Made by a program: the position numbers and the translations under genes. A stretch of DNA of 64,000 nucleotides from Psychrobacter sp. P11F6 (lineage in GTDB: Bacteria > Pseudomonadota > Gammaproteobacteria > Pseudomonadales > Moraxellaceae): positions 62,001 through 126,000 of the forward strand of contig NZ_CM003594.1 in the NCBI RefSeq assembly GCF_001435295.1. The letters are read 5' to 3'. The notes under the pieces were generated by a model. That model had not been told where the DNA came from. It saw nothing but the letters and a program-made list of their open reading frames with translations, and did no database searches. Of the stretch, positions 1-64,000 are shown piece by piece (the stretch's first letter is position 1; each line of letters begins with the position of its first letter).

Positions 1-218
1 AGATATCTCTGTGGCCTTTTTGTTATGATAGGTTTAGCCATGAGCTAAGAATAATGGTTTAACATTGATAGATATGACGAACGAAAATTATCGGAGATAT
101 TTAATAGTGGTTCATTAAAGAACAGATGTTTATTAATAAACACACCTGTTCGTTTGGAAAAATGGATATAGTAAAAACAAAGGATATAGCAAAAAGCAAC
201 GTAGGGGCTAATTCGCTA

Positions 219-746
219 TCAAGCAAGGCGGCTAGGGGCAACAGGTCGTAAAATACGCCATAATATCAACCCGTGTACCACCAATAGCAGACTAAATAGA
301 ATCAAAGATTGTTCAGGAATGCTCAGTCCCATAAATGTCCACTCAACAGAGGCACATTCGCCAGAGCCCGCAAAAACTTCTTTAAATACTTGCAAAATCG
401 GTAGCGTATCTAACCAATAATCCAGCCCCGGACCACAAGAAGGTACTTGGTCGGCAGGCAGATGCTGTAGCCAAACATGTCGTCCAGCCACGGCAGTCGC
501 CCAGCCGATACCTGCTAAGCTACCAAGCCACAATACCAGTCTAACTGCCTTAGATTTAGGGTTGAATAATGCGGCTATCAAAGCAAAACTGCCCATGAGT
601 ATGAGGCCAATACGCTGAAAAATACACAGTGGGCAAGGCGAAAACCCCATATAGCGCTGTAAAAAAAACAGCGCAAAACTCATACCTATTACGGCTATTA
701 TCACCAAAAATATTTGCAAATTGCGGTAAGTGGTCAGCTTTAGCAT
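219..746 (-). CDS. dsbB: Disulfide bond formation protein DsbB
   Basis: Inner-membrane quinone reductase that reoxidises periplasmic DsbA and passes the electrons to ubiquinone. The 175-residue protein has four hydrophobic spans (about 10-30, 45-62, 68-88, 145-165). Both periplasmic cysteine pairs of the family are present: a CPLC motif at 38-41 just after the first span, and C104 with C131 in the second periplasmic loop. Length matches the family. It lies about 70 bases downstream of gshA on the same strand, so the two thiol-redox genes may be co-transcribed. No clear terminator is visible downstream before the window edge. Confidence 0.95.
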   Translation of the reverse strand: MLKLTTYRNLQIFLVIIAVIGMSFALFFLQRYMGFSPCPLCIFQRIGLILMGSFALIAALFNPKSKAVRLVLWLGSLAGIGWATAVAGRHVWLQHLPADQVPSCGPGLDYWLDTLPILQVFKEVFAGSGECASVEWTFMGLSIPEQSLILFSLLLVVHGLILWRILRPVAPSRLA

Positions 747-816
747 CGGGCAGTTACTCTTATAAGGTAGATCATTTATACACGTTAAGTGACGGTCAGA
801 GTTTAGTATTCAAAGC

Positions 817-2400
817 TTAGCGATATTGCTGTAAAAATTCCATAAAATCTTCAGTTTCGGCTTTTTCAATCTCAGCTTGCTGTAATATCGATTTTTCTGC
901 CAACACTTCATATTTGGCTTGGGTGTTTGGGCTAAGCGTTTGCTGTAATAAAGACTCACGATGCTGCTGCGCCAAGGTAAAGCCAAGCTGCCATAAGCTG
1001 CCTAAACGCTGACTATCAGAGTTTACTTGTGCTGAAATAGTCGATTCTGAGTGCCCTGCTTTGCCTTGCATTAACGCGACTGCTGCACGGTAATCGTTGC
1101 CGCCATAATGCGCATCAAGTAGCGCGGCAAGTGGTTGCATACGTTCTAAATGCACCAGCATCCAGCTCTCAAGCAGTTGCTCTTCGCCGTTGTTTATAAT
1201 GTGTAAGCCTTCGCGTCGACCTTCGTTTACCACGCGCTCAAGATTGATGGCTAAGGTTTCTTCTTCCTCAGGTAATAGATCAGGTGAGTCGCTCAGCAGA
1301 CAGTACAGCGCCATGACCTCTAAGAAACAGGCGCTAGATAGACGAATACCGACATCGCTATAAGGATCCAGATCGATTGCACGGAACTCAACATAAGCGA
1401 TACCGCGGCGCTCTAATGCTTCGGTCGGTGTCTCGCCGCTCATCGCGATTTGTTTGGGACGAATAGGGCTATAGTATTCGTTTTCTATTTGTAAAATATG
1501 ATTGTTGATTTGGATAGGGTTGCCATCGGTATCATCTAAGCCAAGCTTGGCAAAGCTTTCGTGCGGAGTCTGAATCGCACGGCGCAGTCCATCGACATAC
1601 TCTGGCAGATAGTTATAACGAATATCGAGCTGTTCTTGCACACTATTGGTATAACCGAGCTTGCCCATACGTAGGCTGGTGGCAGCAGGCTTATAATAAG
1701 TTGAGTCGTTCAGCAGCTCTAAATCATGCTCACGACCAGCTAAGAAACAAGGACAAACACTAGGGCTAGCACCCAGTAAATACAGTACCAAACTGGTCAG
1801 CCGCTTAAAGTTACGGATAAGCCCTAAGTATTTTTCGTTTTTAAATTCTGTCAGCGTTTGCGCTTGTGCAGCAGGCATTTCAGCTTGCCAGACTTCAAAT
1901 AGTCCATCACCAAAAGACAAGTTATAATGTAAACCTGCAATCGTTTGCATGCGCCGACCATAGCGGATACCAAGCCCGCTACGGTATAGCGTCTTGAGCT
2001 TACCTGTATTAGAGCTGCCATAATCAGCCAGTGGGATGTCTTCATCATTCGATGACAGCATACAAGGCATAGACAGCGGCCACATCAGCTCACCTTCAGG
2101 CATGGCTTGATAGACCAATACATGCAACTGACGCAGCATGTTTAGCGTCTCTTTTGGTGAGGTTTTGGGGTCAGTAATTAGCTCAAGTAGGCTTTCTGAA
2201 TAATCAGTTGTGATAAACGGATGGGTGAGCTTTGAGCCAAGTTTGGCTGGATGCGGTGTCTGAGCCAAGTAGCCATCGGGTCTTACGCGCAGCCCTTCTT
2301 TTTCGATACCGCGGAGCATGCCCGTTAAATGCTTGCTATCAAACCAATTAGGAATGTCAAAATTCACAAAGCTACTCGCAAAATTACTCATAATAGTCAT
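817..2400 (-). CDS. gshA: Glutamate-cysteine ligase GshA
   Basis: Catalyses the ATP-dependent first step of glutathione synthesis, joining glutamate and cysteine in the cytoplasm. The 527-residue product has the length and order of the proteobacterial GshA family: GIEKEGLR at about 31-38, then TTDYSESLLELIT at about 64-76, then an ENEYYSPIRPK segment in the middle. It can begin at either of two in-frame ATG codons (residues 1 and 4); neither has a strong ribosome binding site, so the longer start is kept. dsbB follows on the same strand. An imperfect inverted repeat (TTATTATGG...CCATAATGA, about 2411-2453) sits just upstream and could be part of its control region. Confidence 0.96.
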   Translation of the reverse strand: MTIMSNFASSFVNFDIPNWFDSKHLTGMLRGIEKEGLRVRPDGYLAQTPHPAKLGSKLTHPFITTDYSESLLELITDPKTSPKETLNMLRQLHVLVYQAMPEGELMWPLSMPCMLSSNDEDIPLADYGSSNTGKLKTLYRSGLGIRYGRRMQTIAGLHYNLSFGDGLFEVWQAEMPAAQAQTLTEFKNEKYLGLIRNFKRLTSLVLYLLGASPSVCPCFLAGREHDLELLNDSTYYKPAATSLRMGKLGYTNSVQEQLDIRYNYLPEYVDGLRRAIQTPHESFAKLGLDDTDGNPIQINNHILQIENEYYSPIRPKQIAMSGETPTEALERRGIAYVEFRAIDLDPYSDVGIRLSSACFLEVMALYCLLSDSPDLLPEEEETLAINLERVVNEGRREGLHIINNGEEQLLESWMLVHLERMQPLAALLDAHYGGNDYRAAVALMQGKAGHSESTISAQVNSDSQRLGSLWQLGFTLAQQHRESLLQQTLSPNTQAKYEVLAEKSILQQAEIEKAETEDFMEFLQQYR

Positions 2401-2740
2401 CTATTGTTATTTATTATGGCGGCACAAAACACGACTGGCGTTTGACCATAATGAAGGTAAATATTGGATTAAGAATGCCGTCAGTTTAGCTCAAAGCTGC
2501 CCTGAAAACCACGGACAATTACAAATACGATAAGCTTTACAGGCGCTCATTCATCTTGATTTTAATAGGTATTTCAATAAAAAATTTTATGAACAGCGCG
2601 TTACTTTTTTCTAAAAAACGCATAAAACAAGAAGCATCTACCTACGAGATAGATGCTTCAAAAGTACGACGTTAAGCGGTTTATGATAGCGTTGACTAAC
2701 GAGGAAGGTATCTTGATCAAAAGTCATGCGTCTTGCCAAC
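2401..2740. other. Intergenic region between erpA and gshA
   Basis: No credible gene. Because gshA and erpA are both on the minus strand, this stretch should hold the erpA terminator (2631-2659) and the gshA promoter (2401-2530). No clear sigma70 match was found by eye. Confidence 0.6.
2631..2659 (-). terminator. Terminator downstream of erpA
   Basis: Perfect 10-bp inverted repeat GAAGCATCTA/TAGATGCTTC with a 9-base loop. Read on the minus strand it is followed by T-rich sequence, fitting a rho-independent terminator about 80 bases after the erpA stop. Confidence 0.6.
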
Positions 2741-3121
2741 TTAAATAGAGAAGGATGAGCCACAGCCACACGTGGTGGTGGCATTTGGATTGGTGACGAT
2801 AAAGCGTGCGCCCTCTAACCCTTCAGTATAGTCAACGGTAGAGCCTTGTAAATACTGATAGCTTAGTGAATCGACGACCAAGGTTACATCGTCATTATCA
2901 AAATTGGCATCATCTTCATTGAGCTCATTGGCGAAGTTAAAGCCGTAAGAAAAACCTGAGCAGCCGCCGCCCGTCACATAGACACGTAACATCAGATCGC
3001 TGTCGCCTTCTTCTTCACGTAGACGTCGCACCTTTTGTGCAGCGCTATCGGTTAAGCTTAAAACAGTTGGGTCTACTGGCTGGCTGGCGCTTGGATTAAA
3101 TTGGTTGGCTGATTCGTTCAT
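2741..3121 (-). CDS. erpA: Iron-sulfur cluster insertion protein ErpA
   Basis: A-type carrier that receives Fe-S clusters from the assembly machinery and delivers them to apo-enzymes, notably in isoprenoid synthesis. The frame is open further upstream (to 3214), but the ATG at 3121 is preceded by GAGGT at proper spacing and gives a typical 126-residue product, so this start is chosen. The three conserved cluster-binding cysteines are present: C54 in [10 protein letters not shown], and C118 and C120 in [11 protein letters not shown] at the C-terminus. An acidic stretch lies at about 67-78. It is monocistronic by appearance, with a terminator hairpin downstream. Confidence 0.95.
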
Positions 3122-3588
3122 ATCTACCTCAGTTGCTAGGATCAAATGCGGTCGTCCAGTTAGGGTTTGCAATGAAATAGTTGCAAATAAAGATACGCAC
3201 GGCGTTTGATTCAATTGGGTGCTGTTATTATGGCGCTGCTATTGGTATGACTAATGGCGCATTATAAATATGATATCTGTGTCATTACAACGATTTGGTT
3301 GATAATGGGCACTTATCTCATCGCAGTATATCATAATGGGGGTATTGATTCGTTTGTCAAGAGTGACGCTACTGGCTGAAGGTGGCTGATTGATACTAGT
3401 GGTTATTATCCCCATAAACTCATGCTAAGAGAAAGACTTTTTGTGCGAATAAACACTTGGTTTTGAAATAGTTATTTAATCGTTTGCCTATGGGGCAAGC
3501 GTTTGAAATAATAGCCGCCAGTTAACATGCCAGATGTGTGTTTTTTATTGCCTTATATTTTATATTACTGTTGAGTTGAAGAGATTAT
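3122..3588. other. Divergent intergenic region erpA / yheS
   Basis: Should carry divergent promoters for erpA (minus) and the ABC-F gene (plus). A short hairpin (TTGCC/GGCAA, about 3484-3498) is visible. I see no gene and no recognisable operator. Confidence 0.5.
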
Positions 3589-5610
3589 ATGATCGAATTT
3601 AAAGACGTTGGTGTTCGCCGTGATGGTCGTGAGTTGTTTGCAGGGGCAAGCTTCCAGCTACATCCGGGCCACAAAGTTGGCTTGACGGGCAACAACGGCA
3701 CCGGCAAATCTACCTTATTTGCCTTATTGTTGACGCGAATGGGCAGAGGAGATACCGAGGTCACGCTTGATAGAGGTGAAGTCAGTATTCCTGATAGCTG
3801 GCATGTGGCACACATGGCTCAGGAAGTTGGCGCTACGACGCAGTCTGCGATCGATTATGTATTGAGCGGTGATGAGCAGTGGTATGAGATTAATGCTTCT
3901 TTGAATGATTTGAGTAGCGTCAGTGATGATCAGATCGGGGTATTGCATCAGCAGTTCGATGAAATTGATGGCTATCGCACACCGACTAAAGCGGCACAAA
4001 TCATGGCAGGTCTTGGTTTTAATACCAGCCAGCATGAATTGCCAGTAGAAGGGTTTTCGGGTGGTTGGCGCATGCGTTTGAATCTCGCCAAAACATTGAT
4101 GAGCCGTGCGGACTTAATGTTACTCGATGAGCCGACCAACCATTTGGATTTGGATGCGATTCTGTGGCTTGAGACGTGGATCAATGCCTATACTGGTCTG
4201 GTCATCGTCATCTCGCATGACCAAGCCTTTTTGGATGCCACCGTTGGTCATATCTTGCATGTCGAACAACAAAAAATCACCCTTTATACCGGTAACTATC
4301 AGCAATTTATCCGCACCCGTCACGAGCGTATGGCGCAGCAGCAGCAAGCGTTTGAAAAACAAGAAGCGACTAAAGCACACTTGGATGACTTTATTCGTCG
4401 TTTCCGTGCTAAAGCCAGTAAAGCTAAGCAAGCACAAAGCCGTATCAAGCAGCTTGAGCGCATGGCTGAGCTGTCACCGATGATGGCGGACAACCCGTTC
4501 TCTTTCCGCTTTTATGAGCCAGCAAATATGAGCTCACCACTGATTGAGCTGACCAAAGCGGATATTGGCTATAGCGATACGCCACTTCTATATAATGCCA
4601 ATGTGCAAGTAACGCCGGATACGCGTCTTGGCTTGCTAGGTATGAATGGCGCAGGTAAATCAACACTGATTAAAGCACTGGTCGGCGAGCTTGGCGTATT
4701 AACAGGGACGTATCGTGTTTCGGATACCCTAAAATTAGGCTACTTCAACCAGCATCAAATGGATATCTTGGATGCCAAAGCCACGCCGATAGAGATGTTG
4801 CGTCGTCTAGCCGGTAAAACCTCTGATGCGATGCTACGCTCATTTTTAGGCAGTTTTGACTTCCGCGGTGAGCGTATTGATACGCCGAGTGAGCTATTCT
4901 CTGGGGGCGAGCGTGCGCGTTTGACGCTGGCATTGATTGTTTGGCAACGTCCCAACGTTCTGGTACTCGATGAGCCGACCAACCATTTGGACTTACAAAT
5001 GCGCCAAGCGTTGACCATCGCCTTGCAAGGATTTGAGGGGGCAGTGGTACTGGTTTCGCATGATCGTGAGTTGATTGCCAACGTCTGTGATGAGCTGTTT
5101 TTGGTACATGATGGTCAAATCGAGGAGTTCGATGGTGACATCAGCGACTACGGTAAGTGGTTGGCAGAGAAGCGTAAACAAGAGAACTCATCAGATAAAA
5201 GTACCAGTAAGAAGAAAAGTAAAAAAGAGAGTAAGAAATTCGTTTCACGTGAAACAGATAATGGTCAAGTGAATAATAAAGCACCTGATAATTCATCAAA
5301 AAGTAAAGCGACGACGCCTACGCTTAGTAAAGATGCGCAGCGCAAATTGGCGGCTGAACAACGCAAACTCACCGCGCCTATTCGCCGTGAGATAGAAGAG
5401 ATAGAAAAAGCATTGGCTAAAATTGATGGACAGCTCGTGACGCTTGAAGAAAAACTGGCTGATACGGATTTGTACGAAGAAAGTCGCAAGTCTGATTTGC
5501 TGTTATTACTTAACGAGCAAACGGCATTGCAGCAGCAGCACAGTGACAATGAAGAAAAACTATTGCTTTTGATGACAACATTAGAAGAAATGGAAGCGGG
5601 TTTTGAGTAG
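3589..5610 (+). CDS. yheS: ABC-F family ATPase, YheS type
   Basis: Soluble twin-ATPase protein of the ABC-F family. Members bind the ribosomal E site and act on stalled or specialised translation states; there are no membrane segments. Two nucleotide-binding domains are visible. The first has Walker A GNNGTGKST at 34-42, signature FSGGWRMRL near 155 and Walker B ending DEPTNHLD near 180. The second has GMNGAGKST near 351, FSGGERARL near 435 and DEPTNHLD near 465. The charged interdomain linker (about 240-320) is typical. The 673-residue length and the opening MIEFKDVGVRRDG match YheS better than Uup. The tail from about 530 is Lys/Ser-rich, then a coiled coil. The start has a GAAGAGA ribosome site. 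Confidence 0.93.
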   Translation: MIEFKDVGVRRDGRELFAGASFQLHPGHKVGLTGNNGTGKSTLFALLLTRMGRGDTEVTLDRGEVSIPDSWHVAHMAQEVGATTQSAIDYVLSGDEQWYEINASLNDLSSVSDDQIGVLHQQFDEIDGYRTPTKAAQIMAGLGFNTSQHELPVEGFSGGWRMRLNLAKTLMSRADLMLLDEPTNHLDLDAILWLETWINAYTGLVIVISHDQAFLDATVGHILHVEQQKITLYTGNYQQFIRTRHERMAQQQQAFEKQEATKAHLDDFIRRFRAKASKAKQAQSRIKQLERMAELSPMMADNPFSFRFYEPANMSSPLIELTKADIGYSDTPLLYNANVQVTPDTRLGLLGMNGAGKSTLIKALVGELGVLTGTYRVSDTLKLGYFNQHQMDILDAKATPIEMLRRLAGKTSDAMLRSFLGSFDFRGERIDTPSELFSGGERARLTLALIVWQRPNVLVLDEPTNHLDLQMRQALTIALQGFEGAVVLVSHDRELIANVCDELFLVHDGQIEEFDGDISDYGKWLAEKRKQENSSDKSTSKKKSKKESKKFVSRETDNGQVNNKAPDNSSKSKATTPTLSKDAQRKLAAEQRKLTAPIRREIEEIEKALAKIDGQLVTLEEKLADTDLYEESRKSDLLLLLNEQTALQQQHSDNEEKLLLLMTTLEEMEAGFE

Positions 5611-5683
5611 AGAGCTGTTCGTTATAGTAAATAGCGGGTTTTGATTGTTTTTTAAGCTATTTTTACTTGATAAAGACAGTCAC

Positions 5684-5715
5684 AAAAAAGGGAGAGCGCT
5701 GGCTCTCCCTTTTTT
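5684..5715. terminator. Bidirectional terminator between yheS and rlpA-like gene
   Basis: AAAAAAGGGAGAGC, a 4-base loop, then GCTCTCCCTTTTTT. It is symmetrical, so it can end both the plus-strand yheS transcript and the minus-strand rlpA-like transcript. Confidence 0.9.
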
Positions 5716-5721
5716 ATTACG

Positions 5722-6084
5722 TTATTCCTTACGGTATTTACCATCACCATAAGACAGTATTTCCATCGTGGTCGTACATAACTGACAGTTTATTTGACCA
5801 GCAGCGGCTTTCGATAAATCCAAAATACGACCCCGAATGAAAGGGCCTCTATCGGTAATTTTTACGATTACACTCTGCTTTGTCTTCTTGTTGGTCACTT
5901 GTACCTTCGTACCAAACGGCAACGTGCGATGCGCAGCGGTCAAAGAGTTCATGTTGAAGATACTACCACTAGCAGTGCGTTTACCGTGGAACTGACTACC
6001 GTAATAACTGGTGTTTCCAGCAAAAACGGTGGTACTCAGCAATAGTGATAATGTGATAACCAAAGACTTGATTAAATAAGACAT
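5722..6084 (-). CDS. RlpA-like double-psi beta-barrel protein
   Basis: Exported single-domain protein of the RlpA/DPBB family. Full-length RlpA proteins cleave or bind septal peptidoglycan lacking stem peptides. Residues 1-22 form a clear signal peptide ending at a FAG site. The rest is one double-psi barrel with the conserved YYGSQFHGKRTASG (27-40), AHRTLPFGT (51-59) and TDRGPF (77-82) blocks, including the His and Asp that are catalytic in active members. At 120 residues it lacks the SPOR domain and lipobox of classical RlpA, so it is a short paralogue whose activity is not certain. An AAAGGT ribosome site precedes the ATG. Confidence 0.88.
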   Translation of the reverse strand: MSYLIKSLVITLSLLLSTTVFAGNTSYYGSQFHGKRTASGSIFNMNSLTAAHRTLPFGTKVQVTNKKTKQSVIVKITDRGPFIRGRILDLSKAAAGQINCQLCTTTMEILSYGDGKYRKE

Positions 6085-6656
6085 TTAATACCTTTAAGCA
6101 ATTTATAAAATAGACAGATACACTTGCCTATGTTATTCATACTCCCTATGAGTACAAATAATATATTCATTTTACAACACATACTTTGTCATATTCTTAC
6201 GGTTCTGTAAAAGAACTACCAAGGTCAAAACGCTCATTTAGGCACGCTAGCTAGTGAATACCAGTGATCTGTATGTAATTGTTTTAAATAATGATTTACA
6301 TTGTTAATGGTATTTTTGGCTTGACACTCTATTTTTTCATTAGGGCGAGTGTTAAATTGATATAACGTCTGTGGTTATCAAAGAATAGTAATGTCAGAAT
6401 CATAGAGAAATATGCCAATGCAGTGACAAAGGCGAATCATAATGTATTAAATGCTTCAAACAACTTAAACACTGCTGTTGTTCGGCACTATTACTGGTAA
6501 TATTTGTATAACGGTATTGAATTTTTATATTACTATCATTATTAGATAGACTATCGTTACCACCTGTTATGTCGCAGTTGAATAAATTTCCGTACCATAT
6601 CGTTTAAAATGGGCATACCAGTATCATTAACATGCTTTTATGTTGAGGACAAAAAC
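6085..6656. other. Intergenic region rlpA-like / cbpA
   Basis: About 570 A+T-rich bases between divergent genes. It carries an inverted repeat at 6321-6355 and must hold the promoters of both neighbours. No gene was recognised. The frame of cbpA is open back to 6609, but the extra residues lack a good ribosome site. Confidence 0.5.
6321..6355. promoter_or_regulatory. Inverted repeat upstream of cbpA
   Basis: TTGACACTC and GAGTGTTAA are near-perfect inverted repeats (one mismatched pair) separated by 17 bases. The left arm contains a consensus -35 (TTGACA). The arms resemble the HrcA/CIRCE arms TTAGCACTC/GAGTGCTAA, but the CIRCE spacer is 9, so an HrcA site is not claimed. A TATAAC sequence follows near 6360. 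Confidence 0.35.
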
Positions 6657-7640
6657 ATGGCAGAGAAAAATTACTATGACATTTTAGGGGTCAAAAAAGA
6701 CGCGTCAGCTGCAGATATTAAAAAAAGATACCGTAAGCTTGTCCGTCAATATCACCCTGATGTGAGCGATGATCCAGATGCAGACAATAAGATTGCTGAG
6801 ATTAATAATGCTTACGAAACCATTAGAGATAAAGAAAAGCGTGCCGAATACGACGCCATGCTAGACAATCCCTTTGCTGGTCAAAGTGGTGGTTTTGGTG
6901 GTCAATCTGCAAGTGGCGGGCAAGGCGGCTATCGCTGGGAAGATATCAAAGATCAGTTTGGTGAAGGCGAAGCTTATGGCGATGGTGGCTTCCGCTTCGA
7001 TGACATCTTTTCGGCATTTGGTCGCGGTGCACGTGGTTCAGCGGGTGGACAATCGCAGCGTGGTGGTTTTGGCTCGCAAGATAGTAAAGGTCAAGATCAA
7101 CATGCAGAGATTACGGTTGATTTGGCGTCCGTTTATAATGGCGACGACTACAGCATTAAGTTGAATGTCCCTATTCGTCAACCGAATGGCAGTGTCGAGT
7201 ATGACAACAAAACGCTGAAAATTAAAATTCCTAAAGGCATCACTGATGGTAAGCAAATTCGCCTAGCAGGGCAAGGTGCCGCTGGTATTGGTGGCGGTAA
7301 AAATGGCGATTTATTTTTAAAAGTAAAAATCCGTCACGCAGACAATATCCGTATCGAAGGCGCTGATGTTTATCAAACCGTCAATATAGCGCCATGGGAA
7401 GCGGCGTTGGGTGAAAAAATCAACGTCAGTACGCCAGCTGGTACGCTTGCTGTGACTGTGCCTAAGAACAGTAAGTCTGGCAGCAATTTACGCCTAAAAG
7501 GTAAAGGTATCCCTGCTAAGCAAGCGGGTGATTTGTATCTAACCTTAAACATCGTGAACCCTGATATCAGCACTGAGGCCGCGACCCAAGCTTATGAGCA
7601 ACTAAAACAAGCCTTTGCCGATATCAATATTAGTCGTTAA
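6657..7640 (+). CDS. cbpA: DnaJ-class co-chaperone CbpA
   Basis: J-domain co-chaperone that stimulates DnaK ATPase and, in E. coli, also binds curved DNA. The ATG at 6657 follows GAGGAC at good spacing and gives 327 residues, the usual CbpA size; an upstream extension to 6609 is unlikely. The J domain occupies about 1-70 with the HPD motif at 33-35. A Gly/Gln/Ser-rich linker runs from about 75 to 140, then two beta-rich DnaJ C-terminal domains. There is no CxxCxGxG zinc finger, which separates it from DnaJ. cbpM follows by about 90 bases, the usual arrangement for this chaperone and its inhibitor. Confidence 0.94.
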   Translation: MAEKNYYDILGVKKDASAADIKKRYRKLVRQYHPDVSDDPDADNKIAEINNAYETIRDKEKRAEYDAMLDNPFAGQSGGFGGQSASGGQGGYRWEDIKDQFGEGEAYGDGGFRFDDIFSAFGRGARGSAGGQSQRGGFGSQDSKGQDQHAEITVDLASVYNGDDYSIKLNVPIRQPNGSVEYDNKTLKIKIPKGITDGKQIRLAGQGAAGIGGGKNGDLFLKVKIRHADNIRIEGADVYQTVNIAPWEAALGEKINVSTPAGTLAVTVPKNSKSGSNLRLKGKGIPAKQAGDLYLTLNIVNPDISTEAATQAYEQLKQAFADINISR

Positions 7641-7732
7641 TGGCCACCAAAAATTACTCACATTGAAACACTGTAATAGAGATGAAGACCATACGACAAC
7701 GATGAAATAAAGAGCAAACGAGGATAATAGCT

Positions 7733-8056
7733 ATGAAACACTCGCCTGAATTTACCGACATTATCATGAGCTTGGATGAGCTGGTATCTGCCTGTGGCCA
7801 AGAGCGCCAATGGGTCATCGAATTGATTGAAGAGGACATCATCGAATATGATGTGCCGGAACGTGAGCAGTTCACTGGTTATCAGCTGACGACAGTGCGG
7901 CGTGCCTCGCGCCTTAGCCGCGACTTTGAAGCCAGTGTTCCTGCGATTGGCTTGATACTTGAGTTATTGGATGAGCTCGAACAATTACGCCAATTTAAAC
8001 GCCAATTAGACATGCAGACACCAGTGATTGAAATTGAAATCGATCCTTTAAAATAA
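7733..8056 (+). CDS. cbpM: CbpA modulator CbpM
   Basis: Small MerR-like helical protein that binds the CbpA J domain and blocks its stimulation of DnaK. The 107-residue product begins near a LDELVSACGQERQWVIELIEE helix pair and ends in a Leu-rich helical segment (LILELLDELEQLRQFKRQLD region), as in the family. A CGAGGA ribosome site precedes the ATG. It sits directly downstream of cbpA and before a strong terminator, so the two form a bicistronic unit. Confidence 0.9.
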   Translation: MKHSPEFTDIIMSLDELVSACGQERQWVIELIEEDIIEYDVPEREQFTGYQLTTVRRASRLSRDFEASVPAIGLILELLDELEQLRQFKRQLDMQTPVIEIEIDPLK

Positions 8057-8094
8057 CTTATTTCCCCTTTATTCAGTACATAAAAAATCAGCAC

Positions 8095-8128
8095 AAAAAA
8101 AGGGTCTCTAAAATGAGACCCTTTTTTT
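8095..8128. terminator. Bidirectional terminator cbpM / sstT
   Basis: AAAAAAAGGGTCTC, 6-base loop, GAGACCCTTTTTTT. It is placed between the convergent cbpM and sstT genes and can serve both. Confidence 0.92.
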
Positions 8129-8148
8129 GCAAATAATATATTTAGCGT

Positions 8149-9351
8149 TTAACGCGCATATTTTGGATCAGCTGCTGCGGTAAACAGTACATCCGTTGAA
8201 GAGTTCAACGCCGTTTCTGCTGAATCCTGTATCACACCAATGATAAAGCCAATCGCAACCACTTGCATGGCGATATCATTTGGAATGCTAAATAAGCTTG
8301 CTGCCAATGGAATTAAGAGTAATGAACCACCAGCGACACCAGAGGCACCGCAGGCACTAATGGTTGCAACCAAACTGAGTAGCAGTGCTGAGGCAAAGGT
8401 CACTTCAATACCGAGTGTATGCGCGGCTGCAAGCGTTAAGACGTTAATCGTAATCGCCGCGCCGGCCATATTAATGGTCGCACCCAGTGGAATCGTTACC
8501 GAATAAGTATCTTCGTGTAGACCCAGTTTGCGGGCAAGGTTCATATTGACGGGAATGTTAGCAGCCGAGCTACGCGTAAAGAATGCGGTAATCCCTGACT
8601 CACGCAAGCATTTGAATACTAGCGGATAAGGGTTTTTGCCCGTTTTGATCAGTACAATAATAGGATTGGCAATCAAAGCGATAAATAACATACAACCGAC
8701 CAGTACCATCAAGATACGCGCATAACCTGCCAAAGCCGCAAAGCCTGTTTCAGCGACGGTGTTGGCGACCAAACCCAAGATACCAAAAGGTGCTAGGGCA
8801 ATGACCCACTTCACCACTTGGGAGATGGCGTCAGAAAAATCACCGACCACAGCGCGTGTGGTATCACTGGCTTGGCGCAGTGCGAAACCGATGATAATTG
8901 CCCACGCTAAAATACCAATATAGTTGGCTTCAGCGATGGCATTAACAGGATTGGCAACCAGATTTAGTAGTAGGTTGGTCAGTACTTCTTTGAGGTTGGC
9001 TGGTGGGACTTGCTCAATTGTGGCGTTGACCAATACCAGTTCTGTCGGGAATAAAAAGCTCGCGCCAACAGCAGTCAGTGCGGCTAAAAAAGTGCCAAAC
9101 ATATACATGATAAGCACAGGCTTGACGTAAACCTCATTACCGCTGCGATGTTGGCTAATGGCCGCCATGACCAACACAAATACCAGTATTGGTGCAACGG
9201 CTTTTAGTGCTCCTACAAATAAGGTACCCAACAATCCTAAGGCAATACCGATATCTGGTGCCAACCAACCTATCAATACTCCCGCTATCAAACCGATAAT
9301 AATAAGTGGTACTAGACCAATGCGCTTATACATCGCAAAAAATGAATACAT
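8149..9351 (-). CDS. sstT: Serine/threonine:Na+ symporter SstT (copy 1)
   Basis: Inner-membrane Na+-coupled uptake of serine and threonine, in the dicarboxylate/amino acid:cation symporter family. The 400-residue protein has 8 or so membrane spans and the re-entrant loops of the fold. Visible family signatures are the [15 protein letters not shown] segment (about 270-285), followed by the [15 protein letters not shown] motif (about 298-312). It lies in tandem with a colinear, gap-free paralogue of the same length upstream. The two differ mostly in conservative residues. It probably has its own promoter in the gap at 9352-9480. Confidence 0.92.
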
Positions 9352-9477
9352 CCTTACCCCGACAATCTAATGAATAATAAAAGAGATCAAGCCATTTTAT
9401 GTTTTTTGCTTTACTAGTCTCATACTCATATACAGGTAAGATTCGTAAAACAGAATAAAAATGGGTAAATTATAACT

Positions 9478-9504
9478 AAAAAAAGGGCAGTTAAGCCCTT
9501 TTTT
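9478..9504. terminator. Terminator between the two sstT copies
   Basis: AAAAAAAGGGC, short loop, GCCCTTTTTT. It lies beyond the stop of the upstream sstT copy, read on the minus strand, which suggests that the two paralogues are transcribed separately. Confidence 0.8.
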
Positions 9505-9558
9505 ATTTTTATACCTATCAATTTAAGATGATTGGTTTGTTATGGTCGTCTTAAACAT

Positions 9559-9616
9559 GGTCTGTTGAATATTCACAAATAGGCACTGTCAGTGCCATGG
9601 TCGTCTTTAACAGACC
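9559..9616. repeat. Nested inverted repeat in the 3' region of sstT copy 2
   Basis: Outer arms GGTCTGTT (9559-9566) and AACAGACC (9609-9616) enclose an inner perfect palindrome GGCACTG-T-CAGTGCC (9582-9596). An ATGGTCGTCTT direct repeat (about 9542 and 9597) overlaps it. It is not a T-tailed terminator; it could be a 3'-UTR RNA structure or a protein-binding site. Confidence 0.5.
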
Positions 9617-9621
9617 CAACA

Positions 9622-10824
9622 TTAGCGTGCATATTTTGGATCAGCAGCGGCAGTAAATAAGACGTCTGTTGATGAGTTCAATGCGGTCTCTGCGGAGTCT
9701 TGCAGCACACTAATAATAAAGCCAATAGCCACCACTTGTAGCGCAATATCATCAGGAATATTGAATAAACTGGCCGCCAAAGGAATGAGTAGTAATGAGC
9801 CACCAGCGACGCCAGAGGTACCGCCAGCACTGATTGTAGCGACTATACTTAGCAGTAATGCTGAGCCAAAGGTCACTTCAATACCGAGTGTATTCGCGGC
9901 TGCAAGGGTTAACACATTAATAGTAATAGCGGCACCTGCCATATTAATAGTGGCGCCTAATGGCAGGGTGACTGAATAAGTATTTTCATGTAACCCTAAT
10001 TTGCTGGCAAGGTTCATATTGATAGGAATGTTGGCAGCAGAGCTACGGGTAAAAAACGCAGTAATACCAGATTCACGTAAGCAGGTGAATACCAGTGGAT
10101 AAGGGTTTTTACCCGTTTTGAAATATACGAGGAGAGGGTTCGTCACCAAAGCAATAAACAACATGCAGCCTATCAATACTAGCAAAATTCGTGCATAGCC
10201 CAATAACGCAGCAAAGCCAGTATCAGCGACGGTATTGGCGACTAATCCCAAAATGCCAAAAGGTGCTAGCGAGATGACCCATTTGACTACTTTTGAGATG
10301 GCATCTGCAACGTCATTGACAGTGCTGCGAGTCGTCTCGCCAGCTTGTCGTAGCGCAATGCCAATAATAACGGCCCAAGCTAATATACCGATATAATTAG
10401 CATTGGCTAGTGCAGCAACTGGATTGGCGACGAGACTGAGTAATAAATTATTCAATACTTCTTTTAAGTTTGCTGGCGGTACTTGCTCGATGGTCGCATT
10501 CACTAACGTCAATTCGGTTGGGAATAAAAAGCTGGCACCAACAGCGACCAAAGCGGCTATAAAAGTGCCTATCAGATATAAAAACAGCACTGGTTTTACA
10601 TAGACCTTATTCCCGCTACGATGTTGACAGATAGCTGCCATCACTAAGAAAAACACCAATATAGGGGCAACGGCTTTTAGGGCACCTACGAACAGAGTCC
10701 CCAAAATCCCTAAGGCAATACCCACACTTGGCGCCAGCCATCCTATCAAAGTACCTAGTACTAAACCGATAACAATCAGCGTTACCAATCCGATTCGTTG
10801 GTACATCGCTATTAATGAATGCAT
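9622..10824 (-). CDS. sstT: Serine/threonine:Na+ symporter, SstT family (copy 2)
   Basis: Second member of the tandem pair, also 400 residues with the same [15 protein letters not shown] and [15 protein letters not shown] motifs, colinear with copy 1 from the first to the last residues (both end in AADPKYAR). Substrate is expected to be serine/threonine by family. Duplicate retention suggests different affinity, expression or substrate range, which the sequence does not decide. Its downstream terminator at about 9490 separates it from copy 1. Confidence 0.9.
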
Positions 10825-10995
10825 TTTTACCCCTTTAGTCCATTTGGAAATAAATATTAGCTTAACAATCGTTAGCTTAACAACCGAAGGATGTTAGCAT
10901 TTTTTGTGATGAGCGCCTACTGACAGATTTTATGAAGCAGTAGGCAATAACTTACTTATAAGCCTCTAAGGATTTTAAAATTCAAAATTTAAGCA

Positions 10996-11020
10996 TAAAA
11001 AAACGCCATGACTGGCGTTT
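10996..11020 (-). terminator. Terminator downstream of holC
   Basis: AAACGCCA/TGGCGTTT stem with a 4-base loop, followed on the minus strand by a run of T. It ends the pepA-holC transcript. Confidence 0.8.
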
Positions 11021-11037
11021 GATTTTGTAATAGAAAA

Positions 11038-11529
11038 CTAAACTTTGAAATGGGTAAGCTCATAGCCGAGTTGCTGGTAGTGCTTATATTTAGCGCGGCC
11101 TGCCTCAGTGCTGACCGTATCAGGTTTGATAAGCTCTAGAATACGAGTTGGCAATGTATTGCTGGTAGCATTTATAAAGTCATTAACGGGACGTATCGTA
11201 GTATTGAGTACGATCCCTTTAAAATCGGTTGGCATATAGCTGGCAAGCAACACTGGTGCTAATAATTGATTATTAATATCAGTATTAGTATTAGCAACAT
11301 CCATATCAGCGCCTTCTGTATTAGAATATAAAAGGCGTTGATGTGGTATAAAGCTCGTATCGTCTTGTGCCCAAAGCGCTTTATCAAGCTCACCAATTAA
11401 CGTTTCATCCTCAGCAAGGATTAATAACGATTGGTTGCTCTTGTTGAGCGCCGTCTGGGTCAGCTGACAAATAAAGCCCAAGAAATCTTGAGCTTTATTC
11501 TCAGTTAATACATAGAAGCTAACTTTCAT
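11038..11529 (-). CDS. holC: DNA polymerase III chi subunit HolC
   Basis: Clamp-loader accessory subunit that links the psi subunit to single-stranded DNA-binding protein at the replication fork. The 163-residue protein opens with KVSFYVLTENKAQDFLGFICQLTQ, the expected HolC N-terminus, and contains the LDKALWAQDDTSFIPH block that is typical of the family. A Thr/Asn-rich insertion lies near 75-88. The final third is the conserved FKGIVLNTT/I-rich core. It is 36 bases downstream of pepA, the same pepA-holC order as in many gammaproteobacteria, so it is likely to be co-transcribed. Confidence 0.93.
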   Translation of the reverse strand: MKVSFYVLTENKAQDFLGFICQLTQTALNKSNQSLLILAEDETLIGELDKALWAQDDTSFIPHQRLLYSNTEGADMDVANTNTDINNQLLAPVLLASYMPTDFKGIVLNTTIRPVNDFINATSNTLPTRILELIKPDTVSTEAGRAKYKHYQQLGYELTHFKV

Positions 11530-11565
11530 AGAGTGGTTTTCATTGAGTAATGATTCATCAATAGA

Positions 11566-13245
11566 TTATGCCATATTTGAGCTATTTTTTAGGTATTGCA
11601 TGAATAATGGCACAGGACGACCAGTCGCGGCTTTGTCTTGACCTGAAATCCATGCCGTACCAGCGATGTCTAAATGCGCCCATGCTTGACCTTCTTCGAT
11701 GAAGCGCGATAAGAAACAGGCAGCAGTCACAGCGCCCGCACCTTTACCACCGATATTTTGAATATCAGCGATAGGCGAGTCAATCTGCGCTTGATATTCG
11801 TCATCCATCGGCATGTGCCAGATTAGGTCGCCCGATAAGTTACTGGCGTTTTCTAAGTCAAACAACACATCTTCGTCATTACTAAAGACTGCCGAGCGTA
11901 CATGACCCAACGCAACCACACAAGCACCAGTCAAGGTTGCGACATCAATGATAGCTTTTGGCTGATAATACTTTTGTACGTAGCATAAGGTATCGCACAA
12001 TACTAAACGACCTTCAGCATCGGTATTTAGGATTTCAACGGACTTACCGTTCATTGCTATGATAATATCGCCTGGACGCGTTGCCTCTCCTGATGGCATA
12101 TTTTCAGCACAAGCTAGTGCACCGACGACATTGATAGGTAGACGCGCTTCACATAGTGCTTTTAGGGTACCAAGTACCGCAGCAGAACCGCCCATATCAA
12201 ATTTCATCTCATCCATCGCCGCACCCGGCTTGATTGAGATACCACCTGAATCGAAGGTAACACCTTTACCGACTAAGACGATAGGCGCGTCATTATTTAC
12301 AGCATTGGCATTGTCTTCGCTATTCTGTTCAGCATTTTTAGCGGCTTTTTTGCTAGCAGCTTTGGTTGGTAATTTATCAGCCAAGGCTTTTAGACCGCCA
12401 GCTACTTTTGCGCTGTTGGTAGTGGCTTTGCTAGTATCGGCATCAGCATTGACGCTAAAGTTAGACTTGCCACGATACTCCATCAGTACCAGCTTACCTT
12501 CTTTGGTAGAGCCTTGCGCGACCGATAAGAAGCAGTTCATACCCAGTGCTGACATCTCGTCTTCGCCAAGTACCGTTACTTTTAGTAGGTCAGGATAAGT
12601 GGCTGCCAACTCCTGTGCTTGCTCAGCCATATACGCTGGGAAACAGATATTACCTGGCTCATTGGCGACATCACGGGTCAAGCTTTGACCAGTAAAGACC
12701 GCTTGTGCAAAGTCTAACGAATCTTCTAAAGACGACTCTGCCAGTAAGTAGATGTCCGTTAAAACAGGTGTTTGCTGCTCAGATTTGTACTTGTCAAAAC
12801 GATAGCTTGCTGCCAGTAGGCTCAGCGCAAATTGACTAAACTGGTTTTCCTCTAAGCTGTCGCCCAGCGCCACAGTGATAGAGTCGACGCGTTTTTGGGT
12901 GCTCTTATAAATGGTATTGGTAATTTTTTCTAGAACGCTATGACGCAATTTATCAACATTACCCACACCGACCAATAATAGCTGTACTGGATTTTCTTTG
13001 GTGGTTTTCTTATCACCCGCTAGCGCATAGTCAGCAACTGTTTCACAAGCTTTGCCGTTAAAGTGTGATACTTCAATTAATTGCTCAATACGGGTTTGAT
13101 AATCGCTCAATACTGACTCAGCTAAGATATTTTTCTTATCATCGATCAAAACGACAAGGCAGGCCGCGTCTTTACTTTTGGCTTCTTTTTTGAGGATTTT
13201 TTGCGTATGGGTTTTTGGCAGTGTTTGGGTTAATTTAATATTCAT
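11566..13245 (-). CDS. pepA: Leucyl aminopeptidase PepA with a low-complexity insertion
   Basis: Cytosolic M17 aminopeptidase with two catalytic metal ions, removing N-terminal residues from peptides; E. coli PepA also binds DNA at Xer sites. Catalytic blocks are visible: VGKGVTFDSGG near 325-335 and NTDAEGRLVL near 411-420. The product has 559 residues, more than the roughly 500 usual. The excess is an Ala/Lys/Asn-rich, low-complexity segment at about 260-318 placed just before the first metal-binding strand, where E. coli PepA has only a short loop. The ATG follows AAGGAT. holC is downstream. Confidence 0.95.
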   Translation of the reverse strand: MNIKLTQTLPKTHTQKILKKEAKSKDAACLVVLIDDKKNILAESVLSDYQTRIEQLIEVSHFNGKACETVADYALAGDKKTTKENPVQLLLVGVGNVDKLRHSVLEKITNTIYKSTQKRVDSITVALGDSLEENQFSQFALSLLAASYRFDKYKSEQQTPVLTDIYLLAESSLEDSLDFAQAVFTGQSLTRDVANEPGNICFPAYMAEQAQELAATYPDLLKVTVLGEDEMSALGMNCFLSVAQGSTKEGKLVLMEYRGKSNFSVNADADTSKATTNSAKVAGGLKALADKLPTKAASKKAAKNAEQNSEDNANAVNNDAPIVLVGKGVTFDSGGISIKPGAAMDEMKFDMGGSAAVLGTLKALCEARLPINVVGALACAENMPSGEATRPGDIIIAMNGKSVEILNTDAEGRLVLCDTLCYVQKYYQPKAIIDVATLTGACVVALGHVRSAVFSNDEDVLFDLENASNLSGDLIWHMPMDDEYQAQIDSPIADIQNIGGKGAGAVTAACFLSRFIEEGQAWAHLDIAGTAWISGQDKAATGRPVPLFMQYLKNSSNMA

Positions 13246-13434
13246 ATATTTATCCTTATTGGGGTTATGACATTATAGTTATGACGTTAGCGCTATGAAA
13301 ATGGCAGATTTTTTAATTGCTGATACCTGTTAAATTATCAGATTGTTTGGCCAATCAAGCAATCGCAATAGTGTAGCATATTGCGAGGTGAGTGCGCAGT
13401 GAGCAAGGTTTAGGTCATGGGTTCGAACCGCTTA

Positions 13435-14055
13435 TTAGCTATTAACTAACTCATCGGTTGCTACTAAAGCGGCAAATCTATCTTGCAGTGCTGCCATGGC
13501 GGTAGCATGCATGGTATCAGCGCTGATTTTCTCTTTTTTATAGTCAGGCAGGTCGCGAGTGGCACAAGCATCATGGCAAACAAAACTGTCAAAGCCTAAA
13601 TCAAAGGCGGCTCTCACGCTTGAGCTAACACACATATGACTCATAAAACCTGCAAAAATAATTTGCTGTTTTTGCGCAGCTGAAATAAGTGCTTGCAGCT
13701 GGGTATCATGGAACGCATTGGGATTTTTTTTGACGATGACGGTTTCGCCATCCTTTGGTTGTAATTCAGCGATAATCTCGACGTTAGATGATAAAGGATC
13801 AAAAACGTTGCCATTATCTGCGCCGTGATGGGCGATATGGAATATCGGAGCGTTCTGTATACGAGCTTTATCTAGCAATAGTCGCGCATTTGCAATGGCA
13901 TTCGTACCAGCTTGCCCCAATGGCATCGCACCATCGACATATTCGTTTTGATAGTCAATAAAAACTACGGCGCAATTTGACCAATCGAGCGTATCAAATT
14001 GACCACCAGCGATTTCAAGTAAAGTAGAAGGGGTAGAACCGAGTTTATTTGTCAT
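13435..14055 (-). CDS. Cysteine hydrolase, isochorismatase family
   Basis: Cytosolic hydrolase of the isochorismatase-like fold (nicotinamidase, isochorismatase and related amidases). The 206-residue protein shows the expected catalytic triad positions: Asp in VVFIDYQNEY (about 34), Lys in the VIVKKNPNAF segment (about 108) and the nucleophilic Cys in the FMSHMCVSSSVRAAFD segment (about 143). The exact substrate cannot be read from sequence. GGAGAA precedes the start ATG. It lies between pepA and lptF, which are directly divergent neighbours in E. coli, so this is an inserted gene relative to that order. Confidence 0.88.
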   Translation of the reverse strand: MTNKLGSTPSTLLEIAGGQFDTLDWSNCAVVFIDYQNEYVDGAMPLGQAGTNAIANARLLLDKARIQNAPIFHIAHHGADNGNVFDPLSSNVEIIAELQPKDGETVIVKKNPNAFHDTQLQALISAAQKQQIIFAGFMSHMCVSSSVRAAFDLGFDSFVCHDACATRDLPDYKKEKISADTMHATAMAALQDRFAALVATDELVNS

Positions 14056-14601
14056 TAATATTCTCCATTGGGCGAGCTAATTAGGAATTCTTAGTTTTCT
14101 CAGTTTAACAAGTAATCTTAATGGTGCGAGGGCAGTGATACGAATGACACACAAAGGTTTCCAAATGACATCAAGTAAAAATATCATGCAAAGACTTAAT
14201 AAAAAGGCTTCTTAGATAAGACAAACTAATGAGTTAAGTTCTCATTATTCTTTTCATATCTTATCTATTATTGGTGAGCCATACAGCGTTATAGCAAGAT
14301 AGACGCAATGTTTGCGAACACATTTCACAGCCATTTTTGAGCAAAATATGCTAGGATTAGCGGTTATCTTTATCGCTAATTTTTACAGCATGTCGTTAAC
14401 CCGTCTCGCAGATATTTTCATATCTTTTGCCGTTGCTTTTAGGGCTGTTTAAGTATCTGATTGAGCAGCACGGTCTTGTATTTCTATTGTTCAGTTATCG
14501 GTATCAGCTATTGTATTTAGAGCGGTCCATAATTGTCAGTGTTTGCCACTAAAGCTGCGATAAATCGTGCGACTATCAACCTTTTTAAAAGAGTACCCAT
14601 T
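14056..14601. other. Divergent intergenic region cysteine hydrolase / lptF
   Basis: About 545 bases. It should contain promoters in both directions. I see no open reading frame with a ribosome site other than the possible 5' extension of lptF to a TTG at 14533, and no terminator. Confidence 0.5.
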
Positions 14602-15915
14602 GTGATATTACGCCGCTATATGACTCAACAAGTTGCCTCAACGACCGCATTGGTTTTGGGGTTTTTAGTGGTGATGATGCTGGGTGGTCGTTTGATCCGT
14701 TACTTTGGGATTGCCGCAGAAGGCAATTTAGATATCAGCTTATTATTTACCATCATTGGTTATAATTTGCCGTACTTTTTAGAGCTTATCCTGCCATTAG
14801 CATTTTTTATCGCTCTCATGCTGGTATTCGGGCGGCTGTATGTTGATCAAGAAATGGCGGTGATTAATGCCAGTGGGGTGTCGCGTGGTAAACTTGCCCG
14901 TTTGATGACGCCTTTAATATTGGCATTGTTCGTTGGGGAAGCGGCTTTATCTATCGTTGGTAAACCGTGGGGCGTACGCTCATCGGAAAGTGTCTGGCAA
15001 CAGCAGGCATTGACCAGCGCTTTTGATTTAATTCGTCCCAATGAATTTATTAGTAGTGGCAATTATCATTTGTATGTGGGCAGCTTGAGTGATGATAAAA
15101 AGCAATTGCAAGATGTGATATTGATTCAATCTGAGCCTGAAAAAAAGGGCGGTGCAGCAAAAAATAGTACTGCTAAAGAGGCTGCCGTCGATGTTAAAAA
15201 TACCATCAATCCAGAAACGGCTGAGCAATTAAATATTTCAGACATACCAAATATGCCAACGGCGATTACTAATAATACCAACATCAGCAAAGATACTATC
15301 ACGTTGGCTAAGCGTGCCGAGCAAGTAGACACGGGTAATAGCGGTGTGACCCAATTGGACTTGTTCCAAGGGCGGCGTTATGAAGTCGGTGCTGGCAGTC
15401 TGAAATACAATCAAGTGGGCTTTGATCGTTACCGCATTACTTTGACAGAATCCTCAAAAGAAGTTATCACCGAAGATAATATCGAAACGCAAGCGATTGG
15501 ACCATTATGGCAAGCCGCGACGGGTGGTACGGCAAGTAGTGGCAACTCGCTGCGTGTGGCACAAAGTGAGCTTGGCTATCGTTTGGCATTGCCGTGGTTA
15601 ATGATCATTGCACCAATGCTCGCTGTACCACTGGCGCAAGTACGTCCGCGTCAAGGTCGCTGGTTGCGCCTATTCCCTTCTATTTTATTGTTTGTCAGCT
15701 GTGCGCTGGGTATTATTTCACTCAAAAATGCTGTTAGCAAAGGCAGCGTAAGCGTCTGGGCATATGCGTGGCTCATTTTAGGATTTATGGCATTGGCACT
15801 CTATATGAATTGGGGCAGCCGTGTGCAGCATCGATTACGCTTTCGCAAACCGAAGAACACGCCTTTAACGGTTGCCGATCATCAGAGCAGTGGCTCACAA
15901 GGAGGGCAGTCCTAA
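14602..15915 (+). CDS. lptF: LPS export permease LptF
   Basis: One of the two permease subunits of the LptB2FG transporter that pulls lipopolysaccharide from the inner membrane onto the LptC-LptA bridge. Three N-terminal and three C-terminal membrane spans flank a periplasmic beta-jellyroll. The frame is open to a TTG at 14533, but the GTG at 14602 gives MILRRYMTQQ, matching the family start, with an AAGAG site upstream; it is preferred (437 residues). That is longer than E. coli LptF (366). The excess is an Asn/Ala/Lys-rich stretch at about 179-235 within the periplasmic domain. The stop overlaps the lptG start (TAATG). Confidence 0.93.
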   Translation: MILRRYMTQQVASTTALVLGFLVVMMLGGRLIRYFGIAAEGNLDISLLFTIIGYNLPYFLELILPLAFFIALMLVFGRLYVDQEMAVINASGVSRGKLARLMTPLILALFVGEAALSIVGKPWGVRSSESVWQQQALTSAFDLIRPNEFISSGNYHLYVGSLSDDKKQLQDVILIQSEPEKKGGAAKNSTAKEAAVDVKNTINPETAEQLNISDIPNMPTAITNNTNISKDTITLAKRAEQVDTGNSGVTQLDLFQGRRYEVGAGSLKYNQVGFDRYRITLTESSKEVITEDNIETQAIGPLWQAATGGTASSGNSLRVAQSELGYRLALPWLMIIAPMLAVPLAQVRPRQGRWLRLFPSILLFVSCALGIISLKNAVSKGSVSVWAYAWLILGFMALALYMNWGSRVQHRLRFRKPKNTPLTVADHQSSGSQGGQS

Positions 15916-17141
15916 TGAGTGTCTTATCTTCTAAACCATCTAATCCTGACTCGCAAAACGCTCATGCTAAGTACGCTCGCAAACCTGCCAAGCTAAAAGT
16001 GCTGAGCCGTTACGTCAAACTGAACGCTTTGCTCGCAATCGTCGGAGCTGTCATAGGCTTGTGGGCATTACAGCTGGTATTCTCTTATTTGTCTGAGCTG
16101 GATTCGTTAGATGATAGCTATACGATGGGCGAGGCGATTAAGTATATTTTTTATCGCTCGCCTTATTTTTTAGAGCAATTTATTCCCACTGGCGCATTGC
16201 TAGGTGCAGTGGTTGGCTTGGGCTTGCTTGCCAATAAAAGTGAGCTGGTCGTGATGCGTGCCGCTGGCGTCAGCGTTTATCGTATCGTCGGTTGGGTATT
16301 GCAGCCTGCTTTGATTTTTGTGTTGCTCGCATTGATTATCAATCAGTTCGTGCTGCCGCACTCTAATCAATTGGCAAAAGAAATCAACGACGAAGACAGC
16401 AGTTCATTGGTCACCTCGGTACGCGGTTATTGGACGTTGCAGCCACGCTTTGAGAGTACAAAAGACGGCAGTGCCAAGCCAGATGGTAGCGATATTTTAT
16501 ATATCGATTATGCCGATGTACAAGGTAATATCGGTGAAGTTAAACGCTGGCATTTAGACAATAATGGCAATCTGCAAACGGCCATTCACGCTGAGGGTGG
16601 TAAATATATTGGTCGTGAACCTGTTAATCCTGCCAGCAGCAAACCGAGCGAGCAATATCGCTATGAGTGGCAGCTGAACAACATGACCAAGCTGATGATT
16701 AACCAAGGCTTTGAGAGTAGCCAAGCCATCTCACCGTCAGATACCTTAAGCCTGCCCTTTGCCCCTGAATCGGTATATCTGCTTACCCGTAAGGCAGAGG
16801 ATTTATCATTGACTCAGCTGTATGAGCATCGTCAATTTATGCGCCAACAAGGCACACGCTCGTTAAGTCATGAGCTGGCTTTTTGGCAAAAACTGCTCTC
16901 ACCGCTATCGATTTTATCGCTGGTGATTGTTGCCTGCTCATTCGTCTTTGGCTCACTGCGGACGCATAGCTTAGGCTTGCGTATCGTCGTAGCATTATTG
17001 TTTGGCTTGCTGTTTAGTTATGTGCAAGACTTGGTTGGCTTTGTCTCATTGGCGACTGGATTTTCGCCATTATTAATGGTGATATTACCGATTATCGCCA
17101 GTGCGATATTGGGTGGCTATTTGCTTAAACGGCAGATGTAA
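15915..17141 (+). CDS. lptG: LPS export permease LptG
   Basis: Partner of LptF in the LptB2FG lipopolysaccharide extractor. The ATG at 15915 shares one base with the lptF stop and is preceded by GGAGGG, so coupling is likely and the longer open frame (from 15768) is not used. The product has 408 residues, somewhat above the usual 360. Membrane spans lie at about 35-60, 75-95, 120-145 and in the C-terminal 110 residues, with a periplasmic domain between. The RAAGVSVYRIVGW segment near 117-129 is a conserved coupling-helix region. A terminator follows. Confidence 0.94.
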   Translation: MSVLSSKPSNPDSQNAHAKYARKPAKLKVLSRYVKLNALLAIVGAVIGLWALQLVFSYLSELDSLDDSYTMGEAIKYIFYRSPYFLEQFIPTGALLGAVVGLGLLANKSELVVMRAAGVSVYRIVGWVLQPALIFVLLALIINQFVLPHSNQLAKEINDEDSSSLVTSVRGYWTLQPRFESTKDGSAKPDGSDILYIDYADVQGNIGEVKRWHLDNNGNLQTAIHAEGGKYIGREPVNPASSKPSEQYRYEWQLNNMTKLMINQGFESSQAISPSDTLSLPFAPESVYLLTRKAEDLSLTQLYEHRQFMRQQGTRSLSHELAFWQKLLSPLSILSLVIVACSFVFGSLRTHSLGLRIVVALLFGLLFSYVQDLVGFVSLATGFSPLLMVILPIIASAILGGYLLKRQM

Positions 17142-17161
17142 TTTTAGAAATTTAGCCATAA

Positions 17162-17200
17162 AAAAAGCCCGCTAGATCATGACGATTTAGCGGGCTTTTT
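17162..17200. terminator. Bidirectional terminator lptG / methyltransferase
   Basis: AAAAAGCCCGCTA, 13-base loop, TAGCGGGCTTTTT, between convergent genes. Confidence 0.92.
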
Positions 17201-17235
17201 GTTTACGCAGCTTTTAATACATAAGCTTTTAAAGC

Positions 17236-17844
17236 TTAGTCTTTGGTCGCCATGGTAATGGTATAAGTTTTACCTTGTTTGATCTTTTCGCTGTTGCCAA
17301 ACACTTCGGTAAACGAGCGCTTCATAAACTGACGCAAGCCATTGATCGTCACCACGTAAAAACGCCCACCTTTACGCATGCGTGCATAAGCATCGAGGAA
17401 ATACAGATAATGCTGCTCCTTACCTACTTTGGCTGGTAAGTTCGACATCACAAGGCTAAAGTCTTTGTCTTTTGCTACGTGATTGAAGCCATTTGATAAA
17501 TGCACATCGACGTTTTTTAGACCGTTTTTCTCACAATTTAGGCGGGCATATTCGACTGCCATAAAATCTTTATCAATCAAAGTATGCAGGCCGTTTGGAC
17601 ATTCACGCGCTGCCGTCATACCGAGTACGCCATAGCCACAGCCCAAATCAATCGAATCGTCATCCGCTTCAAAATCAATATAATCAAGCAGCATCAAGCT
17701 ACCATCATCAAGCTTTTGCGGTGAAAAAATGCCCCACGTGGTCGAAAAATCAAATGGCTTACCCAGTACGTCTTGGCGAAAATTAATGTCTTCGCGCCAA
17801 TGTTGGGCGTTTTTTAATAGGTCAGCAGGTGGTCTATGGCTCAT
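17236..17844 (-). CDS. Class I SAM-dependent methyltransferase, RsmC/YbxB-like
   Basis: Methyltransferase of the small-domain RsmC type, probably acting on RNA. The ATG at 17844 has GAGAA upstream and gives 202 residues; the frame is open to 17889 without a better start. The SAM-binding motif DLGCGYGVLGM lies near 80-90. The catalytic tetrapeptide region reads SNLPAKVGKE (about 133-142) where RsmC relatives have NPPF or NPPIRAGKE. The Pro-to-Leu change in NPP is unusual. The rest (LDAYARMRKGG, then FYVVTINGL) follows the family. Target base is unknown. Confidence 0.82.
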   Translation of the reverse strand: MSHRPPADLLKNAQHWREDINFRQDVLGKPFDFSTTWGIFSPQKLDDGSLMLLDYIDFEADDDSIDLGCGYGVLGMTAARECPNGLHTLIDKDFMAVEYARLNCEKNGLKNVDVHLSNGFNHVAKDKDFSLVMSNLPAKVGKEQHYLYFLDAYARMRKGGRFYVVTINGLRQFMKRSFTEVFGNSEKIKQGKTYTITMATKD

Positions 17845-18065
17845 GAGGTTCTCGGATAATAGATAAGTAAAAGGTGGTGCGGTGCTCAATCATGCAGAGT
17901 GCACATCATAAGTGTATTGTAACGAGAAAAGGGCAGGTTTGCAGCTATCTATTTCTAGAACTGCATTTTGCTATATCGCAAAAATTTTTAAGAAAAAATG
18001 CTAGAGATAAGAGGTATCGCTTAAGATAGAATCAAATTTAACCTGATAGTCTCTAAGTATTATTT

Positions 18066-18425
18066 ATGCCAGACATTATATTCGTATCTAAAGTCGACTT
18101 CTGGATCGCGTTGATTTTATGGGTCGGTAGTTTATCATTTATCCTCATTCCATTATGGGAATGGCGCTGGGGCAAAAGTAATTCACGTATGCGAAACATA
18201 CTGCTAATGGTTATCCTACTGCCTTTTGCAGTACTGATGCTTATGCCTTTTTTTGGTACTAAATACACTCTAACTGATAGCCAGCTATATGTTGATAGTG
18301 GCCTGTCTACTCAAACCATTGAGCTGGCAGATATCATACATATTACGCCAACTCGAAGCATGACATCTGCGCCAGCACTATCATTGGATAGATTTAAAAT
18401 AGAATATCGGACAAAGAAGTATTGA
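18066..18425 (+). CDS. Membrane-anchored PH-domain protein, apparently frameshifted
   Basis: Two hydrophobic spans (about 10-28 and 45-62) precede a small bacterial PH domain that begins near TLTDSQLYVDSGLSTQTIEL (about 72-91), as in YyaB-like bPH proteins of unknown role. The frame stops at 18425 in the middle of the domain. The missing C-terminal strand and helix (VLISPKDRASFYQEI...) are encoded directly downstream in another frame. Adding one base to the ACAAAG run at 18411-18416 restores a single frame to 18508. It is therefore a recent frameshift or a sequencing error. Confidence 0.7.
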   Translation: MPDIIFVSKVDFWIALILWVGSLSFILIPLWEWRWGKSNSRMRNILLMVILLPFAVLMLMPFFGTKYTLTDSQLYVDSGLSTQTIELADIIHITPTRSMTSAPALSLDRFKIEYRTKKY

Positions 18426-18508
18426 TATCACCGAAAGATAGAGCAAGTTTTTATCAAGAGATACAAGCACGTAATCCTAAAATAGTGATAGATGAAGAAA
18501 AAGAGTAG
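18416..18508 (+). pseudogene. Out-of-frame C-terminus of the PH-domain gene
   Basis: Thirty codons followed by TAG encode the expected end of a YyaB-like PH domain: EVLISPKDRASFYQEI, then ARNPKIVID and an acidic tail. There is no start codon or ribosome site of its own; it makes sense only as the lost end of the preceding gene. Confidence 0.7.
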
Positions 18509-18643
18509 GCCGACTATGGTAAGTGGATTAACTAAAATTTTTTGCTAAAAATTCCAGGCTGGAATTTGAGCTACGGCATGTCAAATAATTTAAGAGATAA
18601 ATAATGGTCATCTTAACGTAACCGCTTAAATAAAGAGTAATTT

Positions 18644-19039
18644 ATGACACTATTTGAAGAATGTAGAGAAGTCTTAGAGCAGGATTTTAATCTCGTAGAT
18701 AATGAGAAGGAAGCAATAAAGCTGCTACAAACTTTTCCTTTGAAAGAGAATTATATGGTTTGGGGTAGAATTGAGTATAAAGATTATGATTATATGGAAG
18801 AGCTGTTAAGTGACTTCTCAGATCTAGCGAAAATCCATTTTTACGTTCTAGCTGATGATGAAAAAATACCTATCTTCAAGTCTAATTTAAAACTAATAAT
18901 AGATAATATTTACGATGTTATGGCATTATCTTCTAAAGTTTATATATTTAATGAAAATGTTGTAATACAGCCATTATTCCCTAGCAATACTTTGAGAGTA
19001 GGTCGAAAAAACGGAAGGATAGATAGATTAAATATCTAG
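18644..19039 (+). CDS. Hypothetical protein, A+T-rich orphan
   Basis: Not recognised. A 131-residue, soluble, acidic protein beginning MTLFEECREVLEQDF, with no signal peptide or membrane span. AAAGAG precedes the ATG at proper spacing. Base composition is visibly more A+T-rich than the neighbours, with many Asn, Lys, Ile and Tyr codons, which suggests acquisition. Size, acidity and composition resemble stand-alone immunity proteins of contact-dependent or polymorphic toxins, but no toxin gene is adjacent and I cannot assign a family. It converges on xerD with only 7 bases between stops. Confidence 0.7.
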   Translation: MTLFEECREVLEQDFNLVDNEKEAIKLLQTFPLKENYMVWGRIEYKDYDYMEELLSDFSDLAKIHFYVLADDEKIPIFKSNLKLIIDNIYDVMALSSKVYIFNENVVIQPLFPSNTLRVGRKNGRIDRLNI

Positions 19040-19046
19040 TACAACG

Positions 19047-19985
19047 CTAGCCTCTCGGATGATGCTCAGCATGCAATTTCTGCAACCTCGCTGTCGCCAC
19101 ATGGGTATAGATCTGTGTGGTTGATAAATCGCTATGTCCAAGTAATAACTGCACACTACGCAAGTCCGCGCCATGATTCAGTAGATGCGTGGCAAATGCG
19201 TGGCGCAGGGTATGCGGTGATAGCTCTTTATCGATACTAGCAACCTTGGCGTACTTTTTGAGCAAATACCAAAAATTCTGCCGCGTCATATAGCCACCTT
19301 GTGCCGTCAAAAATACCGCTTGGCAATTTCCTGATTTCAAATGTGCAATCAAATCACCACGAGCATGCGTTAGATAATCTTCTAACGCATCGCTAGCATA
19401 TTCACCCAATGGCACCAGTCGCGTTTTATTGCCTTTCCCCGTGATTTGTAGCCAGCCAGCGTTTAGATTGACCTGCTCTAGTGATAAGTTAATCAACTCG
19501 CTCACCCGCAGACCGCAGGCATATAACACCTCTAACATGGCTTTATCACGCAGTCCGAGCGCGGTGCTGGTATCAGGCGCGGCAAGGAGATTATCGACAT
19601 CTGCTTCTGCTAAGTCTTTAGGTAATGGACGACCAAGCTTTGGGCTTTTGATACGTTCGCAAGGATTGTCTTCACGGACGTTACTGGCAATCATCCACAG
19701 ATAAAACTGACGCAAGCTTGAGAGCATACGTGCTTGGGTACGTGGGGTTTTGCCTTCTTGAGTAAGCGTTGATAAGCAGTGCAGCACGTCATCAGGCTGC
19801 CAGCGTGTCAGGGCAATAGGATTGGTCAGCTCGCAAGAGCGCAGGTCGCGGACATAAGCATTACGAGTACGTGTCGCTAGACCACGTGCCAGCATGGCTT
19901 GACGAAACTCAGTCATATAACTGGGTTCGTCATCTACTGCCAGCGCCTTAGGTTGGCGCTGTTGCACGGCACGATCACGGCTCAT
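19047..19985 (-). CDS. xerD: Site-specific tyrosine recombinase XerD
   Basis: Resolves chromosome dimers at dif with XerC during division. The 312-residue protein has an N-terminal SAM-like core-binding domain and a C-terminal catalytic domain. Catalytic residues are in the expected places: Arg in ACGLRVSELI (about 159), Lys in GKGNKTRLVPLG, His-x-x-Arg in SPHTLRHAFATHLL, His in LLGHSDLSTTQ and the nucleophile Tyr in IYTHVATARL. The LPKDLAEADVDNLL segment and the terminal HHPRG resemble E. coli XerD rather than XerC. The first 20 or so residues are poorly conserved and an internal ATG (residue 24) is possible. Confidence 0.93.
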   Translation of the reverse strand: MSRDRAVQQRQPKALAVDDEPSYMTEFRQAMLARGLATRTRNAYVRDLRSCELTNPIALTRWQPDDVLHCLSTLTQEGKTPRTQARMLSSLRQFYLWMIASNVREDNPCERIKSPKLGRPLPKDLAEADVDNLLAAPDTSTALGLRDKAMLEVLYACGLRVSELINLSLEQVNLNAGWLQITGKGNKTRLVPLGEYASDALEDYLTHARGDLIAHLKSGNCQAVFLTAQGGYMTRQNFWYLLKKYAKVASIDKELSPHTLRHAFATHLLNHGADLRSVQLLLGHSDLSTTQIYTHVATARLQKLHAEHHPRG

Positions 19986-20009
19986 AACTCAGTACTCGGT
20001 GGTTGAATG

Positions 20010-21212
20010 TTAGATAAGCGTTAGACACCATAATGAAGTGACTTCAGCACTGCGAGCGACATGTAGAGGGTCCGTATCATCTTGGCTGCGACCATGCTTA
20101 GGTTGGGTATCCAGACGATATTTTACGGCCAATCCAGCATCAGCAAACAATTTTAATAACTCATCACGAGTGCGCAGTTGCAGGTGCTCAGCTAAGTCCG
20201 ACATTATCAACCAAAGCTCTCCTTGCTTAGCTAAATGCTGTTTGGCACCTTGTAGAACGCCACGTAGCATCGCGCTCTTGGCATCATAGACGGCGTACTC
20301 AAGAGACGAGCTTGGCTTAGCAGGTAACCAAGGCGGATTGCAGACAATCAGATTGGCGAGTGGCGCATCAGTCGGATACAAATCGGCTTGCTGTAGTTGT
20401 ACGGCAGGCAGCTCTAACCGTGTAAAGTTCTCGTTGGCACAAGCCAAAGCACGTGGATTCAAATCCGTTGCTATCACTTGCGGAACACCGCGCTGCGCTA
20501 AGATAATAGCCAGTAATCCCGTTCCGGTACCGATATCATAAGCGACATCATGGATCGCTGGTAGCGGTGCATCGAGCAACAGCTGCACATACTCATGACG
20601 GGTTGGTGCAAACACACCATAATGCGGGAAAATTGATAGCCCTAAGCTATCTATTGGGACGCCTTTTTCGCGCCATCCTGCTGCGCCAAGTGCGCCTTGC
20701 AAGTCACGAAACGACAGCACGCAAGACTCATCCATCGCCTTATACAACGGGCCAAAAGCGGCTGTACAGGCTGCACTGACATCAGGGGCGCGGCGTAGTT
20801 GGCTGACATAACTGGCATCGAGCTCTAGTAGCAAACGGCTTAATATACGCGAACGCTGGGCTTGGAGTTGGCGCTGCTGATGAAATAGATTGGGTATTTC
20901 TTTAGAGTTGATTGAATTAGATTCTGTTTTAGATTTAGCCGCTTTTTTTGCTTTACGCAGCTCAGAGCGCTCATTGGTACGATCTATGCGACGACCGAGC
21001 GCTTGTAGCAACTGGCGTGCATTATGAAAGTCACCGCGCCACAGCAGTGAGCTGCCTTCGCAAGCCAAGCGGTAAGCATCATCTGCGGTCGTTGTATCAT
21101 CGACCAATACAATGCGCGCAGGTGGCATATGATTGCTTTCAGACAACCAAAGAGCATTACGTAGAGTTTCGTTTTCTTGCCATTGTACATACTGCTTTTC
21201 TGTTTGTAACAC
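20010..21212 (-). CDS. Class I SAM-dependent methyltransferase with NPPW motif
   Basis: A 400-residue methyltransferase. The C-terminal half holds the Rossmann domain: AYDIGTGTGLLAIILA (about 240-255), ATDLNPRALACANENF (about 265-280) and the catalytic VCNPPWLPAK (about 308-317). This NPPW tetrapeptide is typical of enzymes that methylate exocyclic amines or glutamine (HemK, RlmG/RsmC relatives). The N-terminal half is helical with a basic segment near 75-100 and no recognised domain. It starts at GTG, supported by AGGTAGG seven bases upstream. It follows tusA on the same strand and precedes xerD by about 25 bases. Substrate unknown. Confidence 0.85.
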   Translation of the reverse strand: MLQTEKQYVQWQENETLRNALWLSESNHMPPARIVLVDDTTTADDAYRLACEGSSLLWRGDFHNARQLLQALGRRIDRTNERSELRKAKKAAKSKTESNSINSKEIPNLFHQQRQLQAQRSRILSRLLLELDASYVSQLRRAPDVSAACTAAFGPLYKAMDESCVLSFRDLQGALGAAGWREKGVPIDSLGLSIFPHYGVFAPTRHEYVQLLLDAPLPAIHDVAYDIGTGTGLLAIILAQRGVPQVIATDLNPRALACANENFTRLELPAVQLQQADLYPTDAPLANLIVCNPPWLPAKPSSSLEYAVYDAKSAMLRGVLQGAKQHLAKQGELWLIMSDLAEHLQLRTRDELLKLFADAGLAVKYRLDTQPKHGRSQDDTDPLHVARSAEVTSLWCLTLI

Positions 21213-21332
21213 GTAATAGCCTACCTTTTTTGAATAATACTTTGGTTAAAATGCAAAGATATCTTTATATTGTTTATTGCGCTGTCAATGTTGTGCTGTT
21301 ATCAATGCTTTGCTGCGGTAACTTGAGTACAT

Positions 21333-21665
21333 TTAAGCGCTTTTTTTCTTAACCAAATAGCGATAAAGTGTCACACTCATGGGTGCATCATCACTATCTA
21401 CCTTGATTTCATCAGGGTCAGTATCTAAGCTCACATTCTCAGCCAGCGTCTCCTGACCGAGCAGCTCATGGCCCAAATGTCGACAGAAATTCGGAATATC
21501 GCGCGTGGTGGCGGGATCAGTGGCCAATATCTCAATCACCTCACCACCATCTGCGTTACGGATGGTTCGATGCAGCATCATGACTGGCTCAGGGCAAATC
21601 AGCCCTTGAGTGTCTAAATGATGATTGATCGTCGTTTGTATGGTAGAAGTGCTCATAGTAGTCAT
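21333..21665 (-). CDS. tusA: Sulfurtransferase TusA
   Basis: Small persulfide carrier that relays sulfur from IscS toward tRNA 2-thiouridine and molybdopterin pathways. The conserved [14 protein letters not shown] segment carries the active cysteine near residue 24, followed by the family motif [19 protein letters not shown] and the terminal YRYLVKKK. The 110-residue length exceeds E. coli TusA (81) because of a short N-terminal extension and an Asp-rich insert (about 80-97) before the last strand. The first ATG (residue 1) or the fourth codon may be used; neither has a clear ribosome site. Confidence 0.92.
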
Positions 21666-21716
21666 TTAAATCGATAATATAAGGTAAAAGTTTTTTGCGT
21701 CATTTATAAGTATGCT

Positions 21717-22196
21717 TTACGCTTCTTCAGCGGTTTCAGTGTCTTTTTCTGCTTCTAGAAAATTAAAAAAGCGCTTAAAGCTCACTTTAAATAAAAACGC
21801 CACACCTAGCCAACAAGATAAGCCTAACCAGGCGGTATCAGCGAATAATAAGCCACCAATCAATATGATGGTCGATACGCCAATGCTCATGGCAATCATC
21901 GACGCTTGGTTTAATCGATAACGATAAATCACCAGCGCATCATAAATAGTAATAGGAATCGTAAGCGCAACCAAGGCATAAGGCAAGTTATAGAAAAGTT
22001 GATAAAGCAGTTGATTGTCATGAAAGGCTTTGATACTGGCAATGGTGCCAAAGACCATAAAGGCGAGAATAGCGGCATAAATGAGATAAATCGCTATTTG
22101 ATTCGCTCGCTGTGCGCCTTTTATACGGGCGATGGCAAGCGGCGCAAAACCATGTTGCGATTTGTTTTGCAGGGAGTGGTCTGAGACAGTGGTCAT
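21717..22196 (-). CDS. Four-span membrane protein, unknown
   Basis: A 159-residue protein with four hydrophobic spans at about 33-52, 66-84, 98-115 and 117-135, each separated by short basic loops, and an acidic tail ending EAEKDTETAEEA. No family is recognised. It lies between ruvX and tusA on the same strand, with about 90 and 50 bases to its neighbours, so it may be part of the same transcript. The charged C-terminal tail is predicted to face the cytoplasm. Confidence 0.75.
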   Translation of the reverse strand: MTTVSDHSLQNKSQHGFAPLAIARIKGAQRANQIAIYLIYAAILAFMVFGTIASIKAFHDNQLLYQLFYNLPYALVALTIPITIYDALVIYRYRLNQASMIAMSIGVSTIILIGGLLFADTAWLGLSCWLGVAFLFKVSFKRFFNFLEAEKDTETAEEA

Positions 22197-22288
22197 AATA
22201 ATCAGGTATTTATCCGTGTAGAGTGACGATATGTCAGAATTGGCAGTGTTTTAATTAAGAGTGCTTTAACAGCAGGTTTGTCGCTGAT

Positions 22289-22819
22289 TTAATCGGCTTT
22301 GATAGCGTCGATGGCGATACTGCTACTGGGATCAGCGAAATAAGTCGACATCAGAATGCAGGCAGAGATGTCGTCAATTGGGTCGCGTTCATGCTTAATC
22401 CAACCATTATCCCACGCGATCTCACGCGCTGCCACTGAGGTTAGACGCTCATCACAAAGGCTCACAACCACTGGTAGATGCTGTTCCATGACTCGATGCG
22501 CTAGACGACGAGCGAATTTATGCGCACGCTTAGACAGCATTGAGCTGCTGCCATCCATATTAAGTGGCAACCCAACCACCACTTTTGCCACGCCCCAGAC
22601 TTTGATAATACCGAGCAGATTGTCCCAATCAGGCTGACCATTATTCATCGCTAAAATATCAAAGGCACGCGCAGTCTCGGTAATGGTGTTACCCAGCGCC
22701 ATACCCATCTTTTTTACCCCGTAATCGAGCGCCAAAATAAGATGAGGCTTAATAGCAAGTTCCGCCACAGTAGTGTCAGCAGTTTCGATTTTAATGCTCG
22801 TATCAGACTCTACCATCAT
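22289..22819 (-). CDS. ruvX: RuvX/YqgF Holliday junction resolvase-like protein
   Basis: RNase H-fold nuclease of the YqgF family, linked in E. coli to maturation of the 5' end of 16S rRNA and in others to Holliday junction resolution. The first acidic residue is in ALDYGVKKMGMALGN (about 30-44). The GLPLNMDGSSSMLSKRAHKFA segment (about 99-118) and the SLCDERLTSVAA segment (about 140-151) are family blocks. AGGAAG precedes the start. The N-terminal 25 residues are an extra, poorly conserved extension. yqgE is immediately upstream, a very common pairing. Confidence 0.93.
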   Translation of the reverse strand: MMVESDTSIKIETADTTVAELAIKPHLILALDYGVKKMGMALGNTITETARAFDILAMNNGQPDWDNLLGIIKVWGVAKVVVGLPLNMDGSSSMLSKRAHKFARRLAHRVMEQHLPVVVSLCDERLTSVAAREIAWDNGWIKHERDPIDDISACILMSTYFADPSSSIAIDAIKAD

Positions 22820-22924
22820 TATGCATACTTCCTATTTCTATTGGGCATGATTCATTTAGCTTAACGGCTTTAATTTAAATGCATCTTTAGTTTAAATGGA
22901 TAATTTAACAATCATAACCAATCA

Positions 22925-23488
22925 TTAAGCATGACCGATATCGCTACTAAGGTAATCAAAGTTAACGCCAATCTTATCCGCGGCAATTTGCCAGCGTTCT
23001 TCAAATGGCGTATCAAACAATAAATTCAGATCAGCAGGACAGACAAGCCAATCGCCATTATTAAGTTCCTGATCGAGCTGTTTTTTACCCCAGCTGGCAT
23101 GACCCAAGCATAGCTGATAATGCCCAACGCCTTGACCTGCGGCGATACGCTTAAGGATATCTTGACTGGTGGTAATACAGACGTTTTCTGAGATTGCAAA
23201 AGACGATGCCCATTCTGGTTGACCCGTATGCAGCACAAAGCCAACCTCTGGATACATCGGGCCACCCTCTAACGCCACATCTTCCATCACTTGCGCATCC
23301 GTCACCTCAATGTCTAGATCTTCTAGCAGTTTGCCCACACGTGCCTGCTCTAATGGACGATTGACCATCAGACCGAGTGCGCCATGTTTATCATGACGGC
23401 AAATATAAATCAGCGCCTGCTCAAACCGTGGGTCTGACAGTTCTGGTGCCGCGATTAAAAAATGATGGGTCAAATTGGCTTTAGACAT
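22925..23488 (-). CDS. yqgE: YqgE/AlgH family protein
   Basis: UPF0301 family, 187 residues. Conserved blocks are [12 protein letters not shown] near the N-terminus, [25 protein letters not shown] (about 23-47), then [14 protein letters not shown] (about 75-88) and [14 protein letters not shown] (about 128-141). AlgH was named from an alginate regulation study in Pseudomonas; biochemical function is not settled. Its conserved neighbour ruvX is directly downstream on the same strand, consistent with an operon of recN-yqgE-ruvX order. Confidence 0.92.
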
Positions 23489-23635
23489 AGAGACAAACGC
23501 ACCCTAATATTGAAGGTAAAATAACAGAAATGACACACCACTATATGGCGATACTGAGGTGAAAATCAACCAAAGCAAATATTTAGCGGTGATGAGACAC
23601 AGCGCTGCACAACTGGTTGATGAATGACCAAGCCT

Positions 23636-25315
23636 TTATTTCACATCGGTCAATAAGCTACGCGCATGGTCGCGAGTGACGTCAGTGATGATCACACCGC
23701 CAGACATGCGTGCCAGCTCGTCGACTTGCGCGCTATCAGTCAGTATTAATAGCTCGCTTTCGGTCTGCTCGTCATGATGTTTTTGTACCAAAATATGCTG
23801 ATGTGCTTGCGCCGCGACTTGTGCTTGGTGGGTAATGGCCAGTAGCTGCTGCGTCTGCCCAAGTGCGCGCAGTAGCTCACCGACCACTTGCGCCGTGCCG
23901 CCACTGATACCGACATCGACTTCATCAAAGACGAGCATCGGCTTAGCGGCATTATTATCGGCATTGGTCGCTTGCAGTACTTGCATCACCAGTGCCATTC
24001 GTGACAGCTCACCGCCTGAGGCAATCTTATGTAATGGCTGCATAGGCATACCGACGTTGGCGCTAAATAATAAATCGATATCATAGCAACCTTGCGCATT
24101 ATAGTGGCTCGGCTCGGCCTTCTTGGTAAAGACAAACTCGCAGCGGGCATTGGGTAGCGCGAGCGGTTGTAGTTGCTGCATTAATTGTTTGCTGACGATC
24201 GGCGCGGCTTTTGAGCGCTCTTTATTTAACTGAGTGGCGAATACAAGATAGTCTTGCCAAGCTTGTTCAATTTGTGCCGCCATCGCATCACTGCTTGGCT
24301 CGTTTTCTAGCTGCTCTAATTGCGCTTCCCAACCCTTTGCTTCATCGATTAAGTCTCTCGTTGGCAAGCTATGTTTACGTGATAAGCGATGTCCTAAGCT
24401 GATAAGACTGTCTAATGTCTGCAAACGCTCAGGATCAGGCAATTGTTGCTCAGCATAATCTGACAGTAAGCCTGTTACCTCAGTAATTTGTTGCTGTGCT
24501 AAATGCAGCTGTTCGGAGGCTTGCTCAAAGGTTTGACTGACACTCATTTGGTTATCACAAAGCTTAATCGCTTGCCCAAGCAAAGTCATCACATCTGGCT
24601 CATCCGTGTCATTGTCGAGCAGATGCAAGCCATGACTGGCCTCTATCATGAGGGCTTCGATATTAGACAGCTCTTCGTGCTCTGCTTCAACTTCTGCATA
24701 ATCAACCGCCAATAATGGCGCAATATCAGCAAGTTGGCTTTGCAATAGGTGAATACGGTCTTGTCGTTGAGCCTCACGGCTCGCAATATCGTCAGCACGG
24801 CGTTTGAGCTGCTGGTAAGCTTGATAGCTACTGGCAGTTTGTATGGCTAATGGCGTGATTTGTGCCATCTCGTCGAGCCATTGCACCACAAATTGCGGCT
24901 TGAGGAGCGCTTGCTGAGCATGTTGACTATGAATATTGACCAGCAATGCGCCTAAGCTTTTGAGCTCCGCCAAGCTGACAGGCGTGCCATTTAACCACGC
25001 TTTTGAGCGTCCAGTATTGCTGAGCTGACGACGAATTAGGACTTCAGGTTCTTCTAATGGTCGATCATTTTTAGCAAACCACTCAGCGATGACATTGTTA
25101 TGCTCCACATCAAACTGCGCATAAATATCAGCTTGCGCCGCCCCGTGTCTGACCATCGCACTGTCTGCGCGCTCACCAACACATAAAGACAGTGCATCGA
25201 GTAATAGCGATTTGCCAGCACCGGTCTCACCCGTGATGACATTGAAGCCTTCGGCCACACTCAGCTCATGCTGAGCGATCAACGCAAACTGATGTAAAGT
25301 TAATGATACTAGCAT
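23636..25315 (-). CDS. recN: DNA repair protein RecN
   Basis: SMC-like ATPase that acts on broken DNA ends and holds sister chromatids during double-strand break repair. The N-terminal Walker A is GETGAGKSLLLDAL (about 30-43). A long coiled-coil middle (about 160-370) follows. The C-terminal half has the SGGELSRMALVMQVL signature and Walker B VFDEVDVGISGGTA (about 462-475). The product has 559 residues, the family norm. An upstream TTG could extend it by one codon, but the ATG at 25315 is preceded by GAGAGG at six bases and is preferred. In relatives it is SOS-regulated; I did not see a convincing LexA box by eye. Confidence 0.95.
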   Translation of the reverse strand: MLVSLTLHQFALIAQHELSVAEGFNVITGETGAGKSLLLDALSLCVGERADSAMVRHGAAQADIYAQFDVEHNNVIAEWFAKNDRPLEEPEVLIRRQLSNTGRSKAWLNGTPVSLAELKSLGALLVNIHSQHAQQALLKPQFVVQWLDEMAQITPLAIQTASSYQAYQQLKRRADDIASREAQRQDRIHLLQSQLADIAPLLAVDYAEVEAEHEELSNIEALMIEASHGLHLLDNDTDEPDVMTLLGQAIKLCDNQMSVSQTFEQASEQLHLAQQQITEVTGLLSDYAEQQLPDPERLQTLDSLISLGHRLSRKHSLPTRDLIDEAKGWEAQLEQLENEPSSDAMAAQIEQAWQDYLVFATQLNKERSKAAPIVSKQLMQQLQPLALPNARCEFVFTKKAEPSHYNAQGCYDIDLLFSANVGMPMQPLHKIASGGELSRMALVMQVLQATNADNNAAKPMLVFDEVDVGISGGTAQVVGELLRALGQTQQLLAITHQAQVAAQAHQHILVQKHHDEQTESELLILTDSAQVDELARMSGGVIITDVTRDHARSLLTDVK

Positions 25316-26055
25316 CAACGCCTCTCATGACAGACAATAGACTTCATATAAATCTCAAGAAGCCATAGATAAAGTAGGGTAGATAAGGGAGTGAAATTAT
25401 TCATTTAACCGTGTTAATGAGATAAATATTATAGGCAAATAGTATGATGTTAAACGCGCTTAAATACAAACTTTCAGGCACTGTATAATAGATATTATTG
25501 TTGGAAGATTACCATAAAGCTATCAAAAACTGGCAATGAGTCGTCATCATAATATTCACAATATCAATCATTAAGATGACTAAGCCTGTCAAAATGATGG
25601 CGTTAGACTAAGAATGGTTGCGGATCAAATGTATAAAAAAAGCCCCATTATAGTGATAAGGTGCTGACTCAAAAAAAGATGAGTAAGTAAGTTTAAGATT
25701 CGCATCAAACAGCATTTTCCTAGTCGCTTTAACAAACTTTATAGATATAATGTGGTAGCATAATCTCACATAATGATAAACTCTTCTGATTAGATTGGTG
25801 CAATGTAATACACGATAACGAGTCATAATTTTGTAAAATGATAGGCGTATAGTTGGAAGAGTATGCCACTCGGTCATTATTCTAAAGTATTTTCATAGAA
25901 CCTGTAGCTAGCTTTAAGCTTTAGCGCACAGATATCTAATATAGAAGGATACAGTACGTAGTACAGAGGTGTCGGTTAACGATGCAACTCTGGCGGTACT
26001 CTAACCAATTACTTATTTTTTAGTTTCGTAATGATTATTTGATAAGGAAGCCACT
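25316..26055. other. Intergenic region recN / ppnP
   Basis: About 740 bases with no convincing gene. A minus-strand frame of 89 codons (25608-25877) exists, but it runs through a terminator-like hairpin and has no recognised family or ribosome site. The stretch may hold a small RNA on the minus strand ending at about 25634. Confidence 0.5.
25634..25664 (-). terminator. Minus-strand terminator of an unknown transcript
   Basis: An imperfect stem (GCACC-TTAT / ATAA-TGGGGC read on the minus strand) with a 4-base loop, followed by seven T. No annotated gene ends here, so it implies a short minus-strand transcript starting near 25880. Confidence 0.45.
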
Positions 26056-26391
26056 ATGACAGCGGCGCAATTTACTAATGTAACAGTCAATGCTCAAGCG
26101 ACGGTATCTTATGATGGTCGTTGTTCAAGTCACACTATTATGTTCGAAGATGGTCGACATAAAACACTGGGCGTTATCTTGCCTTGTGATAATTTGGTTG
26201 AGCATTATCATTTTAGCACCAATACCTCCGAGCGTATCGAGATTACGGGCGGTGAGTGTGAGGTCAAAATTAATGGTGACGAAGAATTCAGCTATTACCG
26301 CGCTGGTCAATCATTCGTGGTTGAAGGCAATAGTGGTTTTAATCTGCGGACAGAAGAAATTGTTCAATATATTTGCCACTTAGAAGGGTAA
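26056..26391 (+). CDS. ppnP: Pyrimidine/purine nucleoside phosphorylase PpnP
   Basis: Cupin-fold enzyme (formerly DUF1255/YaiE) that phosphorolyses a broad set of nucleosides to base and ribose 1-phosphate. The 111-residue product shows the family order: SYDGRCSSHTIMFEDGRHKTLGV (about 18-40), ERIEITGGECEVKI (about 59-72) and the final VEGNSGFNLRTEEIVQYICHL. It is about 17 residues longer than E. coli PpnP at the N-terminus. A strong terminator lies 54 bases after the stop, so it is monocistronic. Confidence 0.9.
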   Translation: MTAAQFTNVTVNAQATVSYDGRCSSHTIMFEDGRHKTLGVILPCDNLVEHYHFSTNTSERIEITGGECEVKINGDEEFSYYRAGQSFVVEGNSGFNLRTEEIVQYICHLEG

Positions 26392-26444
26392 GTTTGCTAA
26401 AGCTGTTATTAAGTGATTGATGACAGCAAAAAGCCTTTTACTCA

Positions 26445-26486
26445 AAAAAAGAAAAACCTTATCGGATTGGTAAGGTTTTTCTTTTT
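26445..26486 (+). terminator. Terminator downstream of ppnP
   Basis: AAGAAAAACCTTA, 9-base loop, TAAGGTTTTTCTTTTT: long A/T-flanked hairpin on the plus strand. Confidence 0.9.
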
Positions 26487-26603
26487 CTGCTGATATTATT
26501 TATATGCAGATATCCATTTATTGATACAATTACTGTCATCTCTTTTTATCGCCTAGTTTTTATCATATAGCGCGATACCCACTTTATAATCAATAGGCCT
26601 ATT

Positions 26604-27374
26604 ATGGCAAAACCTACCTATTTTTATGGCATTCATGCGATTGATGCCTTACTCGAATATCGTCCTTTAGATGGGCTAAGCTTGTTTGTGCAGCAAGGTC
26701 GTGAGACTGATAGCCATGTACAAGCGATCATGGCGCAAGCACGTGACAATGGTATCAGTATCCAACCCACGCAAAAAGACAAGCTCACGCAATTGTGTGG
26801 CAGCCCGCAGCACCAAGGTGTGGTGCTAAATGCGCGTCCTCTAGGCTTTGCTGATGAAGGCTTGCTTGCTACCCTTGCTGGGCGTGACCAATGCTTATTA
26901 CTGGTCTTGGATCAAATTACGGATGCACATAACTTTGGTGCTTGCTTGCGTACCGCCGTGGCGATGGGTGTGGATGCCGTGGTTTGTCCGAAACATCATG
27001 CGGCAAGTCTGACACCAACAGTGGCTAAAGTATCGGTCGGTGCAGCAGAGATGATGCCGATTATTAGTGTTACCAATCTGGCACGTACGCTCACGCAAAT
27101 CAAAAATGCCGGGGTATTTGTGTTTGGTACGGCTCTTAATGCAGATGCCAAACCGATTCATGCCGCTGATCTGACTGGTAAAACAGCCATTATCATGGGT
27201 TCAGAAGGTGAGGGGATGCGTCGCCTGACTATGGAGAGCTGTGATGAGCTGGTGTATATTCCGATGTCAGGAAATGAGCATGGCAACCTTCAAAGTCTAA
27301 ATGTGAGTGTTGCCACTGGTATGGCGCTGTATGAAGTCAATCGACAGCGTACTTTAGCTGCTGGGCAAGCTTAA
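26604..27374 (+). CDS. rlmB: 23S rRNA (guanosine-2'-O)-methyltransferase RlmB
   Basis: SPOUT-class enzyme that 2'-O-methylates G2251 in the peptidyl-transferase P loop of 23S rRNA. The N-terminal substrate-binding domain (about 1-75) is followed by the SPOUT domain: VLDQITDAHNFGACLRTA (about 101-118), MGSEGEGMRRLT (about 198-209) and the knot motif ending SLNVSVATGMALYE. Between IPMSG and SLNVS there is a short extra NEHGNLQ stretch relative to E. coli. Length 256 is typical. Its last 38 bases overlap the convergent coaE. Confidence 0.94.
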   Translation: MAKPTYFYGIHAIDALLEYRPLDGLSLFVQQGRETDSHVQAIMAQARDNGISIQPTQKDKLTQLCGSPQHQGVVLNARPLGFADEGLLATLAGRDQCLLLVLDQITDAHNFGACLRTAVAMGVDAVVCPKHHAASLTPTVAKVSVGAAEMMPIISVTNLARTLTQIKNAGVFVFGTALNADAKPIHAADLTGKTAIIMGSEGEGMRRLTMESCDELVYIPMSGNEHGNLQSLNVSVATGMALYEVNRQRTLAAGQA

Positions 27375-28023
27375 GATATTCTTGGTGTAATGGCGCTAGT
27401 TGCACATACAGAGCCGCAAGATCACTTTCGTTGAGCACCACATCATCTGCATGACGATTACGCTCTTCGCGGCTCAGCTGATTCACCATGATGGCTTTGA
27501 TTTTTTGTATGCTTTGTTCGTCGCGCTGACTGGCACGCGCAATCTGCGTATCCTCGGTGGCATCCATTACTAAGATACGTTGGCATAAATTCGCAAGCCC
27601 TGCTTCTGCTGCTTCAATAAGTAGAGGCGCTGACAATATCACGTAAGGCGAAGTACTGGTTGCCAACTGTGCTTTTGCTGCTTCGCGTATCGCTGGGTGA
27701 GTGATTGCTTCTAATTCAATCAATGCCTCAGGATGTGAAAAGACGTGCGTTCTTACTGCCACTCGATCCATTGATCCATCACTATTCAACACCCAATCAC
27801 CAAATTTTTTCTGGATTTTGTGCAGAGTGTTGCTACCTTTAGCGACGACTTCATGGGCAATCACATCCGCATCGATAATATCAATGCCTTGCTCAGCGAA
27901 CCAAGCACTCGCAGCGGACTTGCCACTACCGATACCACCCGTTAAGCCAACTACTAAGGTTTTGCTTTTCTTTTGCGGGGTCTGGGGCTTATGAGAATAA
28001 GGTGAAGATGATTGTTTTGACAT
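27337..28023 (-). CDS. coaE: Dephospho-CoA kinase CoaE
   Basis: Last step of coenzyme A biosynthesis: phosphorylates the 3'-hydroxyl of dephospho-CoA with ATP. The P-loop GLTGGIGSGKSAAS lies at about 27-40 after an unusually long, basic and Ser-rich N-terminal lead. Other family blocks are DIIDADVIAHEVV, the LEAITHPAIRE helix and the VMDATEDTQIARASQRD segment. 228 residues. It follows pilD on the same strand, the standard pilBCD-coaE order, and overlaps rlmB tail to tail; the small zinc protein YacG that often follows coaE is absent. Confidence 0.94.
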   Translation of the reverse strand: MSKQSSSPYSHKPQTPQKKSKTLVVGLTGGIGSGKSAASAWFAEQGIDIIDADVIAHEVVAKGSNTLHKIQKKFGDWVLNSDGSMDRVAVRTHVFSHPEALIELEAITHPAIREAAKAQLATSTSPYVILSAPLLIEAAEAGLANLCQRILVMDATEDTQIARASQRDEQSIQKIKAIMVNQLSREERNRHADDVVLNESDLAALYVQLAPLHQEYLKLAQQLKYAVD

Positions 28024-28147
28024 AATAATGACTTATCTGCTCGATATAATGACAGTGATGGTTATAAGCTAAGGAAGTATTTTGGTGTCTATTTTAAGAT
28101 TTGGTGTCTGCTTGAAAAGGAGCGACCGAAATACTTTCTAGGACAAT

Positions 28148-29050
28148 TTAGTAAGTATACATGCCGAGATACCAGTTGACGATATCTGAGCCATATAATA
28201 AAGCAACAATACCAGCGATAGCGATATAAGGACCAAAGGCAAACGGCTTGCTTTCACCCTGCTTCTTCATCAAAATAATCCCAACGATTGAGCCTAATAG
28301 AGAAGACAATAAAATAATCAATGGCAACATCATGGGTCCAAGCCAAGCACCTAATACTGCCAATAATTTGAAATCTCCCTGTCCCATACCATGCTTTTTA
28401 GTGATTAGATAAAATATCTTAACCACTATCCACAATGACAAAAATCCTAGCAATAAGCCCCAAATTGACTGGATAGGTGAGACAAACCAGCCTTGTGAAT
28501 TTACTGCTAATCCTAAACCCGCTAATGGAAAGGTCAAGCGATCGGGCAGTAATTGGGTATCAAAATCAATACCGGTTAAGGCGACCAGCATCCATACCAA
28601 AATCAGGGCTGACAAGCCAGCTGCAGTTACGCCAAACTGATAAATTACTAACATTGATAGTAGGGCTGTTGCTAGCTCAACCAGTGGATAACGCAGTCCA
28701 ATCGCAGCTTTACATTCTGAGCAACGGCCACGTAGTATTAACCAGCTAATTAACGGTATGTTTTCGTACCACTTTATTTTGTGGGCGCAATGAGGGCAGC
28801 GTGAGGCTGGTCGACTCAAAGTAATCGGCTGGTCAGCTGCTACGATATTTGTTAGGGGCAGAGTGTGTTCGCGAGGCATGTCTGCTTGTTCTGACATAAA
28901 CTGGCTGCACTCTTGTCGCCAACTATAAACCATCATCAGCGGAATACGGTGAATCACCACATTTAAAAAACTGCCAACGCAAAGACCTAATAGGCCGAAT
29001 ATGCCTAAAGCGATAGGCATATTATCTTGTAATAACTCTATAAATTGCAT
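28148..29050 (-). CDS. pilD: Prepilin peptidase/N-methyltransferase PilD
   Basis: Inner-membrane aspartic protease that removes the leader of type IV prepilins and methylates the new N-terminus. Two CxxC pairs of the cytoplasmic domain are present (CPHC and CSEC near 82-115), then the catalytic aspartates: one in LTGIDFDTQLLPD and the other in the GMGQGDFKLLA (GxGD) motif. About seven or eight membrane spans. The ATG at 29050 with AAAGGA upstream is used rather than the TTG two codons before (300 residues). It follows pilC by about 25 bases. Confidence 0.95.
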   Translation of the reverse strand: MQFIELLQDNMPIALGIFGLLGLCVGSFLNVVIHRIPLMMVYSWRQECSQFMSEQADMPREHTLPLTNIVAADQPITLSRPASRCPHCAHKIKWYENIPLISWLILRGRCSECKAAIGLRYPLVELATALLSMLVIYQFGVTAAGLSALILVWMLVALTGIDFDTQLLPDRLTFPLAGLGLAVNSQGWFVSPIQSIWGLLLGFLSLWIVVKIFYLITKKHGMGQGDFKLLAVLGAWLGPMMLPLIILLSSLLGSIVGIILMKKQGESKPFAFGPYIAIAGIVALLYGSDIVNWYLGMYTY

Positions 29051-29075
29051 GAACAAGCTGTCCTTTAGTTAGCTT

Positions 29076-30299
29076 TTAGCCTACTACTGCGCCCATCTGG
29101 AAAATCGGTAAATACATGGCAATCACCAAGCCACCGATTAATACGCCTAAGACTGCCATAATCAAAGGTTCCATCAAGCTGGTCAATCCATCAACAGCGT
29201 TATCTACTTCATTTTCATAATAGACAGCAACTTTATCTAACATCTCTTCCAAACTACCGGATTCTTCACCGATACCGACCATTTGAATGGCTAAACTTGG
29301 GAAAAGGTTGGTCGAGCGTATTGAAAACTGTAATTGTTGACCAGTAGAAACATCGTTTTTGATTTGCTGCGTGGCATTATAAAATACAACATTATTAGTG
29401 GCACCAGCTGTAGAGTCGAGGGCATCAATAAGTGGCACGCCCGCAGCAAAGGTCGTCGATAGTGTACGAGCAAAACGCGCAATAATAGCTTGATAGGCAA
29501 TATTGCCAAATATTGGTGCTTTTAAAACCGCACGGTCTAAGAAGTCACGGAATTTCTTAGAGCGTTTTTTCGTCTCTGAAAAGCCAATGATAGTACCGCC
29601 GATAATGATAATTAAAATAAACCACCACGCCTGCATCCACTCAGACATATTGACAACCATTTGGGTAAAAGCAGGCAGCTCTGCACCAAAAGATTCAAAT
29701 AAACCAGAAAATACAGGTACTACTTTAATTAGCAGGATGATAGTCACAATAATAGCAACGACGATAACGGCGATAGGGTACTTCATTGCTTTCTTAATTT
29801 TGGCTTTAAGTAATTCACTTTTTTCTTTATAGGTAGCAACGCGTTCAAGCATGGTTTCCAGTGCACCTGACTGCTCACCAGAATCGATGAGTGAACAAAA
29901 CAGATCGTCAAAATAACGTGGGTGCTTGCGTAATGCTGAAGCAAAAGTCCCACCCGCTTCAATGTCCGATTTTATTTGTAATACCAAGTCTTTCATACTG
30001 GGATTGTCAAGTGAGTCAGCAACAATCTCAAAGGATTGGGTCAATGGCACGCCCGCTTTCATCATGGTCGCCATTTGCCGAGAAAAAATAGCAATATCAA
30101 TAGGTTTGATGGATTTCTTGAAAGTGTAAAGCGGCTTCGGTTTTTTCTTAATACCTTTGACACTGATACCTTGTTTGCGTAAAGTCGCTTTTGCCAACTC
30201 TAAACTACGGCTGGTAGTCTCCCCTTTTACTTTTTGTCCGCGTCGATTCACCCCATCATAGACAAAGTCTAACAGCATGTCGGTCTTCGCTTTTGCCAT
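29076..30299 (-). CDS. pilC: Type IV pilus inner-membrane platform protein PilC
   Basis: Platform protein of the type IV pilus, of the GspF family, on which the PilB and PilT motors act. The 407-residue protein carries two repeated GspF domains; the first contains IAIFSRQMATMMKAGVPLTQ (about 69-88), and the second ARFARTLSTTFAAGVPLIDAL (about 271-291). Membrane spans lie at about 170-195, 220-240 and 380-400. GAGGG precedes the ATG. pilD and coaE follow on the same strand. No pilin gene lies in the window. Confidence 0.95.
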   Translation of the reverse strand: MAKAKTDMLLDFVYDGVNRRGQKVKGETTSRSLELAKATLRKQGISVKGIKKKPKPLYTFKKSIKPIDIAIFSRQMATMMKAGVPLTQSFEIVADSLDNPSMKDLVLQIKSDIEAGGTFASALRKHPRYFDDLFCSLIDSGEQSGALETMLERVATYKEKSELLKAKIKKAMKYPIAVIVVAIIVTIILLIKVVPVFSGLFESFGAELPAFTQMVVNMSEWMQAWWFILIIIIGGTIIGFSETKKRSKKFRDFLDRAVLKAPIFGNIAYQAIIARFARTLSTTFAAGVPLIDALDSTAGATNNVVFYNATQQIKNDVSTGQQLQFSIRSTNLFPSLAIQMVGIGEESGSLEEMLDKVAVYYENEVDNAVDGLTSLMEPLIMAVLGVLIGGLVIAMYLPIFQMGAVVG

Positions 30300-30691
30300 G
30301 TTACTACCCTCAAAATATTGTCTAATATATATATTGCAAAGATGTACAACGATGCCTGACTCATTACATCAAAAAGGCATACTTTATTTTAACGTAAAAA
30401 ACCAGTATAACTCTGTTTTATATTTAAGTATATCTGGTAGGGATTATTGCTAATTTATAAAAGTCTGTACGATTACCACCCATCATATAAGTCCTCATAT
30501 AAATAATGGCATTATTCATATAAGAGTGATTCTGAACTTTCGACTATACTTTTCACCATCGCACTGACAAAGACTGCTTTTTAGATAGCTAAAGATTAAA
30601 AAGTAGTTGGTTAGTCGCTTTGAACGTTCCCTTTCAGCAATCAGCAGTGCTTTTTTCTGTGCGTATTTGACCTGTAAAAAAGCAAACATCC
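30300..30691. other. Intergenic region pilB / pilC
   Basis: About 390 bases, unusually long for genes that are usually tightly linked. I see no gene, no strong terminator and no clear promoter. A separate promoter for pilC-pilD-coaE is likely. Confidence 0.45.
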
Positions 30692-32401
30692 TTACTCGGA
30701 AGTAACGCGCATCATTTCTTGAATACTGGTTACGCCTTGCAAGACTTTTAAAATCCCAGAGCGACGCAGGTCTCGGAAGCCATTTTTAAGTGCAGCGTCT
30801 TTGATATCTATCGCGTTACCGTCTTCCATAATGATGCGTGAGATATCAGGGCTGACCTTCATGACTTCGTAGATACCGACTCGTCCTTTATAACCTTCAC
30901 GGCATTCATTACAGCCTACTGGCTCGTGAATGATATTGTCTGGATTGTCCAAATCGGCGTCTGTAAAGCCGAGCTCAAGCAGACTTTGCTTAGGGATGTT
31001 AATAGGTTTTTTGCAGTTTTTACACAAACGTCGTGCTAGGCGCTGGGCAATGACCAAGTTCACTGAAGTCGCGATATTAAAGGAGGCCACACCCATGTTA
31101 CGCAGCCGAGTCAGTGTTTCAGGTGCTGAGTTGGTATGTAGGGTTGAGAGCACCATGTGCCCTGTTTGTGCTGCTTTAATTGCAATTTCAGCAGTTTCAA
31201 GGTCACGAATCTCACCGACCATGACAATATCAGGATCTTGGCGTAAAAAAGATTTGAGGGCATTTGCGAAAGTTAGACCCACTTTTGGATTGACGTTGAC
31301 TTGATTGATCCCCTCCAAGTTAATCTCCACTGGATCCTCGGCAGTGGATATGTTGGTCGCGCCAGTATTTAAAATATTAATACCAGTATAAAGCGACACG
31401 GTCTTACCAGAACCAGTTGGTCCCGTGATAAGCAACATTCCTTGTGGTTTATGCAGTGCCTCTAAAAACATATCTTTCTGATCAGGTTCATAGCCGAGCG
31501 CTTCAATACCCAACATCGCTGAAGAAGGATCCAAAATACGAAGTACAAGTTTTTCGCCAAATAGGGTAGGCAGACAGCTTACTCGAAAGTCGATGGCTTT
31601 ATCTTTAGATATCTTGAGCTTGATACGTCCATCTTGTGGCACACGGCGCTCTGAAATATCCATCTGCGACATGACTTTTAAACGGGCTGCGATTTTCCCA
31701 GCCAGTTGTACGGGTGGATTGGCCATTTTTTGCATCACCCCATCGACACGAAAGCGAACGCGATAGATTTTTTCGTAGGGTTCAAAGTGCAAGTCAGAGG
31801 CACCCATACGAATGGCATCAACCAGCATTTTATTGACAAATTTTACAACGGGTGCTTCCTCGACACCATCACTAAGCTTGGTCTCGCCTTCCTCTTCTTC
31901 ACCTTCATCAAAGCCAACATTTAAATCGCTATCAGAGAAGCTATCAAAATTTTGCATAGCATCAGCGTAAAGACTTTCAATACGCTTTTTTAACTTGTCT
32001 TCTTCGACGACAATAGTTTCAATAGACAACCGTGAATTAAAAGCAATAGCGTCAATTGCATCCACACGAGTTGGATCACTCAACGCGACGAATAAACGCT
32101 GTCCTCGTTTGAATAGTGGCAACGCATTAAATTTACGAACGATTTTTTCATCTACTAAGTCTTTTGGAATGACATCAACATGTAAAGCATCAAGATCGAA
32201 AAGAGGATCACCAAAAGCTTGTGACAACATCTGTGCAAGATGATAAGCATCTGCCAATTTATTGTCGACTAGGTAGGGCACTAGTCCTACTTGTTGCTGT
32301 TGCGATTCGGTCTGCGCGATTTTCATATTCGCTTCGCTGACGATACCTTCGCTGATTAGCTGATGCGCTAAACCACCATATTTGCTCGTGGTGATAGACA
32401 T
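30692..32401 (-). CDS. pilB: Type IV pilus assembly ATPase PilB
   Basis: Hexameric cytoplasmic ATPase that powers pilus extension. The N-terminal MshEN-like domain (about 1-150) is followed by the motor domain. Visible motifs are Walker A GPTGSGKT (about 328-335), the Asp box, the Walker B region MVGEIRDLETAEIA (about 393-406) and the His box GHMVLSTLHTN. A tetracysteine zinc site is present in the CKNC and CNEC pairs near 460-500. An acidic stretch (DEGEEEEGE, about 166-174) sits between the domains. AAGGAG precedes the ATG. 569 residues, typical. Confidence 0.96.
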   Translation of the reverse strand: MSITTSKYGGLAHQLISEGIVSEANMKIAQTESQQQQVGLVPYLVDNKLADAYHLAQMLSQAFGDPLFDLDALHVDVIPKDLVDEKIVRKFNALPLFKRGQRLFVALSDPTRVDAIDAIAFNSRLSIETIVVEEDKLKKRIESLYADAMQNFDSFSDSDLNVGFDEGEEEEGETKLSDGVEEAPVVKFVNKMLVDAIRMGASDLHFEPYEKIYRVRFRVDGVMQKMANPPVQLAGKIAARLKVMSQMDISERRVPQDGRIKLKISKDKAIDFRVSCLPTLFGEKLVLRILDPSSAMLGIEALGYEPDQKDMFLEALHKPQGMLLITGPTGSGKTVSLYTGINILNTGATNISTAEDPVEINLEGINQVNVNPKVGLTFANALKSFLRQDPDIVMVGEIRDLETAEIAIKAAQTGHMVLSTLHTNSAPETLTRLRNMGVASFNIATSVNLVIAQRLARRLCKNCKKPINIPKQSLLELGFTDADLDNPDNIIHEPVGCNECREGYKGRVGIYEVMKVSPDISRIIMEDGNAIDIKDAALKNGFRDLRRSGILKVLQGVTSIQEMMRVTSE

Positions 32402-33023
32402 TACGACTTCTCCTTAATACCCAATATGCTATATATTTGTCTGAAATCCATATACTTCTGAGAGCCACTTACTATTATAATTTTTAACAGATACCTGCTA
32501 TAAGTCATTGTTTGCCTTTAGGCCATCATTAATAACAGTCAATGCAGAGATGCTCTTATAAGAGATTTAGCAGAGAAAGCGTTTTAATAGTGTGGGTTAT
32601 CAGTAGCTTGGTCGTTAGATTATTGATAATGTTCTGTTATATATAGACACAATACTATAAAACATTACTTTAGTTTAAAGGTTTTATATGGACGATTGAG
32701 TGCTTGACCCAAAAAATCATAGCTTGAGACAATGTCTAGGGCGTGTCTTCAATTCAATAGACTATTTTCTAAATAGGCTAAATTCTGCCAAACATCGTTT
32801 AATAGCCTATCAATATCTCGATAATATTTGCGCTACTTTCCTTGTTTGACAGTAATTTATCTCATTTTTATCATCATTTTTTAGAGTGAGGACACGCCCT
32901 AGTAAATATTTGCATTGACTGTCTGTTTTTCTGCTAGCGGCAGCATACTATAGCACTTGGGAATTATTTGTTATACTGGCGCGCATATTAGCCAAATTGG
33001 CAAGAATAGATGAAACAAGGTAG
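32402..33023. other. Divergent intergenic region pilB / tpiA
   Basis: About 620 bases without a gene. It contains MITE copy 1 (32736-32902). The rest should hold the divergent pilB and tpiA promoters; a TATACT-like -10 element lies just before tpiA near 32973. Confidence 0.5.
32736..32902. mobile_element. MITE-like repeat, copy 1
   Basis: 167 bp bounded by CTAGGGCGTGTC and GACACGCCCTAG, a perfect 12-base terminal inverted repeat. No coding capacity. The interior (cttgtttgacagtaattta, then tcatttttatca near the right end) is shared with copies at 47025-47199 and 55255-55428 in the same orientation. The CTAG ends may be target duplication or part of the terminus, because CTAG is self-complementary. 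The form suggests a non-autonomous element mobilised by an IS transposase encoded elsewhere. Confidence 0.85.
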
Positions 33024-33842
33024 ATGAGTATGCAAGCTTGGGTAATTGGTAATTGGAAGCAAAATCCAGCAACGAGTCACGACGTCGATTTGTTGTTGAA
33101 TAATTTGTTGACTACGATTGATGCTAAAGAGCAAGCCGACACAGAACGGTCAAGTAGTCGCTGTCAGTTGATGGTGGCACCAAGCTGTATTCATCTGGCA
33201 GCTGTCAGTACGCGTTTAGCCGGTAGTTCGATATTGAGTGCAGCGCAAGACGTCAGTGCGCATAGTGCCAGTGTTGGCGCTTATACGGGTGAATGCTCAG
33301 CACAGCAAATAGCAGACGCTGGGGCAACTTGGACAATACTAGGTCATTCTGAGCGTCGCCAGTATCATAGCGAGTCTCACGATACGTTATTGCAGAAAGT
33401 GACTCACGCACTCACCCAAGGTTTGGGCGTGGTATTTTGTATTGGTGAAACTCAGGCTCAATATGATGATAAGCAAACCCTTGACGTAATTGACACTCAG
33501 TTATCAGTCATAAAAGAAGTAATTACTACCCAACCAGATCTCATATCATCACTATCTGATCGACTGATCATTGCTTATGAGCCAGTGTGGGCGATTGGTA
33601 CTGGCAAAGTCCCAACCGTGAGCGAAGTCAGTCAAACGCATCAGCATATTAAGCAAACCATCACAGGCTTTGCAGAATCACTAAAGGTAATGAGTGTGCT
33701 ATATGGTGGTAGTGTCAATGCGGACAATGCTGATAGCTTTGCCGCAGATCCTATGATTGATGGGGCATTAGTTGGCGGCGCATCATTAAAGGTAGAGAGT
33801 TTTTTGGCAATTGCCAATGCCTTTAGTCGAGCTAAAGACTAG
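33024..33842 (+). CDS. tpiA: Triosephosphate isomerase TpiA
   Basis: Interconverts dihydroxyacetone phosphate and glyceraldehyde 3-phosphate in glycolysis and gluconeogenesis. TIM-barrel motifs are in place: GNWKQNP near 9-15 with the catalytic Lys, ILGHSERRQ near 107-115 with the catalytic His, [14 protein letters not shown] near 189-202 with the catalytic Glu, and YGGSVNADN near 230. Two in-frame ATG codons (33024 and 33030) follow AAGG; either works. The 272-residue length includes a short loop insert near 35-50. secG follows, as in many Moraxellaceae. Confidence 0.96.
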
Positions 33843-34056
33843 TCAATAAAGATAAAACGTGCATTTCATGGCGGTCTCGATTATAAAATGTCTTTATCAG
33901 TTGGCAAAAGTAGGTTTAACAGTGCCCTTGCAATCGTGTACAATGCGCCTTATTTATATAATCGATTTGGCAGCATTACCCGTCAATTGCTATTCCTATT
34001 AACCGTAAGATTTATTTTCCGTTATCAGTCGTCATTACGCGGCAAAAGAGGCCACC

Positions 34057-34365
34057 ATGTTTACGTTTATATTAGCCCTGCATATTATCGTGGCGATTGC
34101 CATGATCGGCTTGATTTTGATACAGCATGGTAAAGGGGCAGACGCTGGAGCTTCTTTTGGCGCTGGCTCGTCAGGTACGGTCTTTGGTGCGGCAGGAACA
34201 GCGAACTTTTTAACGCGTGCGACAGCAGTATTAACAGTGATATTTTTTATCACCAGTATGACGCTAGCCGTTCACGCGCGCAAACAGGCTGAAGATCAGT
34301 TCCGTTTAGATGCACCTGTGTCAGCACCACAAACGCCCCGTCCATTGACACAGAATCCTCAATAA
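34057..34365 (+). CDS. secG: Preprotein translocase subunit SecG
   Basis: Small subunit of the SecYEG channel that assists SecA-driven export. The 102-residue protein has two membrane spans (about 4-22 and 52-72). The conserved GLILIQHGKGADAGASFGAGSSGTVFGA block runs from about 21 between them, and a Pro/Thr/Gln-rich tail ends the protein. AGAGG precedes the ATG. It is followed by tRNA-Leu and initiator tRNA, the same tpiA-secG-leuU-metY-rimP order as E. coli and relatives. Confidence 0.95.
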   Translation: MFTFILALHIIVAIAMIGLILIQHGKGADAGASFGAGSSGTVFGAAGTANFLTRATAVLTVIFFITSMTLAVHARKQAEDQFRLDAPVSAPQTPRPLTQNPQ

Positions 34366-34551
34366 CTGTATTTTAAAGACACTTGCCTTTAATAGCTGTC
34401 TTTAGTCATTGCCTTTTAATTGAGGCAGCTCTTGCTATTTTGAGGCGTTAGATTTACAATGCTTTTCTGTTTTAGCAGTCTGATTCTATCGATGCCTACC
34501 TTAAGCATCTATTATGATAGATTAGATAGTAATAATAGAGCAGTGAAAAAT

Positions 34552-34635
34552 GCGATTGTGGTGGAATGGTAGACACGCCATCTTGAGGGGGTGGTAGCGC
34601 AAGCTGTGGGGGTTCAAGTCCCCCCAATCGCACCA
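34552..34635 (+). tRNA. leuU: tRNA-Leu (anticodon GAG)
   Basis: Acceptor arms GCGATTG/CAATCGC pair perfectly, with discriminator A and encoded CCA. The D-arm and a long variable arm are present, as expected for a class II tRNA. The anticodon stem CCATC/GGTGG encloses the loop TTGAGGG, giving GAG. The T-loop region reads GGTTCAAGTCC. Position between secG and the initiator tRNA is conserved in gammaproteobacteria. Confidence 0.97.
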
Positions 34636-34715
34636 AGTTTTTAAAGTTGTAACGTATTGAGTGCGGCGTTAGTAATATAGGTAAGAAATTTAGTTTAATT
34701 TATTTAAAATAAAGA

Positions 34716-34744
34716 TTGACACTTATATAAAACCCTTCTATAAT
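34716..34744 (+). promoter_or_regulatory. Consensus sigma70 promoter of the initiator tRNA / rimP-nusA-infB operon
   Basis: Perfect -35 TTGACA (34716-34721) and perfect -10 TATAAT (34739-34744) with the optimal 17-base spacer, followed by a G+C-rich discriminator (ACGCACC). Transcription would start near 34751, 10 bases before the tRNA. Confidence 0.92.
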
Positions 34745-34760
34745 ACGCACCATAGATTGA

Positions 34761-34837
<77 letters not shown>

Positions 34838-35283
34838 CTTTTTATACTGATGTTTTGTACACTAAATTTGTCAGTAACGATTAGCCCACCATTATGTTTG
34901 TGGGTTTTTTTGTATCTGACGGTCAGTGGTATCGCGGTATCTATCCTACTTATGCTAAGCTCTAGTTCTATAGAGTGCGATATTATTCGTTATTGGTTGT
35001 CACCTGCCGCTATCGGCGCGCTGCTTCTTAAGCACACTATCCTTTATTCCTCACTCCTTTATCGATAGTACTGCTTTGTGAATAATAAAAGCATTGTCTG
35101 GCTGAGCTTGATGTTTTTTGTGCTCATCCCTATATAAGCGCATATCATATAAAATAATATGTTTGTGATTTAAGATAATATAATGACTGTGTCTCTTACT
35201 AATAAATAAATTCCATGAGTGAGCGACAATTACGCGGTTTACTAAGTACGATAGATACGTGAATAGGAAAAGATAAATAGATT
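34838..35283. other. Leader between initiator tRNA and rimP
   Basis: About 445 bases with a weak terminator just after the tRNA and otherwise no gene. A plus-strand frame of 85 codons starting inside the tRNA is not credible. The stretch is probably the rimP-nusA leader. Confidence 0.5.
34885..34911 (+). terminator. Weak terminator or attenuator after the initiator tRNA
   Basis: CCCAC/GTGGG stem with a 10-base loop and seven T. The short stem suggests partial termination, which would let the strong tRNA promoter also feed rimP-nusA-infB. Confidence 0.6.
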
Positions 35284-35784
35284 ATGAAGCTTTCAACCAA
35301 AGTTACAGAACTGACCAATATTATTGCTCCTGCCGTCGCGGCTTGCGATGTGGCATTATGGGGTATCGAGTTTGCACCGCAAGGTAATCGCTCTTTATTA
35401 CGCATTTATATTGAGGCATTGCCAGAAGAGCAGGCCCAAAATAAACAAGTAACCATTGAAAACTGTGCAGCAGTGAACCATCAAGTGAGCGGTATTCTTG
35501 AGGTTCATGATCCGATTGCTGGTGAGTTTATCTTAGAAGTCTCTTCACCAGGTTTCGACCGTGCATTCTTTTCCGATGAGCAGATGCATGCCTATGTTGG
35601 TCAAACCGTCAGCTTGCGTTTAATACAAGCGATTGGTGAAGGTGATCAAAAACGTCGCAAAGCGACAGGTATTTTAGATAGTATCGATGCAAATGTCTTA
35701 AATCTGACATCAAGCGATGGTCAGCAGTTTGAGATTGCGCTGAGTAATATTGATAAAGCCAATTTGATTTATGAAGATGCCTAA
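35284..35784 (+). CDS. rimP: Ribosome maturation factor RimP
   Basis: Assists 30S subunit assembly at the central pseudoknot. The 166-residue protein has the two-domain layout of the family. Visible blocks are the N-terminal DVALWGIEFAPQGNRSLLRIYIE segment (about 23-45), the TIENCAAVNHQVSGILE helix (about 59-75) and EFILEVSSPGFDRAFF (about 82-97), the most conserved motif. The C-terminal SH3-like domain ends FEIALSNIDKANLIYE. First gene of the rimP-nusA-infB cluster. Confidence 0.95.
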   Translation: MKLSTKVTELTNIIAPAVAACDVALWGIEFAPQGNRSLLRIYIEALPEEQAQNKQVTIENCAAVNHQVSGILEVHDPIAGEFILEVSSPGFDRAFFSDEQMHAYVGQTVSLRLIQAIGEGDQKRRKATGILDSIDANVLNLTSSDGQQFEIALSNIDKANLIYEDA

Positions 35785-35942
35785 GCTTTTGTACAGCTTG
35801 GTTTGATTTGACAACTTGAAGTAACAAATCATCCATCAGCATTTTAATATCCAAACAGCTTATATAGCTTACGGTGAAAATATAATAGCAATACATAAAT
35901 TATAAAATTTAAGTCAATTAAAAATGATAGGACAGGTATAGC

Positions 35943-37427
35943 ATGAGTCGTGAAATCTTAACGGTAGTAGAAACTGTCAGTAATGAAAAGGGCTTAAATC
36001 CTGAAGATATCTTTGAAGCGATAGAAGATGCTTTGGTGGTATCGACTAAGAAAAAAGTATACACCGAACAGCCAGAAGTGGCAGTACGGGTTGCTATCGA
36101 CCGTACAACGGGCGATTATGATACTTATCGTTACTGGACAGTGGTTGCAGATGAAGACCATGAAATGCCTGCTTGTCAGCTAGCCATCAGCGATCTTGAT
36201 CCAGAAGAGTGGTCAATCGGCGATGTCAAAGAAGAACAGATTGAATCGATTGAGTTTGGTCGTATTGCTGCGACTCAAGCCAAACAAGTCATCATCCAAA
36301 AGATTCGTGAAGCTGAGCGTAATTTAGTAGCAGATGCTTTTGAGCCGCGTGTTGGCGAGATGATGTATGGTGAAGTCAAGAAGCAGACTCGTGATGGCTA
36401 TATCATTGATCTAGGTGACAATGCCGAAGGCTATTTGTCACGTGATCAGATGCTGCCGCGTGAGCAATTACGTGCAAAATCACGTATCAATGCTATTTTG
36501 TATCATGTCAACCGTGAAAACCGCGGCGCTCAGTTGCTACTGTCTCGTACTCATCCTGAAATGCTTTCAGCATTGATGCAAAAAGAAGTACCTGAGATTG
36601 CCGAACAAATTATTGAAATCCGCAACGTCGCGCGCTTGCCGGGTACTCGTGCTAAAATAGCTGTGAAAACCAACGATCATCGTATCGATCCAGTTGGCGC
36701 TTGTATTGGTATGCGTGGTACACGTATCCAAGCCGTACAGCAGGAGCTTGATGGCGAACGCATTGATGTGGTGGTGTGGTCAGACGATCCAGCACAGTTC
36801 ATTATCAGTGCTTTAGAGCCAGCTGACGTCAGTAGCATCATCTTGGATGAAGATACGCAAACGGCTGATATTATCTTTAGCACCAATGATCAGTTGGCGC
36901 GTGCGATCGGTTCACAAGGTCAAAACGTACGTTTGGCGTCTGAGCTAACGGGCTATAAGCTTAATATGATGCTAGAAGAAGAATATCAGCAGCGTCAACA
37001 AAATGAATCGAAAGCCTTTATCGAATTATTCTATGAACGTTTAGAAGTGGATAAAGACTTAGCACAAGCACTGGTCGATATTGGTTTTACCAGTATTGAA
37101 GAAGTGGCTTACGTACCAGTTGAAACCTTTTATGATATCGAAGGTTTAGACGATGAAGCGATTGAGATGATTCAAGAGCGTGCAAAAGAAGTCGTCATCG
37201 CTGATGAGCTGGTCAAACAACAGAACATGAAAGAGCCAAGTCAAGAGCTACAAGAGCTTGAAGGTATGACAGTCAATTGGGCCTATAAAATGGCACAAAA
37301 AGACATTATTACCGTTGATGATTTGGCAGAACAAGCAGTCTTCGATCTCGAAGATATCGAAGGTTTAGACTCTGAAACCGCAGGAAAACTCATCATGAAA
37401 GCTCGGGAATCTTGGTTCAATGAATAA
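35943..37427 (+). CDS. nusA: Transcription termination/antitermination factor NusA
   Basis: RNA polymerase-associated factor in pausing, termination and rRNA antitermination. The 494-residue product has the full domain order: N-terminal polymerase-binding domain (1-130), S1 (about 135-200, with MMYGEVKKQTRDGYIIDLGDN), two KH domains (about 230-345, with DPVGACIGMRGTRI and AIGSQGQNVRLASELTG), and two C-terminal acidic helix-hairpin repeats (about 365-494) as in E. coli. AGGACAGG precedes the ATG. infB lies 150 bases downstream across a hairpin. Confidence 0.97.
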   Translation: MSREILTVVETVSNEKGLNPEDIFEAIEDALVVSTKKKVYTEQPEVAVRVAIDRTTGDYDTYRYWTVVADEDHEMPACQLAISDLDPEEWSIGDVKEEQIESIEFGRIAATQAKQVIIQKIREAERNLVADAFEPRVGEMMYGEVKKQTRDGYIIDLGDNAEGYLSRDQMLPREQLRAKSRINAILYHVNRENRGAQLLLSRTHPEMLSALMQKEVPEIAEQIIEIRNVARLPGTRAKIAVKTNDHRIDPVGACIGMRGTRIQAVQQELDGERIDVVVWSDDPAQFIISALEPADVSSIILDEDTQTADIIFSTNDQLARAIGSQGQNVRLASELTGYKLNMMLEEEYQQRQQNESKAFIELFYERLEVDKDLAQALVDIGFTSIEEVAYVPVETFYDIEGLDDEAIEMIQERAKEVVIADELVKQQNMKEPSQELQELEGMTVNWAYKMAQKDIITVDDLAEQAVFDLEDIEGLDSETAGKLIMKARESWFNE

Positions 37428-37478
37428 GCGGTAACTGCATATCGCTGTCTTTTAGTGATATGCTATCGATAATAAAGT

Positions 37479-37507
37479 GCTGGTATGAACGCAGTACCAA
37501 TACCAGC
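37479..37507 (+). repeat. Hairpin in the nusA-infB gap
   Basis: GCTGGTAT and ATACCAGC pair perfectly over 8 bp with a 13-base loop. There is no T-run, so it is not an intrinsic terminator; it could be an RNA processing site or a stabiliser. Confidence 0.55.
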
Positions 37508-37578
37508 CTTACCCCAATCATTTGTAGCCAACAACTGAATTGAACATATAGCAAATAATAGACAGTAGGTGATAATAA

Positions 37579-40305
37579 ATGGCAGATAAGACCGTCAAAG
37601 AACTGGCAGATATGGTAGGCAAAACCGCAAGTGCTGTACAACAGCAATTGGTAGATGCTGGACTGCCTGCTCGTGCAGAAGGTGACCTAGTCACTGAGCT
37701 TGAGCAAGAGAAGTTGGTGACGTATTTAAAGCAAAGTCATGGTCAGCAAGAAAAGCGTCGTATTAGTCTTAAATCTAAGACAACTAGCACTGCGCGCGTG
37801 ACCGGCTCTTCAGGTAAATCTAAGAGCGTCAATGTGGAAGTGCGTAAAAAGAAAGTATTTGAAAAGCCTGATCCAGAAAAAATGGCTGAAGAGTTGGCTG
37901 CGCGTGAGCAAGCGATGATTGAGTCGCAAGAACGTGCTGCTAAAGATGCTGAAGAGCGTGCTGCTACCAAGAAGAAATCTGAAGAACGTCAAGCTGCAAC
38001 CTTGGCTGCAATGCGTGCAAGCTTAGGCTCTAGCAAAAAGTCAGATGATAAAAACGACGATATCTCAACCTCAGTGGTTGTGAAAAAAGGTGGCAAAACC
38101 ACTGTCGAAGTCAAACCTAAAGACCAACCGAAGAAAAAAGTTGCAGCGACGAAACCGAAAGTTGAAACGGCGGTTGAGCGTAAAGCGCGCGAAATGCGTG
38201 AGAAAGAAGAAGCTCGTTTACGTGAAATCGAAACAGAAACACGCCGTGCTCAAGCTGAAGAAGCACAGAAACGTACGCTTGAACAAATGCGTAAAATGGC
38301 TGGAAAATATACAGATCAGCCTGCTTCTGAAGTTCGTAAAGATGAGCCACTCGCTGAAGGTTTGGTTGGTGATGCCTTAGAAGAATCATTTGAAAAAGAA
38401 CGTCGTGAAATCAAGCGTGGCACCAGTAGTACTAGTGCTCGTGGCCGTGGTCGTCGTAAGAATCAAGATGAGCGTGAAATCAAAAACCGTAAAAACGGTT
38501 TGCGTTCAACGCAAGCATCACAGCATAAGTTCGAAAAACCTGTTGAAAAAATTGTTTACGATGTTGAGATTAGTGAACAAATTACAGTCGCAGATCTTGC
38601 TCAACGTATGGCAGTTAAAGCGCGCGAAGTCACCAAATTGCTTATGAAAATGGGTGAGATGGCTCGTGAGTCAGATACGATTGATCAAGCGACAGCAAGT
38701 TTGCTCGTTGAAGAGATGGGTCACAATCCAGTACTGGTTAGTGATACTAAGGTTGAAGACGATCTACAAGACGCCGTTGATGAGCGTAGCAGTAACGTTC
38801 AAACTCGTCCGCCAGTAGTCACGATCATGGGTCACGTCGATCACGGTAAGACATCATTACTGGATAAAATTCGTGAAACAAAAGTGGCAACTGGTGAAGC
38901 AGGTGGTATTACTCAGCATATCGGTGCTTATCACGTTAAAACCGATCGTGGTGTGATTACCTTCCTTGATACTCCAGGTCACGCGGCCTTTAGTGCTATG
39001 CGTTCACGCGGTGCACAGGCGACTGATATTGTTGTGTTAGTTGTTGCCGCTGATGATGGTATGATGCCGCAAACAGCAGAAGCTATTGATCATGCTCGTG
39101 CTGCTGGTACGCCAATTATCGTTGCAATTAATAAAATGGATAAGCCAAGCGCTGATCCAGATCGCGTTCTTAATGAATTGACTGCTAAAGAAGTTGTTTC
39201 AGAAGAGTGGGGCGGCGATACGCCAATGGCTCGCATCTCAGCCAAAACCGGTGATGGTATTGATGAGCTGTTAGAACTTATTAGCCTACAAGCTGAACTA
39301 ATGGAGCTAGAAGCACCGTTAGATGGCGCTGCTCAAGGTGTGGTCATTGAATCAAGACTTGAAAAAGGGCGCGGTCCGGTTGTTAGTGTCTTAGTTAAAA
39401 AAGGCACATTAAAGCAAGGCGACTTGGTCTTGGCAGGCGAGCATTACGGTAAAGTTCGTGCGATGACTGATGAACATGGTAAGCGTATTCAATCAGCGGG
39501 TCCTTCTATCCCTGTAGAAATTTTAGGCCTACCTGAAACGCCAGCAGCTGGCAGCGAGTTCTTAGTCTTAACCGACGAGAAAAAAGCTCGTGAAGTGGCA
39601 GAGTTTAGAAGCAACCGTGAGCGTGAGCGTCAACTTGAACGTCAGAATGCCATGCGTTTAGAAAGCATGTTTGATCAGATGGAACAAGGTGATGTGTCAT
39701 TCTTGAATATCGTATTGAAAACCGATGTTCGTGGTTCGCTTGAAGCACTGCTTTCAGCATTGAATGAGCTATCAACTGATGAAGTTAAAGTCAGAGTAAT
39801 CAGCTCAGGTGTCGGTCCTATCTCTGAATCTGATGTGACACTTGCAGAATCTAGCGAAGCGGTATTGTTAGGTTTCAACGTTCGTGCTGATGCGACCGCA
39901 CGTCGCAAAGCGGATGCCGCCAACATGGATATCCGTTATTACAGCGTTATCTATGGTTTGATTGATGATGTCAAAGCAGCTATGAGTGGTATGCTTGCGC
40001 CAGAACATCGTGAGAAAATCCTTGGTGTTGCAGACGTTCGTGAAGTATTCCGTTCTAGTAAGTTCGGTGCTGCTGCTGGTTGTATGGTGGTTGAAGGTAC
40101 AATTTATCGCAACAAACCTATCCGCGTATTGCGTGATGACCAAGTTATCTTTACCGGTCAATTGCAATCATTGCGTCGCTATAAAGAAGACGTTAATGAA
40201 GTACGTACTGGTATGGAATGTGGTATGGCTGTTCGTGGCTATGATGTCGAAGCTGGCGATAAGATCGAAGTCTTTGAAATCCAAGAGTTTGCACGTACTA
40301 TCTAA
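37579..40305 (+). CDS. infB: Translation initiation factor IF-2
   Basis: GTPase that recruits fMet-tRNA to the 30S subunit and drives subunit joining. The 908-residue protein starts with an IF2-N domain (about 1-50). A long Lys/Glu/Arg/Ala-rich linker (about 60-320) and a second IF2-N-like module (about 325-390) follow. The G domain has GHVDHGKTS (about 418-426), DTPGHAAFS (about 464-472) and [10 protein letters not shown] (about 518-527); domains II, III and the tRNA-binding C2 domain complete it. AGGTGA precedes the ATG. Being next to initiator tRNA genes and rbfA links it to translation initiation. Confidence 0.98.
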
Positions 40306-40393
40306 CGTTACAGTTCGATAGCAGGATATCTAATCATGCAATATGCTTAATCAGCTGAGCAGATTAGTATCTTCTTAATATCTAGCTGTACTT

Positions 40394-40428
40394 AGGCCTA
40401 ACAGGTACATCCTGCTAGGCCTTTTTTA
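40394..40428 (+). terminator. Strong intrinsic terminator between infB and rbfA
   Basis: AGGCCTAaCAGG, 5-base loop, CCTGcTAGGCCT, then a T-run. With a stem of about 12 pairs it should end most transcripts leaving infB, so rbfA-truB probably have their own promoter in 40429-40500. Confidence 0.9.
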
Positions 40429-40508
40429 CCAACTATTAGTCCTAAAATTTGTTAATAAGCCAATATATCAATCAGTGAAAATAAGCCATATTAAAGTAAG
40501 GTAACAAT

Positions 40509-40913
40509 ATGAACCAACGTCTACAACGCTTAGCCGACCAAATTCAACGTGAGCTTGCTGTTCTCATCCGTGATGCAGTCAATGACCCTCGTTTAACTGG
40601 TTTTGTCACTATTTCTAGTGTCAAAGTTAGTCCTGACCTAGGGTATGCTGATGTCTATGTCACCATCATGGAGCCTGAGCTTAATGATTCCATGAATAAG
40701 ACCAATCATGAAGAAAGCATCAAAGTACTTAATAAAGCGGCGGGCTTTTTGCGCACCGAATTAAGCCACAGCCTAAAAACACGTACCACACCACGCTTGC
40801 GTTTTCATTATGACGAAGTGACTGCTCGTGGTAATTACATGATGGATTTAATCAGTAAAGCAGTTATTAAGACTGAAGAAAATGAGTCAGACGAGCAAGA
40901 AAACGAAGAGTAG
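40509..40913 (+). CDS. rbfA: Ribosome-binding factor A
   Basis: Cold-shock-linked 30S maturation factor that acts on the 5' end of 16S rRNA; essential for growth at low temperature in E. coli. The 134-residue protein shows the KH-type fold blocks: RLADQIQRELAVLIRDAVNDPRL region (about 6-28), TISSVKVSPDLGYADVYVTI (about 33-52), AAGFLRTELSHSLKTRTTPRLRF (about 79-101), and an acidic tail. TAAGGT precedes the ATG. truB follows with 16 bases between stop and start. Confidence 0.96.
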   Translation: MNQRLQRLADQIQRELAVLIRDAVNDPRLTGFVTISSVKVSPDLGYADVYVTIMEPELNDSMNKTNHEESIKVLNKAAGFLRTELSHSLKTRTTPRLRFHYDEVTARGNYMMDLISKAVIKTEENESDEQENEE

Positions 40914-40929
40914 AAGGGTAAAAGTCGTT

Positions 40930-42009
40930 ATGTCTATCGCATCTACGCAAGCGGATAAAAAGTCTAGTAATCATCCTAACAAGATTAAAGTCTCGGGTGT
41001 TATTTTAGTTGATAAACCCAAAGGCATGACTTCTCAGCAAGTGGTGTCAAAGGTGAAGTATCTTTTTAAGTCGCCAAATCATGACAGTAAAAAAGCGGGG
41101 CATACAGGGACACTTGACCCAATGGCAACCGGTCTATTGCCGATTTGTATGGGTGAAGCGACGAAATTTAGCCATTATCAGCTAGATGCAGATAAATCTT
41201 ATCAAGCAACTATTCTACTTGGTGGTCAAACTGATACTGGTGATGCCGATGGTCAAATCGTTGCACAAGCACCCATTCCAAAATTTGATGATGTACTTTT
41301 AGACAAAGTCGCCCAGCAGTTTTTAGGTGCTCAGCAGCAGATACCACCGATGTATTCTGCACTAAAAAAAGATGGCAAAAAACTCTATGAGTATGCTCGT
41401 GCGGGAATTGAGGTAGAACGAGTGCCTAGAGATATTGTAATCAAGGCCATTGATTTAAAAGCGCTTGATCATGAGAAAATTCAATTGACAGTGACCTGTA
41501 CTAAAGGGACTTATGTGCGTGTACTCGGTGAAGACATCGCCAAAGCGATGGGTACATTAGGGCATTTGACTGCATTACGCCGTACGCAGGTTGGTGATTT
41601 TAAAATCAATGATGCGATTACTTTGCCAGACTTAGAAGCATTAGCGTTTGATAACAGGCAAGAGCAATTGATGCCGGTAGATGCTTGCATTAATATTGAA
41701 GCTGAGATGGTGTTGACGTTTGAGCAGTGTGAGCGTATACACATGGGTCAACGTTTGAACGTATTTGAGCAACTGACAGACAGTCTGCGCGACTATATTT
41801 CAACTAGTATCAGTCATCAGTCGTCTGTGTCAGAAAACAATGATACCCAACTAGATAGTGATATGGTTAGTAGTGAAGATGACCAACAACCCTTGATCCA
41901 TGAGATTCCAGTTGATATTCGTTTAATAAATCAGCAAGGTCAGTTTCTTGGATTGGGTGCCGTAAGTCTCAACGGTAGATTGCAGCCTAAAAAATTAATC
42001 CAGCGTTAA
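40930..42009 (+). CDS. truB: tRNA pseudouridine(55) synthase TruB
   Basis: Converts U55 of the tRNA T-arm to pseudouridine. The frame is open back into rbfA (to 40882), but the ATG at 40930 with AGAAGG upstream is the likely start, giving 359 residues. Catalytic motif GHTGTLDPMATGLLPICMGE (about 57-76) holds the active Asp. YQATILLGGQTDTGDADG and the CTKGTYVRVLGEDIA block follow. The C-terminal PUA-like domain contains a Ser/Asp-rich insert (about 280-320). A strong terminator ends the transcript. Confidence 0.95.
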   Translation: MSIASTQADKKSSNHPNKIKVSGVILVDKPKGMTSQQVVSKVKYLFKSPNHDSKKAGHTGTLDPMATGLLPICMGEATKFSHYQLDADKSYQATILLGGQTDTGDADGQIVAQAPIPKFDDVLLDKVAQQFLGAQQQIPPMYSALKKDGKKLYEYARAGIEVERVPRDIVIKAIDLKALDHEKIQLTVTCTKGTYVRVLGEDIAKAMGTLGHLTALRRTQVGDFKINDAITLPDLEALAFDNRQEQLMPVDACINIEAEMVLTFEQCERIHMGQRLNVFEQLTDSLRDYISTSISHQSSVSENNDTQLDSDMVSSEDDQQPLIHEIPVDIRLINQQGQFLGLGAVSLNGRLQPKKLIQR

Positions 42010-42385
42010 TGTTACGGTTCTTATATAACCCTCGTTTAAACACGATTTAGCTTACTAATAGTTTACACTAATCACATATCCTCACATTTTATTGCAGGTT
42101 TCACCTATGGTGGAACCTGTTTTTTTTGTACTTTAGATCTACCGGATAGGAAGTCTGGATAGAAAAATAAATCGAACTAAGACTCTAAAAATAAGAACAT
42201 AAAAAAATAATAAGATAAAAAGTCATATATCAAAAATAAAAACTAGGTTCGAAAGAGAATATTTAATAGGAACAAGGTGGGTCAGAGGAAGACTATATAG
42301 CCAATAATAATAACGACTCATAAAAATAAAGTATGAATAATAAAACAACTAAAAGAAAATCACTCATAACGAAAAAAGGAATATC
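42010..42385. other. Intergenic region truB / pfpI-like gene
   Basis: Begins with the truB terminator. From about 42130 to 42380 the plus strand is strikingly A-rich and poor in C (many AAAATAA runs), with no reading frame; probably an unstructured leader or promoter region of the next gene. Confidence 0.5.
42095..42128 (+). terminator. Terminator downstream of truB
   Basis: CAGGTTTCACC, TAT loop, GGTGGAACCTG (one T:G wobble), then eight T. Confidence 0.93.
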
Positions 42386-42910
42386 ATGAAAACCATCGCT
42401 TTTTTACTACACAATAACTTCGAGCAAGCAGAATACGAAGAGGTTAATAATCAACTCAAAGATAAAGGTTACAAGACACTTCTTATAACCACAAATAAAG
42501 AAAAAGAAGTGCAAGCCATGCAGCAAGATGTAGACAAAGGCGACACCTTTATTGCTGATATTTTTGCAAAAGACGCAAGCATTTCTGATTATGATGCGTT
42601 GGTATTACCAGGTGGTACTGTCAATGCGGATACGATTCGTGGCAATGAAGAGGCTCATAGTATTATCAATGCTATCAATGATGCAGGCAAGCCATTAGCT
42701 GTCATTTGCCATGCTCCTTGGGTACTTATCAATATAGGTATTGCCAAAGGTAAAACGCTCACTGCTTATCATACGCTTCAGATAGATTTAGAAAACGCTG
42801 GTGCAAAATTTGTAGATCAAACAGTACAGGTAGACGGTAATTTGATTACCTCACGTAATCCAGATGATATCAGCAATTTCGTTGATGCTATTGATAAGGC
42901 GTTATCTTAA
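42386..42910 (+). CDS. DJ-1/PfpI family stress protein
   Basis: Class I glutamine amidotransferase-like protein of the DJ-1/PfpI superfamily, 174 residues; relatives (YhbO, YajL, general stress protein 18) protect against glycation or oxidative damage. The nucleophilic Cys is in AVICHAPWVLI (about 107-117), and the conserved Glu in the FEQAEYEEV segment near residue 13-21. VLPGGTVNADTIR (about 72-84) is a family motif. AAGGA precedes the ATG. The gene interrupts the usual truB-rpsO neighbourhood together with two small acidic genes. Confidence 0.9.
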   Translation: MKTIAFLLHNNFEQAEYEEVNNQLKDKGYKTLLITTNKEKEVQAMQQDVDKGDTFIADIFAKDASISDYDALVLPGGTVNADTIRGNEEAHSIINAINDAGKPLAVICHAPWVLINIGIAKGKTLTAYHTLQIDLENAGAKFVDQTVQVDGNLITSRNPDDISNFVDAIDKALS

Positions 42911-42985
42911 TTTTTCTACCCATCTACTGAATAATTAATTATTTATATTTCTTAAACGTTCACAACCGTAACTGAGGAAAATATT

Positions 42986-43147
42986 ATGTCAAATTCTAAT
43001 CCAAACGATACCAAGCTTGAGCAACAACGTTCTGAGTCAGCAACTGCAGCGCTTAAAAGCCAAACTGAGAACAATCATACTGAAGATAGTGAAGCCGCAG
43101 CAGATCGTATTGCGGACAACCTAGGAAATGCTAAAGAAGACAAGTAG
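42986..43147 (+). CDS. Small hydrophilic acidic protein, 53 residues
   Basis: Begins MSNSNPNDTKLEQQRSES and ends NLGNAKEDK. No Cys, Trp or long hydrophobic run; rich in Ala, Glu, Asn, Asp and Ser, so likely disordered. GAGGAAA stands eight bases before the ATG. It lies 75 bases after the pfpI-like gene and probably shares its transcript. No family recognised; composition is that of small stress or desiccation proteins, but that is an inference. Confidence 0.7.
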   Translation: MSNSNPNDTKLEQQRSESATAALKSQTENNHTEDSEAAADRIADNLGNAKEDK

Positions 43148-43282
43148 AGTACGTAAAGTGTCATCCATAATAAGGTGACACTGATATATTTGCTTATCAT
43201 CTCAATATCAATGATGACATTTGCATCTCAATGTAAAAAGTATAAAACAGCTACTTCAAAAAATAATAATTCAGGAGCTAAT

Positions 43283-43459
43283 ATGAGTAATTCATTGAAT
43301 AACATGAATGAGCAAGAAAAAGAGATTGAAAGGCTTGCAGAAGACATCAATCCTAGCGAGCATGCTACTCCTGATAGTTTAGCAGAAGTTACCACAGCTG
43401 CACCGCTTGAAGATGATGAACTAGGCGGTAACGCGACGGAAGATGACGTTAAGAAATAA
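43283..43459 (+). CDS. Small hydrophilic acidic protein, 58 residues
   Basis: Begins MSNSLNNMNEQEKEIERL and ends DDVKK. Like its upstream neighbour it starts MSNS, lacks Cys and is dominated by Glu, Asp, Ala and Asn. The frame is open upstream to a GTG at 43175 that would add a hydrophobic stretch, but the ATG at 43283 is preceded by CAGGAG at good spacing, so the short form is preferred. Closely followed by a terminator. Function unknown. Confidence 0.65.
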   Translation: MSNSLNNMNEQEKEIERLAEDINPSEHATPDSLAEVTTAAPLEDDELGGNATEDDVKK

Positions 43460-43530
43460 GCAAATTCTTTTGCCTATTGACGGATGATTTAACTATAAAA
43501 AATAAATCTGACTTTACAAGTATTATGAAA

Positions 43531-43556
43531 AACTGCTGCTAGTTCAGCAGTTTTTT
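43531..43556 (+). terminator. Terminator after the 58-residue gene
   Basis: AACTGCTG, 6-base loop, CAGCAGTT then T-run. Confidence 0.88.
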
Positions 43557-43558
43557 GT

Positions 43559-43564
43559 TATAAT
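43559..43564 (+). promoter_or_regulatory. Possible rpsO -10 element
   Basis: TATAAT immediately after the terminator T-run. The -35 region (17 bases upstream) falls in the hairpin and is not a good match, so this is tentative. Confidence 0.4.
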
Positions 43565-43826
43565 CACCGTCACATTTACATTAGGTTGAGATAAGACATC
43601 GTGCTTCATAGGCTGTCCAAAACGGATAGTTATATTAAGTGCTCTCTCATCGCAACTTATCCTAAATGGTCGTTATGACTAATTAGCTTGTCGTACACTA
43701 GGTCAACTCTAGTAATGCAGGGTTGTCCTGAATGACGTGCAGGTTATTCTATTTACTATTCTACTGCTTTAGATCTTACTCAAATTCGAGAATGTCTTAA
43801 AGCTTTTAGCATTGCCGGAGATATTT

Positions 43827-44093
43827 ATGCTAACTAATACCGATCGCGAACAAATCATTGCTCAATACCAACGTGGCGAAAATGACACTGGTTCTCCAGA
43901 AGTTCAAGTAGCTCTATTGAGTGCTCGTATCAACGATTTGCAGAACCATTTTAAAGCACATAAAGCTGATCATCATAGCCGTCGCGGTCTTATCCGTATG
44001 GTTAACACGCGTCGTAAATTGCTTGATTACCTAAAAGGTAAAGATCTTGGTCGTTACACCACGCTTATCAGCCAGTTAGGTCTACGTCGTTAA
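43827..44093 (+). CDS. rpsO: 30S ribosomal protein S15
   Basis: Primary 16S rRNA-binding protein of the central domain. 88 residues. The frame could start earlier at an ATT, but the ATG at 43827 follows CCGGAG and matches the family start [17 protein letters not shown]. Conserved [21 protein letters not shown] (about 50-70) carries the rRNA-binding residues. The usual rpsO-pnp order is kept, but with about 740 bases and a strong terminator between. Confidence 0.97.
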
Positions 44094-44213
44094 TCTAACG
44101 ACAATAGTACGAGTGGATGCTAAAATAAAAGAAGCCATCATATGGTGCTATTCTAGAAGTTTTGCTGAATCGCTTGGAACTTGCTTGTTGCTATCGATAA
44201 AATAGATTTTTCT

Positions 44214-44248
44214 AAAAACGGTGTGGAATAGTTTCACGCCGTTTTTTT
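44214..44248 (+). terminator. Terminator downstream of rpsO
   Basis: AAAAACGGTGTG, 9-base loop, CACGCCGTTTTTTT (one T:G wobble). Confidence 0.92.
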
Positions 44249-44559
44249 ATGCTTATTCATTTTCAAGATTGATTTTGGATAGCATTGGTTATAAAGACCA
44301 ATTCAAGTAGGTAATAGAATTTTTCGTGAAAACAGTAATACTAGAGCTAAGTGTTTTCTATCGATAATTGCTGTGTTCCGCAATTCATTGGTCAATGGCT
44401 ATAAATCACTGTAAAATAATGCCTTGTGAGTTTGATAGTATATCTACTACATATATGGTGACTATTTATAAAATACCTATTTCTTAGCTTATAGAATAGC
44501 TAGCTGCGCTAATATCCAACTCTCAAAAGCGCAGAAAAATAGCCTGTAGGGTTTTTAGC

Positions 44560-44588
44560 ACCGAAGTCTTTTGACTTAAGGTCTTTTT
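44560..44588 (+). terminator. Terminator- or attenuator-like hairpin in the pnp leader
   Basis: ACCGAAGTC, TTTT loop, GACTTAAGGT, then C and five T. The outer ACC/GGT and inner AAGTC/GACTT helices are separated by a small internal loop. Confidence 0.5.
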
Positions 44589-44832
44589 GATAGTATTTAT
44601 AGTAAAGCCAAAATTGAATGACCAAATATACACAATAGTACGATGTCTAGCACCGATAGGCATATGGAATAACTAGGTAATGTTATTGGCACTGGTTGAG
44701 ATGATTTCTGAGAGAAAGACTGTCAATTATTAGTCATATACACTAGTAGTCACATACACAGAATTTTAATGAAAAATATCAGCTTTTTATAATGCTGATA
44801 TTACTTTCGTCAGTCAACATTAGGAAGATTAT

Positions 44833-46935
44833 ATGACAATGTTTAACACCATTAAGCGTGAATTTCAGTATGGCAACCAACAGGTTGTGATCGAGACAGG
44901 TCGTATTGCTCGTCAAGCAAACTCTATCTTAGTACATATGGGCGGCGTTACGGTACTTGTCGCAGCAGTGGTAAAGTCAGAGGCTAAAGAAGGTCAAAAC
45001 TTCTTTCCGCTAACGGTCAACTATCAAGAAAAAATGTATGCAGCGGGCAAAATCCCAGGTGCCTATGGCAAACGTGAAGGTCGTGCAAGCGAGTTCGAAA
45101 CCCTAACCTCACGCTTGATTGACCGCCCGATTCGTCCGCTATTCCCTGAAGGTTATGTTAACGAAATTCAAATTACGGCAACGGTTGTTTCATCAGATAA
45201 AACGCAGTCTGCAGATATCGCAGCCTTAATCGGTGCTTCAGCGGCACTGGCTATCTCTGATGCACCATTCAATGGTCCAGTCGCAGCTGCCCGTGTTGGC
45301 TTTATCAACGGCGAGTACATCCTGAACCCAACCATTGAGCAGCTTAAAGAGAGTGATCTTGATTTGGTTGTGGCTGGTACGAAGTCTGCGGTACTAATGG
45401 TTGAATCTGAAGCAGCTGAGTTGTCAGAAGATCAGATGCTAGGCGCGGTACTATATGGTCATCAGCAACAGCAAATCGTTATTGATAACATTGCTTCAAT
45501 GGCAGAAGAAATCGGTACTGCTAAGCAGCAGTATACTGCCCCTGAGCGTGATCAAGCGCTTACCAGCAGCATGAAAGAGCAGTTTGGCGAGCAAGTTGCT
45601 GACGCTTATACGATTACTGATAAGCAAGCTCGTTATACTAAGCTTGATGAAATCAAGCAATCAATTATCGATGCGCTCGCTGGTGATGCTGAGTCAGAAA
45701 CTTACGCTGATACGGTATCTGAGCTTAAAGAAATTTATAACGATCTTAAATATCGTACGGTTCGTGACAATATCTTGTCAGGCAAGCCGCGTATTGATGG
45801 TCGTGATCTTGAGACTGTTCGTGCCCTTGACGTACAAGTTGGTGTATTGCCATACACGCATGGTTCAGCATTGTTCACACGCGGTGAAACGCAAGCATTG
45901 GTTACGACCACGCTTGGTAACAGCCGTGATGTCAACATGATTGACTCACTAGGTGGCACGATTCGTGACCATTTCATGCTGCATTACAACTTCCCGCATT
46001 TCTCAGTTGGCGAAACAGGTCGTGAAGGTATTCCAAAACGTCGTGAAATCGGTCATGGTCGTCTAGCTCGCCGCGGTGTACAAGCGATGCTACCAGATAG
46101 CGAACGCTTCCCGTATGTCATCCGTGTGGTATCAGAGATTACCGAGTCAAACGGTTCATCTTCTATGGCGTCTGTTTGTGGTGCAAGTTTGGCATTGATG
46201 GATGCTGGTGTTCCACTAAAAGCACCAGTTGCTGGTATCGCCATGGGTTTGGTTAAAGAAGGCGAGCGTTTCGCTGTACTATCAGACATCTTAGGTGATG
46301 AAGATCATCTTGGCGATATGGATTTTAAAGTTGCTGGTTCTAAAGATGGTATCACTGCGCTGCAGATGGACATCAAAATCGAAGGTATTACGCCTGACAT
46401 CATGGAGCAAGCGCTTAAGCAAGCCCATGCTGGTCGTATCCACATCTTAGATGCGATGAATAAAGTATTGCCTGAGAGTCGTACTGAAATCAACGCTCAT
46501 GCACCAAACTATGCGGTTATCGAAATCAATCCGGATAAAATCCGTGACGTAATCGGTAAAGGCGGCGCGATGATTCGTCAGCTAACCGAAGAGACTGGCG
46601 CAGTTATCGATATCGATGATGGCGGCACGATTCGTATCTTTGGTGAAAACAAAGCGGCAACTAAAGCAGCTATCGGTAGAATCGAAGCGTTGACGGCAGA
46701 AGTTGAAGTGGGCAAAACTTATGAAGGTACGGTTGCTCGTATCGTTGATTTTGGCGCGTTTATTAACGTCTTGCCAAACACTGATGGCTTGGTACATATC
46801 TCACAAATCGCTGAAGAGCGCGTTGAGAATGTTTCTGACTACCTAAAAGAAGGTCAGATCGTTAAAGTATTCGTCCAAGACGTCGATAACCGTGGTCGTA
46901 TTAAATTGACTATGAAAGGTATCGAGCAAAGCTAA
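44833..46935 (+). CDS. pnp: Polyribonucleotide nucleotidyltransferase (PNPase)
   Basis: Phosphorolytic 3'-5' exoribonuclease of the RNA degradosome; in cold-adapted bacteria it is needed for growth at low temperature. The 700-residue protein has two RNase PH domains (about 1-220 and 310-545) linked by a helical domain. The second contains [18 protein letters not shown] domain (about 553-612, [16 protein letters not shown]) and an S1 domain (about 620-692, [18 protein letters not shown]) follow. TAGGAAG precedes the ATG. A long-stem terminator follows the stop. Confidence 0.98.
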
Positions 46936-46958
46936 TCGATATCTAATATAGTCAACAT

Positions 46959-47008
46959 AAAAAAACCGCTTTAAGTCTCTCGTCATGAGTGCTTAAGGCG
47001 GTTTTTTT
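46959..47008 (+). terminator. Terminator downstream of pnp
   Basis: AAACCGC-T-TTAAG pairs with CTTAA-G-GCGGTTT around a 16-base loop, flanked by A and T runs. Confidence 0.92.
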
Positions 47009-47024
47009 ATGCAATTAAAAAATA

Positions 47025-47199
47025 TTAAGGCGTGTCCTCAATCTGAACGAAAGCGCCTAAATTGGCTAAAAACGGTCAAATCTTGCCAAGCTACATCAAA
47101 CAGCTGGTTAATATCCTGATATTATCAGTGCTATTTCTCTTGTTTAGCTGCAGTTTATCTTATTTTTATCATTATTTTCAAAAGGAATACATGCCCTAG
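47025..47199. mobile_element. MITE-like repeat, copy 2
   Basis: 175 bp, beginning TTAAGGCGTGTCC and ending ATGCCCTAG. The ends are diverged versions of the copy 1 termini (the right end has a 2-base insertion). The interior matches copies 1 and 3, most closely copy 3 (for example the ACATCAAACAGCTGGTTAAT stretch). It lies just after the pnp terminator, a neutral landing site. Confidence 0.82.
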
Positions 47200-47214
47200 G
47201 AATTAAACGAGGCG

Positions 47215-47793
47215 TTATATATTGATGTTTTTAGGAAGGTGAATATCGATTTGAACTTTAGGCAAATCTTGTAGGTGCTGTATGAGTAACGGTAAGATAT
47301 CAGCAGGCCAGTCTAACGCAAGTGAGCCTGTGTTTGCTAAATTGGCTGCGTTAGACACGTTAGCTGTCTCATTTCGTGAGTGGTTATGAATAAGTGGGCG
47401 TGCGAGGAGGGCAACCCTACGGATGCCTTGATAACGGATAAGCGGGATAAGCTGCTCAGATAAATCATTCAACCCGGCAATTAACCATTGTGACCGTGTG
47501 GGGTGGTAAGGATGATTTGATACCACAAGATTAGCGATATAACTGGGCTGATTACCATTACTACTGACACTTAAACCAGCTTGCTCAAGCGCGCGTTTAT
47601 GCAGTAAGCAGCGGCCAACACTCAGACTGCCATCGCGGCATGCGCGATAGTAACGTTGATAATTATCAGCAAATAAAGTCTTAGCTTTTGTGAGAACAGG
47701 ATCTAAAAGAATCCCTGCAGTATTGACTGGTAGAATAAGCAGCTGCGCGCTACTATTTAAGATAGGGGCGTGGGTAAGTTGCAAAGTCGCCAT
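47215..47793 (-). CDS. Degenerate macro-domain protein, DarG-like
   Basis: A 192-residue protein whose layout follows the ADP-ribose-binding macro domain of DarG-type antitoxins. LPVNTAG near 21-27 takes the place of the VNTVGVMGKG loop. YYRACRDGSLSVGR (about 48-61) matches the next conserved helix. SQWLIAGLNDLSEQL (about 101-115), a strand near 126 and LDWPADILPLLIQHL (about 160-174) follow as in the family. The glycine-rich loops that hold ADP-ribose and catalyse de-ADP-ribosylation are altered (GILLDP for GVMGKG), so activity is doubtful. AAGGGG precedes the ATG. No DarT toxin gene is adjacent. Confidence 0.65.
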   Translation of the reverse strand: MATLQLTHAPILNSSAQLLILPVNTAGILLDPVLTKAKTLFADNYQRYYRACRDGSLSVGRCLLHKRALEQAGLSVSSNGNQPSYIANLVVSNHPYHPTRSQWLIAGLNDLSEQLIPLIRYQGIRRVALLARPLIHNHSRNETANVSNAANLANTGSLALDWPADILPLLIQHLQDLPKVQIDIHLPKNINI

Positions 47794-47826
47794 TGTCAGC
47801 CCCTTGATAAAAGTCTAAATAATTAG

Positions 47827-48351
47827 CTACTGTTTGTCGCCGTTTGTCTCGGCTTCTAATTGCGCTATTTGTTGTTCAAGTAGGGCGATTTGCTCTGCTT
47901 TCATATCAGTTAATTGCTTGTTCATCGTCAGTTGTTCAGCCGCCAATTTTTCTTGTTCGGCTAAGCGCTTACGCTCGTCTTCTAAGCGATCTATTTCTTC
48001 TTTGGCAAGACTATCTGTTTCTGGTAAAGCCGCATTTAAGATCGCATCAGCATTAGGTATTTGATTAACTGTGGTTGTCTCATTAGTATTTGACGTTAAG
48101 TCACTATTGTTTGAACTATTGTCATTATTACCTAAGGGCGTAGCATCTAATTGAGTAGCGCTATCTGGTTCGGTAGTCGGTGGTGTACTTTCGATAGGCG
48201 CAGTATTAGTGTCTATTGAATTGTTTTTCCAGACCAAGTAGCCAATCAGTAATGCCGCTAATATAATAATTGACCACCATTTCTGGCGTGACTTAGTGGG
48301 CTCTTTTTTCAGTGATTTGGTTGACAGAGGACGCATTTTTTGGCTTTTCAT
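47827..48351 (-). CDS. Single-span membrane protein with coiled-coil tail
   Basis: Unknown 174-residue protein. The basic N-terminus (about 1-24) precedes one membrane span (WWSIIILAALLIGYLVW, about 25-41). A Thr/Asn/Ser-rich, low-complexity stretch (about 45-95) and a Glu/Gln/Leu coiled coil (about 110-170) follow. By the positive-inside rule the tail is outside the cytoplasm. It lies 33 bases upstream of the macro-domain gene on the same strand, so the two are probably one transcript. Confidence 0.72.
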   Translation of the reverse strand: MKSQKMRPLSTKSLKKEPTKSRQKWWSIIILAALLIGYLVWKNNSIDTNTAPIESTPPTTEPDSATQLDATPLGNNDNSSNNSDLTSNTNETTTVNQIPNADAILNAALPETDSLAKEEIDRLEDERKRLAEQEKLAAEQLTMNKQLTDMKAEQIALLEQQIAQLEAETNGDKQ

Positions 48352-48411
48352 ACTATAGTCGATTTATGTTAGAAATATAAGTAGCCATACTATAGCAAAC
48401 TCAAAATAAAA

Positions 48412-48435
48412 AGCCTATCTATTGCTAGATAGGCT
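48412..48435 (-). terminator. Terminator downstream of prlC-yheV
   Basis: Perfect 10-bp stem AGCCTATCTA/TAGATAGGCT with a TTGC loop; followed on the minus strand by TTTTTATTTT. Confidence 0.88.
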
Positions 48436-48464
48436 AGTAGCTATTAAGACTTGACGCTTAATAT

Positions 48465-48722
48465 TTAAGGCTTGAATTTTACTATGCCGCTGGTACCAGT
48501 AGCCATAGCATCACGAGCAATTTGGTCTTCAGCATGGTTTTTAGCACTGATGGCATCAGGGTCGGGGCGATGCTCTGCGTGCCCACACAAAGTACACTCG
48601 ATATATTCATCAGGTGCAGGAGTCACAATATTCACCTGTACTACCGCGTCTATCGCTTGGCATTTTGGGCAGCGAACGCCTGCTAAAAACCGGCGTTTAG
48701 GGCTTGATGATTGGTAGCGCAT
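48465..48722 (-). CDS. yheV: YheV-family zinc-ribbon protein
   Basis: Small DUF2387 protein, 85 residues. RRFLAGVRCPKCQAIDAV (about 10-27) and IECTLCGHAEHRPD (about 41-54) supply two CxxC pairs for a zinc ribbon; the tail IVKFKP is typical. Its ATG directly follows the prlC stop codon, so translation is probably coupled. The prlC-yheV pairing is widespread in gammaproteobacteria, but the function is not known. Confidence 0.9.
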   Translation of the reverse strand: MRYQSSSPKRRFLAGVRCPKCQAIDAVVQVNIVTPAPDEYIECTLCGHAEHRPDPDAISAKNHAEDQIARDAMATGTSGIVKFKP

Positions 48723-50918
48723 TTAAATCGCCTCGTGAGTCGTTTGAGCATTGCTTTCAATATTGGCAGCATCGTCATTTTTAGCGTTATCAAAACCGCT
48801 ATGACGTAATAACGCATCAATGCTGGCGCTACGACCACGGAAGTTTTCAAAGTTGGTCTTGGCAGGGAAACTACCACCAACGGATAAAATTGTCTCACGG
48901 AAGGCTTTACCAGTGACAGGGTTAAAAATACCTTCTTCTTCAAACTTGCTAAAGGCATCTGCCGATAGCAACTCTGCCCATTTATACGAGTAATAACCTG
49001 CCGCATAGCCGCCTGCAAAGATATGACTAAAGCCGTTGGCAAAACGGTTGTAGTCAGGTGTCTGCATGATAGCAATGTCGTCTCGAACGGTATTTAGCGT
49101 GGCTAATATACCATCATAATCTAGCGCTGGCGTCTGCGCATGAATCAATAAGTCAAACAGTGCGAATTCGATTTGACGTAGGGTTTGCATGCCGCTTTGG
49201 AAATTCTTTACCGCCAATAACGCTGCAAGTTTGTCTTTTGGTAATGGCGCACCGGTTTCGACGTGGCTACTAATCAGCGCAATACCTTCGGCATCCCACG
49301 CCCAGTTTTCCATAAATTGACTGGGCAGCTCGACCGCGTCCCACTCAACGCCATTGACACCAGCGACATCACCGACCGTCACTTGGGTTAATAAATGATG
49401 TAGGCCGTGACCAAACTCATGGAATAGAGTCAATACTTCATCATGCGTCAATAAGCTTGGTTTGCCATCGAGGGCAGGGGTAAAGTTACCCACCATAAAG
49501 CATACTGGTAGCTGCTGATGATTTTGTTCACTGTAAGTATAACGTGACTGAAAACCACTCATCCAAGCGCCGCCGCGTTTACCACTGCGTGCAAATAAGT
49601 CAAAGTAAAAGCCACCAAGCAAGTTATCATCAGCATCAAACAACTGATAAAAGCTGACATCGTCGTGCCAGCGTGATACGGATTCACTTTGCTCTTGGAC
49701 TTTGATACCGTACAGACGCTCAACGATGGCAAATAATCCGCTAATTACTTTTGGTAAGGGAAAGTACGGGCGGATTTCTTCTTGCGATAAGCTGAACTCG
49801 CTTTGTTTGACTTTTTCAGCGATATACGCACTGTCCCATGCCTGTAACTCATCTATACCATAATCTTGCGCATACTTTTGCAACTGAGCTAAGTCTTGCT
49901 TAGCCGCTGGAGTTGCTTGCGTGGCCAAACTCCGTAAAAAGGTTTCTACTTCTGCCACGTTATCTGCCATTTTAGTCGATAGTGAGACTTCTGCATAATT
50001 GTCAAAACCCAATAGCTTGGCTTTTTGCTCACGTAGTTGCAGGATTTGACTCATGATATCGGCGTTATTTAGCGACTCACCTTTGGCATTGGTATGCGCA
50101 TCAAACTCAGAAGCACGAGTGACATAAGCGCGGTATAGGGTCTCGCGCAGTTCACGGTCATCCGCATGGGTCATGATGGCAAGATAAACAGGAATGTTTA
50201 AGCTTGCCACGTAGTAAGGATTTGGCAACGCATCGACTTCTACTTGCGTGAGCGTACCGTTGGCAAGCGCGCGCGCTTTATACTGTTCGCCAGCATCTGC
50301 GAGTAGCGCCAGTCCACTTTCTGTTAGACCTGCCAATTGTTCTTGTTGCAGCGGTAAGGCATAAGCTTGGGTGGCATCCAATACGTTATCTGAAAAGGTC
50401 GCTGATAAGGTAGAAAGCTGACTTTGAATAGCTGCAAACTTTTCCTGTTTATCTTTTGGTAATGCGACACCTGACAGCTCAAAACTGCGTAGCGCAAGCT
50501 CAATAGCCCGCGCTCGTGCAGGCTCAAGCGCAGCAAAAAATGCTGTGTCATTGACGATAGTTTGATAACGATTAAATAGCGGCTGGTGCTGTCCCACACG
50601 TGTGCCATAAGCTGATAGTGTGGGTAGCAGTTCATGATGGACATGACGAATGTCGTCATTGCTCATGACGCTATTCAGGTGCGATAAAATGCCCCAACTG
50701 CGATCCAATGCCAGATTAATATGATCAAAAGTCATAATATCAGCCAGCGCTTGCTCAGCACTGATATTAGCAGCGCTATCATGGTTGTCAGTATCTGCAC
50801 TCATCTCATCTAAAAATGTATTGGCTGCATCGATGGCACTGATGACATGGCTTTGTAATGTACTTGGCGAAACGTTGTCAAAATCGACAAGGCGTAAATC
50901 TGCAGGAAGGGTTTTCAT
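48723..50918 (-). CDS. prlC: Oligopeptidase A (PrlC)
   Basis: Cytoplasmic M3 zinc metallopeptidase that degrades signal peptides and short oligopeptides. The HEFGHGLHHLL zinc-binding motif lies near residues 501-511, with the third ligand Glu in the following helix. The 731-residue length exceeds E. coli PrlC (680); extra residues are an Asp/Ala-rich loop near 40-55 and an Asn/Asp-rich C-terminal tail. In E. coli, the gene is heat-inducible; no heat promoter is recognised here. Translationally linked to yheV. Confidence 0.95.
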   Translation of the reverse strand: MKTLPADLRLVDFDNVSPSTLQSHVISAIDAANTFLDEMSADTDNHDSAANISAEQALADIMTFDHINLALDRSWGILSHLNSVMSNDDIRHVHHELLPTLSAYGTRVGQHQPLFNRYQTIVNDTAFFAALEPARARAIELALRSFELSGVALPKDKQEKFAAIQSQLSTLSATFSDNVLDATQAYALPLQQEQLAGLTESGLALLADAGEQYKARALANGTLTQVEVDALPNPYYVASLNIPVYLAIMTHADDRELRETLYRAYVTRASEFDAHTNAKGESLNNADIMSQILQLREQKAKLLGFDNYAEVSLSTKMADNVAEVETFLRSLATQATPAAKQDLAQLQKYAQDYGIDELQAWDSAYIAEKVKQSEFSLSQEEIRPYFPLPKVISGLFAIVERLYGIKVQEQSESVSRWHDDVSFYQLFDADDNLLGGFYFDLFARSGKRGGAWMSGFQSRYTYSEQNHQQLPVCFMVGNFTPALDGKPSLLTHDEVLTLFHEFGHGLHHLLTQVTVGDVAGVNGVEWDAVELPSQFMENWAWDAEGIALISSHVETGAPLPKDKLAALLAVKNFQSGMQTLRQIEFALFDLLIHAQTPALDYDGILATLNTVRDDIAIMQTPDYNRFANGFSHIFAGGYAAGYYSYKWAELLSADAFSKFEEEGIFNPVTGKAFRETILSVGGSFPAKTNFENFRGRSASIDALLRHSGFDNAKNDDAANIESNAQTTHEAI

Positions 50919-51373
50919 AAAAGTATCCGATATCTGATCGTAGTGAATGAATTATTATTGAGTAAACGTAGCTTTATATAAGAGATTGGCTTGCCGTGAC
51001 ATTTAGAACATCATTAGCTTTGTGTTATTTTTATTTTTTGCTGTCTTATCGATAAGCTATATAAAAGATGGGTTCGTTTGACGAAAATACAACCTAATCA
51101 TTAACTATAAAGAAAGTGAAGCGAGAAGATAGTGAATATTAAACGGGTTTAAAGTCGTTCCGTCAGGCTTTTAGAACAATACAGAGTGTTCTACTTACAA
51201 AGCGCTATCATTTGCTTGCAAATTAACCCTACAGCGAGTGAGGTTTGACTGCTAGCATCAAGGCAATGGAATAAAAAGATTAAGCACTATTTATAGCAAA
51301 AACTATGAATCAGTTAATTAATAGTAAAAATCACAATGTTAAAAGTAAATGATAATAAAACAAGGAGCAATAA
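50919..51373. other. Divergent intergenic region prlC / Balon-like gene
   Basis: About 455 bases without a gene. Divergent promoters are expected. A TTGACT at 51245-51250 followed after 18 bases by GAATAA is a weak candidate for the hibernation-factor promoter. A good AAGGAG ribosome site stands eight bases before the ATG. Confidence 0.5.
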
Positions 51374-52486
51374 ATGAAAGCGACTCTCAAAAGTTTACGT
51401 GAAACCAAAGCCAATCCTGCGGTTAGTATCTTTGTTAAGACTCATCGCGAGCATCCTGCTAATGATCAAGATCCCATTGCCCTGAAGAACCAATTAAAAG
51501 TGGCTGAAGAACGCTTAACCAACGAATACGATAAGCGCACAGCGACTACCATACTCGATAAGATTCATGATAAAACCAAAGAGCTAAATCACAACTTAAA
51601 TCTTGATACCTTGGCTATTTTTGCCAGTACTGAGGATGTACAAGTGATCCGTATGCCGATTGACACCACGGAGCGTGTGGTGATTTCACATCGTTTTGCG
51701 ACTCGAGATTTGGTGCGTGATATGGCAAGTGCGGTGCATTATTACACCTTGGTGCTCACTCGTGATAATGCCCGCTTGATTGAAGCGTCTAATGATCGCG
51801 TAGTGAGAGAGTTCGATAAGGACGACGACCTGCAAAAAAATATGGATAATATCCCATTTCCTATTGAAAACAATGGTCTATATACGACAGGCGATGGTGG
51901 ATCGGATCGCTCGTCTAATAATGAAAGCAGCTATCTAAAAGAGTTTTTTAACCAAGTGGATAAAAGTGTACAAGAGCTGTGGGGTGAGCACAAAATGCCT
52001 TTGGTTGTCGTTGGCGATGCTAAAAATATCGGCTACTATAAAGAAGTTTGTGATCGTCCAGACAACATCATTGCCACAGTGTCAAATGCGACCAATTTAG
52101 AAGATGGTAGTGCTCAGCATATTATCAATAGCGTGCAAGAGGCGGTGGAAGGCTATCGTACATCACTGCATCAAGCTGCCATGGGTGAGATTGATAAAGC
52201 ACGCGGTGCCAATATGTTGCAAACAGATCTACAAGAAGTCTACCGCAGTGCCTTCCAAGGTGCAGGCGAGACGCTTTATGTCCGTCGTGGTTATATACAA
52301 TCGGCCAAAATTGATGAAAAGGCACAGACTTTGAGTCTTGCAGATGATGCGGCTTCAGAAGGCGTTACTGATGATGCCATTGGCGAAATCATTGAGCATG
52401 TCATTCATAATGGTGGCGAAGCAGTATTTATGCCACAAGATATTATGGGTGAAGATCAACCAATTGCATTGGTGACACGCTATTAA
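51374..52486 (+). CDS. Balon-like ribosome hibernation factor (AOC03_06830 family)
   Basis: A 370-residue soluble protein of the bacterial aeRF1/Pelota-like group (BaeRF family 3). Its best-known member, Balon from Psychrobacter urativorans, binds the ribosomal A site with EF-Tu during cold shock and stationary phase, even on translating ribosomes. An N-terminal domain (about 1-125) begins MKATLKSLRETKANPAVSIF. The central domain (about 126-265) carries a loop GDGGSDRSS (173-181) where aeRF1 has GGQ, and the third domain (about 270-370) ends GGEAVFMPQDI...ALVTRY. GGS replaces GGQ, so peptide release is not expected. The A site role is by homology, not shown here. Confidence 0.9.
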   Translation: MKATLKSLRETKANPAVSIFVKTHREHPANDQDPIALKNQLKVAEERLTNEYDKRTATTILDKIHDKTKELNHNLNLDTLAIFASTEDVQVIRMPIDTTERVVISHRFATRDLVRDMASAVHYYTLVLTRDNARLIEASNDRVVREFDKDDDLQKNMDNIPFPIENNGLYTTGDGGSDRSSNNESSYLKEFFNQVDKSVQELWGEHKMPLVVVGDAKNIGYYKEVCDRPDNIIATVSNATNLEDGSAQHIINSVQEAVEGYRTSLHQAAMGEIDKARGANMLQTDLQEVYRSAFQGAGETLYVRRGYIQSAKIDEKAQTLSLADDAASEGVTDDAIGEIIEHVIHNGGEAVFMPQDIMGEDQPIALVTRY

Positions 52487-52556
52487 TTGCTAGATAGTGC
52501 TTATTGATGACAATCCTTTGCGAATTCGCCATTGATAGAAGATAGGTATAATATGG

Positions 52557-52590
52557 GAGCATTGGTTCGATAAGAATCAATGCTCTTTTT
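52557..52590 (+). terminator. Terminator downstream of the Balon-like gene
   Basis: GAGCATTGGTTC, GATAA loop, GAATCAATGCTC (one G:T wobble), then T-run. It makes the hibernation gene a monocistronic unit. Confidence 0.92.
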
Positions 52591-52650
52591 ACATTGATGA
52601 TATATTAAGCCTTTATCTAAAACTTATACTTGATTGCCTTAGGTTATTAA

Positions 52651-53403
52651 ATGATGCGAAATAACATACCAAATACTCTTATGCAATTTAGCGTCACAGC
52701 AATGATAGCCTTTAGCTCCAGTTTCAGTATGGCAGAGACAGATGTGAATAATATATCTGTGAGCCATCTATCATGGGGTCAATTGCCGCCTTCTATTCAA
52801 AACTATTATCAAATAGACTCTAAAAAAAATAAAATGAGGCTAAAGACCAAAGATATTGTTGCTATTCGTTCTTGGATTGGCACAGTAGGAGAACAGTATT
52901 TGGTTCAATTACAGCGTTTCAATTCAACCAATAGCCCTGACGAGCCAGCAGGAGAGGTCTTCACGCATTTATATGTTATAGATGAACAAGAGGCTTTACG
53001 AGTATGGCAAATATATGATTATGTACCCTGCGATGGGTTAGATGTAATCGCAGAATTCGCTAAAAACACCGCCGTAGTGACTGATATTAATAATAACGGT
53101 GTTGTCGAAGTGAGTGTGCCTTATTATCTCGGTTGTCGTGGTGACGTAAGTTATGATGAGATGAAAGTAATCATGTACGAAGGGCAGCAAAAATTTGCTG
53201 TACGTGGTAACTCTGCAATTTGTAACGCCAAGACAGACCAGCCAGTTGATGCTACTGGTTATTACGGTGGTGACTACAAGATTGATGAAAAATTACTACA
53301 GCAATCAGCGCTATCAGCTTCTCAAAAATCAGTATTTAGGCGTCACTTGCAATCAGTGTGGCGAGATAACCAATGTTCCATTTATTTTAAGTATGATGAC
53401 TAA
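52651..53403 (+). CDS. Secreted M949_RS01915-family protein
   Basis: Residues 1-28 form a signal peptide ending SMAETD. The mature protein (about 220 residues) follows the family pattern: VAIRSWIGTVGEQYLV (about 69-84), HLYVIDEQEALRVWQIYDYV (about 106-125), VVTDINNNGVVEVSVPYYLGCRGDVSYDEMKVI (about 146-178), with Asp/Asn-rich motif DINNNGVVEV resembling a calcium-binding loop. The family is named 'surface polysaccharide biosynthesis protein', but I find no catalytic motif and treat function as unknown. A second gene begins 5 bases beyond the stop. Confidence 0.7.
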   Translation: MMRNNIPNTLMQFSVTAMIAFSSSFSMAETDVNNISVSHLSWGQLPPSIQNYYQIDSKKNKMRLKTKDIVAIRSWIGTVGEQYLVQLQRFNSTNSPDEPAGEVFTHLYVIDEQEALRVWQIYDYVPCDGLDVIAEFAKNTAVVTDINNNGVVEVSVPYYLGCRGDVSYDEMKVIMYEGQQKFAVRGNSAICNAKTDQPVDATGYYGGDYKIDEKLLQQSALSASQKSVFRRHLQSVWRDNQCSIYFKYDD

Positions 53404-53407
53404 TTCT

Positions 53408-54166
53408 ATGACTACCACAACCTCTTTTGTGCTAACCAGCTATAACATTCATAAAGGCATGTCGCCGATGAATCGCCAAGTTAAAATACAAGGTATCGCC
53501 CAAGCGCTCGATATTATTGGCTCCGATGTACTGTGTCTCCAAGAAGTGCAAGGTCAGAATCTTAAGCGCAATATGCAGTACAACGAATATCCTGATCAAT
53601 CGCAACATGAATGGTTTGGTGAGTATTTACAGCTGCAAAATAGCTATGGTAAAAACTCAGAGTATGAAAACGGTCATCATGGCAATGCGGTATTGAGCCG
53701 TTTTCCATTGGATCCTAAGCATAACGTCAATATCACCGTTAATAAGCTTGAGCAGCGTGGCGTCTTGCACTGCGAAGTACAACCAGTTGGATGGGATGTA
53801 CCAGTGGTTGTACTGTGTGCACACCTAAATTTGTTTGAGCGTGATCGTATCAAGCAATATGAAGCCATTGCCAACTATGTTCGTAATGAGATTGCACCTG
53901 ATCAACCACTGATTTTGGCAGGAGATTTTAATGATTGGAAAAAAATGTCTTGTGATAAACTTGCTACTAGCTTGGGTATGACCGAAGCTTTCAAGCATTG
54001 TCATGGCAAACTGCTGCCAACTTTCCCAGCCAAGCTTCCTGTGCTGAGCTTAGATCGTATTTATGTGCGTAATCTAAGAGTGAAAAATGCCTGGGTGCAT
54101 ACGGGCAAACCATGGTCGACACTGTCTGATCATTTGCCGCTCAGTGCGGAATTGGCACATTTATAA
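53408..54166 (+). CDS. Endonuclease/exonuclease/phosphatase family protein
   Basis: A 252-residue EEP-fold hydrolase. Catalytic blocks are in order: SYNIHKGMSP near 11-20, CLQEVQG near 42-48 (the metal-binding Glu), the CAHLNLFERDR segment, GDFNDWKK near 172-179 and the terminal SDHLPLSAEL with the catalytic His. It may cleave nucleic acid or hydrolyse phosphodiesters of lipids or nucleotides; substrate unknown. The frame is open well upstream, but that part overlaps the preceding gene in another frame. ATG codons at 53393 and 53396 are alternatives. Confidence 0.85.
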   Translation: MTTTTSFVLTSYNIHKGMSPMNRQVKIQGIAQALDIIGSDVLCLQEVQGQNLKRNMQYNEYPDQSQHEWFGEYLQLQNSYGKNSEYENGHHGNAVLSRFPLDPKHNVNITVNKLEQRGVLHCEVQPVGWDVPVVVLCAHLNLFERDRIKQYEAIANYVRNEIAPDQPLILAGDFNDWKKMSCDKLATSLGMTEAFKHCHGKLLPTFPAKLPVLSLDRIYVRNLRVKNAWVHTGKPWSTLSDHLPLSAELAHL

Positions 54167-54253
54167 ATGATTATTAGATAAGCTTAAGTTATTCACTAAA
54201 AATAAAATTGAATGCAAAAATAAAGCAATAGATACCTATAAGGATATATAACG

Positions 54254-55258
54254 ATGTCTACTCTTTCTCATAATCCGCTACCAACGACCCAACATGCCGT
54301 ACTCATACGTGAGTTTGGCGAACCTGAAGTGATGAGCTATCAAGAAGATGTGGCCATTCCTGTGTTAACAGATAACCAGGTATTGGTCAAAATTGCTTAC
54401 GCGGCTATCAATCCTGTCGATTACAAAACGCGTCAAGGCAAAGGCTGGGGCGCTGATGCCATTCAAAAAGACAAGTTTGATAAAAATGAGCCTGCAATTT
54501 TGGGCTTTGATATGTCAGGCACTGTGGTCGATAGTCGTAGTGAGCAGTTTACTATCGGTACACAGGTCGCTGCCCTGACTTTTCATGGTGGCTGTTATGC
54601 AGAGTATGTAGCAGTCGATGCTGACATGCTGGCAAAAGTACCGAATTCTGTCACGTTAGAGCAAGCAGGTGCGCTGCCTTGTATTGGACAGACGGCGATA
54701 CAGTTTGTAGAGTTTGCAGATATTCAAGATGGTGAGCATGTGGTGATAAACGCGCCAGCAGGCGGCGTGGGTCACTTGTTGATTCAGCTGCTCATGGATA
54801 AAGTGGCTAAAAACAATATCAAGGTGACTGTTATTTGCTCACCAGAGAAATATGCCAAGCTTGATGAAATAATAGATACCAATCAGCTTACAGGTTGGAT
54901 TGATTATACCAAAGATGTTGAATTCCCTGAGTTACAGGCAGATGTGCTACTGGATTTGGTCGGTAATGAAGCAGGCGTGCGAGCGCTTAGCGTGCTCAAA
55001 TCTGGTGGTCGCGTCAATGTGTTACCAACGATTTGGGTGGATAAACTCAAAGAGGCGGGTAGCCAGAAACAGTTAAAGGTAGCGGGTTATAAGGCGCAGC
55101 GTAGTGGTGAAGATATGGCGCGAGTTTTACAGCTCGTTGCAGATGGTAAGCTAACGCTACGTATTCAGCAAACCTATCCATTGTCTGAAGTGGTCGCGGC
55201 TCATCATGAGCTGCAAAAAGGTGCTGCTTTTGGCAAGATTGTTTTAAAAGTGAGTTAG
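54254..55258 (+). CDS. NADP-dependent quinone oxidoreductase-type protein
   Basis: Zinc-independent medium-chain dehydrogenase/reductase, 334 residues. The N-terminal GroES-like catalytic domain (about 1-130, AAINPVDYKTRQGKG) is followed by the Rossmann domain with VINAPAGGVGHLLIQL near 163-178, the nucleotide loop. AAGGA precedes the ATG. The stop codon TAG is part of the left end of MITE copy 3, so the native 3' end of the gene may have been trimmed or fused at insertion, although the ending FGKIVLKVS looks complete. Confidence 0.9.
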   Translation: MSTLSHNPLPTTQHAVLIREFGEPEVMSYQEDVAIPVLTDNQVLVKIAYAAINPVDYKTRQGKGWGADAIQKDKFDKNEPAILGFDMSGTVVDSRSEQFTIGTQVAALTFHGGCYAEYVAVDADMLAKVPNSVTLEQAGALPCIGQTAIQFVEFADIQDGEHVVINAPAGGVGHLLIQLLMDKVAKNNIKVTVICSPEKYAKLDEIIDTNQLTGWIDYTKDVEFPELQADVLLDLVGNEAGVRALSVLKSGGRVNVLPTIWVDKLKEAGSQKQLKVAGYKAQRSGEDMARVLQLVADGKLTLRIQQTYPLSEVVAAHHELQKGAAFGKIVLKVS

Positions 55259-55428
55259 AGTATGTGCTTAATCTGAAGGAAAACAACTAAGTGGGCTAAA
55301 ACTGGGTAAATCTTTCTAGACTGCATCAAATAGCTGGTTAATATCCCGATATCAATCAGCTATTTTCCTTGTTTGGCTACCGTTTATCTCATTTTTATCA
55401 CCATTTTCAAAACGAGGACGCGCTCTAG
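55255..55428. mobile_element. MITE-like repeat, copy 3
   Basis: 174 bp starting TTAGAGTATGTGC and ending GACGCGCTCTAG. Diverged from copies 1 and 2 but colinear with both over its whole length (for example AGCTGGTTAATATCC and TTTATCTCATTTTTATCA). It abuts the oxidoreductase: the stop codon TAG lies in its left terminus. Confidence 0.8.
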
Positions 55429-55449
55429 CTTATATTAAGTTACATTAAT

Positions 55450-56082
55450 TTAATGCGGTAGCACTTTTCGAAACGTGAGGCTGATTCGCCCTGATGTGAC
55501 AGTTTTAGTTTTTGTAATGGTATGCATCCAAAAATCCTGCGTATCGCCATGCATAACGATAAGCTGACCGGACTCAAGATATAGCTCAACTTTGACGAGC
55601 TTGTTCTTTTGTCTAATAGTTTTATGCTTAAAAACAAATTTTCGCCTAGCACCGAGCGATAAAGAAGCAATAATCGGCTGCGCGCCCAGCTCTTTTTCAT
55701 CGTCGGCATGATAGCCCATACCATCCTCACCAGAGGGATAGTAATTAAGCAAGCAAGAATTAAAATCAACGTTGATGCCACTGCTTGATAACTGCTGCTC
55801 AATATGTCGTTTTACGTGCAACATCTGCTTTGTCCATGGAATGGCTCGACGCGTCTGTCCAGAGTAATAATAACTGACATCGTGGTCACCCATCCAGACG
55901 ATTTGGCGAGTGGTAACATGCGTTTTACCAAACAACGTCACGATGTCAGACTGCCAAGGTAGCTCGGTTAGTAAATTATTATACAGGGCGTTAGCATCAT
56001 TGATAACTACCCCTAAGTCATTGACCTGACCATCGTAAGGCAACAGATTGTCAGTCGGTGTAGGCGCAAAAAGGTCAGTCAT
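55450..56082 (-). CDS. AlkB-like 2-oxoglutarate-dependent dioxygenase
   Basis: Fe(II)/2-oxoglutarate dioxygenase of the AlkB family (DNA/RNA demethylation). The HxD...H iron site and the RxxxxxR ketoglutarate site are seen: YHADDEKELG near 128-137 and GRISLTFRKV near 197-206, with the distal His in VMHGDTQDFWMH. The ATG at 56082 (210 residues) is preferred over a GTG one codon earlier. The following alpha/beta hydrolase gene lies only 17 bases upstream, so they are probably co-transcribed. Length and motifs fit repair of 1-methyladenine/3-methylcytosine, but substrate is not proven. Confidence 0.87.
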   Translation of the reverse strand: MTDLFAPTPTDNLLPYDGQVNDLGVVINDANALYNNLLTELPWQSDIVTLFGKTHVTTRQIVWMGDHDVSYYYSGQTRRAIPWTKQMLHVKRHIEQQLSSSGINVDFNSCLLNYYPSGEDGMGYHADDEKELGAQPIIASLSLGARRKFVFKHKTIRQKNKLVKVELYLESGQLIVMHGDTQDFWMHTITKTKTVTSGRISLTFRKVLPH

Positions 56083-56099
56083 CACTTAGACGGCTCAGC

Positions 56100-56990
56100 T
56101 TATTTATGACTATGATAATGCTCATTGATAACTTGAGCACATAATTCAGGTGCTTCCATCGGCAGTAGATGACCGTAATCTAACAAAGATATCATGCTGT
56201 CATCAGGGACGAATTTTTGCCATTGTTGTCGCACTTTATGGTTGATAAACAACGTCGGCTTACCAGTGATAAGTGTATAAGGACAGCTCAATTGCTTGAG
56301 GGCGGTATCGATATGTGGCGCGCCGAAATAGTTGGCGAGCTCCTGCTCAGGCGCAAATATCAGCGTGTAACTGCCATTGATATCTTTGGATAAACTTTGC
56401 TCTGCAAATACCCGCAAATGCGCATCACTCATTCGTCTATAAGCACGTTGAGCGCGTAAGTTCTCATAATAATCATCGATGCTTGCCCAAATAGATTGTT
56501 TGGTGAGGGTGCTTTTAAACGGTTCGCGACTGAGCAGAAGCTTACGCGGCAATAGATTATAGAGTCTGGCTTGTGGTTTGGTAAACGTCACAGGCTCTAT
56601 TAAATATAGCTGTGAAAACAGATCTGGGCGCTGGGCTGCAGCGATGGCAGTGGCAGTGGCTCCTTGCGAATGACCAATACCAACGATGGGTTTGTCTTGC
56701 GTTTTTTCTAAAAATTCAATAAGTATCTCAGCATCCTGCTCGCGCGTAAGACGACGGCGCTGCGGCTTGTCATACCAATAGCCACGAAGCGCAAGCGAGC
56801 TGATTTTGAAGTCAGTTGCCAGCGCACTTAATAAGGGACTATAAGTACCAACGGTAAAACTATTGCCACCATAAAAGTGTGCTGGCACGCGAGAGGCAGT
56901 ACTTGACTGTATCGATGGCGTAAGCTGACTAAGATTATAGTAGCGCGCTTGTTTTCCACTAATATTAATATTTTTTGCAAATGCTTTCAT
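56100..56990 (-). CDS. Alpha/beta hydrolase
   Basis: A 296-residue alpha/beta hydrolase of unknown substrate. The nucleophile elbow GHSQG lies near 104-108; HYGGNSFTVG (about 40) marks the N-terminal strand of the fold; the last His is in DYGHLLPMEA near 275. The start is set by an unusually strong Shine-Dalgarno, AAGGAGGTG, eight bases before the ATG at 56990; a GTG three codons earlier would sit too close to it. It heads a probable operon with the AlkB-like gene. Confidence 0.85.
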   Translation of the reverse strand: MKAFAKNINISGKQARYYNLSQLTPSIQSSTASRVPAHFYGGNSFTVGTYSPLLSALATDFKISSLALRGYWYDKPQRRRLTREQDAEILIEFLEKTQDKPIVGIGHSQGATATAIAAAQRPDLFSQLYLIEPVTFTKPQARLYNLLPRKLLLSREPFKSTLTKQSIWASIDDYYENLRAQRAYRRMSDAHLRVFAEQSLSKDINGSYTLIFAPEQELANYFGAPHIDTALKQLSCPYTLITGKPTLFINHKVRQQWQKFVPDDSMISLLDYGHLLPMEAPELCAQVINEHYHSHK

Positions 56991-57041
56991 AATGTACACA
57001 CCTCCTTGTGTCTGATTTTCAATGAAAATTAATGATTGTAC

Positions 57042-58949
57042 TTAGCTGTCTTCGCCTAAAAATCCGCCACTTTGACGGTGCCACAAGCGAGCATAAACAC
57101 CGTGTAGATTTAATAATTCATCATGGCTGCCTTGTTCGATAATTTGACCTTTATCCATGACCACCAATCGATCAAGTGCGGCAATGGTGGAGAGACGATG
57201 GGCAATCGCAATGACTGTTTTACCTGTCATGATGTCATTCAGGCTTTCGGTAATGGCAAATTCAATCTCAGAGTCAAGGGCGCTGGTCGCTTCGTCCAAT
57301 AGTAAGATGGGCGCATTTTTTAGCATAACACGTGAGATGGCGATACGCTGACGTTGACCGCCAGAGAGTTTGACGCCGCGCTCACCGACTTGGGTATCAA
57401 GCCCTGTATTGCCCTTATCATCATATAAATCTTTGATAAAGTCCCATGCTTGCGCTTGTTTGGCAGCCGTAATAATTTCTTCATCGGTTGCATCAGGACG
57501 ACCGTAAGCGATATTTTCACGTACTGTCCGATGTAGCAAAGACGTATCTTGCGTCACCATACCTATCTGCTGGCGCAAAGACTCTTGGGTGACTTCATCA
57601 ATTGCTTGTCCATCGATAAGGATTTTACCGCTATCAACATCAAAGAAGCGTAACAATAAATTAACCAAGGTAGATTTACCGGCACCTGAGCGCCCAACCA
57701 AGCCTATCTTTTCGCCGGGTTTAATGTCTAAATAAAAGTTATCAAGTAGTTTAGTCTTTGTAGTAGGCGTTGCTGATGTTTTCACTGTATCTAAGCTATC
57801 GCCTTCGACCGCATCGCTATCATTCTCATAACTGAAATCAACATGATCAAAAACGATACGACCTTCGGTGACTTTCAAAGCGGGTGCATTGGGCTTATCA
57901 ATGATTTTTTGCGGCGCTGATAAGGTACGCATGCCATCTTGTACGGTTCCGATACTTTCAAATAGGCTGGCAGTTTGCCACATGATCCAACGAGTCAAAC
58001 CGTTTAAACGTAGTGCCATGGCTGTCGCGGCAGCAATCGCACCGACACCGACCGCGCCTTGTTGCCATAAATATAAGCCAATAGCCGCAGTGCTACTAAC
58101 CAAAATCACACTGATTAGATGGGTTGATACTTCTAAATAACTGACCCAGCGCATCTGTGCATGGACGGTACCTAAAAATTGCCCCATGGCATTTTTGGCA
58201 TAACTCAGCTCACGGCGTGAATGGCTAAACAGCTTGACGGTCATGATATTGGCGTAAGCATCGGTAATGCGGCCAGTCATTAAAGCACGGGCATCGGCTT
58301 GCACAATGGCAGTTTGTTTGAGCTTAGGGATAAAGTACCAAATGGTCAGCGCAACCAAGACTAGCCAAACAATGAACGGGATTAATAATAGGCTGTCCAG
58401 ATTAAATAAAATGACACCTGACGTAATAAAATAAACGGTGACATACATAAACATGTCGGTGACGGTCATGACTGTATCGCGTACGGCCAGTGCGGTTTGC
58501 ATTACTTTGGCTGAGATACGTCCAGAGAATTCATCTTGATAAAACTGCATCGATTGCCCAAGCATCCGCTGGTGAAAGCGCCAGCGCATTTGCATAGGAA
58601 AGACGCCTTGCAAGGTCTGAAAATGGATGAATGATGACAATGCAATCCATAGCGGACTCATGATCATGACGGCTAGCATGAGCAGTAGCATATCGCCTTT
58701 TTCTAACCACAGATTCTGCGGTGTATAGACGCCTAGCCAGTCAACGATATTCCCAATCCAAGCAAATAGCATCGCTTCATAGATGCCAATGCCCGCAGAC
58801 AAAATCATAAATATCAATAGCCAGCCACGTAAACCGTTGGTACACGCCCACAAGAACTTTAGCATGCCATCACGGGGTGAAGGTAGCGGCATAGGGGTTT
58901 CAGGAAAGGCAGGGAGGCGAGTTTCAAAAAATCGAAATAGAGCATTCAT
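57042..58949 (-). CDS. ABC transporter, fused permease and ATPase (exporter type)
   Basis: A 635-residue half-transporter of the MsbA/Sav1866 type with six membrane spans (about 38-345), and a C-terminal ATPase. Motifs are in order: Walker A GRSGAGKST near 425, Q loop, signature LSGGQRQRIAIS near 530, Walker B ILLLDEATSAL near 552 and the H-loop AIAHRLSTI. A charged insert (SDAVEGDSLDTVKT, about 375-392) lies before the first ATPase strands. Substrate unknown. It ends 43 bases before the alpha/beta hydrolase gene on the same strand. Confidence 0.9.
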   Translation of the reverse strand: MNALFRFFETRLPAFPETPMPLPSPRDGMLKFLWACTNGLRGWLLIFMILSAGIGIYEAMLFAWIGNIVDWLGVYTPQNLWLEKGDMLLLMLAVMIMSPLWIALSSFIHFQTLQGVFPMQMRWRFHQRMLGQSMQFYQDEFSGRISAKVMQTALAVRDTVMTVTDMFMYVTVYFITSGVILFNLDSLLLIPFIVWLVLVALTIWYFIPKLKQTAIVQADARALMTGRITDAYANIMTVKLFSHSRRELSYAKNAMGQFLGTVHAQMRWVSYLEVSTHLISVILVSSTAAIGLYLWQQGAVGVGAIAAATAMALRLNGLTRWIMWQTASLFESIGTVQDGMRTLSAPQKIIDKPNAPALKVTEGRIVFDHVDFSYENDSDAVEGDSLDTVKTSATPTTKTKLLDNFYLDIKPGEKIGLVGRSGAGKSTLVNLLLRFFDVDSGKILIDGQAIDEVTQESLRQQIGMVTQDTSLLHRTVRENIAYGRPDATDEEIITAAKQAQAWDFIKDLYDDKGNTGLDTQVGERGVKLSGGQRQRIAISRVMLKNAPILLLDEATSALDSEIEFAITESLNDIMTGKTVIAIAHRLSTIAALDRLVVMDKGQIIEQGSHDELLNLHGVYARLWHRQSGGFLGEDS

Positions 58950-59267
58950 AGGCAGTCATAAAACATCAATAGCAGTACGCCAAAATCAACGACATTACTC
59001 GTTATTTTGAATCTTTACTTTTGTTATTAGGATTGAGTACTATTTTAGCAAACTTCCCAATCAGACCTGCATGCTAATTGTAAATTGAAGGCTAAAGAGC
59101 TACTTATTACCAGTCGAATAAAAGCCAATAAATAGATTGCTGTGTAAGAAATACTTTGTTACATTCTATGGCTTTATCCCAATTGGCAGTTCGCGCTTTG
59201 TCTTCAGTATATGAATGACGAGCGAATAATACCCCCGTAAAGTGGCAGTTTAACAAGGTAATAGCTC
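58950..59267. other. Divergent intergenic region ABC transporter / EamA transporter
   Basis: About 320 bases, no gene, no terminator. Divergent promoters are expected. Confidence 0.45.
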
Positions 59268-60116
59268 ATGATATATTTGACGATAGCGGTACTTTGTAGT
59301 GTCGCCGTTTCAGTATTGCTAAAAGTGTTACGACAGAAAAATATGGACATACGCCAAACCATTGTCGCAGGCTATCCAGTGGCTTTTTTACTGACTTGGT
59401 TTTTGCTAAAACCGGACGTCAGTGGACTCGGTACGCTTGGCAGTGCATGGGGCATTATTATCGTGCTTGGTATCCTGCTTCCCGCCGTGTTTATTGTCCT
59501 TGGAAGGGCGATTGAATCTGTAGGAATAGTAGCAACCGATGCGGCTCAGCGGCTATCGTTGATTATTCCTATCGTCGCGGCTTTTTTATTGTTTGGTGAA
59601 GTACTGACCAGCACGCGAATATTTGGACTGTTATTAGGCTTTCTAGCACTCGGAGCGTTGATTTATCGTCCACAGCAGGGTCAGATTAGCAGACAAGCGA
59701 AGCATACACCGCTTTGGCTATTTGGCGTCTGGGCAGGCTATGGCATTATTGATATCTTGTTCAAGCAAGTTGCCAAGCAGGGCACTGCTTTTCCTCTTAC
59801 ATTATTTGTCAGTTTTGGTTTAGCAGGATTATTGCTGTTTATTTATTTGCTGATTACGCGGGTGCGCTGGCAGGGGAATGCGCTCGCAGCAGGATTGTTA
59901 TTAGGTGCGCTCAATATGGGCAATATTTATGCTTATGTACGTGCGCATCAATTATTGTCCGAGTCGCCTAGCATCGTCTTTACCGGTATGAATGTCGGTG
60001 TCATTGCAGTGGCAACCTTGATAGGGGTCGGTGTGTTTAAAGAGTCGCTTAACCGTATTAATGTATTGGGTTTATTATTAGCCATTTGCTGTGTGGCAGT
60101 GCTATTTTTGGCATAG
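59268..60116 (+). CDS. EamA/DMT-family transporter
   Basis: A 282-residue drug/metabolite transporter-type protein with about ten membrane spans, in two five-span halves; the repeat can be seen as similar Gly/Leu-rich helices before and after the basic loop KHTPLW near 143. No substrate can be deduced. AAGGTAA precedes the ATG. A class I aldolase gene follows after 180 bases. Confidence 0.85.
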   Translation: MIYLTIAVLCSVAVSVLLKVLRQKNMDIRQTIVAGYPVAFLLTWFLLKPDVSGLGTLGSAWGIIIVLGILLPAVFIVLGRAIESVGIVATDAAQRLSLIIPIVAAFLLFGEVLTSTRIFGLLLGFLALGALIYRPQQGQISRQAKHTPLWLFGVWAGYGIIDILFKQVAKQGTAFPLTLFVSFGLAGLLLFIYLLITRVRWQGNALAAGLLLGALNMGNIYAYVRAHQLLSESPSIVFTGMNVGVIAVATLIGVGVFKESLNRINVLGLLLAICCVAVLFLA

Positions 60117-60297
60117 GATTTCGTCTGCATTTATGACTATATTTATTATTTTATAAAAGCGTTAACTTATCAGATATAGGCACAAAGAGCGTCCTATGAT
60201 AAGGTTGTCTACAAACAGTAAGGCTGATATAAGCCAATAAAAAGCGATTTACTTTGTGACACTTGAACTCAACCAATAACAATAGGACGCACTCTCA

Positions 60298-61200
60298 ATG
60301 GAATATCAAAACCAATATAACAAACAGCTACAACGTATTAAAAATAGTTCGGGATTTATCGCTGCCCTCGACCAGAGTGGCGGCAGCACGCCAAAAGCGT
60401 TAGAGAATTATGGTGTCACAGGCGATGATTATGACAACGATGAAGCCATGTTCGACCAAGTGCATGAGATGCGTGCGCGTATCATGACTTGCGAGGCTTT
60501 TGATAATGAGCGTGTGCTTGGGGCGATTTTGTTCGAAGATACTATGGAACGTGAGGTCAATGGCAAACCGACGGCCAATTATCTATGGGAAGAGAAAAAT
60601 ATTGTGCCATTTTTAAAAGTGGATAAGGGTTTGGCTGAGCAAATGAATGGCGTCCAAGTGATGCGTCCGATGCCAAACTTAGATTTGCTACTCGATAAAG
60701 CCAAAAACTATCCAGTATTTGGCACCAAAATGCGCTCAGTAATTTATGAGCCGAATGTCGATGGCATTGAGCTGGTTGTGCAACAGCAATTCGATGTGGC
60801 AAAACAGATACTCTCAAAAGGTCTGATGCCAATCGTAGAGCCTGAAGTCGATATCAACAGTAGAAAAAAACATGAATGTGAAGTCATACTCAAGACCAGC
60901 ATTTTGCACAATCTGGATCGTTTGACTGACGACCAGCAAGTGATGCTAAAACTGACCTTGCCACAAGAAGCGGGTTTTTACCAAGAGCTAATCGATCATC
61001 CAAAAGTGCTAAAAGTTGTGGCGTTATCGGGCGGCTACAGCCGTGGCGATGCTTGTGCTAAGCTCAAGCAAAACCCAGGTATGATTGCTAGCTTTTCACG
61101 TGCCTTTACCGAAGGGTTGAGCAAACAGCAAAGTGATGATGAGTTTGCTGACACCATCAATACTTCTATCAAAGAAATCTATGAGGCGTCGAAAGTTTAA
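60298..61200 (+). CDS. fda: Class I fructose-bisphosphate aldolase
   Basis: Schiff-base aldolase of the short bacterial (staphylococcal-type) class I family, 300 residues, cleaving fructose 1,6-bisphosphate. FIAALDQSGGSTPKALENYG (about 19-38) is the N-terminal signature. VPFLKVDKGLAEQMNGVQ (about 102-119), LMPIVEPEVDIN (about 178-189) and LKVVALSGGYSRGDA (about 239-253) follow; the Lys-bearing strand LKLTLPQ (about 218-224) holds the Schiff base. It sits with tpiA only at a distance, so carbon metabolism genes are not clustered. Confidence 0.95.
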   Translation: MEYQNQYNKQLQRIKNSSGFIAALDQSGGSTPKALENYGVTGDDYDNDEAMFDQVHEMRARIMTCEAFDNERVLGAILFEDTMEREVNGKPTANYLWEEKNIVPFLKVDKGLAEQMNGVQVMRPMPNLDLLLDKAKNYPVFGTKMRSVIYEPNVDGIELVVQQQFDVAKQILSKGLMPIVEPEVDINSRKKHECEVILKTSILHNLDRLTDDQQVMLKLTLPQEAGFYQELIDHPKVLKVVALSGGYSRGDACAKLKQNPGMIASFSRAFTEGLSKQQSDDEFADTINTSIKEIYEASKV

Positions 61201-61227
61201 AGCATTAAACCTTTATAATTGATTTTG

Positions 61228-61263
61228 AATCCCAGCTAACTTTAGGTTTGCTGGGATTTTTTT
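61228..61263 (+). terminator. Terminator downstream of the aldolase gene
   Basis: AATCCCAGC, 13-base loop, GCTGGGATT and T-run. Confidence 0.92.
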
Positions 61264-61325
61264 AATGGCATTCACAGTAGATATTTATTAAACTTGTGTT
61301 TGTTTTTATGGTTTCTGGAGAGGTT

Positions 61326-62393
61326 GTGTTTCGCTTTATTACTTTAGGATTGTTTTTATTAAGTTGGAGTGTTTCTAGTCAATCTATGGAGCCTGTAGGC
61401 TATTCAGGTACTTGGGCAAGCGCTGCTTATTTTAATAATGCCATCGATGTTATATCAGAGACAGTTAATATCGATATTATAGATGATGCTAATAATGCTG
61501 GTTATACAGTGAGCTATAAGCTGTATAACAATCGTGAAGGGCTTCAATTCCCATTGGTTTTTGAAGTATTCGATGAATTTGGACAAAGTAATGAGTTCGA
61601 AATTACTGTTGATGGTCAATCGGTGCCTGTTGTAACGGTTACTGAAGATAATAACGGGCTTGAGACCTCTGACTTCTATATACCAGCCAATACTGGTTTA
61701 GAGCAATTCAGAGCAGATTCAAAGTATATCAACCTGGATTTGTCGTCAGGGTTGCATACTATTACAGCTACTTATGACGTCCAGCCGCATTATTATGGCA
61801 GTGATTGGACTGGGATAAGCACTTACTCTTATTCGTTAGTGCCGATGAAGGAGAGCGTCAGTGATGATAAGCAGTTTAAAGGGTCATTTATTAAGCTAAA
61901 TTTCAATGGTAGTTTAGACTATATCAGTATGGGTATCGATGGCACGAAGAATACTTTACCTTCTAATAACCAATGGCATTTCAAAGATAATCTAACAAAA
62001 GAGATTGATTTTATTATTCAAGCACCTCTGAATCCTGTGGCAAAAGTTTTGACGGCTGTTTCGCCATTCATAACTATAAGTTTCGCGCTATTTGTATTGG
62101 GTGGACTGCATTTACGTATGATGAAACGTAGACAGCAAGCCCAGCCCGAAACCCTTTGGACAGTCATGCTCGTGGGTGGTTTTCTAGTGCCTCTGCTTAG
62201 CCTGATAATTTATTACCTCTATCTACTGATGACAGATATGATCATTGGTCAAGGCGCAACAGGAGAGAGTCGTGGTTTGTTCTTTATATGGGTTTTGCCG
62301 TTAGGTTATATAGTAATAACACCTATTTATTTGATAATTAGTTTTGTGGCTTTTATGATGGTTAAACAGACGGTTACTAAAACAGTAAAGTAA
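61326..62393 (+). CDS. Secreted/membrane protein, tandem paralogue 1
   Basis: Not recognised. The GTG at 61326, with GGAG five bases upstream, makes a 355-residue protein starting MFRFITLGLFLLSW, a signal peptide ending near SSQS; a GTG at 61296 would add 10 residues without a better ribosome site. After a beta-rich, acidic external domain (about 25-235), three membrane spans occupy about 243-265, 283-310 and 320-350, with a basic loop between the first two. Colinear with the following gene: both have PLVFEVFD near 75, VDGQ[SA]VPV and a [SN]..SDWT...YSYSL motif. Confidence 0.75.
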   Translation: MFRFITLGLFLLSWSVSSQSMEPVGYSGTWASAAYFNNAIDVISETVNIDIIDDANNAGYTVSYKLYNNREGLQFPLVFEVFDEFGQSNEFEITVDGQSVPVVTVTEDNNGLETSDFYIPANTGLEQFRADSKYINLDLSSGLHTITATYDVQPHYYGSDWTGISTYSYSLVPMKESVSDDKQFKGSFIKLNFNGSLDYISMGIDGTKNTLPSNNQWHFKDNLTKEIDFIIQAPLNPVAKVLTAVSPFITISFALFVLGGLHLRMMKRRQQAQPETLWTVMLVGGFLVPLLSLIIYYLYLLMTDMIIGQGATGESRGLFFIWVLPLGYIVITPIYLIISFVAFMMVKQTVTKTVK

Positions 62394-62465
62394 TTATAGT
62401 TGAAGGCTGTAAATAGCTTTGTGATTCGCGAACAGCTAGCTGACGAGCCATTTGAGAGAATATTA

Positions 62466-63545
62466 ATGCGTAGGATCATTTTAGGATTGCTTTTATTAAG
62501 CCACAGTATGTTTAGCTATGCCAATATGGCGTCTCCCATTATCGACGGTACTAATGCCAGTACGGCATATTCAAGCAAAGATATCGATATATTGTCTGAA
62601 AACATAGATATCAATATTGCTGAAGGTTTTAATCAAGCTGACTATGATGTCACTTATGAAATTTATAGCGCTAAAGAAGGCGATCGAATACCTTTGGTTT
62701 TTGAGGTGTTCGATAACATAGATAATGATGCAGACAAAAGCTTTATAGTCGAAGTCGATGGGCAAGCGGTACCAGTACTTATCAATTATGATTATGAAAG
62801 TCATTCAAAATCATTGCCTGCTTATCATGATCCAGAAACGGATATGGCTGTGCCGTTCAATAATGACGCTAAATACTTTGAGATAAACTTAAGCGAAGGC
62901 AATCATGTCATTAATGTTAAATATTCTGCCTATCCTACAGTAAACCGTAGTGATTGGACCAATCAATATATCTATAGCTATTCATTAAAACCTGCCAAAA
63001 CTTGGAAAAGCTTTGGTGACCTGACCGTTAATCTAAAGATTGCTGATGATTCGAAATACTTGAAGACTAATCTTGGCGAACCTTTAAGTGGGATGATAAA
63101 AGCAGATTCGAAGTGGGTCTTTGATCATCTGCCTCAAGATGTTCTTGAGATATCTTATCAACCACAACCAATGCCTCTAGCACAGTGGTTAATTAATTTA
63201 GACTCATTAATACTTCTGTTGTTTTTAATATGTTTGTTAGGGGGTGCTCACTATGGACTTATGTATTGGAGCCGGAAGAAAAGTCTTAAAATAGCATGGA
63301 TGGTCACATGGTTAGGGATTCTGATAGTTCCATTTATCGTATTGATGATAGTTTTCTATAAGATTTATCTTATAGATTGGTTACTGGGCGAGCATGCCAG
63401 CAGGTATCATGGTTATACTATTTTTATTATTATCTTTGGCTATCCACTGACTTTGCTTGTTTATTTAATCATTATGAAAATGTGCGACTCTTACTTCAAA
63501 CGAGTTTTTCCACGAGACTCAAAAATAAACGTAAAAAAAGCTTAA
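62466..63545 (+). CDS. Secreted/membrane protein, tandem paralogue 2
   Basis: A 359-residue paralogue of the preceding gene: MRRIILGLLLLSHS signal peptide, then a beta-rich acidic domain with PLVFEVFD (about 75-82), VDGQAVPVL and the RSDWTNQYIYSYSL motif (about 168-181), then three C-terminal membrane spans. The ATG at 62466 follows GAGAGA; the longer frame starts at 62400 without a ribosome site. 72 bases separate it from copy 1. A duplication with divergence is likely. Function unknown; surface sensing or envelope role would be guesswork. Confidence 0.75.
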   Translation: MRRIILGLLLLSHSMFSYANMASPIIDGTNASTAYSSKDIDILSENIDINIAEGFNQADYDVTYEIYSAKEGDRIPLVFEVFDNIDNDADKSFIVEVDGQAVPVLINYDYESHSKSLPAYHDPETDMAVPFNNDAKYFEINLSEGNHVINVKYSAYPTVNRSDWTNQYIYSYSLKPAKTWKSFGDLTVNLKIADDSKYLKTNLGEPLSGMIKADSKWVFDHLPQDVLEISYQPQPMPLAQWLINLDSLILLLFLICLLGGAHYGLMYWSRKKSLKIAWMVTWLGILIVPFIVLMIVFYKIYLIDWLLGEHASRYHGYTIFIIIFGYPLTLLVYLIIMKMCDSYFKRVFPRDSKINVKKA

Positions 63546-63568
63546 ACCTAGCAACTAGATTTAAGCTT
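63532..63568 (-). terminator. Terminator downstream of thiC
   Basis: AAGCTTAAA and TTTAAGCTT pair across a 13-base loop; a T-run follows on the minus strand. It overlaps the last codons of the preceding plus-strand gene. Confidence 0.8.
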
Positions 63569-63588
63569 AAGTATTAAACATTGAACAA

Positions 63589-64000
<412 letters not shown>

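Follow-up and report, generated by a model that had tools for sequence, protein, structure and literature searches.

The window analysed here is a stretch of 64,000 nucleotides from Psychrobacter sp. P11F6 (contig NZ_CM003594.1, positions 62,001 to 126,000), and the locus of interest within it is an ATG-initiated open reading frame (ORF) encoding the ribosome hibernation factor Balon (Table 1), of which this genome holds a single copy. Its upstream neighbour is a divergent gene for oligopeptidase A, an M3 peptidase (PF01432; the PRK10911 match of 704 bits lies below the strict cut-off of 927), and the next ORF downstream, which begins 164 bp past balon, matches the surface polysaccharide family NF046077. 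Among 49 distinct upstream sequences, every base of the ribosome-binding site is conserved in 80% or more. The terminator-like hairpin downstream is not significant alone (one found versus 1.5 expected in shuffles), and a hairpin with T-run follows the stop codon in 70 of 72 scannable relatives, a count made without a shuffle control. The earlier note had described balon as monocistronic with its own terminator, which is reasonable given the divergent upstream gene, the downstream gap and the hairpin within it. Linkage to RaiA, given as the most frequent for balon in the parts of PMC10901736 covered, fails here because the only PF02482 (HPF/RaiA) gene of the genome lies about 220 kb away. This HPF/RaiA match (G000:C1:335206-337449) is found about 1.2 kb from the match taken for RpoH.

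Table 1. Features of the balon locus, in window coordinates.
Feature	Position	Strand	Basis or remark
balon, AOC03_06830-family ribosome hibernation factor, 370 aa	51374..52486	+	NF052287, PF18845, 8rd8_B
His27-Pro28 codons, the probable HP motif for contact with the decoding centre (inferred assignment)	51452..51457	+	THRxHP conservation
Loop GDGGSDRSS, residues 173-181	51890..51916	+	Identical in solved Balon; GG variable in genus
GGEAVFMPQDI	First codon at 52412 (residue 347)	+	Motif named in the earlier note
Ribosome-binding site AAGGAG	51362..51367	+	6 bases before ATG; conserved
E2: TTACAAA (51195-51201) and TTGCAAA (51216-51222), direct repeat at 21-bp spacing; also TTAACCCTA	51194..51231	+	Conservation
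Extended -10-like TGC-TAGCAT	51250..51258	+	TGnTAnnnT at fixed spacing
E1: GTTGTAT-N13-ACCCATCT, read as a sigma32-like promoter serving the divergent gene for oligopeptidase A	51066..51093	-	Strict pattern in 47/74 loci
Intrinsic terminator-like hairpin with T-run	52555..52587	+	Terminator scan, between balon and next ORF

Judged by its sequence, the window protein is an ordinary Balon orthologue and thus a protein already known. It scores 523.2 bits against NF052287, an NCBIfam equivalog named for the type protein AOC03_06830 (cut-off 330; model positions 1 to 361 of 361; 4.2e-157), baeRF_family3 is far its best Pfam family (115.7 bits, cut-off 31.5), and it can be aligned from end to end with residues 1 to 369 of 8rd8_B, a solved Balon chain (E = 3e-206; further entries 8rdv and 8rdw). 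These two E-values, together with a match in each of 60 genomes of the genus, tell us that the ORF is no chance product. The HPF/RaiA domain PF02482 was not found in the protein by the Pfam scan, and neither NIKS nor GGQ occurs anywhere in its 370 residues. Both the ORF and the two motifs named in the earlier note—GDGGSDRSS at residues 173 to 181 and GGEAVFMPQDI from residue 347—were confirmed, and its proposal of a Balon orthologue is borne out by NF052287, baeRF_family3 and the structure-chain alignment; the sequence comparison with Psychrobacter urativorans Balon that it suggested gave a full-length match with an identical GDGGSDRS loop. The molecule name of 8rd8_B is still methyl-accepting chemotaxis protein, a name repeated in some database entries.

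The 60 genomes drawn from Psychrobacter, all with a balon match, include the window genome; in one of them (G032) the match covers residues 1 to 173 only and another (G058) has an internal stop. Across the family, with the genus included, 92 of 199 genomes from 5 of 16 genera have a match, 89 above the NF052287 cut-off and three below it (a 150-bit match and two fragments scoring about 21 bits). For closer comparison we used 74 named loci collected via short query peptides and therefore biased to close relatives, 72 of which have a full-length frame. Nine of these loci are 99 to 100% identical to the window protein over the full length, including P. immobilis, P. cibarius, P. glacincola and P. 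aquimaris, while the named P. urativorans strains show 88% (L138) and 83% (L148) identity. The balon frame stops after 35 codons in Psychrobacter sp. WY6 (L133) and after 53 codons in Psychrobacter sp. JCM 18901 (L157), which could be true loss or sequencing error.

Beyond these loci, no balon match was found in 50,697 phage records, and 13 of 72,556 plasmid records carry one, five of them from Moraxella with 53 to 54% identity to the window protein. Two plasmid loci, L186 (NZ_CP024445.1) and L187 (NZ_CP135141.1), have in common a block of roughly 5.5 kb, nearly identical in sequence (locus coordinates about 4750 to 10250), with genes for an MqsA-type antitoxin, Balon, an alpha/beta hydrolase and nhaA, adjoined by a recombinase gene; when compared at equal offsets, their flanks do not agree. 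From its sequence context, the block looks like a mobile module bearing a hibernation factor. A search for the pdif consensus around the plasmid copies found no match at up to 6 mismatches, and among the literature matches listed no title pointed to a publication on Balon on Moraxella plasmids.

The central loop had been singled out in the earlier note for carrying GGS where release factors carry GGQ, with the expectation that the protein blocks the ribosome rather than hydrolyses. Blocking rather than peptide release is indeed the right expectation, since the protein is a Balon orthologue, but GGS does not distinguish it: the type Balon (8rd8_B) carries GDGGSDRS at the same place. That Balon is without GGQ has already been published, and Rv2629 and Msmeg1130 are likewise described as lacking GGQ and NIKS, so that in the covered parts of PMC10901736 the missing GGQ is a published trait of Balon and its mycobacterial homologues. 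Within the genus, 22 of the 72 full-length named homologues have a triplet other than GGS (AGS in 9, a shorter SGA form in 5, GGT in 4, SGS in 2, GSS and GSA in 1 each), the loops of other genera of the family differ again, and a Q occurs in residues 166 to 182 of none of the 72. The GG of the loop is thus, by this comparison, without the constraint known from release factors, and we rejected GGS as an altered catalytic motif, given its presence in the type protein and its variability within the genus. The same variability inside the genus and among genera could be taken to mean that the GGS loop marks a functional divergence within Balon, giving this lineage an altered contact at the peptidyl-transferase centre. 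We regard this as extremely improbable, because the loop found here is identical to that of the type protein, which already refutes divergence for the window protein, and because GGS is the majority form (50/72).

The stretch THREHP at residues 23 to 28, identical in 8rd8_B, holds what are probably the HP motif residues. THRxHP is found in 73 of the 74 named loci, the exception being L133 with its broken frame; P28 is invariant (27/27) and H27 is substituted in several members from other genera. For the lasso loop, the bL27 trap and the EF-Tu-binding beta-loop of Balon, the comparison covered the sequence alignment with 8rd8_B, which has one single-residue gap. By analogy with the solved orthologue, from which we take the mechanism as given in the covered parts of PMC10901736, the window protein is almost certainly a standard Psychrobacter Balon, both in identity and in mode of action. 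Upon cold shock or in stationary phase it would enter the ribosomal A site, with its N-domain contacting the decoding centre and its loop, devoid of a catalytic glutamine, set beside the peptidyl-transferase centre. Held there with EF-Tu(GDP), Balon would keep translation parked while the peptide is not released.

A different role would be that of an aeRF1/Pelota-type release or rescue factor with a lost or altered catalytic motif, acting in ribosome rescue and not in hibernation, and the Pfam matches do place the protein in the shared aeRF1/Pelota superfamily. For baeRF-1 proteins, relief of stalled ribosomes is suggested as one possibility by Burroughs and Aravind (PMC6514570, covered parts). 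Nevertheless, a rescue factor seems very unlikely to us in view of the equivalog-level match to a protein seen by cryo-EM in hibernating ribosomes and of the complete lack of a loop Q among the 72 full-length named homologues.

The earlier note had also pointed to regulation as a possible source of novelty, which proved a fair lead: a conserved promoter-like footprint, made up of the direct-repeat element E2 and an extended -10-like motif (Table 1), lies 115 to 180 bp before the balon start codon. The core TTACAAA-N14-TTGCAAA is found in 68 of the 74 named loci (67 mismatch-free, one with one mismatch) and is missed in L150, L151, L154, L158, L162 and L164, of which L162 has the same half-sites with a spacing one base shorter. 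Of the 61 distinct sequences compared, all but one (60/61) carry TGnTAnnnT at a fixed offset of +55, counted from the first base of TTACAAA. When the whole 38-base element is considered, the best match has 0 to 4 mismatches in 52 loci, 5 to 10 in 13 and 13 to 20 in nine, the last range overlapping that of one shuffle per upstream sequence (16 to 21). In P. phenylpyruvicus, P. pasteurii and P. piechaudii (L150, L151 and L164) the TTACAAA/TTGCAAA core is absent, and balon may thus be under different control in this group.

To set this conservation against its surroundings, we compared 64 loci (the 74 minus nine near-identical ones and minus L133 with its broken frame). The median is 2 mismatches per 38 bases for E2 versus 15 to 19 for 38-mers clear of E1 and E2; 38-mers overlapping E2 or its -10 have medians of 5, 6, 10 and 12, or 16 where only the first bases are clipped, and those overlapping E1 have medians of 8, 14.5, 16 and 17. 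At 63 loci with a fourfold-site identity to the window below 0.6 (one of them L157, whose frame is broken and which offers few sites for the count), the element has an average identity of 0.88 versus 0.39 at fourfold-degenerate sites of the first 150 codons; since the best match to the element was sought across 700 bases, where shuffled sequence reaches about 0.45 to 0.58, the 0.88 is somewhat flattering. The conservation of E2 is thus not explained by shared ancestry alone. Upstream sequences from another genus carry in 4 of 8 cases a looser, similar arrangement, TACAAA-N-ATCA-N-TTAACC followed by TGTTATAAA, with the remaining 4 lacking it.

We also considered, and rejected, repeated copies of the footprint in this genome. 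A DNA search with 51160-51280 returned the region itself and nine short weak matches, and ATTTGCTTGCAAATTAACCC occurs at up to 3 mismatches only at balon and at one other place, there with 3 mismatches. The looser pattern CTTRCAAA-N13-CTTRCAAA gave 27 genome matches at up to 2 mismatches versus 8 for a reversed control; among 20 of the 27 that were checked, the balon site and L174 lie outside ORFs of at least 90 codons and the other 18 inside one.

A second conserved element, E1, lies closer to the divergent gene on the opposite strand. Its strict pattern, with a spacer of 13 or 14, is present in 47 of 74 loci on the minus strand and in none of the 74 on the other; its absence from 27 of 74 counts against a sigma32-like reading. 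Control of PrlC by sigma32 is stated in the covered parts of PMC8076867. We considered E1 as a control element of balon and rejected this; we read it instead as a sigma32-like promoter that serves the oligopeptidase A gene.

We think it probable, on conservation and spacing, that the upstream footprint is an activator-dependent extended -10 promoter of balon. From it, balon would be transcribed alone, starting about 110 nt before the start codon (at a predicted position near 51265, placed by conservation) and ending at its own hairpin terminator. The -35 region is poor, and an activator would bind the two halves of the direct repeat, TTACAAA near -67 and TTGCAAA near -46, which should share one face of the DNA given this start; the activator would probably be needed for promoter activity. 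Activator-dependent promoters typically look like this, with two half-sites upstream of a poor -35. The TAGCAT hexamer matches TATAAT weakly, and a scan of 50900-52700 for generic sigma-70 promoters gave 4 sites versus 6.2 expected in shuffles, none of them in the balon intergenic region. For RpoS (TIGR02394, cut-off 378.7), no gene of the genome scores above the cut-off, and the two matches of 282 and 145.8 bits are in frames of 662 and 357 aa, which their length and score led us to take for RpoD and RpoH; RpoS-dependent stationary-phase control of balon is therefore not expected. Tentatively, and with somewhat less than even confidence, we suggest an RpoS-free switch-on of Balon in which a putative stress or cold regulator bound to TTACAAA-N14-TTGCAAA acts on the extended -10 promoter of this gene alone.

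Alternatively, the footprint may be no balon promoter and may instead bind or drive something else, for example as the promoter of a small RNA, as a nucleoid protein site or as a control element of the divergent gene. This would fit the variable gap between core and start codon (131 to 512 bases, counted from the last base of the core, across the 68 core-bearing loci) and the apparent resemblance of ATCATTTGCTTG to the IHF consensus. We consider it unlikely, though clearly deserving of weight, because the extended -10-like motif faces balon at a fixed spacing, because the divergent gene has a sigma32-like element of its own, and because Rfam gave no match above gathering score over 50700-52800 and the predicted balon leader is not conserved (38-mers in 51262-51356 have medians of 15 to 18 mismatches). 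We also rejected an RNA thermometer or leader RNA, for which the same Rfam search gave five weak matches only, and a sigma54 promoter, whose -24 GG is missing. A BfmR/RstA-type regulator was dropped as no motif for it turned up among the literature matches listed.

The Balon protein and its mechanism are already known: the window protein is no new kind of factor and comes from the genus in which Balon was discovered. What the locus adds, modestly and in testable form, is the promoter footprint. The possible value lies in the route by which Balon is switched on, which the covered parts of PMC10901736 do not treat; the words promoter and UTR are absent from its main text. Among the matches listed, a literature search found no work on balon control in Psychrobacter. 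Being sharp within a fast-changing intergenic region, the footprint offers a 65-bp DNA bait for the regulator in Psychrobacter arcticus. A Balon-deficient strain has been made in this species (PMC10901736, covered parts).

Compared with known systems, the window protein is closest to P. urativorans Balon (AOC03_06830; PDB 8rd8, 8rdv and 8rdw), with which it shares the full-length alignment, the GDGGSDRS loop and the THREHP stretch, and from which it differs by scattered substitutions and one single-residue gap, with one residue of difference in length and the flagged loop unchanged. Other baeRF-1 families (6, 7, 8 and 11) match more weakly, with family 3 far ahead. The mycobacterial homologues Rv2629 and Msmeg1130 are alike in A-site binding and in the absence of GGQ and NIKS (PMC10901736, covered parts) but far more distant from the window protein, and they were not recovered by sequence profile in the PDB search. 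eRF1/aRF1 and Pelota/Dom34 share the three-domain layout, yet their identity is put at 10% in the same parts of PMC10901736, and the window protein, unlike them, is without GGQ and NIKS.
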